NCBI GenBank assembly: GCA_947449735.1
Contig: CANFTB010000011.1
Coordinates: 1-64,000, forward strand
Source of the DNA: Chthoniobacteraceae bacterium
GTDB lineage: Bacteria > Verrucomicrobiota > Verrucomicrobiia > Chthoniobacterales > Chthoniobacteraceae
Length of the DNA: 64,000 bases
Reading direction: 5' to 3'
Part shown: in pieces, positions 1 through 64,000 of the stretch
Position numbering within the stretch: position 1 is the first letter of the stretch
Layout: each line of letters begins with the position of its first letter
The notes under the pieces: model-generated
What the model was told of the DNA's origin: nothing
The model's input: the letters and a program-made list of their open reading frames with translations, nothing else
Databases searched by the model: none
Translations under genes and position numbers: made by a program

Positions 1-72
1 AACGCGGCGCTTCCCACCAACGCGGCGCTTCCCACCAACGCGGCGCTTCCCACCAACGCGGCTCTCCCAACC
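1..72 (+). repeat. 18-bp in-frame tandem repeat in feoB linker
   Basis: Three identical 18-bp units (AACGCGGCGCTTCCCACC) are followed by a fourth with synonymous changes. All encode the hexapeptide NAALPT in the same frame as the FeoB G domain. The array runs off the left edge, so its full copy number is unknown. Conservation of the peptide across the diverged fourth copy suggests it is translated. A Pro/Ala/Ser/Thr-rich stretch separates it from the GTPase domain. Confidence 0.9.
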
Positions 73-2220
73 AACCCTTCCGCGTCAACCGCGGAAACAG
101 CCGAACCCACTCCGCCCCCACTGCCGGCAAGCCCGCAAAAACCAGCCGAATCATCCGCCCCCATCCGCGTGGCGGTCACGGGCAACCCGAACTGCGGCAA
201 GAGCACGCTTTTCAACGCCCTCACGGGCCTGCGCCAAAAAGTGGGCAATTACCCGGGGGTTACGGTGGAAAAAAAGGAGGGGTCGTTTTTCGGCAGTCAT
301 GGAGAACCCATGCAGTTGCTCGACCTGCCGGGCTGCTACAGCCTCCAGGCGCGCTCCCCCGATGAGGCTGTGGCCAGAGACGTCCTTCTGGGCAGACAGG
401 CCGACACCCCGAGACCCGACGCCGTTCTCGCCGTCGTCGACGCCACCAACCTCGAGCGCAACCTCTATCTCGTCTCACAGTTGCTCGACTTGGGACTCCC
501 GGTTTTCCTTGGACTAAACATGGTCGACCTGGCCGAAAAACAGGGCCTCGTCATCGACCCCAGGCTTCTTGGTGAAAAACTCGGGATCCCGGTCATCCCG
601 CTGGTGGCCTCTCAAGGGGTCGGCATGGTGATGCTGAAACAAGCGCTGTCCCAGGCCCCGCTCCCGCTCCCCAAAATCGCCCCCCCGCTCCCGCCCGAAC
701 TTGCGAAAGAAACGGAGGCGCTCGCCCAAAAACTCCCCCCAAACGGCCAGCAAAAGGCGGAAGCCCAGCTGCTGCTAGGCATGTCCAAAAAACAACTCGA
801 GGAAACCACCGGCCTCACCGACGCCCTCAGGGAGTCGGTGCTTGAAGCCCGGACGCGCCTCGAAGCCGCCGGACTGGACCCAATCTCTGCCGCCGTCGAC
901 GCCCGCTACGAATGGATCAGCGGCATCATCGCAGCCGTCGTCCGGGCCCCGGGCACCACCGGAGTCACCGCTTCCGACCGCCTGGACGCGGTGCTCACCC
1001 ACCGTTTCTGGGGGTGGTTCGCCTTCCTGGGCGCGATGGCGCTCATGTTTTTCTCGATCTTCACGCTGGCCAAGCTGCCCGCCGACTGGATCTCCGCCGG
1101 CCAGGAGGCTCTGAGCGCCTGGGTGGAACACTCCATGCCGGCAGGCGACTTCCGCTCGCTACTTACCGACGGCATCATCGCCGGCGTCGCAGGAGTGCTC
1201 GTGTTCCTGCCCCAGATTCTGGTCCTGACCTTCTTCCTGGGGCTGCTTGAGGACACCGGTTACATGGCGAGAGCCGCCTTCCTGATGGACCGCCTGATGT
1301 CCCGCGTCGGGCTCCACGGCAAATCCTTCATCCCGATGCTCAGCTCCTTTGCGTGCGCGATCCCCGGCATCATGGCGACCCGCACGATCGAACAGCGCAA
1401 GGACAGGCTCGTGACTATTCTGGTCTCCCCCCTGATGAGTTGTTCGGCGCGCCTGCCAGTGTACACGCTCCTCATCGCAGTCATGCTGCCCGACGTGCCG
1501 CTTTGGCAAAAGAGCGCGATCATGCTCGGCATGTACGTCCTCGGGATCGTGACCGCCTTCGCCATGGCGTGGCTCTTCAAGCGCACCCTTTTGCGCAGCG
1601 AGACCCCCTCCCTTTTGATGGAAATGCCCCCCTACCGCCTCCCTTCCCTCAGGGGAATCCTCATGCGAATGCTCGAGCGGGCAGGCATTTTCTTGAAAAG
1701 AGCGGGGACAGTCATCCTTGCGCTGTCGGTCATGCTCTGGGCCTTGACCACCTATCCGAAGCCTGAACGGCAGGACGCCAGCGGTTCGGAGCGGATCGCC
1801 CACAGCGTGGCCGGACGCCTCGGCAAGGCGCTAGAGCCCGTGATCGCGCCCCTGGGTTTTGACTGGAAAATCGGCATCGGCCTCATCGGTTCGCTTGCGG
1901 CCCGCGAAGTCTTCGTCTCCACGATGGGGATCGTTTACAGCGTGGAGAACAGCGGCGACGGCGCGCCCAGCACCTCGCTGAGCGAGACCATGCGGTCCGA
2001 GAAGCGCGCCGACGGGACACCGGTCTACACGCCTCTGACGGCGACAGCCCTCATGGTCTTCTATGTTCTGGCGATGCAATGCCTGAGCACGCTCGCGGTG
2101 GTGCGGCGGGAAACGAATTCGTGGCGCTGGCCGGCCTTCCAATTTGCCTACATGACCCTCCTCGCCTATCTTGGAGCGTTGGTTGTTTTCCAGGGAGGCC
2201 GCCTGCTGGGCTGGCACTAA
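1..2220 (+). CDS. feoB: Ferrous iron transporter FeoB, 5'-partial, with repetitive N-terminal linker
   Basis: Inner-membrane Fe(II) uptake protein with a cytosolic GTPase domain. The frame is open from base 1. A GTG at 169 is unlikely to be the start, because it would cut into the first beta strand (IRVAVTG) just before the P-loop GNPNCGKS. G3 is DLPG and G4 is NMVD. A helical spacer follows, then a polytopic membrane part with the two Gate-type repeats (about bases 1150-2200). The 56 codons before the G domain are the NAALPT repeats plus a Pro/Ala-rich linker. This suggests that an additional N-terminal module, possibly FeoA, lies upstream; that is inference. A FeoB-associated Cys-rich protein follows 48 bp downstream. 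Confidence 0.95.
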   Translation, partial: NAALPTNAALPTNAALPTNAALPTNPSASTAETAEPTPPPLPASPQKPAESSAPIRVAVTGNPNCGKSTLFNALTGLRQKVGNYPGVTVEKKEGSFFGSHGEPMQLLDLPGCYSLQARSPDEAVARDVLLGRQADTPRPDAVLAVVDATNLERNLYLVSQLLDLGLPVFLGLNMVDLAEKQGLVIDPRLLGEKLGIPVIPLVASQGVGMVMLKQALSQAPLPLPKIAPPLPPELAKETEALAQKLPPNGQQKAEAQLLLGMSKKQLEETTGLTDALRESVLEARTRLEAAGLDPISAAVDARYEWISGIIAAVVRAPGTTGVTASDRLDAVLTHRFWGWFAFLGAMALMFFSIFTLAKLPADWISAGQEALSAWVEHSMPAGDFRSLLTDGIIAGVAGVLVFLPQILVLTFFLGLLEDTGYMARAAFLMDRLMSRVGLHGKSFIPMLSSFACAIPGIMATRTIEQRKDRLVTILVSPLMSCSARLPVYTLLIAVMLPDVPLWQKSAIMLGMYVLGIVTAFAMAWLFKRTLLRSETPSLLMEMPPYRLPSLRGILMRMLERAGIFLKRAGTVILALSVMLWALTTYPKPERQDASGSERIAHSVAGRLGKALEPVIAPLGFDWKIGIGLIGSLAAREVFVSTMGIVYSVENSGDGAPSTSLSETMRSEKRADGTPVYTPLTATALMVFYVLAMQCLSTLAVVRRETNSWRWPAFQFAYMTLLAYLGALVVFQGGRLLGWH

Positions 2221-2268
2221 GCCGGTCCACCGCGCGGCTCTTACAACAAAACCAAACCCGCATCCAGC

Positions 2269-2466
2269 ATGTCGCCAAACACAGACACCGCTCTGGTCGT
2301 TGCGAGCATCGCAGCCGCGGCGTTTTACCTCGTCCGTTTGCGTCTCAAAAAAAGCCAGACCAGCGGCTGCAGCGCCTGCTCCTGCGCGAAAGTCCCGACC
2401 GGAGCAAAAGGAGCAACAGGAGCGAAAAGCACGCCCCTAACAGCCGCCCGGGCGAAACGAGGCTGA
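2269..2466 (+). CDS. FeoB-associated Cys-rich membrane protein
   Basis: A 65-aa protein with one N-terminal membrane helix (about residues 7-23), a basic RLRLKK stop-transfer and then the Cys cluster GCSACSC. This architecture and its place directly behind feoB match the FeoB-associated Cys-rich family, thought to assist Fe(II) uptake at the membrane. The C-terminal tail is a short Gly/Ala/Lys repeat (TGAKGATGAK), which is unusual. The ATG at 2269 lies 48 bp after the feoB stop, so the two are probably cotranscribed. Confidence 0.8.
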   Translation: MSPNTDTALVVASIAAAAFYLVRLRLKKSQTSGCSACSCAKVPTGAKGATGAKSTPLTAARAKRG

Positions 2467-2507
2467 ATTCGAGAGCGAAAAGCCTAAGAGCAAACCACCG
2501 CAGCCGT

Positions 2508-2825
2508 TCAGCGGAGGAGATTCAGCACCGTCCCCGCCATCTGGTCCGCCACCCGCAGGGAAACCACATTCGCCTTCAGCGAATACAACGCCCCCATTTG
2601 CTCCACCATATCCGCAACCAAGTCGGTCCCTTGGCGCGGCTCAGGAAAAGGCGTTCTTGTCACGGACGCCTGAACCCCGCCCGATGGCAGGGCCCTCTGC
2701 GAAACATCCAGCCGCTGTACTGGGCTTGTCAGCATGTTCGCCACATTGTTGGCTGAAGCGAGTTGGCGCACGGAGGCTGCCTGCATTCCGGACAGAGCAA
2801 TGGCGGACACGGCTGAGAGGGACAT
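2508..2825 (-). CDS. Small flagellar basal-body rod-like protein
   Basis: About 105 aa from the ATG at 2825; an in-frame start at 2870 would add 15 residues. The N-terminus (MSLSAVSAIALSGMQ, then ASANNVANM) resembles the rod-protein N-terminal helix, where an SxNxAN-type motif is typical. The C-terminus (DLVADMVEQM, then ANVVSLRVADQM) resembles the flg_bb C-terminal helix. The middle is very short, so this is a minimal rod-like protein rather than full FlgC. No other flagellar structural gene is in the window, although a chemotaxis operon lies at the right end. The flagellar role is inferred from motifs only. Confidence 0.6.
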   Translation of the reverse strand: MSLSAVSAIALSGMQAASVRQLASANNVANMLTSPVQRLDVSQRALPSGGVQASVTRTPFPEPRQGTDLVADMVEQMGALYSLKANVVSLRVADQMAGTVLNLLR

Positions 2826-2942
2826 GCAACTTTTTATACCCGATGGAGATTTCGGGACAAAGCAATTCATTCAGCCAAACATTCAGCTAAACTCCTTAAA
2901 GCCGCCCCCAGCGACCAGCCCTCCTTCCGCACACTCCTCCCT

Positions 2943-3734
2943 TTGACACAGCAAATCGCCACTTCCTCAAAACGCTCCGGGCCGCGCATCCCGCCCCGCA
3001 TCGTGGCCGAGTACGGCGACTGGCTGGTGGTTGAGAAACCGGCCCAAATGGCCGCCCACCCCAGCAAGCCGGGCGAGGAAAAAACGCTCTGGCACTACCT
3101 CGGCCAGTTGCTGGCCTACGAACTGGTCAACGGCGGCGGCATTTCCATCATCAACCGCCTCGACAGGGAAACCAGCGGGCTGACCCTGATCGCCACCATG
3201 CGGACTGCCGCCCGCTCCCTCTGCCGGCAAATCGCCGCCCACAGCATCCGGAAGACGTACCTTGCGATCGTCCTCGGCTGGCCAAAAGAGGAACGCTGGG
3301 AGGTGGACGCGCCGATCAGCCGTCAGGGGATGCACGGGCCCTCAAAAATCTGGCTCAAACAATGCGTGCACCCCTCCGGAAGCCAGGCATTCACCTCTTT
3401 CGAGACGCTGGCCCGCCTTCGCGGACGCGACCCTTCAGGCCAACATTTCGCCCTGGTCAAAGCCACCCCCCGGACCGGCCGGATGCACCAAATCCGCGTC
3501 CACCTCGCAGCCTCGGGACATCCGCTCGTGGGGGACAAAATCTACGGCGAAGACGAAACATGCTACCTCGAGTTCATTGAGTCCGGCTGGACGCCGAGCC
3601 TCCAGTCCCGCCTCCTCATCGACCGGCATGCCCTCCACGCCTGCGGCCTCTATTTAGAAGAAAGCGGTCTGGGCTGGGAAATTCCACTGCCCGCAGACCT
3701 CCAGCAATTTCTCGACGGCCTTTCGCCGGCGTAA
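2943..3734 (+). CDS. RluA-family RNA pseudouridine synthase
   Basis: Converts uridines in rRNA or tRNA to pseudouridine. The catalytic motif RLDRETSG is present (Asp about residue 74), with NRLD in place of the usual HRLD. The downstream blocks KTYLAIVLG, TGRMHQIRVH and HPLVGDKIYG are characteristic of RluA enzymes. No S4 domain is visible at the N-terminus. The proposed start is TTG at 2943 and is uncertain, since no good ATG precedes the conserved IVAEYGDWLVVEKP block. The gene is monocistronic and convergent with argJ. Substrate site unknown. Confidence 0.9.
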   Translation: MTQQIATSSKRSGPRIPPRIVAEYGDWLVVEKPAQMAAHPSKPGEEKTLWHYLGQLLAYELVNGGGISIINRLDRETSGLTLIATMRTAARSLCRQIAAHSIRKTYLAIVLGWPKEERWEVDAPISRQGMHGPSKIWLKQCVHPSGSQAFTSFETLARLRGRDPSGQHFALVKATPRTGRMHQIRVHLAASGHPLVGDKIYGEDETCYLEFIESGWTPSLQSRLLIDRHALHACGLYLEESGLGWEIPLPADLQQFLDGLSPA

Positions 3735-3792
3735 CTCCGTCGGCGGGCGGCCCGAGCCAGCGAGCCGCGAAGTCTGCACCCCCAGCGCGAGG

Positions 3793-5010
3793 CTACTCGC
3801 CCATGTTCAAGGTGACGTAGTCCGTGCTCAGATCCGTGGTGAACACATTGTACTCCGCCGAACCCAGGTTCAAATTGACGATCACCCGGAAGCGATCGTG
3901 GGAGACCGCCTGCTTGAGCTTTTGCATCGGCGTGGAACTGGCCACCCCACCCTTCACCGCAAGAATGCCGTCGTAGTAAATATCCACCAACTCCTCCCGC
4001 ATCCGCACCCCGGAGTACCCGATCGCATCCATGATGCGGCCCCAGTTGGGGTCCTCGCCAAACCAGGCGCACTTCACCAGGCAGGACTTCGCAATCGCCT
4101 CGGCGGCCCTGCGCGCGTCGGAAAACGAAGAGGCCCCGTTTACGTGCACTTCCACAAACTTTGTCACGCCCTCCCCGTCCTCCACAATCATCTTGGCCAG
4201 CGACAAAGTCACGTGGTCCAGCCCGCGCTGAAACACCTCGAAGTCCGCCGTCCCCACGCGCAGCGGACTATTGCCCGCCTTGCCGTTGGCAAGCATCAGC
4301 ACGGTGTCATTGGTGCTCATATCGCCGTCCACCGTGATCCGGTTGAAGGAATGCTCCACCGACACCGAGAGCACCTGCTGCAGCTCGGCCTTTTCGACGC
4401 AAGCATCCGTCGTGATGAAGCACAGCATCGTCGCCATGTTCGGATCGATCATCCCGGCGCCCTTCGCGATCCCGCCGATCCGCACCGGTCCGCTCGAAAG
4501 ATAAACCTCCACAGCGATCTCCTTCTTCACCGTGTCGCTCGTCATGATCGATTCCGCCGCCGCGGAGGATCCGCTCGGATGAACCAGAGACGCGAGCTGC
4601 GTGATGGACTCCTCCATCTTCTCAATGGGCAACTGCACCCCGATGCGGCCGGTCGAACAAACAAGGATCTGCCGGCTCTTGAGCCCAAGCCCCTTGGCTG
4701 CGGCACTCGTCATGCGCTTGGCCGTCTCTATCCCGGAAATGCCCGTGCATGCATTCGCGTTTCCAGCGTTCGCGACGATGGCGCGAACCTCGTCCGCCCA
4801 GCGCAAATTCGCCCGTGAGACGCGCACGGGCGCAGCCTTCACTTTGTTTGTCGTAAACGTCCCGGCGGCGACGGCTGGCCCCTCGGAAACGATCATGCAA
4901 ATGTCAGGCTTGTCAGGGTTCGTCGCCTTGATACCGCAGTAGATGCTGCCTGCAAGGAAACCGGCGGGAGCGTTCAGACCGCCGGAAATTTCAGTAAAAA
5001 CAGAAGACAT
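3793..5010 (-). CDS. argJ: ArgJ, glutamate N-acetyltransferase / amino-acid acetyltransferase
   Basis: Transfers acetyl from N-acetylornithine to glutamate in the cyclic arginine pathway, and may also use acetyl-CoA. At 405 aa it has the normal length. The autocatalytic cleavage site is visible in KGAGMIDPNMATML, where the Thr of ATML becomes the nucleophile of the beta chain. The C-terminal glycine-rich block (EDPNWGRIMDAIGYSG) is also present. It lies 93 bp downstream of argC on the same strand, forming an argC-argJ pair. Whether the bifunctional form applies cannot be decided from sequence alone. Confidence 0.95.
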   Translation of the reverse strand: MSSVFTEISGGLNAPAGFLAGSIYCGIKATNPDKPDICMIVSEGPAVAAGTFTTNKVKAAPVRVSRANLRWADEVRAIVANAGNANACTGISGIETAKRMTSAAAKGLGLKSRQILVCSTGRIGVQLPIEKMEESITQLASLVHPSGSSAAAESIMTSDTVKKEIAVEVYLSSGPVRIGGIAKGAGMIDPNMATMLCFITTDACVEKAELQQVLSVSVEHSFNRITVDGDMSTNDTVLMLANGKAGNSPLRVGTADFEVFQRGLDHVTLSLAKMIVEDGEGVTKFVEVHVNGASSFSDARRAAEAIAKSCLVKCAWFGEDPNWGRIMDAIGYSGVRMREELVDIYYDGILAVKGGVASSTPMQKLKQAVSHDRFRVIVNLNLGSAEYNVFTTDLSTDYVTLNMGE

Positions 5011-5103
5011 GATGCTGGGATGGAAGCCGACTAGTATCGGACAGCGACACGGTGAGGAGAAAGCATAATATTAGGCAGAATTTGCAGCCCCGGAGAAAAA
5101 CCA

Positions 5104-6144
5104 CTAAAGTAACCCAACGGCCTCGTCCCAGCCGCACTGCAGATTCAGACACTGCACGGCCTGGCCTGAGGCCCCCTTCACCAGATTGTCTTCGGCGCTC
5201 ATCAACACGACCCGGCCGGTCCGGGCGTCGTGCCTCCAGGCAATATCGACAAAGTTCGTCTGCGTGACGCACTTCGTGTCGGGCAGCGAGGCGCCCGCCA
5301 GTACGCGCACAAACCGCGAGCGCCCATAGGCATCCTCCCAGACCCCACCGATTTTGGAGGCGTCAACGCCCGGCCTCAACCCCGCATAAATCGTCGTATG
5401 TATGCCACGGGTCACCGGAATCAGGTGCGGGGTGAAACTGATCACCACCCTTTCACCCGCCGCAAAAGAAAGCTCCTGCTCTATCTCCGCCAGATGCCGG
5501 TGCTTCGGCACCCCGTACGCCCGCACGCTCTCGTTGCACTCCGCGTAGAGGTAATCCACCTTGGCATTGCGTCCCGCCCCACTCACCCCGCTCATGCTGA
5601 ACACCTGGATGGAAGCGGGATCCAACACCCCGTTTCGAAGCAGCGGAATCAAAGGAATCAGGATGCTGGTCGGATAACACCCGGCGCAGGCAACCAAGTC
5701 CGCCCCCTTTAAAGCGTCCGCATAGATCTCAGCAAGGCCGTACACGCTCTTTGCCGCCAGTTCCGGCTCATGGTGGGCCTCCCCGTAAAACTCCTCGTAA
5801 ACGGCCAAGTCTTTGATCCGGAAATCTGCGCTCAAGTCGATCACTCGCAAGCCCGCCCGCAGCAGGGGGCCGGCGAACTCATGGGCCAAACCGTGCGGCA
5901 GGGCTAAAAAAACAACCTCCGCCCCGGAGGCGACGATCGCGGGGACCTCTGAGGCGATGAACCGGAGGTCCGAGTATCGCATCTTCGCAAACCGCGGAAA
6001 CACACTCCCGAGAGCCTGTCCGGCGAGTTGCCGCGAAGTCACCGCCACCAATTCCGCACGCGGATGGCCAATCAACAAACGGATCAGTTCCTCGCCCGAA
6101 TAACCGCTGGCCCCGACCACCGCTACTTTTACAGACTTCTCCAT
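5104..6144 (-). CDS. argC: N-acetyl-gamma-glutamyl-phosphate reductase
   Basis: Reduces N-acetylglutamyl-phosphate to the semialdehyde with NADPH in arginine synthesis. The 346 aa include the N-terminal Rossmann motif VVGASGYSGEELIRLL and the catalytic cysteine in ACAGCYPTS. The dimerization half contains FTPHLIPVTRGI. The ATG at 6144 gives a standard N-terminus. It is first of the argC-argJ pair and divergent from the epimerase gene at 6273 across 128 bp. I see no clear ArgR-like operator there. Confidence 0.96.
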   Translation of the reverse strand: MEKSVKVAVVGASGYSGEELIRLLIGHPRAELVAVTSRQLAGQALGSVFPRFAKMRYSDLRFIASEVPAIVASGAEVVFLALPHGLAHEFAGPLLRAGLRVIDLSADFRIKDLAVYEEFYGEAHHEPELAAKSVYGLAEIYADALKGADLVACAGCYPTSILIPLIPLLRNGVLDPASIQVFSMSGVSGAGRNAKVDYLYAECNESVRAYGVPKHRHLAEIEQELSFAAGERVVISFTPHLIPVTRGIHTTIYAGLRPGVDASKIGGVWEDAYGRSRFVRVLAGASLPDTKCVTQTNFVDIAWRHDARTGRVVLMSAEDNLVKGASGQAVQCLNLQCGWDEAVGLL

Positions 6145-6272
6145 ACGGCCCGCAATCTAACCGCTCGCCCTTCCCAAGAAACCGAAAAACAGCGCCACCA
6201 CGCTTTTTACTGAATCAAGCCAATACAGTTCCCCCTTGCCCGCCTATTCATAGCGCCGCTAACCTTAAAGAT

Positions 6273-7226
6273 ATGAAGTTGATTGTCACCGGGGGAGCCG
6301 GATTCATCGGATCCCATTTCGTCGAAAAATCCCTCGCCGCGGGCCACGAGGTCGCGGTTTTTGACGAATTCAACGACTTCTATTCCCCAGCCATCAAGCG
6401 CGCCAACTGCGCCGCTTTTGAAAAAAACGTCCGCATTTGTGAAGTCGACATCCGCGACGGGGAGAGAATCCGCTCCCTGGTTTCGGAAATCAAACCGGAC
6501 GCCATCGTTCACCTCGCCGCCAGGGCGGGCGTTCGCCCCTCCATCCTCGAACCGGAGCTCTATCTGGACACGAACATCAAGGGGACGTTCCACCTGCTCG
6601 AAGCCGCACGCCTCGCCGGCGTCCCGCGCTTCGTCTTCGCTTCAAGCTCCTCGGTCTACGGCGTCCTCAAAACCGCCCCCTTCCGCGAGGACATGTGCCT
6701 CAACCAGACCATCTCCCCCTACGCAGCCACCAAGCTCGCCGGCGAGCAGCTCTGCTCCAACTACTCCCATCTCTACGGCATGCGGACCGTAGGCCTCCGC
6801 TTTTTCACCGTCTACGGCCCGCGCCAGCGACCCGACCTAGCGATCCATTCCTTCACAAAGGCCATTTGGGAAGGGCGCACCATCAAGCAGTTCGGGGACG
6901 GCTCCACCCGCAGAGACTACACCTTCATCGACGACATCCTCCAGGGGCTTTCCGCAAGCCTGACCTACGACGGCCAGCTCTGCGACGTCTTCAACCTCGG
7001 CGAAAGCGAAACAACAACGCTCGCCGCCCTCATTCAAACCATCGAACAAGCCCTTGGGAAGAAGGCGAATATCGAGCTGCTTCCCGAACAACCGGGCGAC
7101 GTTCCGCTGACCTACGCCGACATCTCCAAAGCCAGGGCGCTCCTTGGATACCGGCCCCACACCAAGATCTCGGAGGGCATCCCGCGCTTCGTCAGCTGGT
7201 TTCACGAGTCGCGCACGCAACACTGA
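6273..7226 (+). CDS. NAD-dependent sugar-nucleotide epimerase (UDP-glucuronate 4-epimerase-like)
   Basis: Extended SDR of 317 aa. The NAD-binding motif TGGAGFIGSHF is at the N-terminus, the Ser of SSSSVYG at about 125 and the catalytic Tyr150/Lys154 in SPYAATK. Within the GalE-like group, GSTRRDYTFIDDI and QPGDVPLTYADISKA resemble UDP-glucuronate 4-epimerases. The substrate is inferred; UDP-glucose 4-epimerase or a 4,6-dehydratase-like role is less likely. It probably supplies a uronic sugar for surface polysaccharide. An M20 peptidase gene begins 8 bp after its stop. Confidence 0.85.
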   Translation: MKLIVTGGAGFIGSHFVEKSLAAGHEVAVFDEFNDFYSPAIKRANCAAFEKNVRICEVDIRDGERIRSLVSEIKPDAIVHLAARAGVRPSILEPELYLDTNIKGTFHLLEAARLAGVPRFVFASSSSVYGVLKTAPFREDMCLNQTISPYAATKLAGEQLCSNYSHLYGMRTVGLRFFTVYGPRQRPDLAIHSFTKAIWEGRTIKQFGDGSTRRDYTFIDDILQGLSASLTYDGQLCDVFNLGESETTTLAALIQTIEQALGKKANIELLPEQPGDVPLTYADISKARALLGYRPHTKISEGIPRFVSWFHESRTQH

Positions 7227-7234
7227 ACCGCTCC

Positions 7235-8371
7235 ATGGACACAACCCACGCCATTCCTCTGCCAGTATCCCTTTGCAGGGAGCTCGTGCGCATCCCGAGC
7301 GTCAATCCAGACGACAACCCGGGGACGACCGAAACCGGCGAGGCGCGCTGCGCGGAATGGCTCGCGGCGTGGATCCAAAGGGAGTTCAAGGGGGCGCATG
7401 TCGAGCTGCAACCGGTTCTTCCGGGACGCCCCAACATCGTCGCGCGCTTTGCCTCCGACTCGCCCGGCAAGCCCCGCCTCCTGCTGGCCCCGCACACGGA
7501 CACGGTGTCCATCGTGGGCATGACGATCGACCCTTTCAGCGGCGAAATACGCGACGGCCGCCTTTACGGACGCGGCGCCAGCGACACCAAAGGCCCCATG
7601 GCTTCGATGCTTGCGGCGCTCCACGCCTCGCGCGACTTCCTCGCAACCCTTTCACATGAAATTTGGTTCGCGGGGCTCGCAGGCGAGGAAGCCGGGCAGC
7701 ACGGAGCCCACGCCCTGGCGGCTCAGGAACAGTTCGACCTCGTCATCGCCGGGGAGCCCACGGAACTCGACTTCGTGCACACCCACAAGGGCAGCATGTT
7801 CATGTCCCTCACCACGCGCGGGGTCGCCGTGCACAGCGCAAAGCCGGACATGGGGGTCAATGCCATCTATCCCATGACGGACGTCCTCCGCCTTGTGCGC
7901 GACGAACTGGTCCCCTGGTTGAAGTCCTTCACCCACCCCGTCCTCGGACACTCCACCATCAGCGCCGGGACCATCAAGGGCGGGAGTAAAACCAACATCG
8001 TTCCCGACTTCTGCCAGGCGACGCTGGACGTCCGCACCGTTCCCGGACAAGGCGCCGATTTCGAGGCGGCCCTGTTTTCGAAACTCCGCAGAGTCCACCC
8101 CGAGCTCGAAATCGACATCTTCCGCGCGCACCCCCTGCTCACCGATCCGGACCTTCCCCTGCTGCAAAAGCTGAAGACACTCGGCGCCCGCCCGGTCGGT
8201 GCTCCTTGGTTCTGCGACGCGGCGGTCTTTGCGCAAAAAGGCAGCCCGGCAATCGCCATGGGGCCGGGTTCAATCGCACAGGCGCACACCCGCGACGAAT
8301 GGATCTCGGTGGAAGACCTCGCCAAGGGCGCAGCTTTCTTTGAATCCTTTCTCCGTTCGCTTCGGCGGTAA
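7235..8371 (+). CDS. M20 family metallopeptidase (ArgE/DapE type)
   Basis: About 378 aa from ATG 7235, 8 bp after the epimerase stop. The dinuclear zinc motifs are present: HTDTV (His87, Asp89), the bridging Asp117 in GASDTKG, and the GEE pair at about 150-152. The dimerization (lid) domain lies between about residues 180 and 290. Family members deacylate N-acetylornithine or N-succinyl-diaminopimelate, or act as dipeptidases. Because ArgJ recycles acetyl groups, an ArgE role is not needed, so a DapE-like or general peptidase role is possible. Substrate undetermined. Confidence 0.88.
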   Translation: MDTTHAIPLPVSLCRELVRIPSVNPDDNPGTTETGEARCAEWLAAWIQREFKGAHVELQPVLPGRPNIVARFASDSPGKPRLLLAPHTDTVSIVGMTIDPFSGEIRDGRLYGRGASDTKGPMASMLAALHASRDFLATLSHEIWFAGLAGEEAGQHGAHALAAQEQFDLVIAGEPTELDFVHTHKGSMFMSLTTRGVAVHSAKPDMGVNAIYPMTDVLRLVRDELVPWLKSFTHPVLGHSTISAGTIKGGSKTNIVPDFCQATLDVRTVPGQGADFEAALFSKLRRVHPELEIDIFRAHPLLTDPDLPLLQKLKTLGARPVGAPWFCDAAVFAQKGSPAIAMGPGSIAQAHTRDEWISVEDLAKGAAFFESFLRSLRR

Positions 8372-8397
8372 ACGTTTCACGTCCACGATTCAAGGCC

Positions 8398-8613
8398 ATG
8401 GCCATCTCACGAAAATCAATCCTTTGCATCGCAGCGGTTGTCATCGGCACGGGCCTGGCGATCAGCCTGCGCGCAAGCCTCTTCGCCCCCGCGCCACGGG
8501 CGGAGGCAATAGCGCCGACCGTCTACGGACCGTCGAAAGCGGCCGACGGCGACGGAAAAGCGTGCTGCGAAAAACCGCCCAGCCGCGCGTCCTTGTTCAA
8601 CGCAGCGAAATAA
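8398..8613 (+). CDS. Small predicted membrane-anchored protein
   Basis: A 71-aa frame 26 bp downstream of the M20 gene on the same strand. The N-terminus is a short basic stretch (MAISRKS) and one hydrophobic helix (about residues 8-24), then an Ala/Pro-rich segment and a vicinal cysteine pair in DGKACCEKPP. It looks like a signal anchor or a cleaved secretory protein. I do not recognise a family. Spacing and composition favour a real gene at the end of the epimerase-M20 transcript. Confidence 0.5.
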   Translation: MAISRKSILCIAAVVIGTGLAISLRASLFAPAPRAEAIAPTVYGPSKAADGDGKACCEKPPSRASLFNAAK

Positions 8614-8663
8614 TCGCCCCCTTCACCTGCCCCGACCGCAAGGCGGGCGAAACAGGAAACAGC

Positions 8664-9503
8664 TCAGGCCCCGCTCGTTTTCCAGTCCGGATAGGCGTGG
8701 ACTCTCGCGATGTAGTCCAGCTTTTCATCCCGCTCCGGCGCGGGCGCGATAAGCCAGTCCCACGCGCTCTCGGGCTCCGGCAACGCCACCCCGCTCAAAA
8801 CATCCCACACCGGCACGTCTCCCCCGCCATTCACTGCACCACCGCCCCCGGCGGACTCCGCCCTCCAAAACGTATCCGTAATCAACGCAGTGCGGCCGGG
8901 CAGGCGTTTCAAGTACTCAAGGTGCGAGCGGATGAGGTGCGCCTGAAACTCGGACACTTCGTGCTCGGGCCGCGTACCGCCCAAGAAACGGCCGGGAACC
9001 CAGGGCAGCTGGGAGAGCAGATTTACCGACACGGCAAAATCCAGTCGTGGATCATCCAAAAATCGGGCGGGTTCCGACACGGGAAGCACACGCTTGGGTG
9101 AGCGCCGCAACACCCCCAGTTCGGACACAACGCCCGTCACATCGAGCTCCACCAGCTTTACATTGCCAAACCTCAGCGCCGAAAACCGGCTCGGAAGAGA
9201 GTGCACGATGTCCGCGAGCCACACCTCCTCAAACATGCCGGACAACTCGGCCAGCGGAATGTCGTGCAACAATCCCGCACCAAACAACACCGCCTTCCTG
9301 CGGCCGGGTGCCATTTCAGCGGCCTTCAGGATGCATTCCCGCGTCTTGCGCAGGTGAGAGTCCCATGCGTGTTTACAACGCTCATACCGGGACCGCACCT
9401 GGATCGTGGACTTCAAAAAACCCATGGACCGCGCCGTCCAGGAACAGGGCGTGAGGCAAAACTCGAGGAGCTCCAGAATCACGAGATCAAAGTCCGTCCG
9501 CAC
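8664..9503 (-). CDS. Methyltransferase-like protein of unknown function
   Basis: About 279 aa from a GTG at 9503, which lies 19 bp after the fur stop; an upstream in-frame start at 9560 would overlap fur. The centre holds a class I Rossmann-like nucleotide-binding pattern: a glycine-containing first strand (KAVLFGAGLLHD), an acidic residue ending the second strand (VWLADIVH), then VKLVELDVTG. This order suggests an S-adenosylmethionine-dependent fold, but no substrate motif is recognised. It is the last gene of a probable araC/PAS-fur-this gene transcript, which hints at a link to metal or redox control. Function unknown. Confidence 0.65.
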   Translation of the reverse strand: MRTDFDLVILELLEFCLTPCSWTARSMGFLKSTIQVRSRYERCKHAWDSHLRKTRECILKAAEMAPGRRKAVLFGAGLLHDIPLAELSGMFEEVWLADIVHSLPSRFSALRFGNVKLVELDVTGVVSELGVLRRSPKRVLPVSEPARFLDDPRLDFAVSVNLLSQLPWVPGRFLGGTRPEHEVSEFQAHLIRSHLEYLKRLPGRTALITDTFWRAESAGGGGAVNGGGDVPVWDVLSGVALPEPESAWDWLIAPAPERDEKLDYIARVHAYPDWKTSGA

Positions 9504-9522
9504 ACATCCGGCACCAAAGCCG

Positions 9523-9996
9523 CTACGTAGCCGCCGCCGGCGTCCGGTGCGCGCACGCACCTTTATATTTAAACTCGTCGCACGAGGCCTCGATGCGCGT
9601 CACCTTCTTCACCGGCGAAAACCCCAGCCGCTTCGTGATGCAGTTCTCGAGCGTGTCGATGTTGCGGTCCTCAAACTCCACAATCCGGCTGCAATCGGCG
9701 CAAATCAAATGACTGTGCCGGGGATGGTCGATGTAATTCGGATCGTACAGCATCTGATCCTTCCCAAGGTCCAGCTCCTTTAAAAGCCCGCTCTCCACAA
9801 GAAGCGGCAGCGTCCGGTACACCGTGGCCCGGGACACCGACGGCTCGATCGAGCGCGCACGCACGAGGAGCTCCTCCGCCGTGTAATGGTCGGTGTGGCT
9901 GAACGCCGCCTCGATAATCGCATCCCGCTGGACTGTCCGGCGCAGTCCGCTTGCTTGAATAAACTCGTAAATGCGGTCGCGTACGGCCGGTTCCAT
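9523..9996 (-). CDS. Fur-family metalloregulator
   Basis: 157-aa repressor of the Fur/PerR/Zur group. The N-terminal winged helix contains SVSRATVYRTLPLLVESGLL, the recognition region. The C-terminal domain has HPRHSHLICADC, with His ligands and the first CxxC half of the structural zinc site. A second, wider Cys pair follows in the CDEFKYKGAC block. The exact metal cannot be told from these motifs. It sits 31 bp after the AraC/PAS gene and just before the methyltransferase-like gene, both co-oriented. feoB, a likely Fur target, lies about 7 kb away. Confidence 0.92.
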   Translation of the reverse strand: MEPAVRDRIYEFIQASGLRRTVQRDAIIEAAFSHTDHYTAEELLVRARSIEPSVSRATVYRTLPLLVESGLLKELDLGKDQMLYDPNYIDHPRHSHLICADCSRIVEFEDRNIDTLENCITKRLGFSPVKKVTRIEASCDEFKYKGACAHRTPAAAT

Positions 9997-10027
9997 CTGA
10001 TCACTCTACCAGCCGCTACACCCGCGG

Positions 10028-10777
10028 TCAAACACGCCCCCGAACCTGTCCGCTCTGCGCGGCACGCCGATAATTCAACGGGGAAAGCCCGTTCGCCTTC
10101 TGAAACGAACGGGTGAAATGGCTCTGGTCGTAAAACCCGCACTCCAAAGCGATCACGCCTATCGGATCCGACGTCTGCTGCAACCGCGAACGCGCCATCA
10201 AAAGGCGAACCCCGAGCAGGTAACTCGAAGGCGTGCAACCAAAGCACCGCTGAAAATCACGCTGCAACTGGCTCACGGAAAAATGACATAGCGCTGCGAG
10301 ATCCTCCATCGTGACGGGCTCCCCAAAATGCCCGATCACGTGCTTCAACGCCGGAATCAACCGCGCATGTGGGCTCTTTCCCCCGTCGCCAACCCCCTCA
10401 TGCGGCCGCATCACGCCCGCGATCCCGGCCACCTGCCCTCCCCGATTTCGCAACGGAAACTTGCTTGATAGAAACCAGCGGGGAAGCCCGTCCGCCCCCG
10501 GCACCAGCCAGTTGCGATCCAACAGCGCCTCTCCGGTGCGCATCACCACAAGGTCCTCCTCCACATACTGCGCCGCGAGCGCCGGCGGATGGAAGTCGCG
10601 GTCCCCCCGCCCGACCATTTCAGCGGGCGAGCCGCACCCGTGCAGTTCGGCCATGGCCCGGTTGACCCTGCGGAAGCGGTGCTGCAGATCCTTGGCGTAA
10701 AAAAAGACGCCCGGCAGGTTGTCAAAAAGCTCCAGCCATTGGCCGGGCTCGGCCAGTTCGCTCCACCAGTCTTTCAT
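10028..10777 (-). CDS. AraC-family regulator with PAS sensor domain
   Basis: 249 aa from ATG 10777 (MKDWWSEL). Residues about 15-130 form a PAS fold (LPGVFFYAKDLQHRFRRVN, then FPLRNRGGQVAGIAGVMRP). Residues about 145-245 are a double helix-turn-helix of the AraC type, ending in GLSPLNYRR. PAS input with AraC output is a known verrucomicrobial arrangement. Its start is only 96 bp from the divergent DUF1501 gene, so it is a candidate regulator of the 10.9-20.5 kb cluster; that is inference. Downstream on the same strand are fur and the methyltransferase-like gene. Confidence 0.88.
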   Translation of the reverse strand: MKDWWSELAEPGQWLELFDNLPGVFFYAKDLQHRFRRVNRAMAELHGCGSPAEMVGRGDRDFHPPALAAQYVEEDLVVMRTGEALLDRNWLVPGADGLPRWFLSSKFPLRNRGGQVAGIAGVMRPHEGVGDGGKSPHARLIPALKHVIGHFGEPVTMEDLAALCHFSVSQLQRDFQRCFGCTPSSYLLGVRLLMARSRLQQTSDPIGVIALECGFYDQSHFTRSFQKANGLSPLNYRRAAQSGQVRGRV

Positions 10778-10873
10778 GCGGCATAAATACAAAATCCTGC
10801 CGCGCCTCTGCAAGCCCCGCAGGCGGCCTTTCGTTATCTTTGAAACGGTCCACCAAAAGCCCCTCCAAAACCC

Positions 10874-12259
10874 ATGCTCGACTTTCTCTCCGAACACGGC
10901 GCCGGCCTCTGCTGCACAAGTCACCTCAAGCGGCGCGAGTTTTTGCAAGTCGGAGCCCTTTCCGCGCTCGGACTTTCACTGCCCCAGTACATGGCCGCCA
11001 AGGAGGCGGGAGCAGTCCGCCAGGGCCACGACGAGAACGCCTGCATCCTCCTCTTCAACCTCGGCGGGCCCAGCCATGTCGACCTCTGGGACATGAAGCC
11101 GGACGCAGCTTCGGAAGTCCGCGGCCCGTTCCGCCCCATCCGCACAAAATCTCCGGACATCCAAATCTCGGAGGTCCTGCCGCTGCACGCAAAAATCGCG
11201 GACCAGTTCTCCCTGGTGCGCTCCTGCCATCACGACGGCGCGGCGGTGCATGACGCCGGATGGCAGATGATGCAAACCGGAAGGCGCTTCACGGGCGGCG
11301 TGCAAACACCACACATGGGCTCCGTCGCAAGCCACCTCCTCGGGCGCAGAAGCGACCTCCCCTCCTTCGTCGTGCTCCCGGAACTCATGGGACGCGGAGG
11401 CGGCAACCTTCCAAACGGCCAGGCGGGCGGTTTTCTCGGCAAAGCGCACGATCCCTTCGCGCTCATGGCCGACCCATCGAAACCCAACTTCAAGGTGCCG
11501 GATCTACTTCCCCCGGACCAGATCGGAGCCCTGCGCATGGAACGCCGGCAAAAGATGCGCGCCGTTGTAGAAAGCGCGGTCAAAGAATTTGAAAGCAGCG
11601 AAGACGCGCGTTTGATGAACGAAAACTTCCACGCCGCCTTCCAATTGATGACGAGCGAACAGGCGCGCAACGCCTTCGATCTTTCCAAGGAACCGGAATC
11701 CGTTCGCGACCGGTACGGCAGGAACCGGTTCGGGCAATCCTGCCTCCTCGCAAGGAGGCTCGTCGAGGCTGGGGTGCGCTTCGTCACGGTGAACACCTTC
11801 CTCACGGTGTTTGGCGAAACAACTTGGGACATCCACGGCTCCAAGCCTTTCACCTCCATCGACGGCATGAAGAACGTGGTCTGCCCGCTCTACGACCAGG
11901 CCTACTCGGCCCTCATCGAAGACCTCCAGCAACGAGGCATGCTCAAGAAGACCATGGTGGCCGCGCTCAGCGAGTTCGGAAGAACGCCAAAGGTCAATCC
12001 CGCCGGCGGACGCGACCACTGGCCGCAATGCTTCACAGTGTCCTTCGCCGGCGGCGGAGTCAAAGGCGGACGCGTCATTGGAAAAAGCGACCCCGTCGGC
12101 GGCTTCCCCGCAGAACGTCCGGTCATGCCGGGCGACCTCGTGGCCACCATCTTCCACAGCCTCGGCCTCGATCACGAGACCTTCCTCCCCGGCCCCGCGG
12201 GACGCCCCTTTCCCCTCGTGGACCTGGGGCGCGCCCCCATTCGCGAGCTCTTCACCTAA
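10874..12259 (+). CDS. DUF1501 domain protein, Tat-exported
   Basis: 461 aa. The twin-arginine signal KRREFLQVG starts at about residue 20 and is followed by a hydrophobic segment. DUF1501 is an alkaline-phosphatase/sulfatase-superfamily-like domain widespread in Planctomycetes and Verrucomicrobia, usually beside DUF1549/DUF1553 genes, with no settled activity. Recognisable blocks are FNLGGPSHVDLWDMKP, VRSCHHDGAAVHDAGWQMMQTG, and the C-terminal FGRTPKVNPAGGRDHWP. It is the first gene of a plus-strand cluster, and the next gene starts 8 bp after its stop. Confidence 0.93.
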   Translation: MLDFLSEHGAGLCCTSHLKRREFLQVGALSALGLSLPQYMAAKEAGAVRQGHDENACILLFNLGGPSHVDLWDMKPDAASEVRGPFRPIRTKSPDIQISEVLPLHAKIADQFSLVRSCHHDGAAVHDAGWQMMQTGRRFTGGVQTPHMGSVASHLLGRRSDLPSFVVLPELMGRGGGNLPNGQAGGFLGKAHDPFALMADPSKPNFKVPDLLPPDQIGALRMERRQKMRAVVESAVKEFESSEDARLMNENFHAAFQLMTSEQARNAFDLSKEPESVRDRYGRNRFGQSCLLARRLVEAGVRFVTVNTFLTVFGETTWDIHGSKPFTSIDGMKNVVCPLYDQAYSALIEDLQQRGMLKKTMVAALSEFGRTPKVNPAGGRDHWPQCFTVSFAGGGVKGGRVIGKSDPVGGFPAERPVMPGDLVATIFHSLGLDHETFLPGPAGRPFPLVDLGRAPIRELFT

Positions 12260-12267
12260 TCCAAACG

Positions 12268-14595
12268 ATGCGCGCGCCTTCCCCGCTCCGTTTCCTGCTT
12301 CCGGCAGCCGTCCTCGGCACCCTCGCAGCGGCCGTCCACGCTGCTCCACTCCCGTTGCTCGCCAATGCCGCGATCACCGCTCCGACCAAGCCCTCGCTCG
12401 CCCCTCAAAGCGCACCCGCCGGGGGCTGGAACTTTCAGCGCCACGTGATGCCTGTGCTCACAAAAGCGGGATGCAACACCGGCGGCTGCCACGGCGCGCT
12501 CGCAGGCAAAGGGGGCTTCCGCCTCAGCCTGAGTGCCTACGATCCCGAAGCAGACCACCTCAGCATCACCCGCGACGCCCTCGGCCGCCGCATCGAACCG
12601 GGCGATCCCCTGCACAGCCTCCTGCTCACAAAGCCCACCTCGGCCGCCCCGCATAAAGGCGGCAAGCGCCTCGATCCGCGCTCCGATGATTACCGCATCC
12701 TTGCCGAATGGATCGCCGCCGGCGCCCCCGGCCCAAGCGCAACCGACCCGCGCCTGGACCGCATCGAGATCCGTCCGGACCGCCTGTCTTCGAAAAAGGG
12801 AGACAAGCTGCGCCTTCAGGTCCTCGCTCACTACTCGGGAGGCATCGTTGAGGACGTGACCCGCTGGGCCAAGTTTACCTCCACCGATGAAACGATGCTC
12901 AAAGTGTCCGACACGAACGGTGGCGTGGAAGTCACCGGCCACGGCGAAGGCGCCGTCACGGCGTGGTTTTCCAGCCGCATCGTCATGTCCCGGGTCGTGT
13001 CGCCCTTTCCACGCGCCACCACCTCCTCTACCGCAGCGAAGGACAGCGGACTTTGGAGAGAGGCCAACCTTGTCGATAAGGCCGTAAACGCGCAACTCCG
13101 GCAGCTGAACCTTGTCCCCTCGCCGCCAGCCGACGACGCCACCTTCCTGCGGCGCGCTCGACTGGACACCACCGGGGTGCTTCCGACTCCGGAGGAAACC
13201 CGCGCATTCATAGCGGACGCCTCACCCGCGAAGCGGGACGCGCTCATCAACAAACTTCTGGATTCCAAAGAATTCGGGGACTACTGGACCTACCGCTGGT
13301 CCGACCTTTTTCTGGTCAGCGGCTCCCACCTGCGCCCCGAGGCGGTCAAAACTTACTCCAAATGGCTGCATTCCGAGGTTGAGAAGAACTCCCCCTGGGA
13401 CCAGCTCGTACGCCAGGTGGTGACCGCGAAAGGCGGAAGCCTGGAGCAGGGCGAGACCAATTTTTACGCCGTCCACCAGGAGCCGGAAGCCATGGCTGAA
13501 AACATCAGCCAGGCGTTCATGGGCCTCTCCATCAACTGCGCAAAGTGCCACAACCACCCGCTCGAAAAGTGGACGAACGACCAGTACTACGCGTTCGCCA
13601 ATTTGTTCGCGCAAGTCCGCGCAAAGGGCTGGGGCGGCGACACGCGCTCGGGCGACGGCAAGCGCACGCTCTACACAGTACCCAGCGGAGACCTCATCCA
13701 GCCCCGCACTGGCAGGCCGCAACCGGCCGCGCCCCTGGACGCTCCGGCGCTGCCTCCGGGCGAAGGCGACCGCCGCGAGGCTCTCGCGGACTGGCTCACC
13801 TCCCCCAAAAACCCCTATTTCACCCGCGCAATCGTCAACCGCGTCTGGGCGGCGTTCTGGGGCATTGGAATCGTAAACTCAGTCGATGATTTGCGCGTCT
13901 CAAACCCGGCCACCAACGAGGCGCTCATGGACGGCCTCTCAGCCTATCTCGTGGAACAACGCTACGACCTCAAGGCCCTCATGCGGCTGATCTTGCAGAG
14001 CGCCTCCTACCAGCGCTCGAGCGAGGCCCTGGAGGAAAACAAGAACGACTCCAAATACTTCGCCCGCTATTACCCGAGGCGTATGATGTCCGAGGCCCTC
14101 AGCGATGCCATCTCCTACGTCACAGGCGTGCCTGAGACCTTCACCGAAATTCAAATGCAGGACGGCTCCAGCGAAAAAACAGACCTTTACCCTAAAGGAT
14201 CGAAAGCGCTGCAGTTGTATGATTCCGCGGTGAAATCCTACTTTTTGAAAGCCTTCGGCCGGAACCAGCGGGAGATCACCTGCGAATGCGAGCGCTCCAA
14301 CCAGCCGAGCATCGTTCAGGCGCTGCACCTCGCCAACGGCACCACACTCAACGACAAACTCGCAGCAAAAGACGGCGCCGTGAGCGCTCTGCTCTCAGTC
14401 AAAAAGGACCAGTCCGCGGATGCGGACCTCATCGAGGAGGCGTTCTTAAAATGCCTCGGCCGTTTCCCACGGACCGACGAGGCCGCAGCCTATCTCAAAA
14501 TCCTCAAGGAAACTCCGGACTCCGAACGCCGTCCGGCCGTCGAAGACATGTTCTGGTCCCTGCTCACCAGCCGGGAATTCCTCTTCCAGCACTGA
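12268..14595 (+). CDS. DUF1549/DUF1553 (PSCyt2/PSD1) exported protein with Ig-like domain
   Basis: About 775 aa from ATG 12268. There is a secretory signal (residues 1-27), then a variant heme-like motif CNTGGCH (Cys69, Cys74, His75). An Ig-like/BIG2-type stretch at about 165-250 (LSSKKGDKLRLQVLAHYSGG) precedes DUF1549 (about 265-470). That domain contains a true CxxCH, CAKCH, at 424-428 followed by NHPLEKW. DUF1553 forms the C-terminal half, with WAAFWGIGIV and EITCECERSNQPS. The family is PVC-specific, exported and of unknown function; heme attachment is predicted by motif only. Coupled tightly to the DUF1501 gene. Confidence 0.93.
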   Translation: MRAPSPLRFLLPAAVLGTLAAAVHAAPLPLLANAAITAPTKPSLAPQSAPAGGWNFQRHVMPVLTKAGCNTGGCHGALAGKGGFRLSLSAYDPEADHLSITRDALGRRIEPGDPLHSLLLTKPTSAAPHKGGKRLDPRSDDYRILAEWIAAGAPGPSATDPRLDRIEIRPDRLSSKKGDKLRLQVLAHYSGGIVEDVTRWAKFTSTDETMLKVSDTNGGVEVTGHGEGAVTAWFSSRIVMSRVVSPFPRATTSSTAAKDSGLWREANLVDKAVNAQLRQLNLVPSPPADDATFLRRARLDTTGVLPTPEETRAFIADASPAKRDALINKLLDSKEFGDYWTYRWSDLFLVSGSHLRPEAVKTYSKWLHSEVEKNSPWDQLVRQVVTAKGGSLEQGETNFYAVHQEPEAMAENISQAFMGLSINCAKCHNHPLEKWTNDQYYAFANLFAQVRAKGWGGDTRSGDGKRTLYTVPSGDLIQPRTGRPQPAAPLDAPALPPGEGDRREALADWLTSPKNPYFTRAIVNRVWAAFWGIGIVNSVDDLRVSNPATNEALMDGLSAYLVEQRYDLKALMRLILQSASYQRSSEALEENKNDSKYFARYYPRRMMSEALSDAISYVTGVPETFTEIQMQDGSSEKTDLYPKGSKALQLYDSAVKSYFLKAFGRNQREITCECERSNQPSIVQALHLANGTTLNDKLAAKDGAVSALLSVKKDQSADADLIEEAFLKCLGRFPRTDEAAAYLKILKETPDSERRPAVEDMFWSLLTSREFLFQH

Positions 14596-14633
14596 TCTGC
14601 GGATCATCCACACCCTCTGTCCCCCTCATTCGC

Positions 14634-17423
14634 ATGGCCCCAATTCGATTTGAACGCCTGCTCGCCTGCCTCGCCCTGTCCGGCACCCTCGGAACCGCAG
14701 GCGCGGCTGTCCCCGACTTCCATTCCGAGGTCGCCCCGATCCTGCGCGACTACTGCTCCGGTTGCCACAACAACAAGGACACAGAGGGTGAACTCAACAT
14801 GGAAACCTTCGCTCTTTTAAAGAAGGGCGGGGAACACAAGTCCCCGCTTCCCTCGGCGCAGGGGGAGGCAAGCCTCCTTCAAAAAGTCATCCGGGGCGAA
14901 AAGCCCGCAATGCCTCCGAAAAAGGAACCACACCCCACTGCCGCGGACCTCGCCGTGCTCGAGGCCTGGCTAAAGTCGGGCGCCCCGGGACCCACGGCTC
15001 CGGACGTTTCGATCCTCACCTTGGTCACCGTGCCGGACCTTCCCTTGAACATCAAACCCTCCAAGGCCGTCACTACCGTTGCCTCCTCCCCAGACGGCAA
15101 GCTCGTTGCGCTGGGTCGCTACCAGTCCGTCGAAGTTCAAGAAGCCGCCACGGGGAAACAGCTCCACCAATTCACAGAACTACCGGGCAAGGTCACTTCA
15201 CTCCAGTTTTCAAAAGACGGAACCCGGCTGGCCGCGGCCTCGGGAGTTGCAGGTATCAGCGGCATCGCAAAGATCTGGAACCTCGCTGAAAAATCTGAAG
15301 TAACGCTAGAGGGCGCCCACAGCGACCTTCTTTACGCAGTCCGCTGGTCGCCTGACGCATCACTGCTTGCGACGGCGGGATACGACTCCAAACTCGTGCT
15401 CTGGGACGTTCCCCACAGAAAGGTCGCGCGCACACTCAGCGGTCACAACGGAGCGGTTTTCGACGCCGCGTTTAATCCCGACGGGACGCTCCTCGCCACC
15501 GCAAGCGGCGATCAAACGGTGAAGATCTGGAGGGTCAAGGACGGCGAGCGGCTGGACACCTTGAAGGAACCCCAGGGCGAACAATTCAGCGTCGCATTCA
15601 CCCCCGACGGAGCATCCGTCCTAGCAGCGGGAGCCGACCGCAGAATCCGCCTGTGGAAGTTGAAGAGCCGCGCGCAGGCCGAGATCAACCCGATGCAGGA
15701 GTCGAGGTTCGCTCACGAGGCCACGATCAATGCCATGGCCGTCCTCCCCTCCGGAGACCGCCTCGTAAGCGCCGCCCTCGACCGAACGCTGAAGGTATGG
15801 ACCCTTCCCGGGCTGCAACTTCTGGAGGTATTGCCGCCGCAACCCGATTCCGTCACCGCTCTCGGCGCCGTGCAAACCACGGACAGTTTGCTCGTATCCC
15901 GCATGAACGGATCCGTGGAGAGAATTTCGATGCCCAAAGTCCCTCTCCCGGCGCCCGGCGCGCAGGACGCCGCAGCCTCTGGGGCCGCCCGAGAAGCCGC
16001 CGAGCAAGCGCCCGTGCAAGTTGCCGAACTAGAGCCCAACAACCACCCCGACACGGCGCAAAAGATTTCCCTGCCGGCCGAGATCCGCGGCAAAATCGCC
16101 ATCAAAGGCGACGTGGACACGTTCCGTTTTGAGGCAAAAAAAGGGGACCGCTGGAGCTTTGAAGTGTTCGCCGAGCGTGAAAAGTCCTCCCTGGATTCAC
16201 GCCTCGAAATTCGGGACTCAAATGGAGCGCCCGTACCACGTGTGCTTCTGCAGGCGACGCGCAGTTCGTGGCTCACCTTCCGAGGGAAGGACGCCACCAC
16301 CTCCGATGATTTCCGCGTCCAGAACTACGCCGAAATGGAGATCAACGAGTGGCTCTACTGCAACGGCGAGGTGGTCAAACTCTGGATGTATCCGCGGGGA
16401 CCCGACTCCGGCTTCATCGTCTATCCCGGCCAGGGCGTTCGCCATACCTACTTCGATACCACTCCCCTCTCCCACCCGCTGGGACAACCCGTTTACACGG
16501 TCATCCCGCTCCCTCCGGGCGCGAAGCCGCCGGCAAACGGTCTACCCCTGTTCGAGCTTCCGTTTGAAAACGACGACGACTCGTCGCGCGAAGCCGGGCG
16601 CGATTCGATCCTCCAGTTTACAGCACCCGCGGACTCCGCCTACCTAGTGCGGATTACCGACTCCCGCGGCTTTGGGGATGAGAACGCCTCCTACCGGCTC
16701 GTCTGCAGACGCTCCAAACCGGACTTCAGCGTGACAATCAGCTCAGGCGCAAAGCCCGCCGTCAGCCCCGGCAGCGGCCGTGAATTCCAGCTCAAGGCAA
16801 TCCGCAGGGATGGATTCGACGGTGAGATCCGCGTCGACCTCGCCGACCTGCCGCCGGGATTCACCGCGAGCACGCCGGTGGTTATTGAAAAGGACCAGAC
16901 CTTTGCGATGGCCGCGATTTATGCGGAACCTCGCCTCACCAAGCCGACCCCCGAGGTCGCTGCGCGCACCAAACTCGTCTGCACCGCGGTCATCGAGGGC
17001 CGCGAAGTCACCCGCACGTCCCCGGGGCTCGGCGAAATCAAAGTCGGTGCTGCAGCCAAGGTGACCGCACAGGTTCTTCCTCAAGACGGAAGGAAAACGG
17101 CGCCCGGCAAACCGGTGGAGCTGACACTCCACCCCGGCGAGACCATCTTCGCAAAAATCCGCGCAAACCGGATCGACTTCAAAGACCGGATTGAATTCGG
17201 AAAAGAGGACTCTGGGAGGAACCTCCCGCACGGAGTCTACGTCGATAACCTCGGACTCAACGGCCTCCTCGTACCGGAGGAGACCACGGAACGCGAGTTT
17301 TCACTCACCGCAGCGAAATGGGTTCCGGAGGGAAAGCGCCTCATCTTCTTCAGGGCAAAAGGCGACGGAGGCCAGGCGACACCGCCGGTGCTCCTGAACA
17401 TTGTGCGCCCGAAGGGGCAGTAG
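14634..17423 (+). CDS. Exported PSCyt1 / WD40 propeller / PPC-domain protein
   Basis: About 929 aa from ATG 14634. A signal peptide (1-24) leads into the planctomycete cytochrome C domain with CSGCH (41-45). A WD40 propeller follows at about 130-420, with repeats such as DASLLATAGYDSKLVLWD and LLATASGDQTVKIWRVKDG. After it comes a bacterial pre-peptidase C-terminal (PPC) domain beginning VAELEPNNHPDTAQKI, then further beta-sandwich regions. It is third in the cluster, 38 bp after the PSD1 gene. It looks like a periplasmic or surface electron-transfer/scaffold protein; the role is inferred from domains. Confidence 0.92.
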   Translation: MAPIRFERLLACLALSGTLGTAGAAVPDFHSEVAPILRDYCSGCHNNKDTEGELNMETFALLKKGGEHKSPLPSAQGEASLLQKVIRGEKPAMPPKKEPHPTAADLAVLEAWLKSGAPGPTAPDVSILTLVTVPDLPLNIKPSKAVTTVASSPDGKLVALGRYQSVEVQEAATGKQLHQFTELPGKVTSLQFSKDGTRLAAASGVAGISGIAKIWNLAEKSEVTLEGAHSDLLYAVRWSPDASLLATAGYDSKLVLWDVPHRKVARTLSGHNGAVFDAAFNPDGTLLATASGDQTVKIWRVKDGERLDTLKEPQGEQFSVAFTPDGASVLAAGADRRIRLWKLKSRAQAEINPMQESRFAHEATINAMAVLPSGDRLVSAALDRTLKVWTLPGLQLLEVLPPQPDSVTALGAVQTTDSLLVSRMNGSVERISMPKVPLPAPGAQDAAASGAAREAAEQAPVQVAELEPNNHPDTAQKISLPAEIRGKIAIKGDVDTFRFEAKKGDRWSFEVFAEREKSSLDSRLEIRDSNGAPVPRVLLQATRSSWLTFRGKDATTSDDFRVQNYAEMEINEWLYCNGEVVKLWMYPRGPDSGFIVYPGQGVRHTYFDTTPLSHPLGQPVYTVIPLPPGAKPPANGLPLFELPFENDDDSSREAGRDSILQFTAPADSAYLVRITDSRGFGDENASYRLVCRRSKPDFSVTISSGAKPAVSPGSGREFQLKAIRRDGFDGEIRVDLADLPPGFTASTPVVIEKDQTFAMAAIYAEPRLTKPTPEVAARTKLVCTAVIEGREVTRTSPGLGEIKVGAAAKVTAQVLPQDGRKTAPGKPVELTLHPGETIFAKIRANRIDFKDRIEFGKEDSGRNLPHGVYVDNLGLNGLLVPEETTEREFSLTAAKWVPEGKRLIFFRAKGDGGQATPPVLLNIVRPKGQ

Positions 17424-17561
17424 CGGGAGAGCGCCCCGCCCATCCAAGGCAGGCCGCCCGGAGGAATGTCCGATTCTTCATAAAACTTGTCAGAGTTAAA
17501 AGGCGCCGGCGGAGGTTAGCATGGTAGGCTCAAAACCGTCCCCCGAGCCCTCCCCTGCACC

Positions 17562-20492
17562 ATGACCCGATCGAAATCCCTCCGCTTCACCCAAACCTGC
17601 GCAGCCGCAGCAGTTCTTACCCTCAGCTCCACAGCCCTCCACGCAGCACCCCGCCCCCTACGCATCGCCTACCTTGATGTCGCGGGTGCCGAGCGCCTCG
17701 CCCCGGGACCGCTGCACTCCGCAATGAAGGAGAACGGCAGGGACGCCATCTACTTCGACTACTTTGCGAGCGCGACGGACTTGAGCGCCGAGATTGTGAA
17801 GCTGTACGACGTGGTGCTCGTCCGCGGAGAGGCGGGCAACCTGCCGGCTCTTGCGGCGCACCAAGCTGCGAACCGCGTTCTCGAAGTCAAAGAGTCGCAG
17901 TCCGGCGCCGAGATCCGTGCGCTCGTCCTGGGCGCGGCGTCCAAGGACGCGAAGAAGGACTGGGAAGATTTCCTCGCCCAGCGCGAGCCCGAGGTCCGCG
18001 AACCCAATCAAAACGTGGCGAACTATGAAAAGCGCCCGGAACCACTGACTTTCCAAAAACCATTCAGCGCCAAAGGTTCGATGGAGCGTATCCAGGTGCC
18101 CGCCGACACCCGGCTCGAGCTGTTTGCCAGCTCCCCGGAGATCGGAAAACCCATCGCGATGGCCTGGGATGCCAGGGGCCGCTGCTGGGTCGCCTGCACC
18201 AGCGACTATCCGCACGGCGTCAATCCGGAGAACGTCGGCAACGACAAGATCGTCATCTGCGAGGACACGGACGGCGACGGCAAGGCCGACAAGTTCACGG
18301 TCTTCGCCGACAAGCTCAACATCCCCACCGGCCTGGTCTTCACAAACGGCGGACTCATCGTATCGCAGCCCCCGAACTTTGTTTTCCTCAAGGACACGGA
18401 CGGCGACGACAAGGCTGACAAGCGCGAGATCGTCCTCTCGGGCTGGGGGATTGGCGATACCCACGCCCAAGCGAGCAACCTCCACTACGGCTACGACAAC
18501 TGGCTCTACGGCGCGGTGGGCTACTCCGGGTTCAAAGGAACCGTAAACGACAAGCCGCTCGATTTTCGGCAAGGCAGCTACCGGTTCAAACCCGACGGAT
18601 CGCGTCTGGAGTTCCTGCATCAATTTTCCAACAACACCTGGGCGCAGAGCTACAATGCTGCAGGCGACGCCTTCGGCGGCACCGCGAACAACGCCCCGAT
18701 TTTCTATGGCGGCATTCCCGCCACGGCCCTGCCTGACGGCAAGGGGATGAGCGCCAAAAAAATCAACGTGGTCTCCGAGGCGCATACGATCACCCCCAAC
18801 TACCGGCAGGTGGACGTGTTCAACGGATACACGGCGGCCGCCGGTTCAGCGTTTGTTTATTCCTCGAACCTGCCCGCGAGGTTTCAGGGCAAGGCGCTGG
18901 TGTGCGAGCCCACCATGAAGCTAGTCGCACTCCTGGACGTGCAACCCGACGGCGCCGGATACAAGGCGTTCGACGGCATGAACGTGTTCGCGAGCTCCGA
19001 CGAGTGGACTTCGCCCGTTTACGCCGAAGTCGGCCCCGACGGGGCGATCTGGGTGGCTGACTGGCAGAACTTCATCATCCAGCACAACCCGACGCCGAGC
19101 GCGGAACGGGGCGGTTACAAGGCCGTCACCGGTGTCGGCGGCGCCCATGAGAACGAGCTCAGAGACCACGAACGCGGACGCATTTACCGGATCGTTTCCA
19201 GCAACACCAAGCCAGGCAAGCCAAAGGCCTTGGATGGCGGCTCCAGCCAGGCCCTCGTCGAGGCGCTTGGCAGCGACGTGCAGTACACGCGCCTCACGGC
19301 GCAGCGCCTTCTGGTCGAGGGAAAGAAGCAGGACGCTACGCCCGCCCTCGTAAAAACGGTGACGGCAAACGACGGAGGCGTCGCCGCGGTACATGCGCTG
19401 TGGGCGCTGCACGGTCTCGGGAAGCTTGACGAGCAAACGCACAGGGCCGCCCTCTATGCAAAGGACGACCGCCTCCGCAGAAACGCCATCCGCGCGCTCG
19501 GCACGGACGATGCGGACCGCAGTCTCTTCTTCGGATCAGGCGTCGTGGGCGACAGCGAACCCCACACGCGCCTCGCGGCATGGGTGCGTCTCGCGGACTT
19601 CCCGACGACTCCTGAAATTCAAAAGCTCGTCCGCGGGCTCTCCTCGGATCCGGCCACGAAAAACGACGATTGGCTCAAGGAGGCCGCGCGCATGCTGGCC
19701 AAGCGACACCAGACCGAGATTTACAAGGAAGGCCCGAACCTCCTTCCGAATCCGGGGCTCGAAACCCTCGGCGCCAACGGGCTTCCGGAAGGCTGGCAAC
19801 GGCGCGACTACAACCCGAAATCCGGACCAGATTTTGCCGTGTGGGAAAGCGTCACCGCGAAAAACACCTCCCACAGCGGCGAACGCGGCCTTCGCGTGAC
19901 TTCAAACGACAACGTGGACACCAGTTTCCACGCGGCATTGGAGGTCAAGCCGAACACCGACTACAAGTTGTCGGCATGGGTCCGGGGCAAGGGACTCAAG
20001 GGAAAGATCAGCCTCAACGACCACATCGGCCGGACGGAAACCGATAAGATGACCAGGGACGGCAACTGGACCGAGGTGGAGGCCGTATTCAACAGCGGGG
20101 CCAGAACGAAGGCCGACATCAACCTTCTCTTCGTGGGCAAGGGCGAGGCTGTCTTTGATGACGCAAAGCTCGTGGAAATCATCCCGATTACGGAAAGCCC
20201 CCTGCTTGCAGCCGACCCGGTGCGCGGGGAGCAGATCTTTCTCAAACACCCCACCGCGGCGTGCGTACTCTGCCATGCGATCAAGGGACAGGGCAGCAGC
20301 GTCGGACCTGCGCTAGACGGCATCGCGTCGCGGCAGAACGCCGCCTACATCAAGCAGAGCTTGCTGGAACCCAACGCAGTGATTGCAAAGGGCTTTGAAT
20401 ACCTGCAGGTGTCGCCCATGCCGCCCATGGGACTCATCCTCAACCCGCAGGAAATCGAGGATATCCAGGCCTTCCTGCAAACCCTCAAGTAG
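17562..20492 (+). CDS. PVC-type heme-binding CxxCH protein with propeller and carbohydrate-binding-like domain
   Basis: 976 aa with a signal peptide ending near LHAAP. The N-terminal 150 residues resemble an alpha/beta ThuA-like or response fold (weak). A PVC-type dehydrogenase-like propeller follows (about 165-530), with Ca-binding-like repeats DTDGDGKADKF and DTDGDDKADK. HEAT-like repeats lie at about 565-720. A CBM4/9-like beta sandwich at about 725-880 begins NLLPNPGLETLG. The C-terminal cytochrome c domain has CVLCH at 901-905. Last gene of the cluster, 138 bp after the WD40 gene. Substrate unknown; a sugar-linked oxidation or binding role is inference. Confidence 0.9.
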   Translation: MTRSKSLRFTQTCAAAAVLTLSSTALHAAPRPLRIAYLDVAGAERLAPGPLHSAMKENGRDAIYFDYFASATDLSAEIVKLYDVVLVRGEAGNLPALAAHQAANRVLEVKESQSGAEIRALVLGAASKDAKKDWEDFLAQREPEVREPNQNVANYEKRPEPLTFQKPFSAKGSMERIQVPADTRLELFASSPEIGKPIAMAWDARGRCWVACTSDYPHGVNPENVGNDKIVICEDTDGDGKADKFTVFADKLNIPTGLVFTNGGLIVSQPPNFVFLKDTDGDDKADKREIVLSGWGIGDTHAQASNLHYGYDNWLYGAVGYSGFKGTVNDKPLDFRQGSYRFKPDGSRLEFLHQFSNNTWAQSYNAAGDAFGGTANNAPIFYGGIPATALPDGKGMSAKKINVVSEAHTITPNYRQVDVFNGYTAAAGSAFVYSSNLPARFQGKALVCEPTMKLVALLDVQPDGAGYKAFDGMNVFASSDEWTSPVYAEVGPDGAIWVADWQNFIIQHNPTPSAERGGYKAVTGVGGAHENELRDHERGRIYRIVSSNTKPGKPKALDGGSSQALVEALGSDVQYTRLTAQRLLVEGKKQDATPALVKTVTANDGGVAAVHALWALHGLGKLDEQTHRAALYAKDDRLRRNAIRALGTDDADRSLFFGSGVVGDSEPHTRLAAWVRLADFPTTPEIQKLVRGLSSDPATKNDDWLKEAARMLAKRHQTEIYKEGPNLLPNPGLETLGANGLPEGWQRRDYNPKSGPDFAVWESVTAKNTSHSGERGLRVTSNDNVDTSFHAALEVKPNTDYKLSAWVRGKGLKGKISLNDHIGRTETDKMTRDGNWTEVEAVFNSGARTKADINLLFVGKGEAVFDDAKLVEIIPITESPLLAADPVRGEQIFLKHPTAACVLCHAIKGQGSSVGPALDGIASRQNAAYIKQSLLEPNAVIAKGFEYLQVSPMPPMGLILNPQEIEDIQAFLQTLK

Positions 20493-20519
20493 CCACAAAC
20501 CGCTTGCCTCGTAAGGAGT

Positions 20520-20547
20520 GGCGCGCCCCGGAACTTCAGGGCGCGCC
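20520..20547. terminator. GC-rich hairpin between convergent genes
   Basis: A perfect 9-bp inverted repeat (GGCGCGCCC / GGGCGCGCC) with a 10-base loop lies between the stops of the heme protein (plus) and the sulfatase (minus). The position suggests a shared bidirectional terminator, but neither side has a proper T-run, so Rho-independent function is uncertain. Confidence 0.5.
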
Positions 20548-20565
20548 CACTTTCGAACCGCCGCT

Positions 20566-22425
<1,860 letters not shown>

Positions 22426-22576
22426 AAGGGGGAGCGATGGGCTGCACGGCAGATTGCGAAGGCTTGAACCTATCCATGTCTTTGTTCCCTGACAAGGTGG
22501 CGGCGGACTCCAAAGTCGGCGCCCAAACTGCAACGCTGCTTGGCACTGCTTCGTTTACCGACCAAACTCGGTCTAC

Positions 22577-23602
22577 ATGTCCTTTCGAATTGGAGTTATT
22601 GGCACAGGTCACATCGGCCGCTTGCACGCCCGCATTCTCTCCGAAGTAGCCGCCGGCGAGTTTTGCTGCGTTTACGACGCCAACGCTGACGCTGCCCGCG
22701 AAGTCGCAAAAATCCACGGTGTCAAAGCCTCCGCGTCGCTCGGCGACTTCATTGCATCCGTCGACGCCGCGACGCTGGCCACGCCCACACCCTTTCACTT
22801 TTCCATCGGCAAGCAACTGCTCGAGGCAGGACGCCATGTCCTCATCGAAAAGCCGATCACGGAAAACACAGACGACGCCCGCGAACTGGTGGCGATCGCG
22901 AAAAGCCGCGGCCTCGCCCTCCAAGTCGGTCACGTAGAGCGCTTCAACCCAGTGCTTTCCGCACTGGAAAACCGCCTGCACCAGCCCCGCTTCATCGAAA
23001 GCCACAGACTCTCCCCCTATCCAAACCGGAGCACCGACATCGGCGTGGTGCTGGACCTCATGATCCACGACATCGAGATCATCCTCCACCTGGTCCGCTC
23101 CCCCGTGGTTTCCGTGGACGCCGTCGGCGTGCCGGTCCTGTCTTCGAGCGAAGACATCGCCAATGCGCGCCTCCGCTTTGAAAACGGCTGCGTTGCCAAC
23201 CTCACCGTCTCCCGCGTCAGTCCCGAGCGGATGCGCAAGATTCGCGTCTTTCAAGAAGACTGCTATCTGTCCCTCGACTACATGAAACAGGAGGGATTTG
23301 TCTACCGGATGGCAGAGGACCACCGGAAGGAAAGCTCTCTACTTGCGAAACTTTTCGCCTCCGGCGACACCACGATCGTGAGCGAATTTGCAGGACGCAA
23401 GATCCTGCGGGAACCGGTGCCGATCGAAAAAGGCGAGCCGCTCAAGCGCGAACTCGCGGATTTTGTCCGCTGCGCCAAGGCGGGAGCGGAGCCAAAGGTG
23501 AGCGGCCGGGAGGGCACTGCCGCCCTGGAGCTGGCGCTCGACATCACGCGGCGTATTCAGGACCACCAAAAAGCACACCCTGCGCATCCGAAAGCGTCGT
23601 GA
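22577..23602 (+). CDS. Gfo/Idh/MocA-family oxidoreductase coupled to lpxB
   Basis: 341-aa NAD(P)-dependent oxidoreductase. The Rossmann motif is IGVIGTGHIGRLHA and the family signature is EKPI at about residue 95, followed by QVGHVERFNP and HDIEIIL in the catalytic domain. The last 4 bases overlap the lpxB start (GTGA), indicating translational coupling. A comparable oxidoreductase, GnnA, makes UDP-3-keto-GlcNAc for 2,3-diamino lipid A in some bacteria. A GnnA-like role is attractive here but no GnnB aminotransferase is in the window. Substrate not proven. Confidence 0.88.
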   Translation: MSFRIGVIGTGHIGRLHARILSEVAAGEFCCVYDANADAAREVAKIHGVKASASLGDFIASVDAATLATPTPFHFSIGKQLLEAGRHVLIEKPITENTDDARELVAIAKSRGLALQVGHVERFNPVLSALENRLHQPRFIESHRLSPYPNRSTDIGVVLDLMIHDIEIILHLVRSPVVSVDAVGVPVLSSSEDIANARLRFENGCVANLTVSRVSPERMRKIRVFQEDCYLSLDYMKQEGFVYRMAEDHRKESSLLAKLFASGDTTIVSEFAGRKILREPVPIEKGEPLKRELADFVRCAKAGAEPKVSGREGTAALELALDITRRIQDHQKAHPAHPKAS

Positions 23603-24738
23603 AGCCTCTGCAATCGCTCTACGTGGTCGCGGGAGAAGCCAGCGGAGACGCCAGGGGAGCGGAGCTGCTCACGGCGCTCAAGGCCAGCCTGCCAGACATC
23701 GAAATCCTGGGAGCGGGAGGCCCCCGGATGCAGGCGCTCGCAACAGGCCCCTTCTTGGAATGGACGGCAGAGGCCGTCGTGGGCCTATGGGACGTTTTGC
23801 GAAAGTACTCGTACTTTAAGTCCCAGATGGACCGCATGCTGGCGGAAATCGAAACCCTGCGGCCGGACGCCCTTCTGCTCATCGACTACCCAGGCTTCAA
23901 CCTGCGCCTCGCCAAGGCGGCCAAGGAACGCCTCCCAAAGCTCAGGACGATATTCTACATCAGCCCCCAGGTGTGGGCTTGGAACCGCGGCCGGATCCCT
24001 AAAATGGCGCGTTACCTGGACCGGATGCTATGCATTTTTCCCTTTGAAAAGGCTCTCTACGAGGCCTCCGGGCTAAAGACGGATTTCGTGGGCCACCCGA
24101 TGATCGACAGCCTTGCCCCCCTGAGGACCGGGGCGGTTCGCAGCGACTCGCTTGTCGGTCTGTTCCCGGGAAGCCGCGACAGGGAGGTGCGCCGCCTGTT
24201 TCCGGTGATGCTGGAGGCCGCCCGACTGCTCAACTCGCTGCATCCCGGTGTGCGTTTCGAGGCTCCCGCCGCCAGCGCACGCCTGGCAGCCTGGATGCTG
24301 AACTACATGAGCGAACACAACTTCGACCCTGCGTTCTGCAAAATCGGAAGGGACCGTTTTTATCCGCTCGCGCAGGAGGCCGCGGCCGGCATGGTCTGCT
24401 CGGGGACCGCTACACTGGAAGCCGCTTACTTCGGGCTGCCGATGTTAATCACCTACCGCGTCGCGCCCCTCACTTGGGCGGCCGGCAAGGCTCTTGTCCG
24501 CATCCCCTTCCTGGGCATGCCCAACATTCTGGCCGGCCGCCAAATCGCCCCTGAATTTCTCCAGGGGGCGGCTACGCCAGCCAGGCTCGCCTCCGCCATG
24601 CAGGAGCTCCTTTTGAATCCCGAAAAACGCTCGGCCCAGCAGGAGGCGTTTAGAGGAGTGATCGAAGGACTGGGCGGCCCGGGCGCCGGAGAGAGAGCCG
24701 CCCGGGTGGTGGCGGAGGAAATGCAGGCGCTGGCGTAG
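23599..24738 (+). CDS. lpxB: Lipid-A-disaccharide synthase
   Basis: Joins UDP-2,3-diacylglucosamine and lipid X to form the lipid A disaccharide at the inner membrane. At 379 aa it has the normal length. The N-terminal block (YVVAGEASGDARGAEL) is highly characteristic, followed by GAGGPRMQA, ISPQVWAWNRGR and the C-terminal SGTATLEAAYFGLPML. The GTG start at 23599 overlaps the preceding oxidoreductase stop, so the two are cotranslated. Together with kdsA and lpt genes nearby it indicates a Gram-negative, LPS-bearing envelope. Confidence 0.96.
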   Translation: MKPLQSLYVVAGEASGDARGAELLTALKASLPDIEILGAGGPRMQALATGPFLEWTAEAVVGLWDVLRKYSYFKSQMDRMLAEIETLRPDALLLIDYPGFNLRLAKAAKERLPKLRTIFYISPQVWAWNRGRIPKMARYLDRMLCIFPFEKALYEASGLKTDFVGHPMIDSLAPLRTGAVRSDSLVGLFPGSRDREVRRLFPVMLEAARLLNSLHPGVRFEAPAASARLAAWMLNYMSEHNFDPAFCKIGRDRFYPLAQEAAAGMVCSGTATLEAAYFGLPMLITYRVAPLTWAAGKALVRIPFLGMPNILAGRQIAPEFLQGAATPARLASAMQELLLNPEKRSAQQEAFRGVIEGLGGPGAGERAARVVAEEMQALA

Positions 24739-24761
24739 ACGTCATAGCGGACTGCACTAGC

Positions 24762-24802
24762 CAAAAGAAACAGGGCGGCCCCCCTTCAGCGGAGAGCCGC
24801 CC
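24762..24802 (-). terminator. Rho-independent terminator of hpf
   Basis: Downstream of hpf on the minus strand, a 7-bp GGGCGGC/GCCGCCC stem (24796-24802 pairing with 24773-24779) is followed by TGTTTCTTTT. The U-rich tail lies on the minus strand, so it mainly serves hpf. It could also stop lpxB transcripts arriving from the other side, though no T-run is present in that direction. Confidence 0.7.
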
Positions 24803-24849
24803 GCATTCAGACACCTAACATGCTCTTATAGAGCCATTCGCAGCGGTCT

Positions 24850-25191
24850 TTAGGCCGCTTTTTGGTGGGCCCTGTAAGCAGCCAGATGCCGGGTCTTGTA
24901 CTTGCGCATCTGCTGCGCGATCTTGGCCGCGACGGAATCGATGGAGGCGTAGATGTCGTTTGTCGTGGCAGACGCCTCCAGGGTGATGTGCCCGGCACAA
25001 TGCAGGATGATCTCCGCAAAGTGGCGGTTGCCATGCTTTTGTAAATCGAGGACGATATGCGCCTCGATGATTCGCGGATAGTCCAGGTGGAGCTGGTCTA
25101 TCTTGTGCACTGCGTGCTGCCGGATCGCCTCAGAGACGGCGAAGTGCCGGCCATCCACTCGAACAGGAACATTAACATTTGCAGTCTGCAT
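24850..25191 (-). CDS. Ribosome hibernation promoting factor (short HPF/RaiA type)
   Basis: 113 aa, the size of short-form HPF. The fold-typical pattern is visible: VRVDGRHFAVSEAIRQHAVHKI (helix 1), then VLDLQKHGNRHFAEIILH (strands) and TTNDIYASIDSVAAKIAQQM (helix 2). It binds the decoding region of 30S subunits in starved cells. A GGAAAG lies 8-12 bases before the ATG at 25191. It follows lptB, as in the lptB-rpoN-hpf order of proteobacteria, but no rpoN stands between them. Confidence 0.93.
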   Translation of the reverse strand: MQTANVNVPVRVDGRHFAVSEAIRQHAVHKIDQLHLDYPRIIEAHIVLDLQKHGNRHFAEIILHCAGHITLEASATTNDIYASIDSVAAKIAQQMRKYKTRHLAAYRAHQKAA

Positions 25192-25271
25192 GGTTGTCTT
25201 TCCGTTTCGGTGGGCACAAACTCTTTTCTGGCAGAGATTTGTGTCCTTTGTTTTTTTGGGGTTACTTCAAC

Positions 25272-26036
25272 TCACAGCCGGAAGCCCTCCCCGAGATACA
25301 CCCGGCGGGCTACCGGATCGTTGACCAGAAATTCTTTGGTGCCTTGCGTTTCCACGCGGCCTTCGAAAATGAGATAGGCCCTGTCCACTATCGCAAGTGT
25401 CTCGCGCACATTGTGATCTGTTATCAGAATGCCGAGACCGTCGTCCCGCAGGCGGGAGATGATCTGCTGAACGTCCGCAACCGCAATAGGATCCACGCCG
25501 CTGAAGGGTTCGTCCAGCATCAGGAGGGACGGGTTGGTCACCAGGGAACGGGCTATCGTGAGCCGCCGTTTTTCTCCGCCGGAGAGAGTCAAAGCAAGTT
25601 GCTTAGCCACGTGCGTAATTCCAAACTGATTTAGCAGTTCTTCGCAACGCAATTTTCGATCTTTTTTCGACAAGGACTGGGTCTCCAGGATGGCCATCAG
25701 GTTCTCCTCCACCGTGAGCTTCCTGAAGATCGACTCCTCCTGGGGAAGGTAGCCCATGCCCATCCGGGCCCGGCGGTACATCGGCAAATCCGTAACATCC
25801 TCGCCCTGAAAAGTCACCCTCCCTCCGTCGGGCCGGACCAGCCCGGCGATCATGTAAAAACTCGTCGTCTTGCCGGCCCCGTTCGGCCCGAGCAGCCCGA
25901 CGATTTCTCCCTTCGCGAGCTGGATATCCACGCCGTTCACCACGGCCCTGCGCCCGTATATTTTGAGCAACTTTTCAGTGCGCAAAACCGGCTCCCTGAA
26001 CTCCTGCCCCTTAAAACCCTCAGACCCAACATTCAT
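25272..26036 (-). CDS. lptB: LPS export ABC transporter ATPase
   Basis: 254-aa ABC ATPase that powers extraction of LPS from the inner membrane. Walker A is GPNGAGKTT (about 50-58), the signature is LSGGEKRRL and Walker B is LLMLDEPF followed by SGVDPIAV, the LptB form. GYLPQEESIFRKLTVEENL is also LptB-typical. The N-terminus carries about 15 extra residues before VLRTEKLLKIYGRR. Its ATG is one base after the lptA stop, so expression is coupled. LptF/LptG membrane partners are not in the window. Confidence 0.96.
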   Translation of the reverse strand: MNVGSEGFKGQEFREPVLRTEKLLKIYGRRAVVNGVDIQLAKGEIVGLLGPNGAGKTTSFYMIAGLVRPDGGRVTFQGEDVTDLPMYRRARMGMGYLPQEESIFRKLTVEENLMAILETQSLSKKDRKLRCEELLNQFGITHVAKQLALTLSGGEKRRLTIARSLVTNPSLLMLDEPFSGVDPIAVADVQQIISRLRDDGLGILITDHNVRETLAIVDRAYLIFEGRVETQGTKEFLVNDPVARRVYLGEGFRL

Positions 26037-26037
26037 A

Positions 26038-26847
26038 TCAACGCACTTCCTCGGCAGTAGTGCTGCGCAGGACGGACTTGGAGCGCCCCAACACCTCCAG
26101 CGACCCCTTGGCGTTTAAAATGATCACGGTCCGCTCCTCCGCCCCCACGATCGTGTTCTGCTTCTGCTCCACCTGCGGCCACCCGGACAGCGTGATGTTT
26201 CCCGTGACGGCATCGTAAACAGCCTTCTGCGCGCGTCCCACGCTGCGCTCGACCTCCCCCTTGTCGTTCACCTTTTCCTGCACGATCACAACATCGCCCT
26301 CCGCCACCGCTTTGTCCACCCCTCCTCCGCCCGCCTTTGGAAGTGCGTCGCCCTGGGACTTGCTGGAGCCCGCCTCTCCCTCCTCCCCGGCTTTCGCTCC
26401 GGCCGCGTTCTTCGCTCCCGCCCCCGGCTTCGCCTCCACCGCAGGACGCTTCAAATACGCCGTCAATTTCTCGCAACTCAGCGTGAACCGGGGGTCGCTC
26501 ACCGTGACCTCCCCAAAAAAGGTCGCCTCGTAATTCTTTGAATCCAAAAGGAGCCTGCTCTTTGCCGTGATGGTCGTCGCGGTCGCCCCCTTATGCTCCC
26601 GCTGCTCCCGCGCCGCGCTTTTTGGATCCTCCGCTTTGGCGGCACCCTCGCCCACCTGAACCGCCCCCTTCAGCGCCTCCCGGACCGCGGCTTTCGAAGT
26701 TTCCCCCGCAGGCGCCTTTCCTTTCTCCTGCGGGAGCGCCCGCCCTGGAGTGTCGCCGGAATTCTGGGCCTGAGCCTCGGGGAGGCCGCCCACGATGACC
26801 AAGGCGACTCCAAGGAAGGCCGACCGAAAGGGTGAAAATTTGCGCAT
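26038..26847 (-). CDS. lptA: LptA/OstA-like periplasmic LPS transport protein
   Basis: 269 aa with a secretory signal ending near AQAQ. The OstA-type beta-jellyroll repeats appear in two blocks: ITAKSRLLLDSKNYEATFFGEVTVSDPRFTL split by a linker from DVVIVQEKV and KAVYDAVTGNITLSGWPQV. The linker (about 140-180) is an unusual Ala/Gly/Lys-rich low-complexity insert. Family members bridge LPS across the periplasm. The assignment rests on the repeat pattern and on its place between the LptC-like gene and lptB. Confidence 0.85.
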   Translation of the reverse strand: MRKFSPFRSAFLGVALVIVGGLPEAQAQNSGDTPGRALPQEKGKAPAGETSKAAVREALKGAVQVGEGAAKAEDPKSAAREQREHKGATATTITAKSRLLLDSKNYEATFFGEVTVSDPRFTLSCEKLTAYLKRPAVEAKPGAGAKNAAGAKAGEEGEAGSSKSQGDALPKAGGGGVDKAVAEGDVVIVQEKVNDKGEVERSVGRAQKAVYDAVTGNITLSGWPQVEQKQNTIVGAEERTVIILNAKGSLEVLGRSKSVLRSTTAEEVR

Positions 26848-26876
26848 AACTTTAAAATCAGGATCTTTTCGTAAAC

Positions 26877-27599
26877 CTACTTTTCAGCCCCGGGGCCGTC
26901 CCCCTCCTTTTTGACTTCCGAACGCTCCGGGGTTTCCGCCTGGGCATCCGCCGGTTCGCCAAATCCGCTGTAAATCACCATTTCCACCGGTCCGCCAAAA
27001 CCGCCGTCCTTGGTGTAGGTGTTGAACTCCAGGCTCGCCGCCCTCAGCTCAAACTCGGCGCGGCGCACCACGACCGGAATCTTGGCAACCAGCATCCGTG
27101 TCACGCGGTCCAACTGCGCCTTGGGAAGTTCGATGGAGAAATCCCGGCTTCCGTCCTCCTTGTAAGTTTCCAGAAAACTTTCCCGGATCTCCACCAACCG
27201 GTCGTCCACGCGGGAAACAGCGCCGATCGCAAACAACGAGCGCAAGTTTCCGGCCGTGTCGTACTCCGGAATGTTCAGTCCGAAACTGTCGTACCCCTGC
27301 ACCAGGGGAATTACCAAGGGAGGGGGAGGCTCCGACCTGGATTCTTCCTTTGCGCCCTTAGGGTCCCCCTTCGAGTTTGCTGGCGGCACGGGAGCCAGCC
27401 GCGCTCCCCAGTCCGCAGGAGGCAGTTTGTCCGGACTCGGGGCTGCAGGCACAGCAGCAGCCTTTCCCGAGCCTGCTGAGGCCGGCGCAGGCACGGCGGG
27501 CGAGGCTTTCTCCTGAGGCGCAGCCTCAAGAGGCAGCAACGCGCCCGCAATGGCAAACCACGACAGCGAAAAAAGCCCTCTACTCTCGAACAAGCGCAT
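26877..27599 (-). CDS. Putative LptC-like periplasmic protein
   Basis: 240 aa with an N-terminal hydrophobic segment (about 8-25), then a Pro/Ala/Lys-rich linker to about residue 90. The C-terminal part is predicted beta-rich, with SLFAIGAVSRVDDRLVEI, and AELRAASLEFNTYT. LptC has this shape, an anchored beta-jellyroll, and this position between kdsA and lptA is where lptC sits in many genomes. No direct motif proves it. Its start overlaps the kdsA 3' end by 20 bases, so it is in the same transcript. Confidence 0.5.
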   Translation of the reverse strand: MRLFESRGLFSLSWFAIAGALLPLEAAPQEKASPAVPAPASAGSGKAAAVPAAPSPDKLPPADWGARLAPVPPANSKGDPKGAKEESRSEPPPPLVIPLVQGYDSFGLNIPEYDTAGNLRSLFAIGAVSRVDDRLVEIRESFLETYKEDGSRDFSIELPKAQLDRVTRMLVAKIPVVVRRAEFELRAASLEFNTYTKDGGFGGPVEMVIYSGFGEPADAQAETPERSEVKKEGDGPGAEK

Positions 27600-28431
27600 G
27601 AATTTTGGCCAGTTTTTGAAGCAGCGCCGGCAGGTCGGCCAGCGGAACTTGGTTCGGCCCGTCGCTCAGGGCCTTGGAGGGATCCTCGTGGGTCTCGATA
27701 AACACGCCGTCACATCCAGCCGCCACGGCGGCCCTCGCAAGAACGGGCGCCAACACCCCATCCCCCGAGGTCTTGTCGCCTCCGCCGCCCGGCCTTTGCA
27801 CAGAGTGCGTCGCATCAAACACGATCCGGTAGCCCAGTTCGCGGATCCAATAGAGCGCACGCATGTCCGCCACCAGATTGTTGTACCCGAAGGTCACCCC
27901 GCGCTCGGTGAAAAAGAAGCGCTCGTTCCCGAAAGACTCGAGCTTGCGGGCGATGTTCGCCACGTCCTGCGGCGCCAAAAACTGTCCCTTCTTCACGTTG
28001 ACCACCCGCCCCGTGCCCGCAGCAGCCTCAATCAAGTCGGTTTGCCGGCACAAAAATGCGGGAATCTGCAGGATGTCTATCCACTCGGCGGCCGCCTCCG
28101 CCTCCTCCGGGGAGTGCACGTCCGTGGTCACCGGAACCCCGAGCGAGCGCCCGATGTCCCCCAGAATCCGGCACCCTTCCTTGACTCCCATGCCCCGGAA
28201 GCTCTTGCCCGAAGTCCGGTTGGCCTTGTCGTAGGACGCCTTGAAAACAAAAGGCAGCGACAAACCGGCGCACATCTCATGGAGCGCGCGCGCCATTTTC
28301 CACACAAACTCCTCCGATTCGATCACGCAGGGCCCCAAAATAAACAGGGGCAGCGGCCCGCCGAGCGCAATGCCTCCCTCGACAATAGGCAGGGGGGGCG
28401 GCAAGGGGGCGGGGGTAAGGCTAACAGTCAT
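27580..28431 (-). CDS. kdsA: 3-deoxy-8-phosphooctulonate (KDO-8-P) synthase
   Basis: Condenses arabinose-5-phosphate with phosphoenolpyruvate in KDO synthesis for the LPS core. 283 aa of TIM-barrel enzyme, with FILGPCVIES near the start, KASYDKANRTSGKSFRG, and TTDVHSPEEAEAAAEWIDILQIPAFLCRQTDL. KKGQFLAPQD and FDATHSVQRPGGGG complete the family signature. It is first of the kdsA-lptC-like-lptA-lptB transcript, with a Pro-rich, variable N-terminus of about 14 residues. Confidence 0.97.
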   Translation of the reverse strand: MTVSLTPAPLPPPLPIVEGGIALGGPLPLFILGPCVIESEEFVWKMARALHEMCAGLSLPFVFKASYDKANRTSGKSFRGMGVKEGCRILGDIGRSLGVPVTTDVHSPEEAEAAAEWIDILQIPAFLCRQTDLIEAAAGTGRVVNVKKGQFLAPQDVANIARKLESFGNERFFFTERGVTFGYNNLVADMRALYWIRELGYRIVFDATHSVQRPGGGGDKTSGDGVLAPVLARAAVAAGCDGVFIETHEDPSKALSDGPNQVPLADLPALLQKLAKIHALVRE

Positions 28432-28499
28432 GGTGTAAAACTAGGCAACTGACGTTTCAGGCAAACATTAGGCGGCCCCGTTCCGTTTCAAAGCAGAAA

Positions 28500-31133
28500 T
28501 CACCCCTCCCCGCCCTCTGCATTCCCCGCCGCCTCCCCCGGTCCGGCAACCACAACCACCGAGGGACGGGACGCAAAGCAACGCGCGGCGGCCGCCCGCA
28601 CCTGCTCCAGAGTGACGGCGCGGATCCTCTCCCTCTCCGCCAGGTAATGCTCGGCTCCAAAGCCAAAAAGCTCGTCCACAGTGCAGCTGGAGGCGAACGC
28701 CCCGGGACTCTGATTGCGAAGATCCATTGAACCCAGCGCCTTTTCCTTGGCCCGGGAAAGCTCCGCCTGCGTCAGCCCCTCCTTGGCCAGCTGCTGCACT
28801 TCCGCCTGCAACTCGGCGAGAACCGCCGTCTGCTTCAGAGGGTCGGTCCCCACATAGAATACGAACGTTCCGCAGGACAATCCGCAGAACTGGCTCGAAC
28901 CCACCGTGTACGCCAGCCCGAGCTGTTCGCGGATGCGCACAAACATCCGGGACCCCAGGTCGCTGCACGCCTCGTCCAAAAGCGACAGGGCCGGTTCGTC
29001 CGGATCAAACATATCCACCCCGCGATACCCGATCATAATGACGGCTTGCTGCCGGTCGATCACCTCGCTCACCTTGACCGACTCCTCTAGTGCCCCGGGT
29101 TTCAGGGGTTCCCTCAGCGCATCGACGCCCTCGGGCAGCCCGCCAAAATAGCGGCCGGCCAAGTCGACTGCCTGCGCCTCTGATACATCGCCAAAAATGG
29201 AAAACACCCCGTTCCGGGCCACCAGATACTCATCCCGATAGCGCAAAAGGTCGTCCTGTGTGATGGATTCCACGCTCCCGGGCGTGCCCATCGCGGGCAT
29301 CCCATGCGGGTGCCCTTCCAGCAGCCGCCTGTTGAGCGCCTGCCCCGCCACGGTGAAGGGACTCTCCCGGTCCGCCTTGATGCCCGCCAGCTGCACCTCC
29401 TTTTCCCTCGCCAAAACGGACTCGGGAAAAACCGCATGGCGCACCACGTCCGCCAGAATCTCCATCCCCTTCTCCAAATCCTCCCTCAGAACGCTGACCC
29501 CCACGGTCAAAGTGCCCCTGCCCGCCTCCGCGCCAATCCCCCCGCCCAGGGCCTCCAATTCCTCGGCAATCTGCTCGGCCGAACGGCTCGCCGTACCCTT
29601 GACCAGCACCCTGCTGAAGAGGCTTGCGATTCCGTTGTTCCCCGGAGTCTCAACCAGCCGTCCCCCGCGGAAACCGATGATCAAGTTCACCAAGGGAAGC
29701 CGGCTGTCCTCGCAAACCAGGGTTCTCAGACCGTTCGCCAGGGTGTGCCTGTGGATCCCCCCGCGCTTCGTACCGGAAGCCTCCCCCCGGACGGCCGCAG
29801 GAAACCCCTTGGGCTGGATCGACACTTGGTTCACACACTCCGGCCTCAAATACTGCCGGGCCACCCGCTGGAGATCCGCCACCCCAACGGCGCACAGGCT
29901 CTCCAGATACAGCCTCGAAAAATCTGTGTTACGGCAGGCCAGCCAGCTGTCGCCGATGTCCGACGCACGCCCCCTAGCCGTCGCCAGCCCGCCCAGATAA
30001 CCGCTCAAACGCATCCGCCGCACCTTCTCCAACTCCTCCACCCGAACCCCGTTCTCCGACACCGCGCGCACCTCCTCCAGCAGGGCGGCGCGCACCTCCT
30101 CGAGGCGTTCGGGGTCCAGCACGGCGCTCATTCCGAACAAACCCGCCTCCGCTGGTGCGTAACACCACGCGCCCACCGAATGCACGAGCCCCCGCTCCTC
30201 CCGCAGAGACCGGTACAAGCGGGCGCTCCGGCCGTCGCCCAAGACAGACCCCAGAAGGTCCAGCGCCGGCGTGTCGGCATGCCGCACATCCGGGATGTGC
30301 CAAGACAGGGAGAGCCTGGTCAGCTCCGTAGGAAACTCCTCCCCCACCTCCCGAGGCGCCACCTGCTTGGGTTCGGCAGGAACCCAGACGGGCTCCAGTG
30401 CCACCCTGGGCAGCTCGCCCACCCAGCGCTTCAGCTGCTCGTGAACCGCAACGGCATCCACATCCCCCGTGACCACGACAAAGACATTGTTCGGAACGTA
30501 ACGCCGCCGGTAATACTCCAGCACATCGCTCCTAGAGAGGGCATTGAAAACATCCAGGTGTCCGATCACCGGGTGCCGGTAGGGGTGCGTCTGGTAGGCG
30601 GTGGAAAAAAGCCGCTCGCTGCTCACCCGGTCGGGATCATCGAAACCCATCGCAAACTCCCGCCGGATCACCTCCTGCTCCTTCGCGAACTCCTCCTCGG
30701 GGAGCACCGAATGAAAAACGGCGTCGGAAAGGACCTCCAAAGCCACGTCCACCCCCTTCGAAGGCAGATCCACCCAGTACACGGTCCGGTCAAAGGAAGT
30801 GTAAGCGTTCACATAGCCGCCCACGTCCTGAATCTGCTGGGCAATCTGGTTGCAGGAGCGCTTGGGCGTCCCTTTGAAAATCAAATGCTCCAGCAAATGC
30901 GAAATGCCCGCCCCAGAATGCCTCCCCTCGTGAATGGAACCCGTCTTCACCCAAAACTGCACGCTCGCCACCGGCGATGAATGATCGGCGTGCACCAGAA
31001 GCTCCAGACCGTTTGATAAGTGAAAAAGCCGGGCTTCAAGCTTGGGCAGCGTCATTGGTGCAGACATAGGCAGGGACATGGCAGGGGGACGAAGTGTTCC
31101 GAAATCATTTCCAGAACACACGGACGGCTTCAT
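28500..31133 (-). CDS. M16 (pitrilysin-family) zinc peptidase with two M16 domain pairs
   Basis: Up to 877 aa. The N-terminal half has the inverted zinc motif HxxEH in GISHLLEHLIFKGT, plus the downstream Glu region. The C-terminal half repeats the fold, but the equivalent site reads GIASLFSRVLVKGT, so it has no zinc ligands and is likely structural. Clam-shell M16 enzymes of this size degrade peptides. Starts at 31133, 31079, 31067 and 31055 are all possible; conserved sequence begins at about LEARLFHLSNGLELLVH. kdsA begins 68 bp downstream on the same strand. Confidence 0.93.
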   Translation of the reverse strand: MKPSVCSGNDFGTLRPPAMSLPMSAPMTLPKLEARLFHLSNGLELLVHADHSSPVASVQFWVKTGSIHEGRHSGAGISHLLEHLIFKGTPKRSCNQIAQQIQDVGGYVNAYTSFDRTVYWVDLPSKGVDVALEVLSDAVFHSVLPEEEFAKEQEVIRREFAMGFDDPDRVSSERLFSTAYQTHPYRHPVIGHLDVFNALSRSDVLEYYRRRYVPNNVFVVVTGDVDAVAVHEQLKRWVGELPRVALEPVWVPAEPKQVAPREVGEEFPTELTRLSLSWHIPDVRHADTPALDLLGSVLGDGRSARLYRSLREERGLVHSVGAWCYAPAEAGLFGMSAVLDPERLEEVRAALLEEVRAVSENGVRVEELEKVRRMRLSGYLGGLATARGRASDIGDSWLACRNTDFSRLYLESLCAVGVADLQRVARQYLRPECVNQVSIQPKGFPAAVRGEASGTKRGGIHRHTLANGLRTLVCEDSRLPLVNLIIGFRGGRLVETPGNNGIASLFSRVLVKGTASRSAEQIAEELEALGGGIGAEAGRGTLTVGVSVLREDLEKGMEILADVVRHAVFPESVLAREKEVQLAGIKADRESPFTVAGQALNRRLLEGHPHGMPAMGTPGSVESITQDDLLRYRDEYLVARNGVFSIFGDVSEAQAVDLAGRYFGGLPEGVDALREPLKPGALEESVKVSEVIDRQQAVIMIGYRGVDMFDPDEPALSLLDEACSDLGSRMFVRIREQLGLAYTVGSSQFCGLSCGTFVFYVGTDPLKQTAVLAELQAEVQQLAKEGLTQAELSRAKEKALGSMDLRNQSPGAFASSCTVDELFGFGAEHYLAERERIRAVTLEQVRAAAARCFASRPSVVVVAGPGEAAGNAEGGEG

Positions 31134-31250
31134 CGCCCTTGAGGCAGATAAAAGCCCGTGATCCCAAAATGCAGCATCTCCCGCAGGATCTCAAAGAGAA
31201 TCCCCCCCCCAGATCGCCGCCTCCCAAAAAACACCCCCCTTCCTTGCCCC

Positions 31251-31275
31251 GGCGGCCTCAATCCACAAGGCCGCC
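31251..31275 (-). terminator. Hairpin downstream of the 424-aa secreted-protein gene
   Basis: A perfect 8-bp stem (GGCGGCCT/AGGCCGCC) with a 9-base loop lies about 50 bp past the stop of the gene ending at 31328. A TTTTTT run follows only about 20 bases later on the minus strand, so this is a weak terminator candidate. Confidence 0.35.
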
Positions 31276-31327
31276 CCCATCCCGACAAGACAAAGCCCCC
31301 CGAACCCAGGAATCCCGCCCCCTCTCT

Positions 31328-32602
31328 CTACTCAGAGGCTTTTTGCGCCTCAACCCTCACAACGTAGGCCAGCGCCGGGAACACCCGCCTCAGATCCCGC
31401 ACCACCGCCGCGGGATGCCTCGCGAACTGTGCTGAAACGGATTCCATCCACGCGATGGTTTCCTCTGTAGAATCCATGCGCCGGCTCTTCCAGAGTACAT
31501 ACTGCTCGAGGGCCCCGGGATGCACCTCCTCCTTGCTCCATGCCTCCGACGAAGCCGCCTGGGCCGCACCGGGCCCCGAATGGATTTCCCTCACCCGGCT
31601 CAGATAATTCACCCACTCCTTCTTCTGAGTGTTAAACCTCATCAAGGGAGGCTTTGAGCCCGTGAGGATCCTTTCCGGCCACTGCGCCAGCGGAAACTGG
31701 TCCAGCAACAGAAAGCCCTCGCCGGGGGTCACCGATTCGTAGGCGTAAAACGTCTCAAGGCAGAAGTTTTCAGGCACCGCCAGTCCCCCCAGCTGAAAGC
31801 GGTTCCGAACCACCATTTCCAACACCCGTACCCTGCCCGCGGTGAGGCCCCTGGACCCCCCGTTAAACGGAGTCGGCTTCCCCGAAAGCCAGACCTCTGC
31901 AAACTCCATGCTTTCGGTTTCGCCCAACACCCGGAACTGAAACTCCTCCAGGTCCATCCCCACGAGGGCCGCCACCGGCTCCTGCAGCTTCTCCGTACTC
32001 AAAAATGCCTGCAACCACAGCCTGTCTTCTTCAGAATTATGCCCGGGCGACTTCAGCATTCTTTTCACCCAGCCGCCCAGCGCCAGCCGCAGCTCGGGGG
32101 TCGCCGCATCGGCTCCAATCAGGGCCTGAACACGCCGCGCCTTCACCACCTTGTCGCCCGCAATCCAGTCCTCCAGCTTCTCCTTGGAATGCTCCGCCGA
32201 AACTCTCTGTTTGATGGCTTTCACACACAACTCCGCAACGTCTTCCACGGACTCCCCGCCGGACTCCCCCTTTCCGGCTGACGCCCCACCCCCAGTCGCC
32301 TCCCGCAACAACTCCGGATGCTCGGCGATGCGCGCCGCCAGCCGGTAAGGCCAGCTGGGATCCGAAAGCGACTGGGGGCTTTTTTCCTTCAACAGAGCAG
32401 CCTTCTCCAAAAACAACCGGTTGAAGGGGGAATCCTGCACCCCAAGCTCCGGAAACTCCATCACCGCCTTCGCTTCCCACTCCTGAAGCGACCCTTGGAA
32501 CCCGCCCTCCATTCCCAAAGATCCCGCATTCAGGCACCCCATGGCCGCAACCACGGACGCAAACGACCAAACCCCTCTAGGTATGTATTTTATGACTCTC
32601 AT
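31328..32602 (-). CDS. Predicted secreted protein of unknown function
   Basis: 424 aa. The N-terminus (MRVIKYIPRGVWSFASVV) is a plausible signal peptide ending near LNAGS. The rest is mixed alpha-helical with no cysteine-based or catalytic motif that I recognise. Notable segments are DSPFNRLFLEKAALLKEK at about 60 and a Gly/Glu-rich loop near residue 110. A Trp-rich stretch lies at about 305-330. It is flanked by an acyltransferase and an M16 peptidase on the same strand, but gaps of about 200 bp argue against a tight operon. Confidence 0.7.
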   Translation of the reverse strand: MRVIKYIPRGVWSFASVVAAMGCLNAGSLGMEGGFQGSLQEWEAKAVMEFPELGVQDSPFNRLFLEKAALLKEKSPQSLSDPSWPYRLAARIAEHPELLREATGGGASAGKGESGGESVEDVAELCVKAIKQRVSAEHSKEKLEDWIAGDKVVKARRVQALIGADAATPELRLALGGWVKRMLKSPGHNSEEDRLWLQAFLSTEKLQEPVAALVGMDLEEFQFRVLGETESMEFAEVWLSGKPTPFNGGSRGLTAGRVRVLEMVVRNRFQLGGLAVPENFCLETFYAYESVTPGEGFLLLDQFPLAQWPERILTGSKPPLMRFNTQKKEWVNYLSRVREIHSGPGAAQAASSEAWSKEEVHPGALEQYVLWKSRRMDSTEETIAWMESVSAQFARHPAAVVRDLRRVFPALAYVVRVEAQKASE

Positions 32603-32829
32603 GACTATGGCGTTTAAACTTCAGCGCCGGCCTTTTGCCCCCCAACCTCACCCTCGCAACCTGCCGGTTCACTTTCTGATTCGCCGCCCAACGGCAAAGC
32701 GGATGGGTGATCTGCTGATCCCTCACCGGCGCCGCCACTAGCCCAGTCTTCCCAATCGCCCCATGCCGCCGAGCTCAGGCCACCCCACCCGGGACTCCTC
32801 CGCCCGCCGCGCACCGTACACCCCCCGAA

Positions 32830-34002
32830 TCAAACCGGCTTCCGTCCCAGCAGCACTCGCTCAGTCCACCCGTTCACGGTCCGCTCCAGCAGGATCCCAA
32901 AGAAACTGAGTGACCAAAGCAAACCGGCCGAAAGCAAACCAAACTGCCACATCCCCAGCCCCCTCACCCGCGGCCCCAGCCAGGTCACCAGCGGCTGGTG
33001 CGTCAGGTAGAGGCCAAAGGAATAAGTCCCGACCAGGCCGATCCACTTGGATAAAAATAAAGACCTTTGCATCAAACCGCTGACCCCGATCACCACGAGC
33101 GAACAGCTCACCGCAGTGTACAAGTCGGCAAAAACATAAGAGAGCGCCTGCCCGTACACGCAGGACACAAAATAGTACAACACGAGCCCGGCTAGGACCG
33201 CCCGGGGACCGAGAATCCAACGTTCCACGCGCGCACTGTCTTTGAAGTGGGCAACGCCGAGGGCCATCCCCAGTGCAAACTCGGGAAGGCGAGAAAGACA
33301 GTTTGCCCCCAGAAGCCAGAGTCCGTTTGACTGCCATTCAATCAACAGCAGGTGCCGCGTCGCCAGCCCCACGCCCACACTCAAAATTAGAAACACGCCA
33401 ACCCCAAACCTCCGGAGCAGCAGAAACAACAAGGGAAACACCGCGTACAATTGAATCAGCATCGCGAAGTACCACCACGCGGCGTTGCCATAGACAAAAT
33501 TGCTTTCGACATTGATCCAGCGCAACCCCGTGAGGCTGATCAAAAACCTTCCGTCTATCGGCTCAAGCCAGGTGAAAGGCATCAGAATCAAAAGAAGATG
33601 CGCCGCCCAATACATCGGATAAAGCCGCAGGAAGCGTTGTTTATACCAATTCCCCCAGCGCACCGGCCCCCGCTCGAAACGCCTCCAAGTCGTCGCCGCA
33701 AGCGACCAACCGCCGAGCATGATAAAAAGCCCGACCGCGTGGAACCCCAGCTCAGAAACGCCAAACCACAACACCCTCAAAAGCGTCTGCACCGCGTCGA
33801 TCGCGGAGTCCCATCCGTGCAATCCAGCCACCTGTTGGATAAAATGTCCCGACGTGGGCGACGGCAAATCCGGATTTGAATCCGTATCGATGTAGTTTGT
33901 GACAAAGTGAAAAAACACCACCCATAAAATTCCGATTCCCTTGGCGATATCCACCCATGCCAGGCGTTGCACCGTCGAAACTACAGAAACCTTTTGCGCC
34001 AT
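32830..34002 (-). CDS. Acyltransferase family 3 membrane protein
   Basis: 390-aa polytopic integral membrane protein with about ten helices. The opening RLAWVDIAKGIGILWVVFFHF is the typical acyltransferase_3 start, with the conserved His of the FFHF box. The W..R/LR motif region (FERGPVRWGNWYKQRFLRLYPMYW) follows. Members transfer acetyl or succinyl groups to cell-surface or periplasmic sugars, e.g. O-antigen or glucan. Substrate unknown. Divergent from the SASA-GH16 gene across 156 bp. Confidence 0.88.
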   Translation of the reverse strand: MAQKVSVVSTVQRLAWVDIAKGIGILWVVFFHFVTNYIDTDSNPDLPSPTSGHFIQQVAGLHGWDSAIDAVQTLLRVLWFGVSELGFHAVGLFIMLGGWSLAATTWRRFERGPVRWGNWYKQRFLRLYPMYWAAHLLLILMPFTWLEPIDGRFLISLTGLRWINVESNFVYGNAAWWYFAMLIQLYAVFPLLFLLLRRFGVGVFLILSVGVGLATRHLLLIEWQSNGLWLLGANCLSRLPEFALGMALGVAHFKDSARVERWILGPRAVLAGLVLYYFVSCVYGQALSYVFADLYTAVSCSLVVIGVSGLMQRSLFLSKWIGLVGTYSFGLYLTHQPLVTWLGPRVRGLGMWQFGLLSAGLLWSLSFFGILLERTVNGWTERVLLGRKPV

Positions 34003-34158
34003 TTCCGAGCATTATAATCTTTCAAAAACACCTCCTGCAATCCGCGGCTCACGCAAATCATTCAAATGACCACGCCCATCCGGAATCATCTCCATTACAA
34101 CCCCTGAGCCCCTTTCTAACGACACCCGGAACCCATCGACACCATCACCTTCCCTCCC

Positions 34159-36027
34159 ATGAACAAATCCCAATTCCAAATCCTCCTGCCGGCCGCGCTC
34201 CTGCTGCTCCGGAGCGGCCTCACCGCCGCCGACATCCCCGTCCAGTCTCCCAAAGACTACCAGGTCTTCCAAAGAACCGCGGAATCCACCGGCACAGTCC
34301 GCATCCAAGGCAAGGACATCGACGAAGCGGACGCCTGGCAGTACCGGTTCCAGGGGACCGACTTCGCCGGCCAAGCCCTAGATCCCGCCTGGCAGAACTT
34401 CCCAACCGCCATTGAAAAGGGCAAATTTGATTTCTGGACAACCGCACCCGCCGGAGGCTGGTACCAGATGGAAATCCGCGCCCTTAAAAATGGCGCAGAG
34501 CTCGGTTCGGCCCGTATCGAGCATGTCGGAGTGGGCGAGGTTTTTCTCGTCGCCGGCCAGTCGAACGCCGCGAACCACGGTTCAGAAAAGCAATCCCCAC
34601 ACTCGGGCATGGTCTCCAGCTTTAACGGAACCATCTGGCGCACCGCCGAAGACCCGCAGCCCGGCGCGACAGGAAACTCCGGAAGCTTTATGCCGGCCTT
34701 TGGCGACGCCATCGCCGCCAAATTCAAGGTGCCTGTGGGGCTCGTGCCCGTCGCCGTCGGATCGAGCAGCGTGAGGGAATGGCTTCCGGAGGGGGACAAG
34801 TTTCCGCAACAAACCACGACCGGCAAGGGCGTCCGCCCCACACCGGACGGCCAGTGGGAAAGCAACGGCACGCACTACGCCACCCTGACCACCCGGCTTG
34901 AACAACTCGGAAACCGCGGCATCCGCGCCATCCTCTGGCACCAGGGCGAAAGCGACGCCGGACAGGCCCGCAGCGGGCATCCGGCGGACCGCCAGATCTC
35001 GGGCGAACAGTATGCGCAGTTTCTGAGGCGGCTTGTCGAAGCCTCCCGCAAGGCCGCCGGTTGGCCAGTCCCCTGGTTCAACGCACAGACAACCTACCAC
35101 TCGGAACAGGACCCTTCGGACGCCGAATTTAGGACCGCTCAGAGCAGCCTCTGGAAGGAGGGCGTCACCCTTGAAGGGCCGGACACGGACGCCCTGCGAG
35201 CAGAGCACCGCCGGGGCGTGCACTTCAACGCAGCCGGCCTCCAAAAACACGGTGAATTGTGGGCGGAAAAAGTCTCGCCCTGGCTGGCCTCCCTGCCCGC
35301 GAATCCCCCGTCTGAAGGCCCTCCCAAATCCGGATACAAAATGGTGTGGAGCGACGAATTCGACGGAACCGTGATGGATCCCAAAAAGTGGAAACACCGC
35401 TATCCGGGTCCGCGCAAGGACGGCTTCAACGACCCCTCCGCCGTGACCCTCGACGGCCAGGGGCACCTCTCCATCACATGCTCCCGCAAGGACGACAAAA
35501 TCATGGTCGGCATGATCTGCACCGAGGGACTCTTTGAAACAAAATACGGCTACATCGAGGCAAGGGTTCAGATGCAGACGCAGGAGGGCTGGTGGCCTGG
35601 TTTTTGGATGATGAGCCGGTCTGTCGCGAACCCCGATAAAGGCACTGGGGAAGTCGACGACACCGCCCGCAACGGTACGGAAATCGACATATTCGAGTAC
35701 CTCCGGAGCCGCGGAGACCAGATCCAGCACGCACTCCACTGGAACGGCTACGGCAAGGCGCACAAAAGCATCGGAGGCCACCCATCGGCCCCGGGGCTCA
35801 CAAAAGGCTTCCACACGGTGGCCTGCGAATGGACTCCAGACCGTTACACGTTCTACGTGGACGGGCGCAAAACCTGGGAAACAAACACGGCCATCTCCCA
35901 GGTCCCCGAATACATCATCCTCAGCGGCGAGGTCAGCTCCTGGCCCGGGAACATCTCCCGGGCCCAACTTCCCGACTCAGTCATTTTTGACTATGTCCGC
36001 GTCTGGCAGAAGGAGGACTCTCAGTAG
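34159..36027 (+). CDS. Secreted SASA-type carbohydrate esterase fused to GH16 glycoside hydrolase
   Basis: 622 aa with a signal peptide (about 1-23). Residues about 115-370 resemble the sialate O-acetylesterase-related SASA/CE6 fold: nucleophile Ser135 in VAGQSNAANHG, LWHQGESDAG, and His355 in RGVHFNAAGLQKHGE. Residues about 392-620 are a GH16 domain starting MVWSDEFDG, with the catalytic signature EIDIFE (Glu508, Asp510, Glu513) and WWPGFWMM in the cleft. The pairing would deacetylate and cut one acetylated beta-glycan; substrate (laminarin-, agar- or xyloglucan-like) unknown. It is flanked by the O-acyltransferase gene. Confidence 0.9.
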   Translation: MNKSQFQILLPAALLLLRSGLTAADIPVQSPKDYQVFQRTAESTGTVRIQGKDIDEADAWQYRFQGTDFAGQALDPAWQNFPTAIEKGKFDFWTTAPAGGWYQMEIRALKNGAELGSARIEHVGVGEVFLVAGQSNAANHGSEKQSPHSGMVSSFNGTIWRTAEDPQPGATGNSGSFMPAFGDAIAAKFKVPVGLVPVAVGSSSVREWLPEGDKFPQQTTTGKGVRPTPDGQWESNGTHYATLTTRLEQLGNRGIRAILWHQGESDAGQARSGHPADRQISGEQYAQFLRRLVEASRKAAGWPVPWFNAQTTYHSEQDPSDAEFRTAQSSLWKEGVTLEGPDTDALRAEHRRGVHFNAAGLQKHGELWAEKVSPWLASLPANPPSEGPPKSGYKMVWSDEFDGTVMDPKKWKHRYPGPRKDGFNDPSAVTLDGQGHLSITCSRKDDKIMVGMICTEGLFETKYGYIEARVQMQTQEGWWPGFWMMSRSVANPDKGTGEVDDTARNGTEIDIFEYLRSRGDQIQHALHWNGYGKAHKSIGGHPSAPGLTKGFHTVACEWTPDRYTFYVDGRKTWETNTAISQVPEYIILSGEVSSWPGNISRAQLPDSVIFDYVRVWQKEDSQ

Positions 36028-36059
36028 ACTGGGCCAGAACCCCGCCCGCCCGCGGAGGC

Positions 36060-38036
36060 TCAGTCCGAGGCGCGCATCCGCTGCGGAAATGCGTTCGCAT
36101 GATAGGCGGCGACCAGCCTCTCCAAAGTGCCGGCGATCTGCCTCAACTCAGCCCCGCGCTGGCTGTCGGCAATCCGTTTGGGAACATCCCACATCCGCAC
36201 GGGCGTGACAGTCGGAATGATGTCGCTGCCCGTGGAGATGGCGGCCTCCACCGACTCAAAGTGGTGATGCATCGCCAGCGATGTACCGTGGGGTTCTATT
36301 AAAAGCGTGAAGCCGTGGTCGCCATAAGCCTCCGAAAAAGCACCGTCGATCGTGATCGCCTTTCCGCAACGTTTCAGCGGCGACTCCCCCTTCTCGAGTT
36401 GCACAGGAACGTGCCCGTTGACCACGAGCCCAACCTCCTTGTCCATGCCGAACTCAGCAAGGATCTTCTCGCAGAACCAGGCCTCGTGAATCAGCGCAAA
36501 GTACGGGTTTTTTGTCTCATGGTGCGTCTCGGAGGCTTCTAAAAAATCCCGTTCAAACGTCGTAATCCGGTCCTTTCCAAACAATGGAGAACGCGGCCCG
36601 CTCCACAAGTACCAAAGCGTATCGAGGGAATCCTGCTCCCGTGTCTCAAGGACCTCGTAAACCATCATCTCAATGGCGTCCATCATCGACCTTCCCGACA
36701 CACTCCGTCCTCCAACCACCATCGGGAGAAACTCCCCGCTTTCATCCACGGGAAGACAGCCGTGAAAAATCAGGTTCTCTTCGCGCCTCAAATACATCGC
36801 CCCGTTCGCAACCATCCAGCGCATCTGGTTCCAAAGAGGCTTGCTCGCCAAAAACGAGTCCCGGATCCGCGCAAGGCAATGCTTCTCGTCCTCCGACAAT
36901 TCATATGGCGACGATGGGTCAACCGTCGGCAGGTGGCTGTCCTTCAATGGATACCGCACGCCGTCCATCAGAATCCCCCCGTCCGCATCGATCCGATGCA
37001 GCAGGCAGCGCCCCTCCATCTCCCACTCGGGATGGCGCCGGATCATCTGACCCTCGAGCTTGAACTGCATGATCGCCGCCGCCTTGTGCATACGCGCAAT
37101 CATCGCCTTCTCCCGCATTCCCCCCGCCTTGGGTTGAAAGCACTCCGCGTGGTCATCTGCATACACCTTCCGCACAAGCGCCTCCAGAGGCTGTAAAGGA
37201 ATGCCGTACCCCTCCTCCAGCTGGGAAAGACGCCGGTACCGCAGCGATATCCGGAGAACGTGGCAGATCAACGCCTCGTGCCCGAGGCACGCCCCGAGCC
37301 ACGCCATATCGTGGTTTCCCCAGATGAAGGAAACCTTCGGCTGCTGCATCAAGTAATCCACCACCTTGTCTCCACGGGGGCCCCTGTCCCAGCAATCGCC
37401 CGCGAGCACAAGCTCCCCCACCGCCAGATTGCGAATCACGCGGCCGGTGAGATGAATCACGTGGAGCATCCGGCCCCGGCGCACGAGTTCGTTGACGATC
37501 GCCTCCACATAACTGCGGTCCCGTTCCGCCGAGGGCGAATGCAGGATCTCCGCAAACAGGTCGTGAAACTCCCCCGGGAAGACCCGGTGCACGTCCTTCA
37601 AACTGTGCCTCGCCGCGAGCTCGCGGACCACTTCGAACAAATAACCCAGCGTGCGCAACGCATAGTCCCGCTGCTGCTCCGCTGTTTTGAGCGAGTCGTG
37701 CAGACGCCCCACCACCTCCGCCGGGTAGAAAATCAGCGTGATCAACTCGTCAAACTCGCCGGCAGAAACCTTCTTCCGGAGCAGGCGCTCCACCAGAGGC
37801 CGCAGTGTTCCCGATGCATTGTTGATCACATGCCGGAGCTTCCTGTACTCGCCATGGACGTCGCTGATCACATGAATTGTCGGCATCGGCAGCGTGAGCT
37901 CAGCGGCGATGCGCGCCATCTCCGCGGTTGCGCTGTCCACGGTTGGAAAGTCGCGGGACAGCGCCTTGAGTCCGACAAGATCCTGGCCCCTCCGGTCCAA
38001 GCCGTGGGGATGTGTGACTTCAAATGGGGTGGCCAT
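36060..38036 (-). CDS. fbp: Class III (Firmicute-type) fructose-1,6-bisphosphatase
   Basis: 658 aa, the long class III form, which has a calcineurin-like metallophosphatase core. Metal-binding motifs are ISDVHGEY (Asp59, His61), LAGDCWDRGP and WGNHDMAW; a later VNGHVPVQ supplies further ligands. It dephosphorylates fructose-1,6-bisphosphate in gluconeogenesis. It stands alone, convergent with the SASA-GH16 gene, so no neighbour sheds light on regulation. Confidence 0.95.
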   Translation of the reverse strand: MATPFEVTHPHGLDRRGQDLVGLKALSRDFPTVDSATAEMARIAAELTLPMPTIHVISDVHGEYRKLRHVINNASGTLRPLVERLLRKKVSAGEFDELITLIFYPAEVVGRLHDSLKTAEQQRDYALRTLGYLFEVVRELAARHSLKDVHRVFPGEFHDLFAEILHSPSAERDRSYVEAIVNELVRRGRMLHVIHLTGRVIRNLAVGELVLAGDCWDRGPRGDKVVDYLMQQPKVSFIWGNHDMAWLGACLGHEALICHVLRISLRYRRLSQLEEGYGIPLQPLEALVRKVYADDHAECFQPKAGGMREKAMIARMHKAAAIMQFKLEGQMIRRHPEWEMEGRCLLHRIDADGGILMDGVRYPLKDSHLPTVDPSSPYELSEDEKHCLARIRDSFLASKPLWNQMRWMVANGAMYLRREENLIFHGCLPVDESGEFLPMVVGGRSVSGRSMMDAIEMMVYEVLETREQDSLDTLWYLWSGPRSPLFGKDRITTFERDFLEASETHHETKNPYFALIHEAWFCEKILAEFGMDKEVGLVVNGHVPVQLEKGESPLKRCGKAITIDGAFSEAYGDHGFTLLIEPHGTSLAMHHHFESVEAAISTGSDIIPTVTPVRMWDVPKRIADSQRGAELRQIAGTLERLVAAYHANAFPQRMRASD

Positions 38037-38110
38037 TCCCTCCTTTTAGCCGCCCCTCAAAAAAGCACCAGCCTCCCATCGACCGCCACCTCGCCCCGGC
38101 GCAAGCCCCC

Positions 38111-38854
38111 CTAGCGCGAACCCTTTTCAAAAAAGGCTCTCACCCGCGCGCCAAACAGCCTGTAACCCTCTGCATTGAAATGAAGCATGTCCTTTCCAAA
38201 AAGCTCGGCACGCGGCCGGCCGTCGGCGCCGAGCGAAACATCGTAAGCATCGATGTACTTCATCCAGTCGAAACCTTTGGCGTACTCCCGGACGGCCAGG
38301 TTCAACGCCCTCGTTTGCTCATCCTCGCTCCAGCGCGACACGCTCGGAGACAACGCGATGTAAACCAGCTCGGTCTTGGGCAGCGCCGAATGCACTTTTT
38401 CCGCAAGCGCTTTGAAATCAGCAAAAACCTGCTCCACGGACTTCCCCGAATGAAGGTCGTTTCCGCCAGAGCGCACCACGACAACACTCGGGTCGCAAGG
38501 GAGCACCAGACGGTCGACGTAGTGCACCAGGTCAGATATCTGCGAACCGCCGAAGCCCCTGTTCAAGGCAGTGACAGACGGCAGATCCTCCGAGAGCGTC
38601 TTCCATAGTCTTATGGTCGACGAGCCAGTAAATACCACGGCTCCCTTGGGCGGCGGATTGACGCGGTCCTTCGCCTCGAAGGCTGCGATATCAGCCTCCC
38701 AGCGTTCCGGACCTCGAACGGAGTCAGCCGCAAAACACACGGAAGACACAGCGCACAAGGCCACTCCGATGACTGTTAGAACCCATCGAATGCGCCCCGA
38801 AAGTGTTAATTTCGAAATACTACGCGCCGTTGAAAGGGGGGACGGTGTTGTCAT
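38111..38854 (-). CDS. Secreted SGNH/GDSL-family hydrolase
   Basis: 247 aa with an N-terminal hydrophobic segment (about 22-43) ending FAADS, so exported. Block I is VVFTGSSTIRLW (Ser79 in the GDS position), block II NRGFGGSQISD, block III VVVRSGGNDLHSG and block V DMLHFNAEGY. All four SGNH residues are present. Members deacylate sugars or lipids; substrate unknown. Its start lies 24 bp after the stop of the NHL-repeat gene on the same strand, so the two are probably cotranscribed. Confidence 0.88.
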   Translation of the reverse strand: MTTPSPLSTARSISKLTLSGRIRWVLTVIGVALCAVSSVCFAADSVRGPERWEADIAAFEAKDRVNPPPKGAVVFTGSSTIRLWKTLSEDLPSVTALNRGFGGSQISDLVHYVDRLVLPCDPSVVVVRSGGNDLHSGKSVEQVFADFKALAEKVHSALPKTELVYIALSPSVSRWSEDEQTRALNLAVREYAKGFDWMKYIDAYDVSLGADGRPRAELFGKDMLHFNAEGYRLFGARVRAFFEKGSR

Positions 38855-38878
38855 TTGGGGGGGGCGGGTTGAAGTTGC

Positions 38879-39907
38879 TTAGTTGATTACCCTCTTGTAA
38901 CGCTGAACGCGGCGGGCAGTCAGAACGAAACCCACGTACACGCTCTTGCCACCGTCTCCAATGGCGAGACCGTGAGGCCATTCGAAGTCCTCCGTCGTCT
39001 CTGCCGGCCTGGTGGCAAACGAGTCCTGCAACTCGCCCTTCTTGTTGAAGCGACGCACAATTCCCTTCGCCGCACTCAAATTTGAGAGCACATAAACCGA
39101 GCCGGCGTGGTACCGAACACACAGCGGACGTCCGACCTTGCTCCAAGTCGCAATAAGTTCCCCCTCGGCGCTCAACACCTGCACCCAGTGGTTAGACATA
39201 TCGGCGACGTAGACACGGTCTTCATCGTCGACGGCCATGCTGTGGGGGGTATGCAGCTGCACTGTCTCCTCGCCCCTTGCGCCCCAGTCCCCGATCCTCT
39301 GGCCGTCGGAATCAAATCGCACTCCCCGTCGGCTGATCGCCCCATCGGCAACAATGAACGATCCGTCAGAAAACACAGCAACGTCCGTGGGCATCTCCAG
39401 AGGAGTGTCTTTGGTCCCCAACTCGAGCATCTTCACCCCGTCCGGATTGAACTTGAACACCCGTTTCAAGCCCGAGTCCGCCACCCAAAAATTGCCTGCC
39501 CCGTCCACACTGATCTGGTGCGGCTGAAAAAACACGTTCGCGCCCCATGTCCGCAGGATGCGACCGCTTTTCGGATCCACGACAAACACCGCCGGCCGCT
39601 TGATGAACTTCCGCTGAAAGCCTTTCTGCGGATCCCCATGGTTCTCGCCGTGGGAAAGCACCACCACATTCCCATCCTTCGCCACAGCGACGCCGCTCAT
39701 CTGGAACTTTTCAGGATACAGATCTGGGGTGAACACCGGCCAAGACGGATCCAACAGATGACTGTTGACCACCGGAGTTGCAGGAGCAACTGGCGCGACC
39801 GCGGACTGCTTTTCCGCTCCAAAAGTCAGCGCAGGCGACAGCCCAAGCGTTCCCGCAGCTGCGGAAAAGCCACTGATAAACTGACGTCTGCTCAAAACCT
39901 CTTTCAT
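38879..39907 (-). CDS. Tat-exported NHL-repeat (six-bladed propeller) protein
   Basis: About 342 aa from ATG 39907. The twin-arginine signal is SRRQFISGFSAAAG. Propeller blades of the NHL or peptidyl-amidating lyase type are visible: GVAVAKDGNVVVLSHG, ISVDGAGNFWVADSGLKRVFKFNPDG, DVAVFSDGSFIVADG, and MAVDDEDRVYVADMSNHWVQ. No catalytic residues are recognisable, so it is probably a binding protein, with an enzymatic role possible. It is followed at once by an SGNH hydrolase and preceded by a sulfatase, which places it in a carbohydrate-handling context. Confidence 0.83.
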   Translation of the reverse strand: MKEVLSRRQFISGFSAAAGTLGLSPALTFGAEKQSAVAPVAPATPVVNSHLLDPSWPVFTPDLYPEKFQMSGVAVAKDGNVVVLSHGENHGDPQKGFQRKFIKRPAVFVVDPKSGRILRTWGANVFFQPHQISVDGAGNFWVADSGLKRVFKFNPDGVKMLELGTKDTPLEMPTDVAVFSDGSFIVADGAISRRGVRFDSDGQRIGDWGARGEETVQLHTPHSMAVDDEDRVYVADMSNHWVQVLSAEGELIATWSKVGRPLCVRYHAGSVYVLSNLSAAKGIVRRFNKKGELQDSFATRPAETTEDFEWPHGLAIGDGGKSVYVGFVLTARRVQRYKRVIN

Positions 39908-40033
39908 TTCAGATATGTTAACGCCGAACGCAAGGTTTCCACCAACAATCGATCTATTCAGCACAAAAGACTTTTGAAGAGCATTTTAAGCAGAACCCGG
40001 CCACGGCCCGGCCGTCGTCGCCCCCGCCCTTAG

Positions 40034-41485
40034 CTACTGCAACCGTCCCGGCGGACGACTGCCCGTCGCGGAGCGCCCCGACAAGTCATCGCCCAAATCG
40101 GCACGCGCTTTTTCAGCCAATGCCTCCAAGCGCTCCACGATCTTGGGATGCTCATTGGCAACGTCCCGCTCCTCGCCGCGATCCTCCCTCAAATTGTACA
40201 GCGCCCGGCCAGCCTTAAGCTGACGGTACTTGCCTGGCAACCCGTCCAGCCCGGGTTCGGATCCCTCCATGGAACGCGAAGTATGAGCGAACATCAGCTT
40301 CCAGTCCCCCTGCCGCACCGCCTGCAAATCATTGCGGTTGTAATAGTGGTAGTAGCCCTCATGCGGATTCGAGGAGCCCGCCTCCCCGGAAATCAACGGC
40401 CAGACGTCCATTCCATCAATCCGGTGCGACGGGAGGTCCGCCCCCAGCAGCCGCGCGAGAGTGGGAAACACGTCTATCGTCATCAACGGAACTTCACAGA
40501 CTGAATCCGCGGGAATCTTTCCGGGCCACTTCATGATACACGGCACGCGGTGGCCTCCCTCAAAGCTGGTTCCCTTGCCCTCCCTGAAGCCGCCGGACGA
40601 ACCTGCATGGTTTCCGTAAGAAAGCCACGGCCCGTTGTCGGAGGAGAAAATCACGAGCGTATTGTCCTCCAGCCCATTGCGCTTCAACGCCGAGAGAATC
40701 TCGCCGACAGCCCAGTCGATCTCCATGATCACGTCCCCGTAAAGTCCGGCCCCTGACTTACCCTTGAACTTGGCGCTCACATGCAAGGGCACGTGGGGCA
40801 TGTTCGGCGCAAGATAGAAGAAGAAAGGCCGGTCCTTGTTCCTTTCGATAAAACGCACTCCGCGCTCCGCGTATTGCGTCGTCAACTGCTCCTGGTCCGC
40901 GGGCTGGAGGTCCTCTTTCACCACTTTGCTGCCTTCGATTAGAGGCAGAGGGGGATAGCCCCCCTGTTTCATCTCTGGGTGGCGCGGCCACATGTCGTTT
41001 GAATAGGGCAGGCCAAAATACTCGTCAAACCCGTGCTGAAGGGGAAGGACTTCGGGCCTGTCCCCCAGATGCCACTTGCCAGCCATCCCCGTGGCATAGC
41101 CGCTCTTTTTAAAAAGCTTCGCAAGCGTCACCTCGCTGGTGCTCAGCGCAATCTTTGCCCCCGGCCCGAGTGCGCCCGAGAGTCCAATGCGGTTTGGGTA
41201 GCAACCGGTCAACAATGCCGCACGGGATGCGCTGCAAACAGCCTGCGCAACGTGGAAGTCAGTAAACCGCCGCCCTTCGCGCGCAAGCCGGTCCAGATTT
41301 GGAGTGCCGTATCCCTTCGCACCAAAGACCCCGACGTCACCGTATCCCTGGTCATCCGTGAAGATCAGAACCACATTGGGCGGGCGGGTTGCCGGGGCGG
41401 CAGTCAGAGCCTGCGCAGCGAAAAGGAGCGCAAAAACAGACACGGTAACAAGTGCGGGAATGCGAACAGGGGTGGCGGCGTGCAT
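40034..41485 (-). CDS. Secreted arylsulfatase-type sulfatase
   Basis: 483 aa with a signal peptide ending near LTAAP. The sulfatase fold begins PNVVLIFTDDQGYGDVGVFG. The formylglycine motif is CSASR (Cys84); Ala replaces the more common Pro at the third position, a variant accepted in several sulfatases. GKWHLGDRP and SSDNGPW are further active-site segments. The C-terminus (NLREDRGEERDVANEHP) is also typical. It differs from the sulfatase at 20566 in lacking a C-terminal beta sandwich. The NHL-repeat gene begins 126 bp downstream. Confidence 0.94.
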   Translation of the reverse strand: MHAATPVRIPALVTVSVFALLFAAQALTAAPATRPPNVVLIFTDDQGYGDVGVFGAKGYGTPNLDRLAREGRRFTDFHVAQAVCSASRAALLTGCYPNRIGLSGALGPGAKIALSTSEVTLAKLFKKSGYATGMAGKWHLGDRPEVLPLQHGFDEYFGLPYSNDMWPRHPEMKQGGYPPLPLIEGSKVVKEDLQPADQEQLTTQYAERGVRFIERNKDRPFFFYLAPNMPHVPLHVSAKFKGKSGAGLYGDVIMEIDWAVGEILSALKRNGLEDNTLVIFSSDNGPWLSYGNHAGSSGGFREGKGTSFEGGHRVPCIMKWPGKIPADSVCEVPLMTIDVFPTLARLLGADLPSHRIDGMDVWPLISGEAGSSNPHEGYYHYYNRNDLQAVRQGDWKLMFAHTSRSMEGSEPGLDGLPGKYRQLKAGRALYNLREDRGEERDVANEHPKIVERLEALAEKARADLGDDLSGRSATGSRPPGRLQ

Positions 41486-41577
41486 ACCCCCCAGATTCAG
41501 ACAGATTCCCAGTCTGTTGAAAATCTACATTCCACATGAGTGCGCACGCCCGTGCAGCATCCCCGCGTCCGGAGTTC

Positions 41578-41595
41578 AGCCCTTTAACAAGGGCT
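41578..41595. repeat. Short perfect hairpin in divergent intergenic region
   Basis: AGCCCTT and AAGGGCT flank a 4-base loop (TAAC) in the 272-bp gap between the divergent sulfatase and yaeQ genes. No T-run follows on either strand. It could be an operator or mRNA leader structure. I see no gene in the rest of this gap. Confidence 0.45.
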
Positions 41596-41757
41596 ACCCC
41601 TCTAATCGGAAACACGTACAAAATCGATTATGCAAAGGAGATGGACGCCCGCGCCGTAAGGGGCGAAAGTTTCATCTTCCTCCGCGCTTCCGCGTCTCAG
41701 CGTGGCTCTCCTTTTTTAAACCCCAACGCTCCCTCGCAATCCAAGGCCCAACCACTC

Positions 41758-42306
41758 ATGGCGCTCAAAGCCACCATATTCAAAGCAACAATCGAGATCT
41801 CAAACCTCGACACTCACCTTTACCGGACGCAAAGCGTTGTAATAGGCCAGCATCCTTCTGAAACCAACGAACGCCTCATGAACCGGATGCTGGCGTTCGC
41901 ATTGAACATGCCGCCCAATGACGACCATGGTGCGCTCGATTTTGCCAAGGACATGTGGGAAGCGGACGAGCCGGCACTGTGGCAGAAAGATCTCACAGGC
42001 AGCCTCGTCCACTGGATCGAAGTCGGCCAGCCTGACGAAAAACGCATCCTCCGCGTCTGCGCCCGCTCCCAGAGAGTCAGCATCTACAGTTCCGGGCCGG
42101 CCGTCTGGTGGAACGCTCTCGCGAACAAACTCACCAGAGCGCGCAACCTTACCGTCTGGCAAATCCCCCCGGCGCAAAGCGAGGAGCTGGCAACGCTCGC
42201 ACAGCGCACCATGAACCTTCAGGTGACTGTCCAGGATGGCACCATTTACGTAAGTAACGACCAGCGATCGGTGGAGGTGGCCCTCGAAAAGCTTTACGGG
42301 GAATGA
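41758..42306 (+). CDS. yaeQ: YaeQ family protein
   Basis: About 182 aa from the ATG at 41758 (MALKATIFKATIEIS). YaeQ has a PD-(D/E)XK-nuclease-like fold; its biochemical role is not settled. Recognisable features are NLDTHLYRTQSVVIGQHPSE (split here), NERLMNRMLAFALN, LWQKDLTGSLVHWIEVGQPDEKRI and the C-terminal VSNDQRSVEVAL. The size is normal. Longer in-frame extensions upstream are not conserved. nagA follows 98 bp downstream on the same strand. Confidence 0.9.
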   Translation: MALKATIFKATIEISNLDTHLYRTQSVVIGQHPSETNERLMNRMLAFALNMPPNDDHGALDFAKDMWEADEPALWQKDLTGSLVHWIEVGQPDEKRILRVCARSQRVSIYSSGPAVWWNALANKLTRARNLTVWQIPPAQSEELATLAQRTMNLQVTVQDGTIYVSNDQRSVEVALEKLYGE

Positions 42307-42404
42307 CCTCCTAAACAACAGTGCGTGCCCGTTGTGGAAAAAATCCAACCGCAGGCACCACATTTCGCCTTCCGACACCCGTCACAGCCGCTAAAATCTC
42401 AGAA

Positions 42405-43562
42405 ATGTTATTCCGGAACGCACGACTTCTCTTCCAAGACCGCATCCTTCCCTCCGGCTCATTGCGCGTGGCGGACGGTCTCATTTCCGAAGTCGGCCCG
42501 CACATCCAGGCACAACCGGGTGAGGCCGTGATGGACCTCGCCGGGAAGTTTTTGGCACCCGGTTTCATCGACGTGCACATCCACGGCGGCCTCCGCAGGG
42601 ATACCATGGAAGCTTCACCGGAGGCCTTCGCTGCGATCTGCCAGTTTCACGCAACGGGCGGGACCACAGCGCTCGCTCTCACCACGGTCACCGCTCCAGC
42701 CGAAGACATCCAGTCGGTCCTGAATGCCGCCGAGAAAACGGATCCCAACGCCACCGGCGGCGCGCGCATCCTCGGCATCCACATCGAGGGGCCCTATTTC
42801 TCAAAGGAAAAACCGGGAGCCCACCCGCTGGATCTTATCCGACATCCAGACCCCGCCGAATACGAGCCCTGGCTGAGACACTCACATTTGATCACACAGA
42901 TGACCCTGGCGCCCGAACTTCCCGGCGCGCTGCCTCTCATTGAAGCCCTCGTGGCAAAAGGGATTCGGGCAAGCGGGGGCCACAGTGACGCCTGGGACGA
43001 AGAAGCGGCTGCCGGCTTCGCTCATGGAATGCGGCAGGTGACCCACACTTTCAACTGCATGTCCTCAGCCCGGCGCCGGGGTCCGTTCCGCGCCGCCGGC
43101 CTGCTCGAGTTTGCCATGGGAGAGAAGTACATCCTCTGCGAGCTCATCGCCGACGGCTTCCATGTCAGTCCGACCCTCATGCGCGCGCTTTACAGGGCGA
43201 AGGGGCGCGATGGAATTGCGCTCATCACCGATGCCGCCGCGGGCGCCGGACTGAAGCAGGGCGAAACTTTTGAGATTGGCGAAATCCACGGCGTCGTCGA
43301 CGGCGGCGTGGCGATGACGGCTGACAGGAGGGCTCTGTGTTCGAGCGTTGCGCGCATGAATGATCTGGTGCGCGTGATGGTGGAGCAGGTCGATGTCCCC
43401 CTTTGCGAGGCGGTGCAGATGGCAACGCTGAACCCGGCCAGGGCGCTCGGTCTGGAGGACAAAATCGGAGCGCTGGAGGCGGGGCTGCTCGCCGATCTGG
43501 TCGTCTTAAACGACGATCTAAGTGTCGAGATGACATTCGTCCAGGGCCAGAGGGTGTTTTAA
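42405..43562 (+). CDS. nagA: N-acetylglucosamine-6-phosphate deacetylase
   Basis: About 385 aa from ATG 42405. Amidohydrolase metal motif PGFIDVHIHGG has His58/His60. IHIEGPYFS provides the NagA-specific Glu, SGGHSDA and VTHTFNCMS carry further ligands, and LITDAAAG holds the catalytic Asp. It converts GlcNAc-6-P to GlcN-6-P, feeding amino sugars from cell-wall or chitin turnover back to synthesis or glycolysis. The dipeptide epimerase that follows 71 bp later suggests peptidoglycan recycling. Confidence 0.95.
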   Translation: MLFRNARLLFQDRILPSGSLRVADGLISEVGPHIQAQPGEAVMDLAGKFLAPGFIDVHIHGGLRRDTMEASPEAFAAICQFHATGGTTALALTTVTAPAEDIQSVLNAAEKTDPNATGGARILGIHIEGPYFSKEKPGAHPLDLIRHPDPAEYEPWLRHSHLITQMTLAPELPGALPLIEALVAKGIRASGGHSDAWDEEAAAGFAHGMRQVTHTFNCMSSARRRGPFRAAGLLEFAMGEKYILCELIADGFHVSPTLMRALYRAKGRDGIALITDAAAGAGLKQGETFEIGEIHGVVDGGVAMTADRRALCSSVARMNDLVRVMVEQVDVPLCEAVQMATLNPARALGLEDKIGALEAGLLADLVVLNDDLSVEMTFVQGQRVF

Positions 43563-43633
43563 ATTTTCAGCGAGGAGCTGATGGAACAAATCGCAGGAGC
43601 CATTGGTTTGAGAGAGCACACCGCGATTTACCA

Positions 43634-44695
43634 ATGAGCGACGCCCCCGATAGCAATGCGCACGACGAAAACCTTGTCGTCGAGTTGCACACCCTCCGGC
43701 TGAGTCATCCCTTCCGCATCGCGCACGGAAGTTCGGACACACGACAGGTCCTGCGTGTCTCGCAGGCAAACGGCGTGGGCGAAGCTCCATTTGTTCCCTA
43801 TTACAACGACACACCCGAGGCTTCGCTGCAATGGCTGAGGCAATGGAAACCCAGCCCCCAATGGCATCCCGACGAAGTTGCCGGCGCGCCACGCCAAGCG
43901 CATCTGGCGCTTGATCTATTGTGGCACGACATCGCGGCAAAACAGCGGGCTGAACCTCTCTGGAAACACCTGAATTTACCGAACCCCAGCGGCCGGGCTG
44001 TGTGCAGGTCGCTGTCCATCCCGGACCACTTGGATGCATACGAGGAAACCGTGCAAAAGCTGTCCAGGCAGTTCGCGATTCTCAAACTCAAGCTGGGCAG
44101 CGGCAACGCCGACTTTGACGAGGCCATCGCGGCCAAAGCGCGGGAAGCCGCTCCCGACACCCTGCTTTTCGCGGATGCTAACGGAGGCTGGACGGTTGCG
44201 GAGTCGGCAAAGCTGATTCCAAGACTACTCCGCTTCGGAATCGCATTTGTAGAGCAACCCGTGCACCACAAGGAGGGCATCGAAGCTTGGAGAGAGCTGA
44301 AGTCCCTGTTGCCCTCATCCTCGATGCCGTTGTTTGCGGACGAGTCCGTCCAAGGCGCTGAAGACCTCACTGCACTTTCCGGGCTGATTCAGGGGGTGAA
44401 CATTAAGCTTCTCAAGTGCGGCGGCATCGCGAATGCACTTGGCCTTCTCGGGCGCGCCAAGGAGGCGGGATTGCAGACCATTCTCGGATGCATGATTGAG
44501 AGCAGCATCGGCACGACGGCGGCAGCCCATCTTGCCGCCCACATGGACTATATTGACCTCGACGGCCACCTCTATCTCGGAAACGACGACTACACAGGCT
44601 TGCAGTTTAATTCCAACGGCCGCTTACGTTTGCCCGAGCGTTCGGGGATCGGTGCGATCCCAATCACCCCGCCGCCCCCGCCCCAAGCCACGTGA
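43634..44695 (+). CDS. Dipeptide epimerase (L-Ala-D/L-Glu epimerase type), enolase superfamily
   Basis: About 353 aa from ATG 43634. Enolase-superfamily, muconate-lactonizing-like subgroup. The catalytic Lys pair is in ILKLKLG; metal ligands are in LFADANGGW (Asp), FVEQPV (Glu) and LFADESVQ (Asp); the second catalytic Lys is in NIKLLKCGG. The closing MIESSIGTTAAAHLA is typical of dipeptide epimerases, which act on L-Ala-D-Glu from murein peptides. The exact dipeptide specificity is not visible. It sits behind nagA on the same strand. Confidence 0.9.
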   Translation: MSDAPDSNAHDENLVVELHTLRLSHPFRIAHGSSDTRQVLRVSQANGVGEAPFVPYYNDTPEASLQWLRQWKPSPQWHPDEVAGAPRQAHLALDLLWHDIAAKQRAEPLWKHLNLPNPSGRAVCRSLSIPDHLDAYEETVQKLSRQFAILKLKLGSGNADFDEAIAAKAREAAPDTLLFADANGGWTVAESAKLIPRLLRFGIAFVEQPVHHKEGIEAWRELKSLLPSSSMPLFADESVQGAEDLTALSGLIQGVNIKLLKCGGIANALGLLGRAKEAGLQTILGCMIESSIGTTAAAHLAAHMDYIDLDGHLYLGNDDYTGLQFNSNGRLRLPERSGIGAIPITPPPPPQAT

Positions 44696-44773
44696 TCCCG
44701 CACCTGCAGGCTGCCACGCATCCAGTAAAAAGGCGGTGTGCCTCTACCAATTGTTTCCAATCAGATCTTTAGA

Positions 44774-47134
44774 TCAAACGTCTCGGGAGACCACGCCAGC
44801 TGACAGCCCCTCTGATTTACGCAGCGTGAGCACCACCGCCTTGGAGACGGGAGTGTTGCTGCGCTCGGCAACGCTTGTGATCGGCACCAAAACGTTGGTT
44901 TCAGGAAAGTACGTCGCCATACAACGTTCCGGAATCGGATAGGCCACCACAATGAACCGGCGGGCCACCCGTTCCACCCCGTCCGCATGATTGAACAAAT
45001 CCACGACGTCTCCAGCCTTCAGTCTTTCGCCCTCGATATCCGCAGCGTTCATCAAAACTACGCGGCGCTCGTTGAACACCCCCCGGTACCTGTCATCAAG
45101 ACCGTAGATGGTGGTATTGAACTGGTCGTGGCTCCGAATCGTCATCATCAGGTACTCGTCCTTCGCGATCTTTGGAAACGAAAGCGCGGAGGCATGGAAG
45201 CGCGCCCTTCCCGCAGGCGTAGTGAAGCGCATCTCGCGGTTCGGATTCGGCAGATAAAACCCGCCCGGTATCCGGGCCCTGGCATTGTACTTCGAAAAAC
45301 CACTGATGGTGCGCTCGATGGCGTCGCGGATGTGGTCGTAGTGCAGGGTGAACTTTTCCCAGTCTACCACGCTGCGACCGCCCAGAGTCGCCCGCGCCAT
45401 GCGCGCCACGATGACGGGTTCGCTCAACAATCGGTCAGACACCGGCTCGAGTCCGCCCCGGGAAGCCTGCACCACACCCATCGAGTTTTCACACGTCACA
45501 AACTGCCGCTCGCCGTGGAGCACGTCCAGGTCGCTGCGCCCGAGCGTGGGCAGGATCAACGCCTCACGGCCGTGCACCAGGTGACTGCGGTTGAGCTTGG
45601 TCGAAACATTCACAGTCAGCGCGCAGCGGCGGAGCGCCTCCGCTGTGTAAAGCGTGTCGGGCGTCGCCGAAAGAAAGTTGCCACCCATGGCGATGAACAC
45701 CCGGCCGTTGCCCTCGTGCATGGCCTTGATGCTCTCAACGACATCCCAGCCCGCGGCCCGCGGCGGAGCAAAACCAAACACCTCCCCTAGCTTGTCTAGA
45801 AACGCCTCAGCGGGCTTTTCATAGATCCCCATCGTCCTGTCTCCCTGCACATTACTGTGGCCGCGAACCGGACAGGTGCCCGCGCCAGGCCGCCCAATGC
45901 TCCCCTTGAGCAAAAGCAGGTTCACCACCTCCTGGATGGTTTCAACCGCGTTGCGCTGCTGCGTCAGGCCCATTGCCCAGCACGCGATGATGCGCCTCTT
46001 GCCCGCAATCAAATCCGCCGCCGCACGGAGATCCTCCATCGAAAGCCCGCACCCCTCGAGGATTGCGTCAAAACCAACCGCATCCAGAGCAGCGACAAAG
46101 GCATCATATCCCTCCGTGTGTTCACGGATGAACGCGTGGTCGAATACGCTCCCCGGCGCCTTCCGCTCCGCCTCCAAAAGCAGTTTCATTACCCCCTTCA
46201 GCAGGGCCATGTCGCCATTGATGCGCACCTGCAAAAACATCTCTGTCAGCGGAGCAGTGATCCCGACGGCGCCCTTGAACTCCTGTGGATTCTGAAACCC
46301 CATGAGCCCTGCCTCTGGCAAAGGATTGATGGAAACGATTTTGCAGCCGTTCTCCCGGGCCTTCTGCAGAGCGGTGAGCATCCGCGGGTGGTTGGTTCCG
46401 GGGTTCTGGCCGAGGATCAAAATCACCTCCGCCTTTGGAAAATCGTCCAGAGTGACCGAGCCCTTGCCCATTCCGAGCGACTCCGAAAGCGCAACCCCGC
46501 TGGACTCATGGCACATGTTCGAACAATCGGGCAGGTTGTTCGTGCCGTATTCGCGAACGAAAAGCTGGTACAGAAACGCTGCCTCGTTGCTTGTGCGCCC
46601 CGAGGTGTAGAAGACCGCCTGATTCGGAGAATCCAGCGCATTGAGGTGGCCTGCTATTCGTTGGAACGCCGCATCCCAGGTGACCGGCTCGTAGTGGGTC
46701 CCTCCCGGAGGCAGGTACATCGGCTCTGCAATCCTACCCTTTTTCCCAATCTCAAAATCGTCCATCGCTGCCAGTTCGGAAACGGTATGCTCCGCAAAAA
46801 AGTCCGGCCAGAGCACTTTGATGGTTGCCTCTTCCGCGATCGCCTTTGCGCCGTTCTCACAGTACTCGGCAATGGCGGAACGCTCGTCGTCGGGATCCGG
46901 CCACGCGCACCCGGGACAGTCGAACCCATCCTTTTGGTTGAGCTGCAACAGGGCATTGACGCCACGCGCCAAACCCATTTCGCCAAACACATGCCTCACA
47001 CTGCTCACCACCGCCGGCAGTCCCGCCGCAACGGACTTCACAGCCCCGAGACGCAGCCCCGTAAAACGCTCGGGATTCTCAGCACTTGGAATCGGCGCTG
47101 TCTGAGCGGCGGGAATAGAAGAATCTCGCTTCAT
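44774..47134 (-). CDS. FdhF/YdeP-family molybdopterin oxidoreductase
   Basis: 786 aa. The family N-terminal block (RLGAVKSVAAGLPAVVSS, then DGFDCPGCAWPDPDD) holds the iron-sulfur cysteine pair. NMCHESSGVALSESLG places a Cys as the presumed molybdenum ligand, as in formate-dehydrogenase-like proteins. Later blocks GQNPGTNHPRML and FTTPAGRARF are consistent with bis-MGD binding. YdeP-type proteins lack a defined physiological substrate; acid resistance has been implicated in E. coli. fdhD lies 57 bp upstream on the same strand, which implies sulfuration of the cofactor. Confidence 0.9.
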   Translation of the reverse strand: MKRDSSIPAAQTAPIPSAENPERFTGLRLGAVKSVAAGLPAVVSSVRHVFGEMGLARGVNALLQLNQKDGFDCPGCAWPDPDDERSAIAEYCENGAKAIAEEATIKVLWPDFFAEHTVSELAAMDDFEIGKKGRIAEPMYLPPGGTHYEPVTWDAAFQRIAGHLNALDSPNQAVFYTSGRTSNEAAFLYQLFVREYGTNNLPDCSNMCHESSGVALSESLGMGKGSVTLDDFPKAEVILILGQNPGTNHPRMLTALQKARENGCKIVSINPLPEAGLMGFQNPQEFKGAVGITAPLTEMFLQVRINGDMALLKGVMKLLLEAERKAPGSVFDHAFIREHTEGYDAFVAALDAVGFDAILEGCGLSMEDLRAAADLIAGKRRIIACWAMGLTQQRNAVETIQEVVNLLLLKGSIGRPGAGTCPVRGHSNVQGDRTMGIYEKPAEAFLDKLGEVFGFAPPRAAGWDVVESIKAMHEGNGRVFIAMGGNFLSATPDTLYTAEALRRCALTVNVSTKLNRSHLVHGREALILPTLGRSDLDVLHGERQFVTCENSMGVVQASRGGLEPVSDRLLSEPVIVARMARATLGGRSVVDWEKFTLHYDHIRDAIERTISGFSKYNARARIPGGFYLPNPNREMRFTTPAGRARFHASALSFPKIAKDEYLMMTIRSHDQFNTTIYGLDDRYRGVFNERRVVLMNAADIEGERLKAGDVVDLFNHADGVERVARRFIVVAYPIPERCMATYFPETNVLVPITSVAERSNTPVSKAVVLTLRKSEGLSAGVVSRDV

Positions 47135-47191
47135 GGGATGACCAGAAGGCTGAACCGATGCCGCTGCGCAGACGAGCCTGATCCTCTGGAA

Positions 47192-48061
47192 TCAAAGCGC
47201 GTGCACCGGACCTCCCCCTTCCAGACGGTGAGAGCCGCTGTAGAGGTTGAAGCGCCCTTCGCGCAGAAACCCAGCCAGAGTAATGCCAAAATCCCGCGCG
47301 CACTGCACCGCAAGACTCGATGGAGCCCCCACGGAACACACGACACCAAGTCCCGCCATGGCAGACTTTTGAATAAGCTCGAAACTCGCGCGCCCGCTCA
47401 GAAAAAGAATCCGTCCGCCCAGCGGAAGCCATTCAGAGGCGAATGCATAGCCGATCAACTTGTCCACGGCGTTGTGCCTTCCCACGTCCTCCCGCAAGGC
47501 CAGCAGGCCCCCCTCAAAATCAAAAAGCGCCGCGGCATGCAGCCCGCCCGTGACTCCAAACACGCGCTGCGCCGACCGCACCGCGTCCGGAAGCGCGTGC
47601 AGCACCTCGGGACGAATCACCTCGCCGTCGTCCGAAATCTGCGCACAGCCCCGAGAGCGCACCGCCTCGATGGACGTCTTTCCACAGATGCCGCAACTCG
47701 AACTGACAAACGAGTGGCGTGCGAAAATGTGCTCCGGAAGCTCCACGCCGTCTGCGAGTTCAATCTTCACCAGGTTGCCGGCCTCCCCGTCCAGTCCCTC
47801 CCCGAAACAATGGCGAACCGACTGCACTTCATCCCTGGATCGGATGATTCCCTCTGTGAAAAGAAAGCCTAGCGCCAATTCTAGGTCGTTACCGGGCGTG
47901 CGCATGGTAATCGCCAGCTCGCGCTGCTCCCGGCCGTGCACCCCGCCGTAGCCCAGTCTGAAACCGAGAGGTTCCTCCACGGCGACCAGATCCTCGGCCG
48001 GCGCCGAGGTGTCCGCAGTCACTTTTAGGATCCTGAATGGAACAACCGGGGATGAGTTCAT
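47192..48061 (-). CDS. fdhD: Formate dehydrogenase accessory sulfurtransferase FdhD
   Basis: 289 aa. Transfers sulfur from a cysteine desulfurase to the molybdopterin cofactor of FdhF-like enzymes. The CxxC motif is CGICGK (Cys123, Cys126). The N-terminal PLGFRLGYGG, the RTPGNDLELALGFLFTEGII stretch and the later VFGVTGGLHAAALFD and VGRHNAVDKLIGYA blocks are typical. It is directly upstream of the YdeP-family gene. Its ATG overlaps the stop of a possible 46-codon frame by 4 bases (ATGA). Confidence 0.95.
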   Translation of the reverse strand: MNSSPVVPFRILKVTADTSAPAEDLVAVEEPLGFRLGYGGVHGREQRELAITMRTPGNDLELALGFLFTEGIIRSRDEVQSVRHCFGEGLDGEAGNLVKIELADGVELPEHIFARHSFVSSSCGICGKTSIEAVRSRGCAQISDDGEVIRPEVLHALPDAVRSAQRVFGVTGGLHAAALFDFEGGLLALREDVGRHNAVDKLIGYAFASEWLPLGGRILFLSGRASFELIQKSAMAGLGVVCSVGAPSSLAVQCARDFGITLAGFLREGRFNLYSGSHRLEGGGPVHAL

Positions 48062-48198
48062 AAAGTGGTAGGGTTGGGCATAGCCTGCTCGGGCGCCCCG
48101 AAGGTAAAGATTTCCCTCACCGCATCCAGAGCGGATTTACGCAGGGAAACGACCGGCTCCCGGGCTGGTATCGCGACAACTTTCGGTCCGGCGTCCAC
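48058..48198 (-). CDS. Possible 46-aa protein upstream of fdhD
   Basis: GTG at 48198 opens a 46-codon frame (starting MDAGPKVVAIPAREP, ending NPTTL) whose TGA overlaps the fdhD ATG as ATGA, a typical translational-coupling arrangement. It has no membrane helix or known motif and a mildly amphipathic helix (SALDAVREIFTF). Two in-frame stops lie upstream, so it cannot be the end of a longer gene. The GTG start and lack of a clear ribosome-binding site make it uncertain. It fills most of the gap between ccoI and fdhD. Confidence 0.35.
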   Translation of the reverse strand: MDAGPKVVAIPAREPVVSLRKSALDAVREIFTFGAPEQAMPNPTTL

Positions 48199-48226
48199 AC
48201 GACTTCATCTTCATTCACGGAACCCA

Positions 48227-50599
48227 CTAGCGCCTTTCTAAAACATCCTCACCCTTTCGTTCTTTGAAAGCATGCAAAACAATCGCCAGCGTGACCACCG
48301 ACGACAGCGGCATCACAATGGAGGCCAGAAGCGGATGCATCCGTCCGAATAAAGCCAGCGAGATGACAACTACATTGTAGAGCGTGGTGAAGCACAGAAC
48401 CCTCCGGCCCAGGCCATTCTTAAAAACAGCCATCTCCAAAAGCTTCCGAACGCCCGAAAGCCCCCGGCCTAGGTAGTAAAAATCCGCCCTCTGCTCCAGA
48501 ACGCCGCGGTCGACAGCTGGAGTCCCCGTCACAAGGCTCTCGGCAAAGGCGAGCGAATCGTTGGCGCCGTCACCCAGCATCAGTGCGGAATCCCTCCCCC
48601 CGCGGTTTGCCAGCCAGCGCGCCTTGTCTTCGGGGGTCTGCGCACCGTCGGCAGCCTCGGCCCCAAGATCCAGATCAGCCGCCACGGCGGACACTCGCAA
48701 GGGATGGTCGCCGCTCAGAATGTGAACCGCATACCCGGCGTCCCGCAAAGCTCCCACTTCTTCCACCGCGCCCGGCCGGAGCTTCTCTTCAAACTCAAAA
48801 ACAGCAACCACCCTGCCGCCACAACCAAACACAGTCCCCTCGGGGAGAAGTGCCGCTTGAGAGCTTTCCAACACCCAGGACGGCCTCCCCAGACGCCAGA
48901 TGCGCCCCGATCCATCCCGCCACTCCACCCCGTACCCTGCACGCTCCTTTACCGCATAGTCCTCGGGAATTTGAGGGAGAGGAAACACGCCCAGCGCCTC
49001 CCGAAGGCTGGTGGCAGCCGGGTGCATTGAGCGCGAAACCAGCAAACGCAAGACCCCCTCCGCTTCGTCATCAAGGCTTCCCAGTCCGCTTCCTGATTTC
49101 AGGCGAAGCACTTCACCGGTCAACGTCCCGGTTTTATCAAACACGATGGTCCTCACCCGAAGCAGGCGGCTCCAGATACCGGACTCACGCACGAAGACCC
49201 CGTGATCCTTCATGCGCGCGGCCGCCAGATCCGCGAGCAGCGGTAACGCCACGCCGCTAGCGCAGGGACAAGAGACGACCAGCACCGAGATGCAAACCTG
49301 CAACGCGGCCTGAAGCCCCTGGCCTTTCGCAATCCAAAACGCAAAGCCCGCCGCCGCAATCAGCAACACGCATAGCAGATACACAAGAATGAACCGCTGC
49401 ACGCCCTCGTGCACCTCGGCTTTGACGGCGGGGGCCTCAAGCAATTTCGCGAGCAATGAGTCCGACCAGTTCTCCAGAGCCTCAAGCTCCAGCGGACTGC
49501 CGCTCAAATTGATAGATCCCGATGCGACGGTCTGCCCGGCGTGGGCATGACGAGCGTCCGACTCGCCGCTGATCCATTCCATTCCAAACAGAGCCTCACT
49601 CGAACGCAGCAGTGACCTCACCGGCACAGGCGACCCGCCGGGAACAGTGAACACCTCGCCCTTCGCCGGCTTTAATCGCGACTGCGGCGCTTGAAGCACC
49701 CTATTCCTATTTCTCTCCAGCGCAGTCTGCTGCACCCAGCGTCCGACCAGCATCAAAAACGTAAAGACACTGACGAAGTCGAAGTACACCCCCTCCCCGC
49801 TTCCCGATCTCCACGCAAAAATAGAACCCCCATAGGCCGCCAGCAAGCCTATGGCAATGGGGAGGTCCATGTGCACGCAACCCATCCGCAGAGCGTTCCA
49901 CGCACGTCCCACAAAATACGACGCGCCCACAAACATAGACGCGGTCGCGCATCCCAAGGCCCCCTTTAGAAAAAACGCCGAAAGCCCATCATCGAGCCGT
50001 AGACCGCAGTAGCCCGGAACAGTAAACAGCATCGCGTTCATCGCCAGCGCCCCACAGACGCCCATGCGCAGCACCAACCCCCGTGTCTTCAGCGCTCGGC
50101 CCGAGCCGTCGCCGGGCCCGGTCTGATAACCGAACTTCTGCAGCAAGGCCGCAAATTCGACCGCCTGAAAAACATCCGGCTCCACCCGGAGTCTTGCGGT
50201 TCCCCCCAGGAGATCGACGTCAATTTCAATCCCCCCCGGCCGGCCCTCAAAAACCCTCCGGATCAGCCACACGCAAGCGATGCAGGACATGCCCTGGACC
50301 TCGATCTCAAAACTGCCCGCAAACTCGCGGCAAAGAACGCCAATCCACTCCAGGTTGCGCCATTGGAAAAAACCCGCGAGAACAGGCGTCTGTGGACCTT
50401 CCCTCAATTCGTAAAACCGCGCCAATCCCTGGTCTTGAATCAACTCGTACACAACCCGGCATCCGGAACAGCAGAAGACCCGTCCGTCCGAAAGCACGAT
50501 GCCCTCCGCATCGGCGGAGACCCCGCAATGGAAGCACAGCGAGGCACTCAACAGTGGAGCTACGGCGGACTGCTGCGGATTAGAGAGCGCAACAGCCAT
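48227..50599 (-). CDS. ccoI: CcoI/FixI-like copper-transporting P-type ATPase
   Basis: About 790 aa from ATG 50599. Cys motifs at the N-terminus (CFHC 22-25, CCSGC 43-47) form the ATPase-associated metal-binding domain. An HMA domain carries CxxC at 106-109. The transmembrane CPC motif is VVSCPCASG, the phosphorylation site is DKTGT and the hinge is GDGANDS. CcoI exports Cu to the periplasm for cbb3 oxidase maturation. The start overlaps the tauE-like gene by 20 bases. It closes the operon from ccoS. Confidence 0.94.
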   Translation of the reverse strand: MAVALSNPQQSAVAPLLSASLCFHCGVSADAEGIVLSDGRVFCCSGCRVVYELIQDQGLARFYELREGPQTPVLAGFFQWRNLEWIGVLCREFAGSFEIEVQGMSCIACVWLIRRVFEGRPGGIEIDVDLLGGTARLRVEPDVFQAVEFAALLQKFGYQTGPGDGSGRALKTRGLVLRMGVCGALAMNAMLFTVPGYCGLRLDDGLSAFFLKGALGCATASMFVGASYFVGRAWNALRMGCVHMDLPIAIGLLAAYGGSIFAWRSGSGEGVYFDFVSVFTFLMLVGRWVQQTALERNRNRVLQAPQSRLKPAKGEVFTVPGGSPVPVRSLLRSSEALFGMEWISGESDARHAHAGQTVASGSINLSGSPLELEALENWSDSLLAKLLEAPAVKAEVHEGVQRFILVYLLCVLLIAAAGFAFWIAKGQGLQAALQVCISVLVVSCPCASGVALPLLADLAAARMKDHGVFVRESGIWSRLLRVRTIVFDKTGTLTGEVLRLKSGSGLGSLDDEAEGVLRLLVSRSMHPAATSLREALGVFPLPQIPEDYAVKERAGYGVEWRDGSGRIWRLGRPSWVLESSQAALLPEGTVFGCGGRVVAVFEFEEKLRPGAVEEVGALRDAGYAVHILSGDHPLRVSAVAADLDLGAEAADGAQTPEDKARWLANRGGRDSALMLGDGANDSLAFAESLVTGTPAVDRGVLEQRADFYYLGRGLSGVRKLLEMAVFKNGLGRRVLCFTTLYNVVVISLALFGRMHPLLASIVMPLSSVVTLAIVLHAFKERKGEDVLERR

Positions 50600-51188
50600 G
50601 GGCGCCTCCCATCCAAAGCCGCCAGGCGAGCACGCCTGTTGCACACCACAACAGGCCGCCCTGTAAATAGCGCAGCCGCTGGGGCGAGACTTTCCGCAAG
50701 AGATGCAACACCCCCCCTTGGATCGCCACATACAAAACCACCGTCCCGAGCCCGAAACAAAGCAACAGCAGCCCGCCCCCGACCGCAGATCCCGACGCGG
50801 CCGCAGCGCCCAGCATCAACCACAAAGGACCACAAGGGATCAAGGGCGTGAGCCAGCCAAGATTCCGGTCCAGTTTTGCACGCGTCCGCAGACGCTCTGC
50901 GAACGCCGGAACAGGAAGGCGCCGCTCCCACCCGAGAGCCATCATCACAAACACCGCCAGCAGGACCCAGGGAGCGAACCGCACAGGCCCCTGTTGCAGC
51001 GACCCAAGCAGCCATTCGCCAACTCCTCCAAAAGCGCCGCCCAGCAACGTATAAGCCACAACCCTGCTGCCATGGTACTCCAGCGCACGGACCCGCACCG
51101 CGCACGCCAGCGGCCCGCACATCAGCGCACAGTGCGCCCCGGTTCCGAGTCCTGCTAAAAAGGCGGCGAATGTGGTTTCAATGTGCAT
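50580..51188 (-). CDS. Sulfite exporter TauE/SafE-family membrane protein of cbb3 operon
   Basis: 202-aa membrane protein of about six helices. HCALMCGPLACAV near residue 20 is the conserved Cys-containing first motif and PCGPLWLMLGAAAA the second half, as in the CcoI-linked (CcoH2-like) TauE/SafE proteins, suggested to aid copper delivery. Its start overlaps the stop of a 49-aa gene and its 3' end overlaps ccoI, so expression is tightly coupled. The role in copper handling is inferred from neighbours. Confidence 0.85.
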   Translation of the reverse strand: MHIETTFAAFLAGLGTGAHCALMCGPLACAVRVRALEYHGSRVVAYTLLGGAFGGVGEWLLGSLQQGPVRFAPWVLLAVFVMMALGWERRLPVPAFAERLRTRAKLDRNLGWLTPLIPCGPLWLMLGAAAASGSAVGGGLLLLCFGLGTVVLYVAIQGGVLHLLRKVSPQRLRYLQGGLLWCATGVLAWRLWMGGAHGCCAL

Positions 51189-51327
51189 TCCGGGCCTTGC
51201 TCGAGGAGACGTGATCCAAGGGAACCTCCTGCGGCGCGTTCCGCATACAGATCCTCACCGTCATCACTGTGGCGCTCAACAAGACGCCCCAGGCAGCCAC
51301 TATGAGAAACCACGCGGGAATCCTCAT
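51178..51327 (-). CDS. 49-aa single-pass membrane protein between ccoG and tauE-like gene
   Basis: ATG at 51327 overlaps the ccoG stop as ATGA, and the frame ends at 51178, 11 bases inside the next gene. The product has one hydrophobic helix at about residues 4-24 (AWFLIVAAWGVLLSATVM), then a basic RICMRN and a polar tail. This is where fixH/ccoH lies in many cbb3 operons. At 49 aa it may be a miniature FixH-like helix, but it lacks the family's long periplasmic domain. It does not match CcoS, which lies elsewhere in the operon. Function unknown. Confidence 0.6.
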   Translation of the reverse strand: MRIPAWFLIVAAWGVLLSATVMTVRICMRNAPQEVPLDHVSSSKARNAH

Positions 51328-53003
51328 GCTCCGCCCCCTCCCGGAAGCCCCTGCGTGCCGGTTCGCGCCGCCTTCGGTGCAGCCTCGGGACCAAGCAGCG
51401 TGAACGGCTTGCGCGCGATCACGCGGCCTGCGCTGTCGCGCACGATCAGGTACAGGGCACCCTCCCGGGGCAGCGGAGCCAGCGGCGCGGTAAACACAAT
51501 CACCCGCTGAGTTTCACCCCAGCCCGAAACATCCTCCTCCAGGTCCCCCTGAAGCACGAGCCCCTCAGGGCCCCCTCCCTCAAGATTAAGCACATAGTGA
51601 TTCGCATGCGGCGCCTTGTTCAATACGCGAAGCAGAAACTGGTTCCGTAGCACGCCGTCCGCGACAAAATAGGGAGGTCCGGGCAGCCGGGTGAAACTCA
51701 CCACCGCCTCCCTCAGTGTTGAAACCGCCAACGCCGCCGCGGAGATTCCGACCGCGAGCAGAAAGCCGTACAGCATCAGACGCGGGCGCCAAAAACGCCG
51801 CCCCCGGCCCGCCAGTCCGGAAAGAGAGTCGTACCGGATCAAACCCCGTGGTCTTTTTGCCCTGTCCATAACCACGTTGCAGGCGTCTATACAGGCGGCG
51901 CACCCGATGCACTCCAGCTGCAGCCCCTGCCGGATGTCTATTCCCGTGGGGCAAACCTGCACGCAGCGCCCGCAGTCGAGGCAATCTCCGGCAGCCGCTT
52001 CCACCCGGGCAACTGTCTTGGCGCGACGCGCCCCCCGCGGCTCGCCCCGCATCGAATCGTACCCCACCACGAGCGTGTGCACATCAGTCAGGACGCTCTG
52101 AAGACGTCCGTAGGGGCACAGCACGATGCAGAACTGTTCCCGGAACCATCCGAAAGAAAACCAGAGGACGGCCGTCACGCCCGCAACCAACAGGAACGCC
52201 CCGGGATGGGCCGCCGGCGCCTGGTGCATCATTTTTAACAACTCGGGAATCGAAACAAAATACGCCAGAAAACCGTGGGCAACCCCCGCGGCCAGCACTC
52301 CAACCGCCAGTTGCTTCAGCAACCGCCGCACGCTCGTTCGAAAAGACGCCGGCTCAGACTCCAACCGCTTGCGCTTCGGACCATCCCCTTCAATCCAGCG
52401 CTCCACCCTCCGGACAACATCCAGAAAAACCGTCAACGGACACGCCCACCCGCACCAGACCCGGCCTAGGATGGCGGTGACTGTAAACAGTCCGAAGCCA
52501 AGACCCGAAACCACAAAGAACGCAAGCCACAGATCCTGCGTGAGAAAGGTGAGCCCGAACAGATGCATCCTCCTCTCGGCAATATTGAAGAACACCGCAG
52601 GGGCGCCCCCCACAGGGATCCACGGGAGCGCGAGGTAGAGAATGATCAGCGCAAAACCAACAAACGAACGGGCACTGTAAATAGCCCCCGGAACATGCGA
52701 GGGATACAGCATCACGCGGCTGCCGTTCGCCCCAAACGTCGTCACGACGTCCAGCGACGGCCTTTGCGCGGTCCCAGCCGGAGGCGCACCAACCGCAGTG
52801 CCCTCCTCCGATTTTTCTTCCCACTTTGAAGCCTCAATCTTTGAGGCTTCAGACGTTGCCGGGCGAGACTGCTCGCTGGTCGAATCCACCGCACGAGCCG
52901 CAAGTCGGGCCGCCGCCGCGCGGGCAAGCGCCCCGGGGCAGTTTTCACCGCACTTGCCACCGCACCCCTTTTCAGAAGCTGCTGTCGAGACGGTTGTGCA
53001 CAT
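51324..53003 (-). CDS. ccoG: Cytochrome c oxidase accessory protein CcoG (RdxA/FixG)
   Basis: About 559 aa from ATG 53003. Membrane ferredoxin-like protein linked to copper reduction during cbb3 assembly. A Cys-rich N-terminus (CGGKCGENC, residues 14-22) and an acidic Ser-rich linker are not typical of the family. After the first helices comes GRVWCGWACPLTVF. Two 4Fe-4S motifs lie in CLDCGRCVQVCPTG and CIGCAACIDACN. The C-terminal Ig-like domain is present. It starts 31 bp after the ccoP stop. Confidence 0.94.
   Translation of the reverse strand: MCTTVSTAASEKGCGGKCGENCPGALARAAAARLAARAVDSTSEQSRPATSEASKIEASKWEEKSEEGTAVGAPPAGTAQRPSLDVVTTFGANGSRVMLYPSHVPGAIYSARSFVGFALIILYLALPWIPVGGAPAVFFNIAERRMHLFGLTFLTQDLWLAFFVVSGLGFGLFTVTAILGRVWCGWACPLTVFLDVVRRVERWIEGDGPKRKRLESEPASFRTSVRRLLKQLAVGVLAAGVAHGFLAYFVSIPELLKMMHQAPAAHPGAFLLVAGVTAVLWFSFGWFREQFCIVLCPYGRLQSVLTDVHTLVVGYDSMRGEPRGARRAKTVARVEAAAGDCLDCGRCVQVCPTGIDIRQGLQLECIGCAACIDACNVVMDRAKRPRGLIRYDSLSGLAGRGRRFWRPRLMLYGFLLAVGISAAALAVSTLREAVVSFTRLPGPPYFVADGVLRNQFLLRVLNKAPHANHYVLNLEGGGPEGLVLQGDLEEDVSGWGETQRVIVFTAPLAPLPREGALYLIVRDSAGRVIARKPFTLLGPEAAPKAARTGTQGLPGGGGA
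52827..52851. repeat. Perfect inverted repeat inside ccoG linker
   Basis: Ten-base arms TGAAGCCTCA and TGAGGCTTCA flank a 5-base loop. The repeat encodes EASKIEASK in the linker of CcoG. No T-run follows on the minus strand, so it is not an obvious terminator. It may be a duplicated codon block. Confidence 0.6.
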
Positions 53004-53034
53004 ATGAGTTTTGCTGGGTGACCAAGTAGGAACC

Positions 53035-53595
53035 TTACGGCGTCGGGGAGGCGGGTGGTTGGTGGTGGGAGAGAATGAACGCCGCGACCTCGCTGATTTT
53101 CTGGCGCCCAAGCATCGGCCCCCAGGTCGGCATGCCCTTCGCCGCAACCCCCTCCGTAACCACTTTGACGATGTCCATCGGCTGCCCGCCGTGGATCCAG
53201 ACGGAATCTTTCAAATTCGGCCCGATCGCACCGGCAAGGTCTGGAAGGTGACAGGGCGCGCACGAAACTGCGTACACCTCCTTGCCCGCCTTCACAACGG
53301 CGGCGTCTCTGCTCATGTTCCACAGGATGGGATTGTTCAACACCCCGGCTTTTTTCGCCGCCTCCTGCGAGGCCATTTCCATCCGCGCAGAAAGCTCCCT
53401 GCCGGGGTCCGACTCCTCGCTGTAGCGGTGCAAAACTGCCCAGTAGCCGAATGCAAAGACAATGCTCGCAAACAAGAGCGCCAGCCACCAGTTCGGCATC
53501 GGATTGTCGAACTCCTGAATCCCATCGAAGTCATGCGGGCGCACCGGAGCGTTTCCGTCCGCGTCGGTCGATGGATCACGCACAGGGTCACTCAT
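53035..53595 (-). CDS. ccoP: Short monoheme CcoP-like cbb3 oxidase subunit
   Basis: 186 aa from ATG 53595. The N-terminal FixP-like part (HDFDGIQEFDNPMPNWW at about 21-37) is followed by a membrane helix. A single cytochrome c domain has CAPCH at 112-116 and the likely axial Met155 in GMPTWGP. Canonical CcoP has two hemes and is about 300 aa, so this is a shortened form. The start overlaps the ccoQ stop by 8 bases (ATGAGTGA). Anchored in the inner membrane with the heme on the periplasmic side. Confidence 0.88.
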   Translation of the reverse strand: MSDPVRDPSTDADGNAPVRPHDFDGIQEFDNPMPNWWLALLFASIVFAFGYWAVLHRYSEESDPGRELSARMEMASQEAAKKAGVLNNPILWNMSRDAAVVKAGKEVYAVSCAPCHLPDLAGAIGPNLKDSVWIHGGQPMDIVKVVTEGVAAKGMPTWGPMLGRQKISEVAAFILSHHQPPASPTP

Positions 53596-53755
53596 GCAAG
53601 TCCTCCTCGAGTGGAAGTCCCTCCATCCGGCCGACCTCGTCCCTGGACAAAAGCAGGGCGCGCACTCCTGTGGAAATAAACACAAAGGCAAACATCGCCC
53701 ACCCTAGGATGGACAAACTGCGCTGCCAGTCTTCGAGAATCAGTCTGCGAAACAT
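53588..53755 (-). CDS. ccoQ: CcoQ-like small cbb3 subunit
   Basis: 55 aa from the ATG at 53755, with AGGAG 10 bases ahead. One membrane helix lies at about residues 14-34 (LSILGWAMFAFVFISTGV), then RALLLSRDEVGRMEGLPLEED, an acidic tail. Gene order (ccoNO-this-ccoP), single helix and length fit CcoQ/FixQ, which stabilises the oxidase complex. Sequence similarity is weak as is normal for this family. The 3' end overlaps the ccoP start. Confidence 0.75.
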   Translation of the reverse strand: MFRRLILEDWQRSLSILGWAMFAFVFISTGVRALLLSRDEVGRMEGLPLEEDLHE

Positions 53756-53770
53756 AAACAATGTGCTCCT

Positions 53771-56167
53771 TCAGGGACGTGATGGTTCGTCGGTTAATCC
53801 CAGTTCACCCGGGGATGGCGCCGGAGCACCCGCAACCTCGGCAGCAGCAGTCACAGGTGCTTGGTGCGCGGCCGTCTTACCCAAGCGCTGCAGGTAGGCG
53901 ATCAGCGCCACGATGTCGCGATCCGCCTGGACGGCGGCGCCGGCGGTCCCCAGGTCGGCGGCGATCCCGTCCGCCTCTGTACGCATCTCGGCTAAAATAT
54001 CGGCCGACGCCCTCTCCGGATACGGCACCCCCAAGCGCCGCTGGACAGCGATGCGCCCCGGGATCACCTCCCAATCGGCCTTCTCCTTTAAGAGCCAATC
54101 GTAGTTGGGCATCGTCGAGCCGGGGGAAGTCTGGCGGGGGTCCCGCATGTGGTGGAAATGCCAAATGTTGGGATATTTGCCCCCCACCCTCGCCAGGTCC
54201 GGCCCCGTCCGCTTGGACCCCCACTGAAAGGGATGATCATAGGCGCTCTCACCCGCCTTCGAATAGGGCCCGTACCGCAGCACATCACCTGCAAGAGTTC
54301 GGATCATCTGCGAGTGGCAGTTGTAACACCCCTCCTTCACGTAAAGGTCTCTTCCGTAAAGCTGCAGGGGCGAATACGGCTCCTGCGCCACGCCCTCCAT
54401 GAGGTTCTCCTTGCTCATAAGCACCGTGGGCAGGATTTGCGCGACGCCGCCGATCAACACCGCAATCGTGGTTAAGACCGAAAAAGGCAGCGCATTCGCG
54501 AGCAGCTTGTCATACCAGTCCGTCCAGCTCGCACCGGTCAGATCCTTGTGTAAAAACGCCCCCATGACGGAGGCCACCACGCCCCACAAACACAGTCCGC
54601 TCGGCAGTCCGTCAAGCGCCCCCCAGCCCAGCGCGCACACAATCAACGCCAGCGCGTAAAGCACAGGGGGATTCAAGAGTCCCCGCCGGAGCGTGAGGCC
54701 GTCCTGTCCCTCAGGCAGTGCAGCAACCTCGATGTAGGCGTCGTTTTTCTGCGCCCCCTTGATGGTCTTGAACACGTTCCACGCCATCAGAACAAACCCC
54801 GAAAGGTAGAGCATGCCGCCAAAGGCACGCATGTGCATGAGCCAACGCGTCGAGGTCACCGCATCCAAAAAGTTTGGATACGCCAGCACCGAACCGCTGT
54901 CTTTCGTCGCCGACAGCATCAACCCCTGGGTGATGCCCGACACCCACATCGCCGCCACGTAAAGGAGGATGCCCACCATCCCGAGCCAAAAGTGCATCTG
55001 AGCGGCGCTCGTGGAATGCAGCGGACGTTTCCACAGACGCGGAAGCAGCCAGTAAATCATACCCGCCGTCAAAAACCCGTTCCATCCCAGCGCTCCAGAA
55101 TGCACGTGCCCGATCGTCCAGTCGGTGTAATGGGAAAGCGCGTTCACCGATTTGATCGAGAGCAGGGGCCCCTCGAATGTCGCCATTCCGTAAAAGGTGA
55201 CAGCCGCCGCAAAAAACTGGAGCACCGGCTCGGTCCGCACCCGGTTCCAAACCCCGCGAAGCGTAAGCAAACCGTTCAGCATCCCGCCCCAGGAGGGCGC
55301 CCACAGCATCAGCGAAAACACCATTCCAAGCGACTGCAGCCAATTCGGCAGGGCAGTGTTCAGCAGGTGGTGCGGCCCCGCCCAGATATACAAAAAGACA
55401 ATCGACCAGAAGTGCACGATCGAGAGCCGGTACGAATACACCGGACGCTCCGCCGCCTTGGGCACGAAGTAGTACATGATCCCCAGCATCGGAGTGGTTA
55501 AAAAAAACGCCACCGCGTTGTGGCCGTACCACCACTGCACCAGCGCGTCCTGAACCCCCCCGAACACCGGATAAGCGTGCGTCCAGCTCGTGGGAATCTG
55601 CAAATGATTGACGATGTAGAGGACGGCGATCGTGATGATCGTGGCGATGTAAAACCACACCGCGACGTAAAGGGTCCGCTCCCGCCGGCGTTGGAGCGTC
55701 CAGAAGAAGTTGATCCCAAAGATCACCCAGACGACGGCCACCGCAAGGTCGATCGGCCAGATCAACTCGGCGTATTCCTTGCCCCGGGTCAACCCCATGG
55801 GAAGCGTAACAGCTGCGGCGACGATAATCAGCTGCCAGCCCCAGAAATGAACGGCGCTTAAAAGGTTGCTCGCCAGCCGCGCCTTCACGAGGCGCTGGGT
55901 CGAATAGTAAACTCCGGCAAACATCATGTTGCCCACAAAGGCAAAGATCACTGCGTTCGTGTGCAGCGGCCTGAGTCGCCCGAAAGTCAGCCAAGGAAGG
56001 CCGGCGTTGGCCTGCCAGAATGCCAACTGCGTGGCAATCAGCACGCCCACCAGCATCCCCACGATCCCCCAGAACAGCGACGCCAGACAGAACTGGCGCA
56101 CCACCCGGTCGTTGAACTCGATCCGCACCCTTGCGTTGCCCACCGCATTCCCCCCGTTCTGAATCAT
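53771..56167 (-). CDS. ccoNO: Fused CcoN-CcoO cbb3-type cytochrome c oxidase subunit I/II
   Basis: 798 aa. Residues about 1-490 are the twelve-helix CcoN catalytic subunit, with heme and copper histidines in helices such as HTNAVIFAF, HNAVAFFLT and HVHSGALGWNG. A short linker of helices leads to the CcoO monoheme part with CYNCH at 614-618, followed by GPDLARVGGKYP and the axial Met region STMPNYDWL. Fusion of ccoN to ccoO occurs in several PVC and Bacteroidetes lineages. It reduces O2 with high affinity. The ATG overlaps the ccoS stop (ATGA). Confidence 0.95.
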   Translation of the reverse strand: MIQNGGNAVGNARVRIEFNDRVVRQFCLASLFWGIVGMLVGVLIATQLAFWQANAGLPWLTFGRLRPLHTNAVIFAFVGNMMFAGVYYSTQRLVKARLASNLLSAVHFWGWQLIIVAAAVTLPMGLTRGKEYAELIWPIDLAVAVVWVIFGINFFWTLQRRRERTLYVAVWFYIATIITIAVLYIVNHLQIPTSWTHAYPVFGGVQDALVQWWYGHNAVAFFLTTPMLGIMYYFVPKAAERPVYSYRLSIVHFWSIVFLYIWAGPHHLLNTALPNWLQSLGMVFSLMLWAPSWGGMLNGLLTLRGVWNRVRTEPVLQFFAAAVTFYGMATFEGPLLSIKSVNALSHYTDWTIGHVHSGALGWNGFLTAGMIYWLLPRLWKRPLHSTSAAQMHFWLGMVGILLYVAAMWVSGITQGLMLSATKDSGSVLAYPNFLDAVTSTRWLMHMRAFGGMLYLSGFVLMAWNVFKTIKGAQKNDAYIEVAALPEGQDGLTLRRGLLNPPVLYALALIVCALGWGALDGLPSGLCLWGVVASVMGAFLHKDLTGASWTDWYDKLLANALPFSVLTTIAVLIGGVAQILPTVLMSKENLMEGVAQEPYSPLQLYGRDLYVKEGCYNCHSQMIRTLAGDVLRYGPYSKAGESAYDHPFQWGSKRTGPDLARVGGKYPNIWHFHHMRDPRQTSPGSTMPNYDWLLKEKADWEVIPGRIAVQRRLGVPYPERASADILAEMRTEADGIAADLGTAGAAVQADRDIVALIAYLQRLGKTAAHQAPVTAAAEVAGAPAPSPGELGLTDEPSRP

Positions 56168-56343
56168 CGCCCCCTCCTTTCAAGCGCTGGTACCGCCGGC
56201 GCACCGGCACTCTTCTCTTCCTCCATCGGCAGCAGCGCGTCGTGAGGCCGCCCCCCACCCTCTCTGATCTGGATTAAAAACAATCCGATGAAAAACACCG
56301 CGAGTCCCAGGCTGACGAAAATGGTGAGTGAAAGGGCGATCAT
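56164..56343 (-). CDS. ccoS: cbb3 oxidase maturation protein CcoS
   Basis: 59 aa from ATG 56343; a GTG at 56358 would add five residues. A single N-terminal helix (IALSLTIFVSLGLAVFFIG), then FLIQIREGGGRPHDALLPMEEE, matches the CcoS pattern of one helix followed by a G.F.D-like acidic tail. CcoS is needed for cofactor insertion in cbb3. It is first of the operon; its stop overlaps the ccoNO start by four bases. Confidence 0.75.
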   Translation of the reverse strand: MIALSLTIFVSLGLAVFFIGLFLIQIREGGGRPHDALLPMEEEKSAGAPAVPALERRGR

Positions 56344-56540
56344 AGTGAGACCGTCCACGGATCAAGGCGCCGGCCCGACTGGGGCACTGGTGTTATCTTC
56401 CACAGAACTCGCTTCATCCTCCCAGAATGCCCTCCGAACCAGTTTTCGTCTCACCGTCCCTTGGCATTTGCTGCCCATTCCTTGCTCTTCCTACGGTATC
56501 TTTCCTTGCGCGGCGGCCCAGCCTCGCAAAAATTAACCCC
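56344..56540. promoter_or_regulatory. Divergent region between cbb3 operon and PocR/AraC regulator
   Basis: This 197-bp gap must hold the cco promoter on minus and the regulator promoter on plus. One TTGAT half-site (as ATCAA on the plus strand near 56361) is present, but the second half of an FNR-type box is not seen. No confident -10/-35 pair was found. Confidence 0.4.
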
Positions 56541-57479
56541 ATGCCGGCTCTCCAAGCCATCGCCCGAAGAATTTCCCGCTCTCAGATACTAGCCGACTAC
56601 CAAATCGCCTTTGAGCAGGCGTCCGGCCTTCCGCTGCGCTTTCAAGCCCTGGACACCCAAGCCCCAAAGAGCCTCCCGTTCAGTGGCTACGCCGCGGAAA
56701 ACCCCTTCTGCGCGCTCCTTTCCAAGACACAGGAGGGCTGCAGGATGTGCCAGGCTGTAGACACCAAGATCCGCCGCCGCAATGGAACGCAACCGGTCAC
56801 CGAAGTCTGTCTGGCCGGACTGGTGGACACCGCAGTGCCCGTTCTCGTACACGGCACGCTGGCGGGACACTTACGCACCGGACAAGTTGCGCTTCAAAAG
56901 CCAGAGAAGGAGCATTTCAGCCGCATCGCGCGCACCCTGGTCGACTGGGGCCTTCAAACGGACCTGTCCCGCGCCGAAGAGGCGTGGTTCCACTCCAAGG
57001 TGCTTGAACCGGTCCAATTCGAAGCATTTATCCAACTGCTAAAGGTGTTCGCCAGCCACATTGGGATGGCAGCCGAACAGATGCCCGCCGCGCAGCAGGA
57101 GCCCGGCCCTCCGGTCATTCAGAAGGCAATCGACTACATCGCGGAGCACCAACAGGAAGACGTCCACATCGACGAGGTTGCGAAGACACTCAACGTAAGC
57201 GTTTTCTACTTCTGCAAGCTGTTCAAAAAAGCCACGGGCAAGACCTTCACAGAGTATCTCGCCGAAGTCCGGATCGCGAAGGCGAAGAACCTGCTTCTGA
57301 ATCCGCACGTCCGCATTTCAGAGGCCGCTTTCGAGTCGGGATTCCAGTCCATCACCCACTTCAACAGGGTCTTCCGCAAGCTCACCGGGTGCAGTCCCAG
57401 CGCGTTCAGAGAGAGCCTGCGTTCCGGGTGGGGCGCAGAATCCCCCGCCGACCATTTCCTGGTTGAAAGCCGCGGGTAA
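56541..57479 (+). CDS. PocR-domain AraC-family regulator
   Basis: About 312 aa from ATG 56541 (MPALQAIARR). The N-terminal PocR-type sensory domain contains GCRMCQAVDTKI and VTEVCLAGLVD with its conserved cysteines. The C-terminal AraC double helix-turn-helix runs from about AIDYIAEHQQEDVHIDEVAK to GCSPSAFRESL. PocR domains bind small hydrocarbon ligands or metal clusters. Located head-to-head with the cbb3 operon, so it is a candidate controller of that operon; this is inference, and a role at the downstream SGNH gene (75 bp) is also possible. Confidence 0.9.
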   Translation: MPALQAIARRISRSQILADYQIAFEQASGLPLRFQALDTQAPKSLPFSGYAAENPFCALLSKTQEGCRMCQAVDTKIRRRNGTQPVTEVCLAGLVDTAVPVLVHGTLAGHLRTGQVALQKPEKEHFSRIARTLVDWGLQTDLSRAEEAWFHSKVLEPVQFEAFIQLLKVFASHIGMAAEQMPAAQQEPGPPVIQKAIDYIAEHQQEDVHIDEVAKTLNVSVFYFCKLFKKATGKTFTEYLAEVRIAKAKNLLLNPHVRISEAAFESGFQSITHFNRVFRKLTGCSPSAFRESLRSGWGAESPADHFLVESRG

Positions 57480-57554
57480 AGACCGACTCGGGCTCTTCTG
57501 CGAGGGCGCCTTCGTTATCGCCTTGCTTTTTTGCCTGACTGATTCGGGAATCTC

Positions 57555-58325
57555 ATGGTTCTCAAATCCATTCCCCTTATGACACCACGCATCGCCCTCT
57601 CCGCTCTTCTCGTTTGCACAAGCTTCGCCTTTGCCGAGACCTCCCCCAACTACGCAATCAAGCCCGTGCTCCATCCCGGAACGGAAAAGAGACACGAGAG
57701 CTTCAATGAAATCTCCAAAAAGGGAGAGGCCGAGATCGTGTTCCTGGGGGACTCCATCACGCACGCATGGGACCGGCAGGGGGCAGGAAAGGACAGCTGG
57801 GATAAAACCTGGGTGCCGCTCAAGGCCGCAAACTTTGGAATCGGCGGAGACCGCACAGAGCACGTGCTCTGGCGCCTGGAGAACGGAAACTTCGACGGAC
57901 TCAAACCAAAGCTGATCGTCCTGATGATCGGCACCAACAACACGGGACACCAAGGGCGCCCTCAAAAGGAACTGGATGGAGCCGTGTACCAGTGCTCCGC
58001 ACAGCAGACCGCCGATGGAGTGAAGGCGATCCTTGGGAAGCTCGGACAGAAGTGTCCCTCCTCCAAGGTACTGCTCCTGGGCATTTTCCCGAGGGGCGCA
58101 AACAACGAGGACAAAATGCGCCAGCAAAACGAGGCCACCAACGCGCTTATCAAGGGCTACGCCGACGGTCAGAAGGTGGTCTTCATGGACATCGGCGCCA
58201 AGTTTCTGGAGTCCGACGGCACTCTTTCCAAGGAGATCATGCCCGACCTCTTGCACCCAAACGCGAAGGGCTACGAGATCTGGACACAGGCCATCGAGAC
58301 CAAGGTGCGCGAAATGCTGAAATAG
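57555..58325 (+). CDS. Secreted SGNH/GDSL-family hydrolase (PAF acetylhydrolase-like)
   Basis: 256 aa with a signal peptide ending near SFAFAET. Block I is FLGDSITHAW (Ser67), block II FGIGGDRTEH, block III MIGTNNTGH and block V MPDLLHPNAKGYEIW, so all four catalytic blocks are present. Relatives of this PAF-AH-like type act on acetylated sugars or lipids. Substrate unknown. ATG 57555 or 57579 may be used. A terminator follows the stop. It differs clearly from the SGNH protein at 38111. Confidence 0.9.
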   Translation: MVLKSIPLMTPRIALSALLVCTSFAFAETSPNYAIKPVLHPGTEKRHESFNEISKKGEAEIVFLGDSITHAWDRQGAGKDSWDKTWVPLKAANFGIGGDRTEHVLWRLENGNFDGLKPKLIVLMIGTNNTGHQGRPQKELDGAVYQCSAQQTADGVKAILGKLGQKCPSSKVLLLGIFPRGANNEDKMRQQNEATNALIKGYADGQKVVFMDIGAKFLESDGTLSKEIMPDLLHPNAKGYEIWTQAIETKVREMLK

Positions 58326-58359
58326 CTCGTCCCCGCTCTACCAGTCAGACTTCAGGCTC

Positions 58360-58403
58360 CACCCCCGTCAGGCTCCAACCGGCGGGGGTGTTCCTTTTCT
58401 TTC
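58360..58403 (+). terminator. Rho-independent terminator of the SGNH gene
   Basis: A stem of ten pairs (CACCCCCGTC with GGCGGGGGTG, one G-U), an 11-base loop and the tail TTCCTTTTCTTTC directly after it form a textbook terminator 35 bases past the stop at 58325. Confidence 0.85.
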
Positions 58404-58483
58404 ATCCATAACCCTCACCGCAAGCGCCTTACTGCGCGCCCACGCATGACCCGCCATTCACAGCCAGGCTCCGCCACAACGGC

Positions 58484-59299
58484 TCAATCCACCGCCCGGT
58501 AACAGGTCGCCTTTTCAATCACCACGCGATCAAACTGTTCGCAGAGGTTCATGGTGGTCTCCGCGCCGCCCAAAAAAAGATAGCCCCCCGGCCGCAGGAG
58601 CCTGCGGGTTTTGGACAAAATCGCCTTCTTCGTTGGAACGTCAAAGTAGATCAGCACGTTCCTCAAAAACACCACGTCGGTGCCCGGAAAGAGCGGCCAG
58701 TGGTCCAGCAGGTTCATCTCCCTGAACTGCACTTTTTTACGAAGCGCATCGCTGAACTCCCACTCATCCCCGTGCCGTTCGAAATGTTTCACCAGTAGCG
58801 CCGCAGGCAGCCCCCTGTTGACCTCCAACTGGTTGAAACGCCCTGCCTGTGCGCGAGACAGCACCTCCCTGCACAGGTCGGTTGCGATGAAGTTCAGGTT
58901 CCACTGCAACAGCTCCGGACAATGCTCCGCGATGGTCATCAGCACGCTGAAGCACTCCTGCCCCGTGGAAGCTGCTCCACACCAGAAGTTCAACTGCTTG
59001 TCAGCTCTGCGCTTTTCCAAGAGTTCTGGTAAAATCACCTTCCGGAGCGCCTCAAAAGGATGCAGGTCCCTGAAAAACGATGTCTCGTTAGTCGTCATCG
59101 CATCCACAACGCTCCGGTGCATCTCGCTGTTGGGATGTCTCTTCAAGTGAGCCACTAGGGCGTCTACGCTCTCAAATTTCTTTTTGCGGGCCAAGGCATC
59201 CAGTCTGGATTCAACCAGATATTCCTTGCCCGGCTCCAGTACGATGGCCGCCTGCTCGCGCACATACGTGCAAACATATTCAAAATCTTCGGTCTTCAT
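58484..59299 (-). CDS. cheR: Chemotaxis protein methyltransferase CheR
   Basis: 271 aa of the usual size. An N-terminal helical CheR_N domain (FEYVCTYVREQAAIVLEPG) leads to the SAM-binding domain: NETSFFRDLHPFEALRK, LNFWCGAASTGQE (the glycine-rich motif, with Cys instead of the common Ser), and FLRNVLIYFDVPTKK. It methylates glutamates of chemoreceptors. It is the last gene of the cheA-cheW-mcp-cheY-cheR transcript. A CheB was not seen in the window. Confidence 0.95.
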   Translation of the reverse strand: MKTEDFEYVCTYVREQAAIVLEPGKEYLVESRLDALARKKKFESVDALVAHLKRHPNSEMHRSVVDAMTTNETSFFRDLHPFEALRKVILPELLEKRRADKQLNFWCGAASTGQECFSVLMTIAEHCPELLQWNLNFIATDLCREVLSRAQAGRFNQLEVNRGLPAALLVKHFERHGDEWEFSDALRKKVQFREMNLLDHWPLFPGTDVVFLRNVLIYFDVPTKKAILSKTRRLLRPGGYLFLGGAETTMNLCEQFDRVVIEKATCYRAVD

Positions 59300-59412
59300 A
59301 GGCTGCCGGAATCGGCGCTTTCAGCTTTCATTGGGGATCAACACGCAGGGCATGGATCCAGCGGAGGCTTCTGAGTTTTTAGTGAAATGCGGACGAAAAT
59401 AGACGAATTGCT

Positions 59413-59775
59413 CTACACGCCCAGAATGGCCAACTTGTCCACCAAATGCTCCTTGGTGAACGGCTTCATCAAGTACTCGTTCGCACCCGCACCGAGCGCC
59501 TTCACCATCTGGTCCATGGAGGACTCGGTGGTGACCATCATCACCGGAATGTCCCCAAGCAACGCGTTCGCACGCACCGCGCAGAGCAGCTCGTAGCCGT
59601 TCATCACCGGCATGTTCCAGTCGACTAAAAGAAGGTCCACAACCTCCCCCCCATACAGCCTGCCCATCGCATCCTGTCCGTCGACAGCCTCGGAGACCTC
59701 CCAACCCATCTCTGTCAGCACGCGGGTCAGCATCAAGCGCGAGATGCGCGAGTCGTCCACTACTAGCGCACGCAT
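59413..59775 (-). CDS. cheY: CheY-type single-domain response regulator
   Basis: 120 aa, receiver domain only. Acidic pocket Asp7/Asp8 (VVDDSR), phosphoacceptor Asp52 in LLVDWNMPVMNG, the conserved Thr in MMVTTES and Lys in LMKPF. GGAGG lies 7 bases before the ATG at 59775, one of the strongest ribosome-binding sites in this window. It probably carries the CheA signal to a flagellar or other motor. It lies between mcp (gap 259 bp) and cheR (gap 113 bp). Confidence 0.95.
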   Translation of the reverse strand: MRALVVDDSRISRLMLTRVLTEMGWEVSEAVDGQDAMGRLYGGEVVDLLLVDWNMPVMNGYELLCAVRANALLGDIPVMMVTTESSMDQMVKALGAGANEYLMKPFTKEHLVDKLAILGV

Positions 59776-60034
59776 GACAGACCTCCGGTGTTTGTGAAAC
59801 AGCCGGCTCCAGGGGCAAGGCCCGGCGCGCCGCGGCGACGAACGCCGATAAACGCCCGCCCCGATTGCCGACTCAAAAGCTCTAAGATGTTCATTCTGAT
59901 TTTATTCACTTCCCAAATGACACTACTGGAGTCCGCCGGACAGCCACCGGGCACCCGCTTCCATCAAGTGCGGCATCGCCCGGCCCCGGTGCGCCCCCCC
60001 TTTTTGCGGGGAACACACCGGTTCCGCTCCCGTT

Positions 60035-62200
60035 CTACTTCTGCGCCGCGGCCACCGTCCGCTGGAGTGTCGCTGCCATCTTCGCCAACTCCACCGACGC
60101 TTTCTCCGTATCGACCGCGCCGATGGTCGTGTCCCTCGCTGCCTGCGCCACGCCGCCGATGTTCTGGGCGATCTCCGTGCTGCCCTTGGCGGCCTCGCTC
60201 ACGTTCCTGCTGATCTCGTTCGTGGTAGCCGTCTGCTCCTCCACTGCCGTCGCGATCGTGTTTTGATAGTCGCTGATCTTGTTAATCACAGCGCTGATCT
60301 CCGAGATGGCAGCGACCGCGTGCTTGGTATCCGCCTGGATGGTTTCAATCTTCTGGCTGATGTCCTCCGTCGCCTTGGCTGTCTCCTTGGCGAGTTCCTT
60401 CACCTCGTTCGCCACCACCGCAAACCCCTTGCCTGCCTCGCCCGCCCTCGCGGCTTCAATGGTTGCGTTCAGTGCCAGCAGGTTTGTTTGTCTGGCAATC
60501 GACGTGATCGTCTTGATCACCTTCCCGATCTCCGCGCTGCTCAATCCCAGCTTCGAGACCGTTTCGGTGGCGCTGTCCGCCGCCTTGACGCCGACCGTCG
60601 CGACCTTTGCAGCCTCCTGCGCATTTTTTGCAATCTCGCGGATGCTGGCACTCATCTCCTCGGTCCCAGCGGCGACCGTTTGCACATTGGTGCTCACTTC
60701 CTGCGCGGCGGCCGCCACGACGCCTGCCTGCGTGCAGGTCTCCTCCGCGTTCGCCACCATTTGCTGGCTGTTCGCAGTCAACTCCTCAGACGCCGAGGAC
60801 AAAGTCTGAGCATTCTCCGAAACTTCCTTGAGCACTTGCACCAGCGCGATCCGCTGGCGCACCACAGCAGTGACGTCCGTAGCGATCTCTACGACCTTCA
60901 CCACCCTGCCGGTCTCGTCCGTCACCGGGGAATACACGGCCTGCAGCCACAGCTCCTTCCCCGAACGACTGACTCCCCTGAATTCGCCTGCCTTGCTCTT
61001 TCCAGACTTCAAGTCGGGCCAGAACTGCTGGTACTCCGCCGAGCTGGTCGTCGCGCTGTCGCAAAAAGCGCGGTGATGCCTGCCCTGCAGGGATTCTGGC
61101 GTATACTCCATTACCTCCTGGAATATTTTGTTTGCCTGCAGAACGTTCCCATCGGTGTCAAACTCGATATACGCATACGACGCGTCGATCGCCCGGAACA
61201 CCCCGCGCATGTTCTGCCGCTCCACCTCCGCCGCAGTGATGTCGTACCGCACTCCCAGGTATTTCTTCGGCTTGCCGTTTTCCCCGAGAATCGGAGCGAT
61301 GACGGCGTCCACGTAATACGGGGTCCCGTCCTTGGCCCTGTTCTTGATGATCCCGCGGAACAGGCTGCCCCGGCCGATGGTGGACCAAAGCTCCTTGAAC
61401 ACTTCCTTGGGCATGTCCGGGTGCCGGGTCGTGTTGTGCGGCTTCCCGAGCAGCTCCTCGCGGCTGTATTTGGATACTTCGCAGAACTTGTCGTTCACGC
61501 AAAGGATGTCGCCCCGCAGATCAGACTCGGACACGATGCTCGTCATGTCCATGATCTCGGTCCTTGCCTTCAGCTCGGCCTTCGACGCCGTGATGTCCGT
61601 TGCAAACTTGACGACTTTCACGGGCCGACCGGCGTCGTCCAGAATCGGATTATAGGAGGCAATGATCCAGACCTCCCGGCCTCCCTTTGCGAGGCGCTTG
61701 AACTCGCCGGCTTGAAACTCTCCCGCGTTGAGAGCCTCCCAGAACCTCCGGTATTCATTGGACCGGGTGTAGGAGCCGTCGCAGAACATCTGGTGGTGCT
61801 GCCCCTGAATCTCGGAAAGGTTGTAGCCCAGCACCTTGAGAAAGTTGTCGTTGGCGGTGAGGACGCGTCCGTCGAGTGAGAACTCGATCACCGCCTGGGA
61901 GCGGTTCAGCGCCTCTGTCTGGCGTCGCAGCATCCGCAGCTCCTGGTCGTCCCGTACTGAGGCGACGTCTTTGAGCACCGGCGGACGGCCCGCCTTGCGT
62001 GCAGCGGTCTTTGCCGGAGACTCGGTTTTTGGTGCGCGGGGCCTCGGCTCCCCCTCAAGCAGCACCCGGTCGGGTTCGGCTGCCGGAAGGCGGGCGGAGT
62101 TAAACAACGGCACGGCGTGGTGCTCGCGGGATGCGTGCGCTTCGTCGAAGGCTTCTGGTTGAATCGCACTGGAATGTGGACGGACGGATTTGTCGGGCAT
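60035..62200 (-). CDS. Soluble methyl-accepting chemotaxis protein with three PAS domains
   Basis: About 721 aa from ATG 62200. No membrane helix is visible, so it should be cytoplasmic. A Pro/Ala-rich leader (about 1-95) precedes PAS1 (about 100-208), PAS2 (218-326) and PAS3 (335-447), then the signaling domain (455-721) with the hairpin tip [23 protein letters not shown]1 and PAS3 are near duplicates, sharing HHxxFC ([16 protein letters not shown]), while PAS2 resembles the Aer type ([13 protein letters not shown]). It may sense redox or oxygen; ligand unknown. Confidence 0.93.
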
Positions 62201-62360
62201 GGGTTGGATGGGATGCGGGGCGGGTTGAGCTGGATGGGAAATCAGAAAAAAGGGGATTCGATGATTCAGGCGCTTTTGAACGCCGCTGAGTCGTTGCGGC
62301 GTCGAACGCGATATGCCTTGGATACGGAATGCGGGCGCAGCGGATCCAGAAGTACGGAGG

Positions 62361-62813
62361 TCATGCGCACGGTCGGAGGTAGGCGCCTGGCAAACAGGCC
62401 GTGCGCTCCGTATCGAGGATGAGCAACAGGCGCAGGGGAAGTTTGTAAACGCCCAGAATGAGGTCGCGCGCCATTCCAGTGACGGTTTCCGGCACGCGTT
62501 CAAAGCTTTCGGAGTCTATCTCAACAACGTCCCCGATCTCATCCACGAGGAGGCTTACGGCGCCGTCGTCGGTCCGCACCACCACGTTCAGCGGAAGCTG
62601 ATCCGGTTCGCGTTCGGGAAGCCCCAAACGGCGGCGCAGGTCGATGGCCGTGATGATCTGCCCTCTGAGGTTGATGAGCCCCTCGACCATCGGAGGCGCG
62701 ATCGGCACGCGGGTCATTTCCTGATACCGGATGACTTCCTGGACCTTCAACACGTCCACTCCGAAGAAGAGGCCGTGCAGGACAAAGGTGGCGAACTGGC
62801 GGTTTGGATTCAC
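62361..62813 (-). CDS. cheW: Chemotaxis adaptor protein CheW
   Basis: 150 aa. The CheW SH3-like double barrel is recognised from [37 protein letters not shown] and [14 protein letters not shown]. It couples receptors to CheA. The C-terminus runs a little longer than usual (YLRPCA). It starts 33 bp after the cheA stop, and the mcp start lies 160 bp further on, all on the same strand. Confidence 0.95.
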
Positions 62814-62846
62814 AGGTTTTGAAGGTTTTGCGTTTGCAGCGTTTGG

Positions 62847-64000
62847 CTATGCCGCCTCGGTCGAGGCGCTTTTGGAGGTGGCGAAAGTGGGGTCCGCGGC
62901 GCGGATCAGGGCGAGCACATCGAGCAGGTCCGTGACGCAGTCCTGAATCACAACCGACCCCAGGATGCCGTTTCCAAAGGCGTGCCGCTTCACCTCGATG
63001 ACCTCGTTCACGATGTCGTCGATGCGCCCCACCACGAGCCCCACGCTCCGCCCCTTCTCGGAATACACCACAACCTGCATCGAGTCCGGAAGTTCGTCCG
63101 CACTGCCGCCGCGCGGGTGGAGGTGGTCGGAGACCTGGACCAGCGGAAGGATCTGTCCGCGATAACGCACCACCGGATTTCCCCCGGAGTATTCGACGGA
63201 CGAACGCGGAAACTCCTCCAATCGGGCCACCATCGAAAGGGGGATGGCCATCTTGGTCCCGGGACCGCTGGTGAAAAGCAGGAGCGTCTGCCTCTGCCCC
63301 TCGGCACGGCGCGCCTCCTGGCCGCTCTCCATGAGGTTCGTGCGTTCGTGCACCTCTCCGACAATCCTCGCCTGCTGCGCAAGACCCAGGACGTCCAGGA
63401 TCAACGCAACACGGCCGTCGCCCATGATCGTTGCCCCCGCAAAGCATGCGACCCCCTTGAGCTGTTTCCCAAGCGGCTTGACCACAATCTCCTGCGTGTC
63501 GTTGATCTCATCCAGAACCAGACCGAACGGATGTCCGTCGGTTTGCAGCACCACGATGTTTACTTCGTTGTGGGCCGATCCGCCGGCTCCAGATGCCGGG
63601 GGGCCGAGCTTGAGCTCAGCGTTGAGGTACAACAAGGGCAGCAGCTTGCCCCGCAAACGGTAGACTGGAGCGCCGTGGATGTGCTCGATCTGCTGTCCGG
63701 GATCGGTCCCCTCAAGCCGCACCAGTTCCAGAAGGCTCACCTGCGGGATCGCAAAGCGCTCGCCCCCGCTTGTGACCACCAGTGCGGGGATGATCGCGAG
63801 CGTCAGCGGAATCTTGATTTTAAGCACCGTCCCCCGTCCAAGCTGGCTCTGCAAATCGACGGTCCCGCCGATCTTCTCAATGTTGGTCTTCACTACGTCC
63901 ATCCCGACGCCGCGTCCGGATACGTTCGTGATTTTTTCGGCGGTCGAAAATCCGGGCATGAAGATGAGCTGCAGTGCCTCGTGTTCGCCCATCGCAGCAG
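62847..64000 (-). CDS. cheA: Chemotaxis histidine kinase CheA, C-terminal part, with two CheW-like domains
   Basis: The gene runs off the right edge; the visible 384 codons begin in the kinase domain at GEHEALQLIFMPGFST, with the ATP-lid motif SGRGVGMDVV and GRGTVLKIKIPLTLA closing it. The first CheW-like P5 domain follows (about 75-215). A second CheW-like domain (about 235-365, PGTKMAIPLSMVARLEEF onward) is extra compared with the classical CheA. P1, dimerization and most ATP-binding sequence lie outside the window. First gene of this operon as seen here. Confidence 0.93.
   Translation of the reverse strand, partial: AAMGEHEALQLIFMPGFSTAEKITNVSGRGVGMDVVKTNIEKIGGTVDLQSQLGRGTVLKIKIPLTLAIIPALVVTSGGERFAIPQVSLLELVRLEGTDPGQQIEHIHGAPVYRLRGKLLPLLYLNAELKLGPPASGAGGSAHNEVNIVVLQTDGHPFGLVLDEINDTQEIVVKPLGKQLKGVACFAGATIMGDGRVALILDVLGLAQQARIVGEVHERTNLMESGQEARRAEGQRQTLLLFTSGPGTKMAIPLSMVARLEEFPRSSVEYSGGNPVVRYRGQILPLVQVSDHLHPRGGSADELPDSMQVVVYSEKGRSVGLVVGRIDDIVNEVIEVKRHAFGNGILGSVVIQDCVTDLLDVLALIRAADPTFATSKSASTEAA

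Follow-up and report, generated by a model that had tools for sequence, protein, structure and literature searches.

A candidate GnnA-type dehydrogenase overlapping lpxB in a Chthoniobacteraceae bacterium and a probable route to partly amide-linked lipid A in Verrucomicrobiota

The GnnA/GnnB pathway is already known, and the LpxA of Leptospira interrogans is selective for UDP-GlcNAc3N. Amide-linked 3-acyl chains alter host sensing of lipid A. In Campylobacter jejuni, according to the part of the study drawn on here, TLR4 is activated more strongly, and antimicrobial peptides are more effective, once gnnA and gnnB are inactivated (PMC8036547). A parallel to the present case is Capnocytophaga canimorsus, for which the sections consulted describe a proven hybrid GlcN3N-GlcN lipid A and the genes lpxA, lpxA', gnnA and gnnB (PMC3342949). 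The two gnn genes need not be linked, and in Mesorhizobium loti gnnA and gnnB are unlinked to each other, as far as the excerpt used here goes (PMC5644692).

The window analysed here, meaning the whole stretch of 64,000 nucleotides, comes from the assembly of a Chthoniobacteraceae bacterium that comprises 4.18 Mb in 67 contigs and is 89.6 % complete. Its relevant features are collected in Table 1. The stop codon of an oxidoreductase gene (TGA, 23600-23602) overlaps the start codon of lpxB (GTG, 23599-23601), an arrangement that the initial annotation had singled out; both reading frames were confirmed with the same coordinates and strand. The GTG start is plausible since the VAGEASGD motif begins nine residues after it, and the product is an LpxB by both models that recognise it (PF02684, 293 bits; TIGR00215, 248 bits with a cut-off of 190). 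Convergent to the pair lie genes for an S30EA protein and for LptB-like, LptA/LptD-N and KdsA-like proteins, which makes this an LPS neighbourhood. Inspection by eye further shows, at window positions 14286-20492 on the plus strand and 20566-22533 on the minus strand, two large reading frames of 1045 and 976 aa in which CxxCH haem-binding motifs occur, together with a sulfatase-like gene; the first of the two frames also contains WD40-like repeats, and the sulfatase-like gene is divergent from the dehydrogenase.

Table 1. Features of the dehydrogenase-lpxB locus, in window positions
Feature	Position	Strand	Basis
GnnA-type UDP-GlcNAc 3-dehydrogenase candidate (Gfo/Idh/MocA family), 341 aa	22577..23602	+	ORF, domain and structure matches
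lpxB, lipid-A-disaccharide synthase, 379 aa, GTG start	23599..24738	+	ORF, PF02684, TIGR00215
GTGA four-base overlap of dehydrogenase stop and lpxB start	23599..23602	+	sequence
Convergent LptB-like ABC ATPase in an LPS transport context	25272..26036	-	PF00005; lptB name is a reading from context
LptA/LptD-N domain protein, LPS transport context	26038..26847	-	PF03968
kdsA-like gene (DAHP_synth_1), Kdo synthesis context	27580..28431	-	PF00793; kdsA name is our reading

The oxidoreductase scores above cut-off for PF01408 (89 bits) and for PF22725 (45 bits), and its nearest named relatives are mostly from Verrucomicrobiota. When the single sequence is compared with the PDB, the best match is the A. 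ferrooxidans protein 7bvj/7bvk, entitled UDP-N-acetylglucosamine 3-dehydrogenase GnnA, at 189.6 bits (runner-up 67.4); with a profile of the family the corresponding scores are 303.4 and 127.5 bits. An AlphaFold model (pLDDT 92.9) matches the same GnnA in Foldseek (E 1.3e-35) and superimposes on it with a Z score of 40.6 and an rmsd of 1.4 over 301 residues, the second-ranked entry reaching Z 34.7; identity in the structure alignments amounts to 33-37 %. Among 81 family members, 81 positions are at least 90 % conserved, and 50 of these are found in the GnnA segment compared with 23 in that of the inositol dehydrogenase 4hkt, both segments being partial and the latter the shorter. The EKP motif (E91 K92 P93) is conserved in the dehydrogenase and shared with AfGnnA. 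The top NCBIfam model is likewise a UDP-GlcNAc 3-dehydrogenase (NF040723, archaeal by name), at 207 bits and thus below its cut-off of 450. Within the source genome this is the only strong copy, at 747 bits versus 40.8 for the second. We consider it very probable that the dehydrogenase is a GnnA, and what had been proposed initially as an analogy now rests on the top PDB match by both approaches.

Linkage to lipid A genes is conserved in relatives. The dehydrogenase is carried by 78 of 115 genomes drawn from the phylum (77 at E 1e-50 and G092 at 2.1e-50); 30 of the 38 apparent non-carriers, that is all but eight from family f5, were rechecked at E 1e-15, with a best score after G092 of 85 bits. 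Of the 75 phylum genomes that match both proteins, 40 have the orthologue immediately 5' of lpxB in the same orientation. When 80 loci from named genomes of relatives were inspected, 58 had at least one such gene within 1.3 kb and in the same orientation (lpxB in 45, lpxI in 30, lpxA in seven, lpxC in four and waaA in one; Pfam was used to check the identity of LpxI, LpxC and the Kdo transferase in selected cases). Of the 45 loci holding both the dehydrogenase and lpxB, 18 would allow the two genes to share four bases at the start and stop. Cultured species with the dehydrogenase include Luteolibacter marinus and Pelagicoccus mobilis (loci L063 and L106). Family f11 has an LpxA2-type gene no more than 1.2 kb from the dehydrogenase in 11 of 13 genomes checked, and in examples from this family its neighbours include two kinases, one pyrH-like and one of the GHMP type. 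Even the 0.9-Mb reduced genomes G036 and G057 retain the dehydrogenase beside lpxB. The pairing is more than chance, and the tie to lipid A that was first read from the overlap in one genome is borne out in 58 of 80 loci.

Taken together with the genes described below, these data point to the following pathway. The dehydrogenase would oxidise the 3-hydroxyl of UDP-GlcNAc with NAD+ to give UDP-3-keto-GlcNAc, which an unlinked DegT-type aminotransferase encoded on contig C30 would convert to UDP-GlcNAc3N. A second LpxA (LpxA2), which has lost a lysine of the sugar pocket, would N-acylate this sugar, and the ordinary LpxA1 would O-acylate UDP-GlcNAc. Both acylated sugars would pass through the later steps and be joined by LpxB, yielding a lipid A with at least one amide-linked 3-acyl chain and probably a GlcN3N/GlcN hybrid. 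The overlap with lpxB may serve to coordinate synthesis of the first enzyme with that of the enzyme that joins the backbone. We put the probability that GnnA, GnnB and LpxA2 together lead to a partly amide-linked, probably hybrid, lipid A at roughly three in four. Substrate and product, the assignment of the partner, the sugar taken by each LpxA and the structure of the lipid A are what we infer. Formation of the hybrid through a dedicated LpxA2 is favoured but less certain than the identity of GnnA.

Where would the aminotransferase come from? A DegT gene near the dehydrogenase was found in none of the 80 loci, examined with flanks of up to 8 kb, and linkage was therefore sought from the DegT side; in G073 and G092 a DegT gene lies 4.5 and 5.3 kb, respectively, from the dehydrogenase. 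The source genome has three long DegT matches, on contig C30 (L027:8792-9952, plus strand), at L028 (DegT2) and on contig C18 (L018). DegT2 sits by eye in a glycan cluster, is nearest to the RfbH model and was set aside as a GnnB. The C30 protein matches PDB entry 7b0d, labelled scyllo-inositol transaminase, at 296 bits, followed by 2oga (271), QdtB (263) and WbpE (250), which we take to be 3-keto-sugar aminotransferases; ArnB scores 163. In a tree it falls within a clade of 41 (SH-aLRT 99), of which 39 members come from dehydrogenase carriers and two from the non-carrier family f27. Eight non-carriers have their DegT rows outside this clade, and two more, from f12, have their best DegT outside it, but the same is true of the rows of carriers G036 and G057 (f3), G018 and G060 (f7) and G004. 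This tree has rows for all but six of the 30 PF01041 loci, and its regions were chosen from the best DegT matches. The reduced genomes G036 and G057 have a single DegT at E 1e-10; G074, a genome 93 % complete, has the dehydrogenase and no DegT match at that threshold.

An MsbA-like ABC gene adjoins DegT in 17 of 40 DegT regions, with lpxD then following in one; four of the 17 ABC neighbours were scanned against NCBIfam, and MsbA was the top model for three and the runner-up for the fourth, with every score below the curated cut-off. Conservation of such a pair would by itself suggest lipid A chemistry. The C30 DegT is a plausible GnnB candidate, and the lack of an adjacent aminotransferase is no obstacle, since the genome holds an unlinked DegT from a clade that is often MsbA-adjacent. 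The initial annotation had taken the absence of an adjacent gnnB as a hint of some other modification; that argument is weakened by the C30 gene and by published pairs that are unlinked. A search for gnnB elsewhere in the genome, which it had recommended, did yield this candidate, but no matching family assignment: the top NCBIfam model is PseC, a 4-amino-sugar transaminase, at 251 bits and below its cut-off of 423.5. As separate observations, the DegT and MsbA-like pair recurs in several families (L167-L169, L173-L175, L180, L181, L183-L190, L171), in several cases with a murC-like gene (by eye) after it, and in G066 a single reading frame beside DegT (L176:8265-10223, minus strand) joins a lipid A acyltransferase domain to a glycosyltransferase family 9 domain.

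A further element is a second LpxA, which the initial annotation had not foreseen, nor its co-occurrence with the dehydrogenase. The source genome encodes two LpxA proteins, both above the curated LpxA cut-off: LpxA1 on contig C15 beside lpxC, and LpxA2 on contig C6 (L026:8126-8971, plus strand), which scores 261 bits with TIGR01852 (cut-off 231) and keeps His122 and the catalytic His125. Among the 112 phylum genomes with an LpxA match (G026, G046 and G110 gave none at E 1e-30), all 62 with two LpxA carry the dehydrogenase; the 50 with a single LpxA divide into 14 carriers and 36 non-carriers, and these 36 are all the non-carriers with a match. The association has a raw Fisher p of 3e-18, uncorrected for relatedness. 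When mapped on a tree of LpxB from 53 genomes, the dehydrogenase shows five changes, at which the second LpxA either follows or stays the same and never moves in the opposite direction; with few independent changes, and three pairs on supported branches, a phylogeny-corrected significance is out of reach. The LpxA2 clade stands apart from LpxA1 (SH-aLRT 100), but some proteins group with LpxA1 instead, namely the copies chosen as LpxA2 in f16 and those single LpxA from f11 and f21 that were included. Alignment A1 covered 29 of 30 LpxA2 loci. A two-LpxA rule was also considered beyond the phylum and rejected: of 14 genomes there with the dehydrogenase, 12 have a single LpxA and one has two, while in one none was found.

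A difference between the two proteins can be read, by alignment of LpxA sequences, at the position of E. coli Lys76, which is lysine in the LpxA1 of the source genome and glycine, within PQDLGF, in its LpxA2. Sequences were in hand for 74 of the 78 carriers (all copies in 55) and for 21 of 37 non-carriers. Fifty of these 55 carriers have at least one lysine-less LpxA, 24 with one LpxA of each kind and 26 with none that has the lysine; among non-carriers the lysine is missing in two of 21, both from f27, which have the DegT of the clade. In the remaining 19 carriers, whose set of copies is incomplete, a lysine-less LpxA is seen in 11, only LpxA1 in three (G007, G090 and G104), and in the other five, all from f7, a second LpxA that retains the lysine. 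Of the 14 single-LpxA carriers, 12 (from f11, f16 and f21) have only a lysine-less LpxA. No LpxA has lost the lysine in f3 (two genomes), in two genomes of f14 or in one of f7; both second LpxA in hand from f14 retain it, as do six of ten from f7, where all ten are without the aspartate two places before. Since the LpxA1 of five lysine-keeping f7 genomes is not in hand, these fall outside the 55, and the rule of lysine loss is weaker in f7 than 50 of 55 implies. Outside the phylum, six of seven dehydrogenase-linked LpxA retain the lysine. The pocket aspartate (E. coli D74) is lost in 14 of 14 second LpxA read (f7, L350-L359; f4, L247 and L251-L253). Two f27 genomes (G079 and G083; L335 and L336) combine an LpxA with histidine at the pocket lysine and an MsbA-linked DegT, with no orthologous dehydrogenase; a different Gfo protein may have replaced it there.

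What this substitution means for the sugar that LpxA2 accepts is less direct. E. coli LpxA reportedly takes both sugars in vitro, in work by Sweet from 2004, which lends some weight to the view that the GnnA route holds while LpxA2 is not amine-specific, so that LpxA1 would take both sugars and the pair would differ elsewhere, for example in the acyl chain. The f3 genomes, with the dehydrogenase and LpxA1 alone, would fit this view and are an exception to the gene set proposed above; the f7 copies that retain the lysine would fit it as well. In the portion of the literature drawn on here, the pocket lysine of Pseudomonas LpxA contacts the 6-OH of GlcNAc and not the 3-OH, and it is absent from the LpxA of Leptospira and of B. 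thailandensis, the latter having Met (PMC7072397). Loss of lysine 76 was for these reasons rejected as proof of amine selectivity; it indicates a changed sugar pocket rather than an amine preference as such. Against a non-selective LpxA2, however, stand the absence of a second LpxA from every family without the dehydrogenase, the position of the single LpxA fetched from non-carriers on the LpxA1 side of the tree, f27 excepted, and the single-LpxA carriers in which a lysine-less LpxA is the only one. We regard this explanation as unlikely, albeit one to be taken seriously, and retain LpxA2 as the favoured N-acylating enzyme.

A different destination for the product is easier to discount. With the same GnnA chemistry, UDP-GlcNAc3N or its N-acetyl form could enter some other surface glycan. 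The best NCBIfam model of the dehydrogenase carries an archaeal name, and lipid A synthesis would, to our knowledge, not be expected in archaea. Moreover, 22 of the 80 loci have none of the lipid A genes tried nearby, and the 2.0-Mb genome of G046 retains a GnnA-type dehydrogenase (C1:1033384-1034145) and DegT genes, with no LpxA, LpxB or LpxC match, so that the enzyme can serve another purpose. However, the linkage to lipid A genes in the other 58 loci extends over several phyla, the dehydrogenase co-occurs with the second LpxA, and the DegT clade often adjoins MsbA-like genes. This diversion to another glycan appears improbable, and lipid A is most likely where the product goes. Finally, although the Gfo/Idh/MocA family is broad and matches at E 0.001 extend to 85 distinct PDB sequences, a dehydrogenase for another sugar (inositol, a WlbA-type UDP-GlcNAcA or other) placed beside lpxB by chance is hardly credible, given that GnnA stands well above all others in sequence and fold, that the inositol 2-dehydrogenase model IolG (TIGR04380) scores 110 bits against a cut-off of 355, and that the linkage to lipid A genes is conserved.

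Homology, fold match, gene linkage, co-occurrence and pocket substitution were all computed here, and they allow a wider, more tentative proposal to which we give somewhat less than an even chance. Diamino lipid A would be an old trait of Verrucomicrobiota, with GnnA, GnnB and the second LpxA inherited together. GnnA would be coupled to lpxB or lpxI, or lie beside lpxA2, and GnnB would often lie beside msbA. Families f11, f16, f21 and f34, in which only lysine-less LpxA was seen, would be all-diamino, and most other carriers would be hybrid. Family f5, which probably holds Akkermansia muciniphila, has neither the dehydrogenase nor a second LpxA and would have lost the set. The open-licence papers searched contained nothing about gnnA or diamino lipid A for Verrucomicrobiota, nor any text joining Verrucomicrobi with GlcN3N, nor the spread in the phylum, the coupling to lpxB/lpxI or the tie to a second LpxA. 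If the proposal is true, the backbone chemistry of lipid A across much of the phylum would be readable from a few genes, and f5 and its relatives would offer a natural contrast for testing. Paired LpxA from one cell would be material for learning how preference for a hydroxyl or an amine is set.

How does this locus compare with described systems? A. ferrooxidans GnnA is the closest solved relative of the dehydrogenase and has the fold and most of the conserved positions in common with it; compared with its GnnA/GnnB, the gnnB candidate here is unlinked and the dehydrogenase overlaps lpxB. The LpxA of Leptospira interrogans has Gly at the K76 position within a PQDLGF identical to that of LpxA2, and its structure (3hsq) is, barely, the top PDB match of the LpxA2 profile, with 303.3 bits versus 301.3 for E. 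coli LpxA. However, its long branch joins the tree elsewhere than in the LpxA2 clade, and given these separate positions the common motif may be convergent. M. loti belongs to another phylum, and the part of its description used here mentions no overlap with lpxB, but its gnnA and gnnB likewise lie apart from each other and from the lpxA, lpxB and lpxD cluster (PMC5644692). In C. canimorsus, as described in the sections consulted, lpxA and lpxA' share a cluster with lpxC and lpxD, whereas LpxA2 here is encoded on another contig; nevertheless, two LpxA, GnnA and GnnB make up the same gene set as that proposed for the Chthoniobacteraceae bacterium (PMC3342949).

Follow-up and report, generated by a model that had tools for sequence, protein, structure and literature searches.

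The window analysed here, a stretch of 64,000 nucleotides, stems from a Verrucomicrobiota lineage of soil and freshwater. It contains an ORF that starts with ATG and encodes, in one frame, a SASA-type esterase domain followed by a GH16 glycosidase domain (Table 1). Both domains scored above the curated Pfam cut-offs: SASA (PF03629) matched residues 127-372 with an E-value of 3.9e-21 and 76.2 bits (cut-off 24.8), and Glyco_hydro_16 (PF00722) matched residues 458-603 with an E-value of 1e-18 and 67.9 bits (cut-off 22). The N-terminal beta domain gave no Pfam match. A first, sequence-only reading of this DNA had postulated one exported chain carrying an esterase and a GH16 domain, and this was borne out for both domains; as the signal peptide is a putative one, the protein is probably exported from the cytoplasm. 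AlphaFold modelling of the full-length protein with 44 homologues yielded a mean pLDDT of 89.7 and a pTM of 0.76, with low confidence at the linker (residues 382-387) and the termini. The fusion gene is present in a single copy in the genome; away from this locus, the genome encodes a second GH16 domain and several further SASA domains. A scan of the fusion region for promoters and terminators disclosed nothing exceeding shuffled sequences.

Table 1. Features of the fusion gene and its divergent neighbour (positions refer to the window).
Feature	Position	Strand	Basis and remarks
SASA-GH16 fusion gene	34159..36027	+	622 aa; ORF, Pfam, AlphaFold model
Putative Sec signal peptide, residues 1-24	34159..34230	+	Hydrophobic N-terminus with AxA-like end (...LTA/AD); hydropathy, by inspection
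N-terminal beta-strand domain, residues 25-126	34231..34536	+	Secondary structure in models
SASA / SGNH-type esterase domain, residues 127-372	34537..35274	+	Pfam PF03629; fold neighbours XacXaeA, SIAE, CE20, 1zmb
Predicted catalytic Ser135 (GQSN)	34561..34563	+	Same residue in every homologue examined apart from L072 (see text)
Predicted catalytic His355	35221..35223	+	Motif alignment; DxxH acid position is Arg352
Linker, residues ~379-392 (~14 residues)	35293..35334	+	Low AlphaFold confidence
GH16 domain, residues 393-622	35335..36024	+	Pfam, profile and fold matches
GH16 motif EIDIFE, residues 508-513	35680..35697	+	E508 nucleophile and E513 acid/base by family rule
PF01757 acyltransferase, divergent neighbour	32830..34002	-	Pfam, synteny; judged to lie outside the system

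Downstream of the fusion gene, a long FBPase_2-type fructose-1,6-bisphosphatase gene (36060-38036, minus strand) is convergent with it and ends 32 bp away. Genes for a GDSL esterase, an NHL-repeat protein and a sulfatase lie in a row approximately 2 kb downstream (38111-41485, minus strand) and possibly constitute a second small degradation cluster. Elsewhere in the window, an ORF at 53771-56167 (minus strand) unites COX1 and FixO domains, i.e., a CcoN-CcoO fusion of a cbb3 oxidase, near a gene for a heavy-metal P-type ATPase (48227-50731).

The esterase half had been thought to possess an intact Ser-His site. The two residues are indeed present, and the half retains the motifs GQSN (S135), GSSSVREW, WHQGESD (E264/D266) and GVHF (H355), but a canonical triad is missing: the acid of a DxH or DxxH motif, two or three residues ahead of His355, is absent, these positions being held by Gly353 and Arg352, respectively. 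The DxxH position is occupied by K, Q, A, S and A in other fusions (see below) and by D or E in most solitary homologues. Thus, judging from the alignment, this position does not seem to be an essential acid in the fusion group, and the site is apparently a Ser-His pair. Esterase activity is nevertheless plausible, since solved relatives do without a direct acid: the mammalian SIAE acts as a Ser-His dyad, and in CE20 a water molecule is located between His and Asp (PMC12313940). D342 or D344 within the near-invariant sequence GPDTD are candidates for orienting His355. Ser, GESD and His were found in every fusion with one exception, L072 (7291-8979, plus strand; genome G390), in which the GH16 half is intact, but the SASA half has shrunk and no longer contains GQSN, GES or the catalytic His. 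The esterase half therefore appears to be dispensable in this relative.

As the list of fold neighbours obtained with the whole model (VIA) was filled by GH16 chains, the SASA half was modelled (mean pLDDT 93.6, pTM 0.92) and searched alone. Its top neighbour was XacXaeA (XAC1771, PDB 7kmm), a proven O-acetylesterase of xyloglucan oligosaccharides that was first annotated as a sialate esterase and acts on many acetylated sugars (PMC8245568). With the CE20/XacXaeA-type esterases, which are often misnamed sialate O-acetylesterases, and other SASA O-acetylesterases, the fusion protein shares the N-terminal beta domain in front of the SGNH domain as well as GQSN and GES. CE20 is defined by an SGNH domain with a beta-sandwich on its N- and C-terminal sides (PMC12313940). 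By contrast, the fusion protein possesses only the N-terminal beta domain and lacks the C-terminal beta-sandwich, the inserted ancillary domain and the DxH/DxxH acid; in the models, its SASA half is followed by a helix, the linker and the GH16 domain. A sialic acid substrate, as the name SASA might imply, found no support; XacXaeA bore the identical misnomer.

The EIDIFE glycosidase site reported for the C-terminal half proved to be intact and is an ExDxxE site of the beta-bulge type; HWNGY with its conserved His is likewise retained. In profile searches the GH16 half ranked solved endo-beta-1,3-glucanases at the top (3atg, 137.8 bits), while the kappa-carrageenase 5ocr (79.4 bits) and the porphyranase 4awd (78.0 bits) scored about 60 bits lower. 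Structural alignment (VIA-align) gave a Z-score of 28.4 and an rmsd of 1.9 over 215 residues for 3atg; several glucanases differed by no more than one Z unit, and the carrageenases came next at approximately Z 25. The laminarinase-type endo-beta-1,3-glucanases of GH16_3 (3atg, 2hyk, 4crq) share the beta-jelly-roll, the beta-bulge motif and the conserved His after it. They differ in that the identity to 3atg is only about 33% and that the signature position reads WPG...WMM...WPG (WSA...WAG in many relatives) instead of WPA...WXX...WPX, a pattern described as 'largely conserved', not absolute (PMC6827312); the signature is thus partly kept. On these profile and fold similarities, the GH16 half is nearest to endo-beta-1,3-glucanases and its target is most probably a beta-1,3- or mixed beta-1,3/1,4-glucan, agar, carrageenan and xyloglucan being less likely. 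An assignment as kappa-carrageenase was rejected since the respective NCBIfam model scored 43.8 against a cut-off of 350.

The sequence-only reading had suggested a survey of genomes for the same fusion. Full-length counterparts were found in four other genomes of the genus (L034, L035, L068 and L069 with 71%, 72%, 67% and 65% identity, respectively) and in two genomes of the Verrucomicrobiaceae (L036, 52%; L105/L119, 51-53%), the latter locus emerging from a search of 68 genomes of this family. Because 387 genomes sampled across the phylum contained no further full-length fusion, we regard it as rare. Plasmid and phage collections yielded matches to one half only, and solitary SASA relatives are common. 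For same-genus pairs with computable dS, dN/dS amounted to 0.10-0.19 (SASA) and 0.04-0.10 (GH16), with synonymous sites mostly near saturation; both halves are thus under purifying selection, and within the genus the GH16 half is the better conserved one. Selection on both halves and full-length recurrence in other genomes argue that the fusion is real and conserved rather than an accident of assembly. Two incomplete copies may reflect assembly damage: L071, within the genus, comprises the SASA half only, and L070 (genome G479) lacks most of GH16 and carries an in-frame deletion between two WPG motifs of this domain. G479 has been assigned to another family, and the contig in question matches one of G399 with 98-99% identity, so that its fusion copy is probably a mis-binned contig of genus g1. 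On the trees, the SASA-GH16 fusion needs two changes, and a single clade was not rejected (AU p 0.09 for SASA and 0.23 for GH16). A published fusion of GH16 with SASA or CE20 was not found in the open-licence literature, which does not prove its absence. It is the pairing that is new; both kinds of enzyme were already known.

Each half has related versions with other partners. The gene L014:1393-3351 (plus strand), which is the same as L095:8389-10347 (G316, same class), encodes a predicted secreted chain with a related GH16 domain and an SGNH-type esterase as well, but the domain order is reversed and the esterase belongs to Lipase_GDSL_2 instead of SASA; its Ser motif GGSI and DGTHP are intact. 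Since the GH16 domain of L014 was placed in another group of the tree than the clade of the window, this esterase pairing most likely arose separately. On L095, two sulfatase-like genes are located upstream of the GH16-GDSL fusion. The same SASA family is joined to an alpha/beta-hydrolase (Peptidase_S9-like) and not to GH16 at L073:7941-9842 (minus strand; G389).

How might the two halves work together? We assign a probability of about 0.5 to the reading that the fusion protein is exported, combines two enzyme domains and attacks polysaccharide from outside the cell, with both halves acting on one beta-glycan. The SASA/SGNH half would use its Ser135-His355 pair to free the beta-glycan of esterified O-acetyl groups or other small acyl groups by hydrolysis, and the tethered GH16 half, a retaining endo-beta-glycanase, would cut the chain bared by deacylation; with the halves joined, deacylation and cleavage would take place side by side outside the cytoplasm. 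Both activities, the shared substrate and the nutritional role are what we infer as most likely. The proposal of a bifunctional deacylase and beta-glycanase, already contained in the sequence-only reading, agrees with the conserved sites, the purifying selection and L014, whereas L072, with its eroded esterase beside an intact GH16 half, speaks against it. Acetylation is not known from laminarin or from other plain beta-1,3-glucans, and therefore we do not name a matching natural substrate. That the GH16 clade acts on an undescribed, naturally O-acylated beta-glucan, which drove the repeated fusion to esterases, of the SASA type in two Verrucomicrobiota families and of the GDSL type in L014, strikes us as an unlikely extension of this reading. 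An influence of acetylation on cutting by GH16 enzymes is documented for succinoglycan in Sinorhizobium, where acetyl and succinyl groups affect cleavage by ExoK, a beta-1,3-1,4-glucanase, and ExsH (PMC1403797). ExoK, ExsH and ExoZ differ from the fusion in that they are separate proteins of an exopolysaccharide synthesis system with no fused esterase.

Alternatively, the protein could serve a mixed matrix, in which the GH16 half cuts a beta-glucan and the SASA half removes acetyl groups from another polymer, e.g., an acetylated hemicellulose or exopolysaccharide of the kind present in detritus or cell walls. This would be in line with the close SASA relatives, which are mostly solitary or combined with other partners such as the S9-like hydrolase of L073, indicating no general link between this esterase and the substrates of GH16. 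It would also agree with the broad activity reported for CE20-type esterases, not only for XacXaeA: all CE20 members tested showed some activity on acetylated xylan (PMC12313940). However, the halves are separated by a short linker, and L014, in which a second, different SGNH esterase was joined to a related GH16 domain, favours a shared substrate. We consider separate substrates less probable than a shared one, but regard them as the main rival reading.

The protein could also be mainly a GH16 glycanase whose SASA half is weakly active or on its way to becoming a binding or scaffold domain. Three observations point in this direction: the fusion clade has lost its DxxH acid, L072 lacks the esterase catalytic motifs completely, and within the genus the GH16 half is more strongly conserved. 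On the other hand, the catalytic Ser and His and GESD are kept in all other fusions, the SASA half is under clear purifying selection, and a Ser-His dyad, or an acid bridged to His by water, suffices in SGNH/SASA relatives (PMC12313940), so that a degenerating esterase is quite unlikely.

Finally, we studied the genes next to the fusion. The presence of a divergent membrane acyltransferase gene was confirmed (PF01757, gap of 156 bp). Its adjacency had raised the option of a self-made acylated glycan, to which the neighbour would add acyl groups that the fusion protein removes while trimming the chain, and for which ExoZ and ExoK provide a precedent on succinoglycan. The two genes adjoin only in the window: no acyltransferase homologue was detected in the flanks of L034, L035, L036, L068, L069, L119 and L071, with contig ends limiting L069 and partly L035 and L068. 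Among 40 genomes of the family, the acyltransferase was confined to G000, G395, G396 and G399; the copies of G396 and G399 reside on other contigs than the fusion, and in G395 no fusion was found. Conversely, G403 and G400 (82% complete) possess the fusion, and the acyltransferase was not found there. On its own strand, the acyltransferase gene is situated upstream of genes including homologues of KdsA (read from the sequence), LptA and LptB, a context that makes a role in lipopolysaccharide at least as plausible. On synteny and co-occurrence, the acyltransferase was thus rejected as a functional partner; it is probably a chance neighbour, and the remodelling of a self-made glycan is very unlikely.

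The genes beside the fusion vary by genome and comprise a sulfatase gene in two genomes, an MFS transporter gene in one, dehydrogenase genes, succinyl-CoA synthetase-like genes and others, and no transporter or other glycanase gene was consistently found next to it among the loci examined. Since the neighbours differ, the gene behaves as a stand-alone one, which would fit a scavenging enzyme better than a locus for surface-glycan assembly. The orthologous sulfatase genes diverging from the fusion in G403 and G400 (82% identical; L035:570-2138 and L068:268-1905, both minus strand) were considered as partners acting on a sulfated substrate. This candidate is weak, as orthologues are located on other contigs in G396, G399 and G000 and are also present in G395 and G397, two genomes that yielded no fusion, and each genome encodes 28-63 sulfatases.

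The favoured reading, a deacylating endo-glycanase, is readily testable, since the halves can be produced separately and a single substitution can inactivate either of them. If both halves share one chain, this would point to acylated beta-glucan as a real nutrient, and the fusion would be a one-protein means of finding it; otherwise, a poorly cultured lineage would have provided another multidomain enzyme for polysaccharides.
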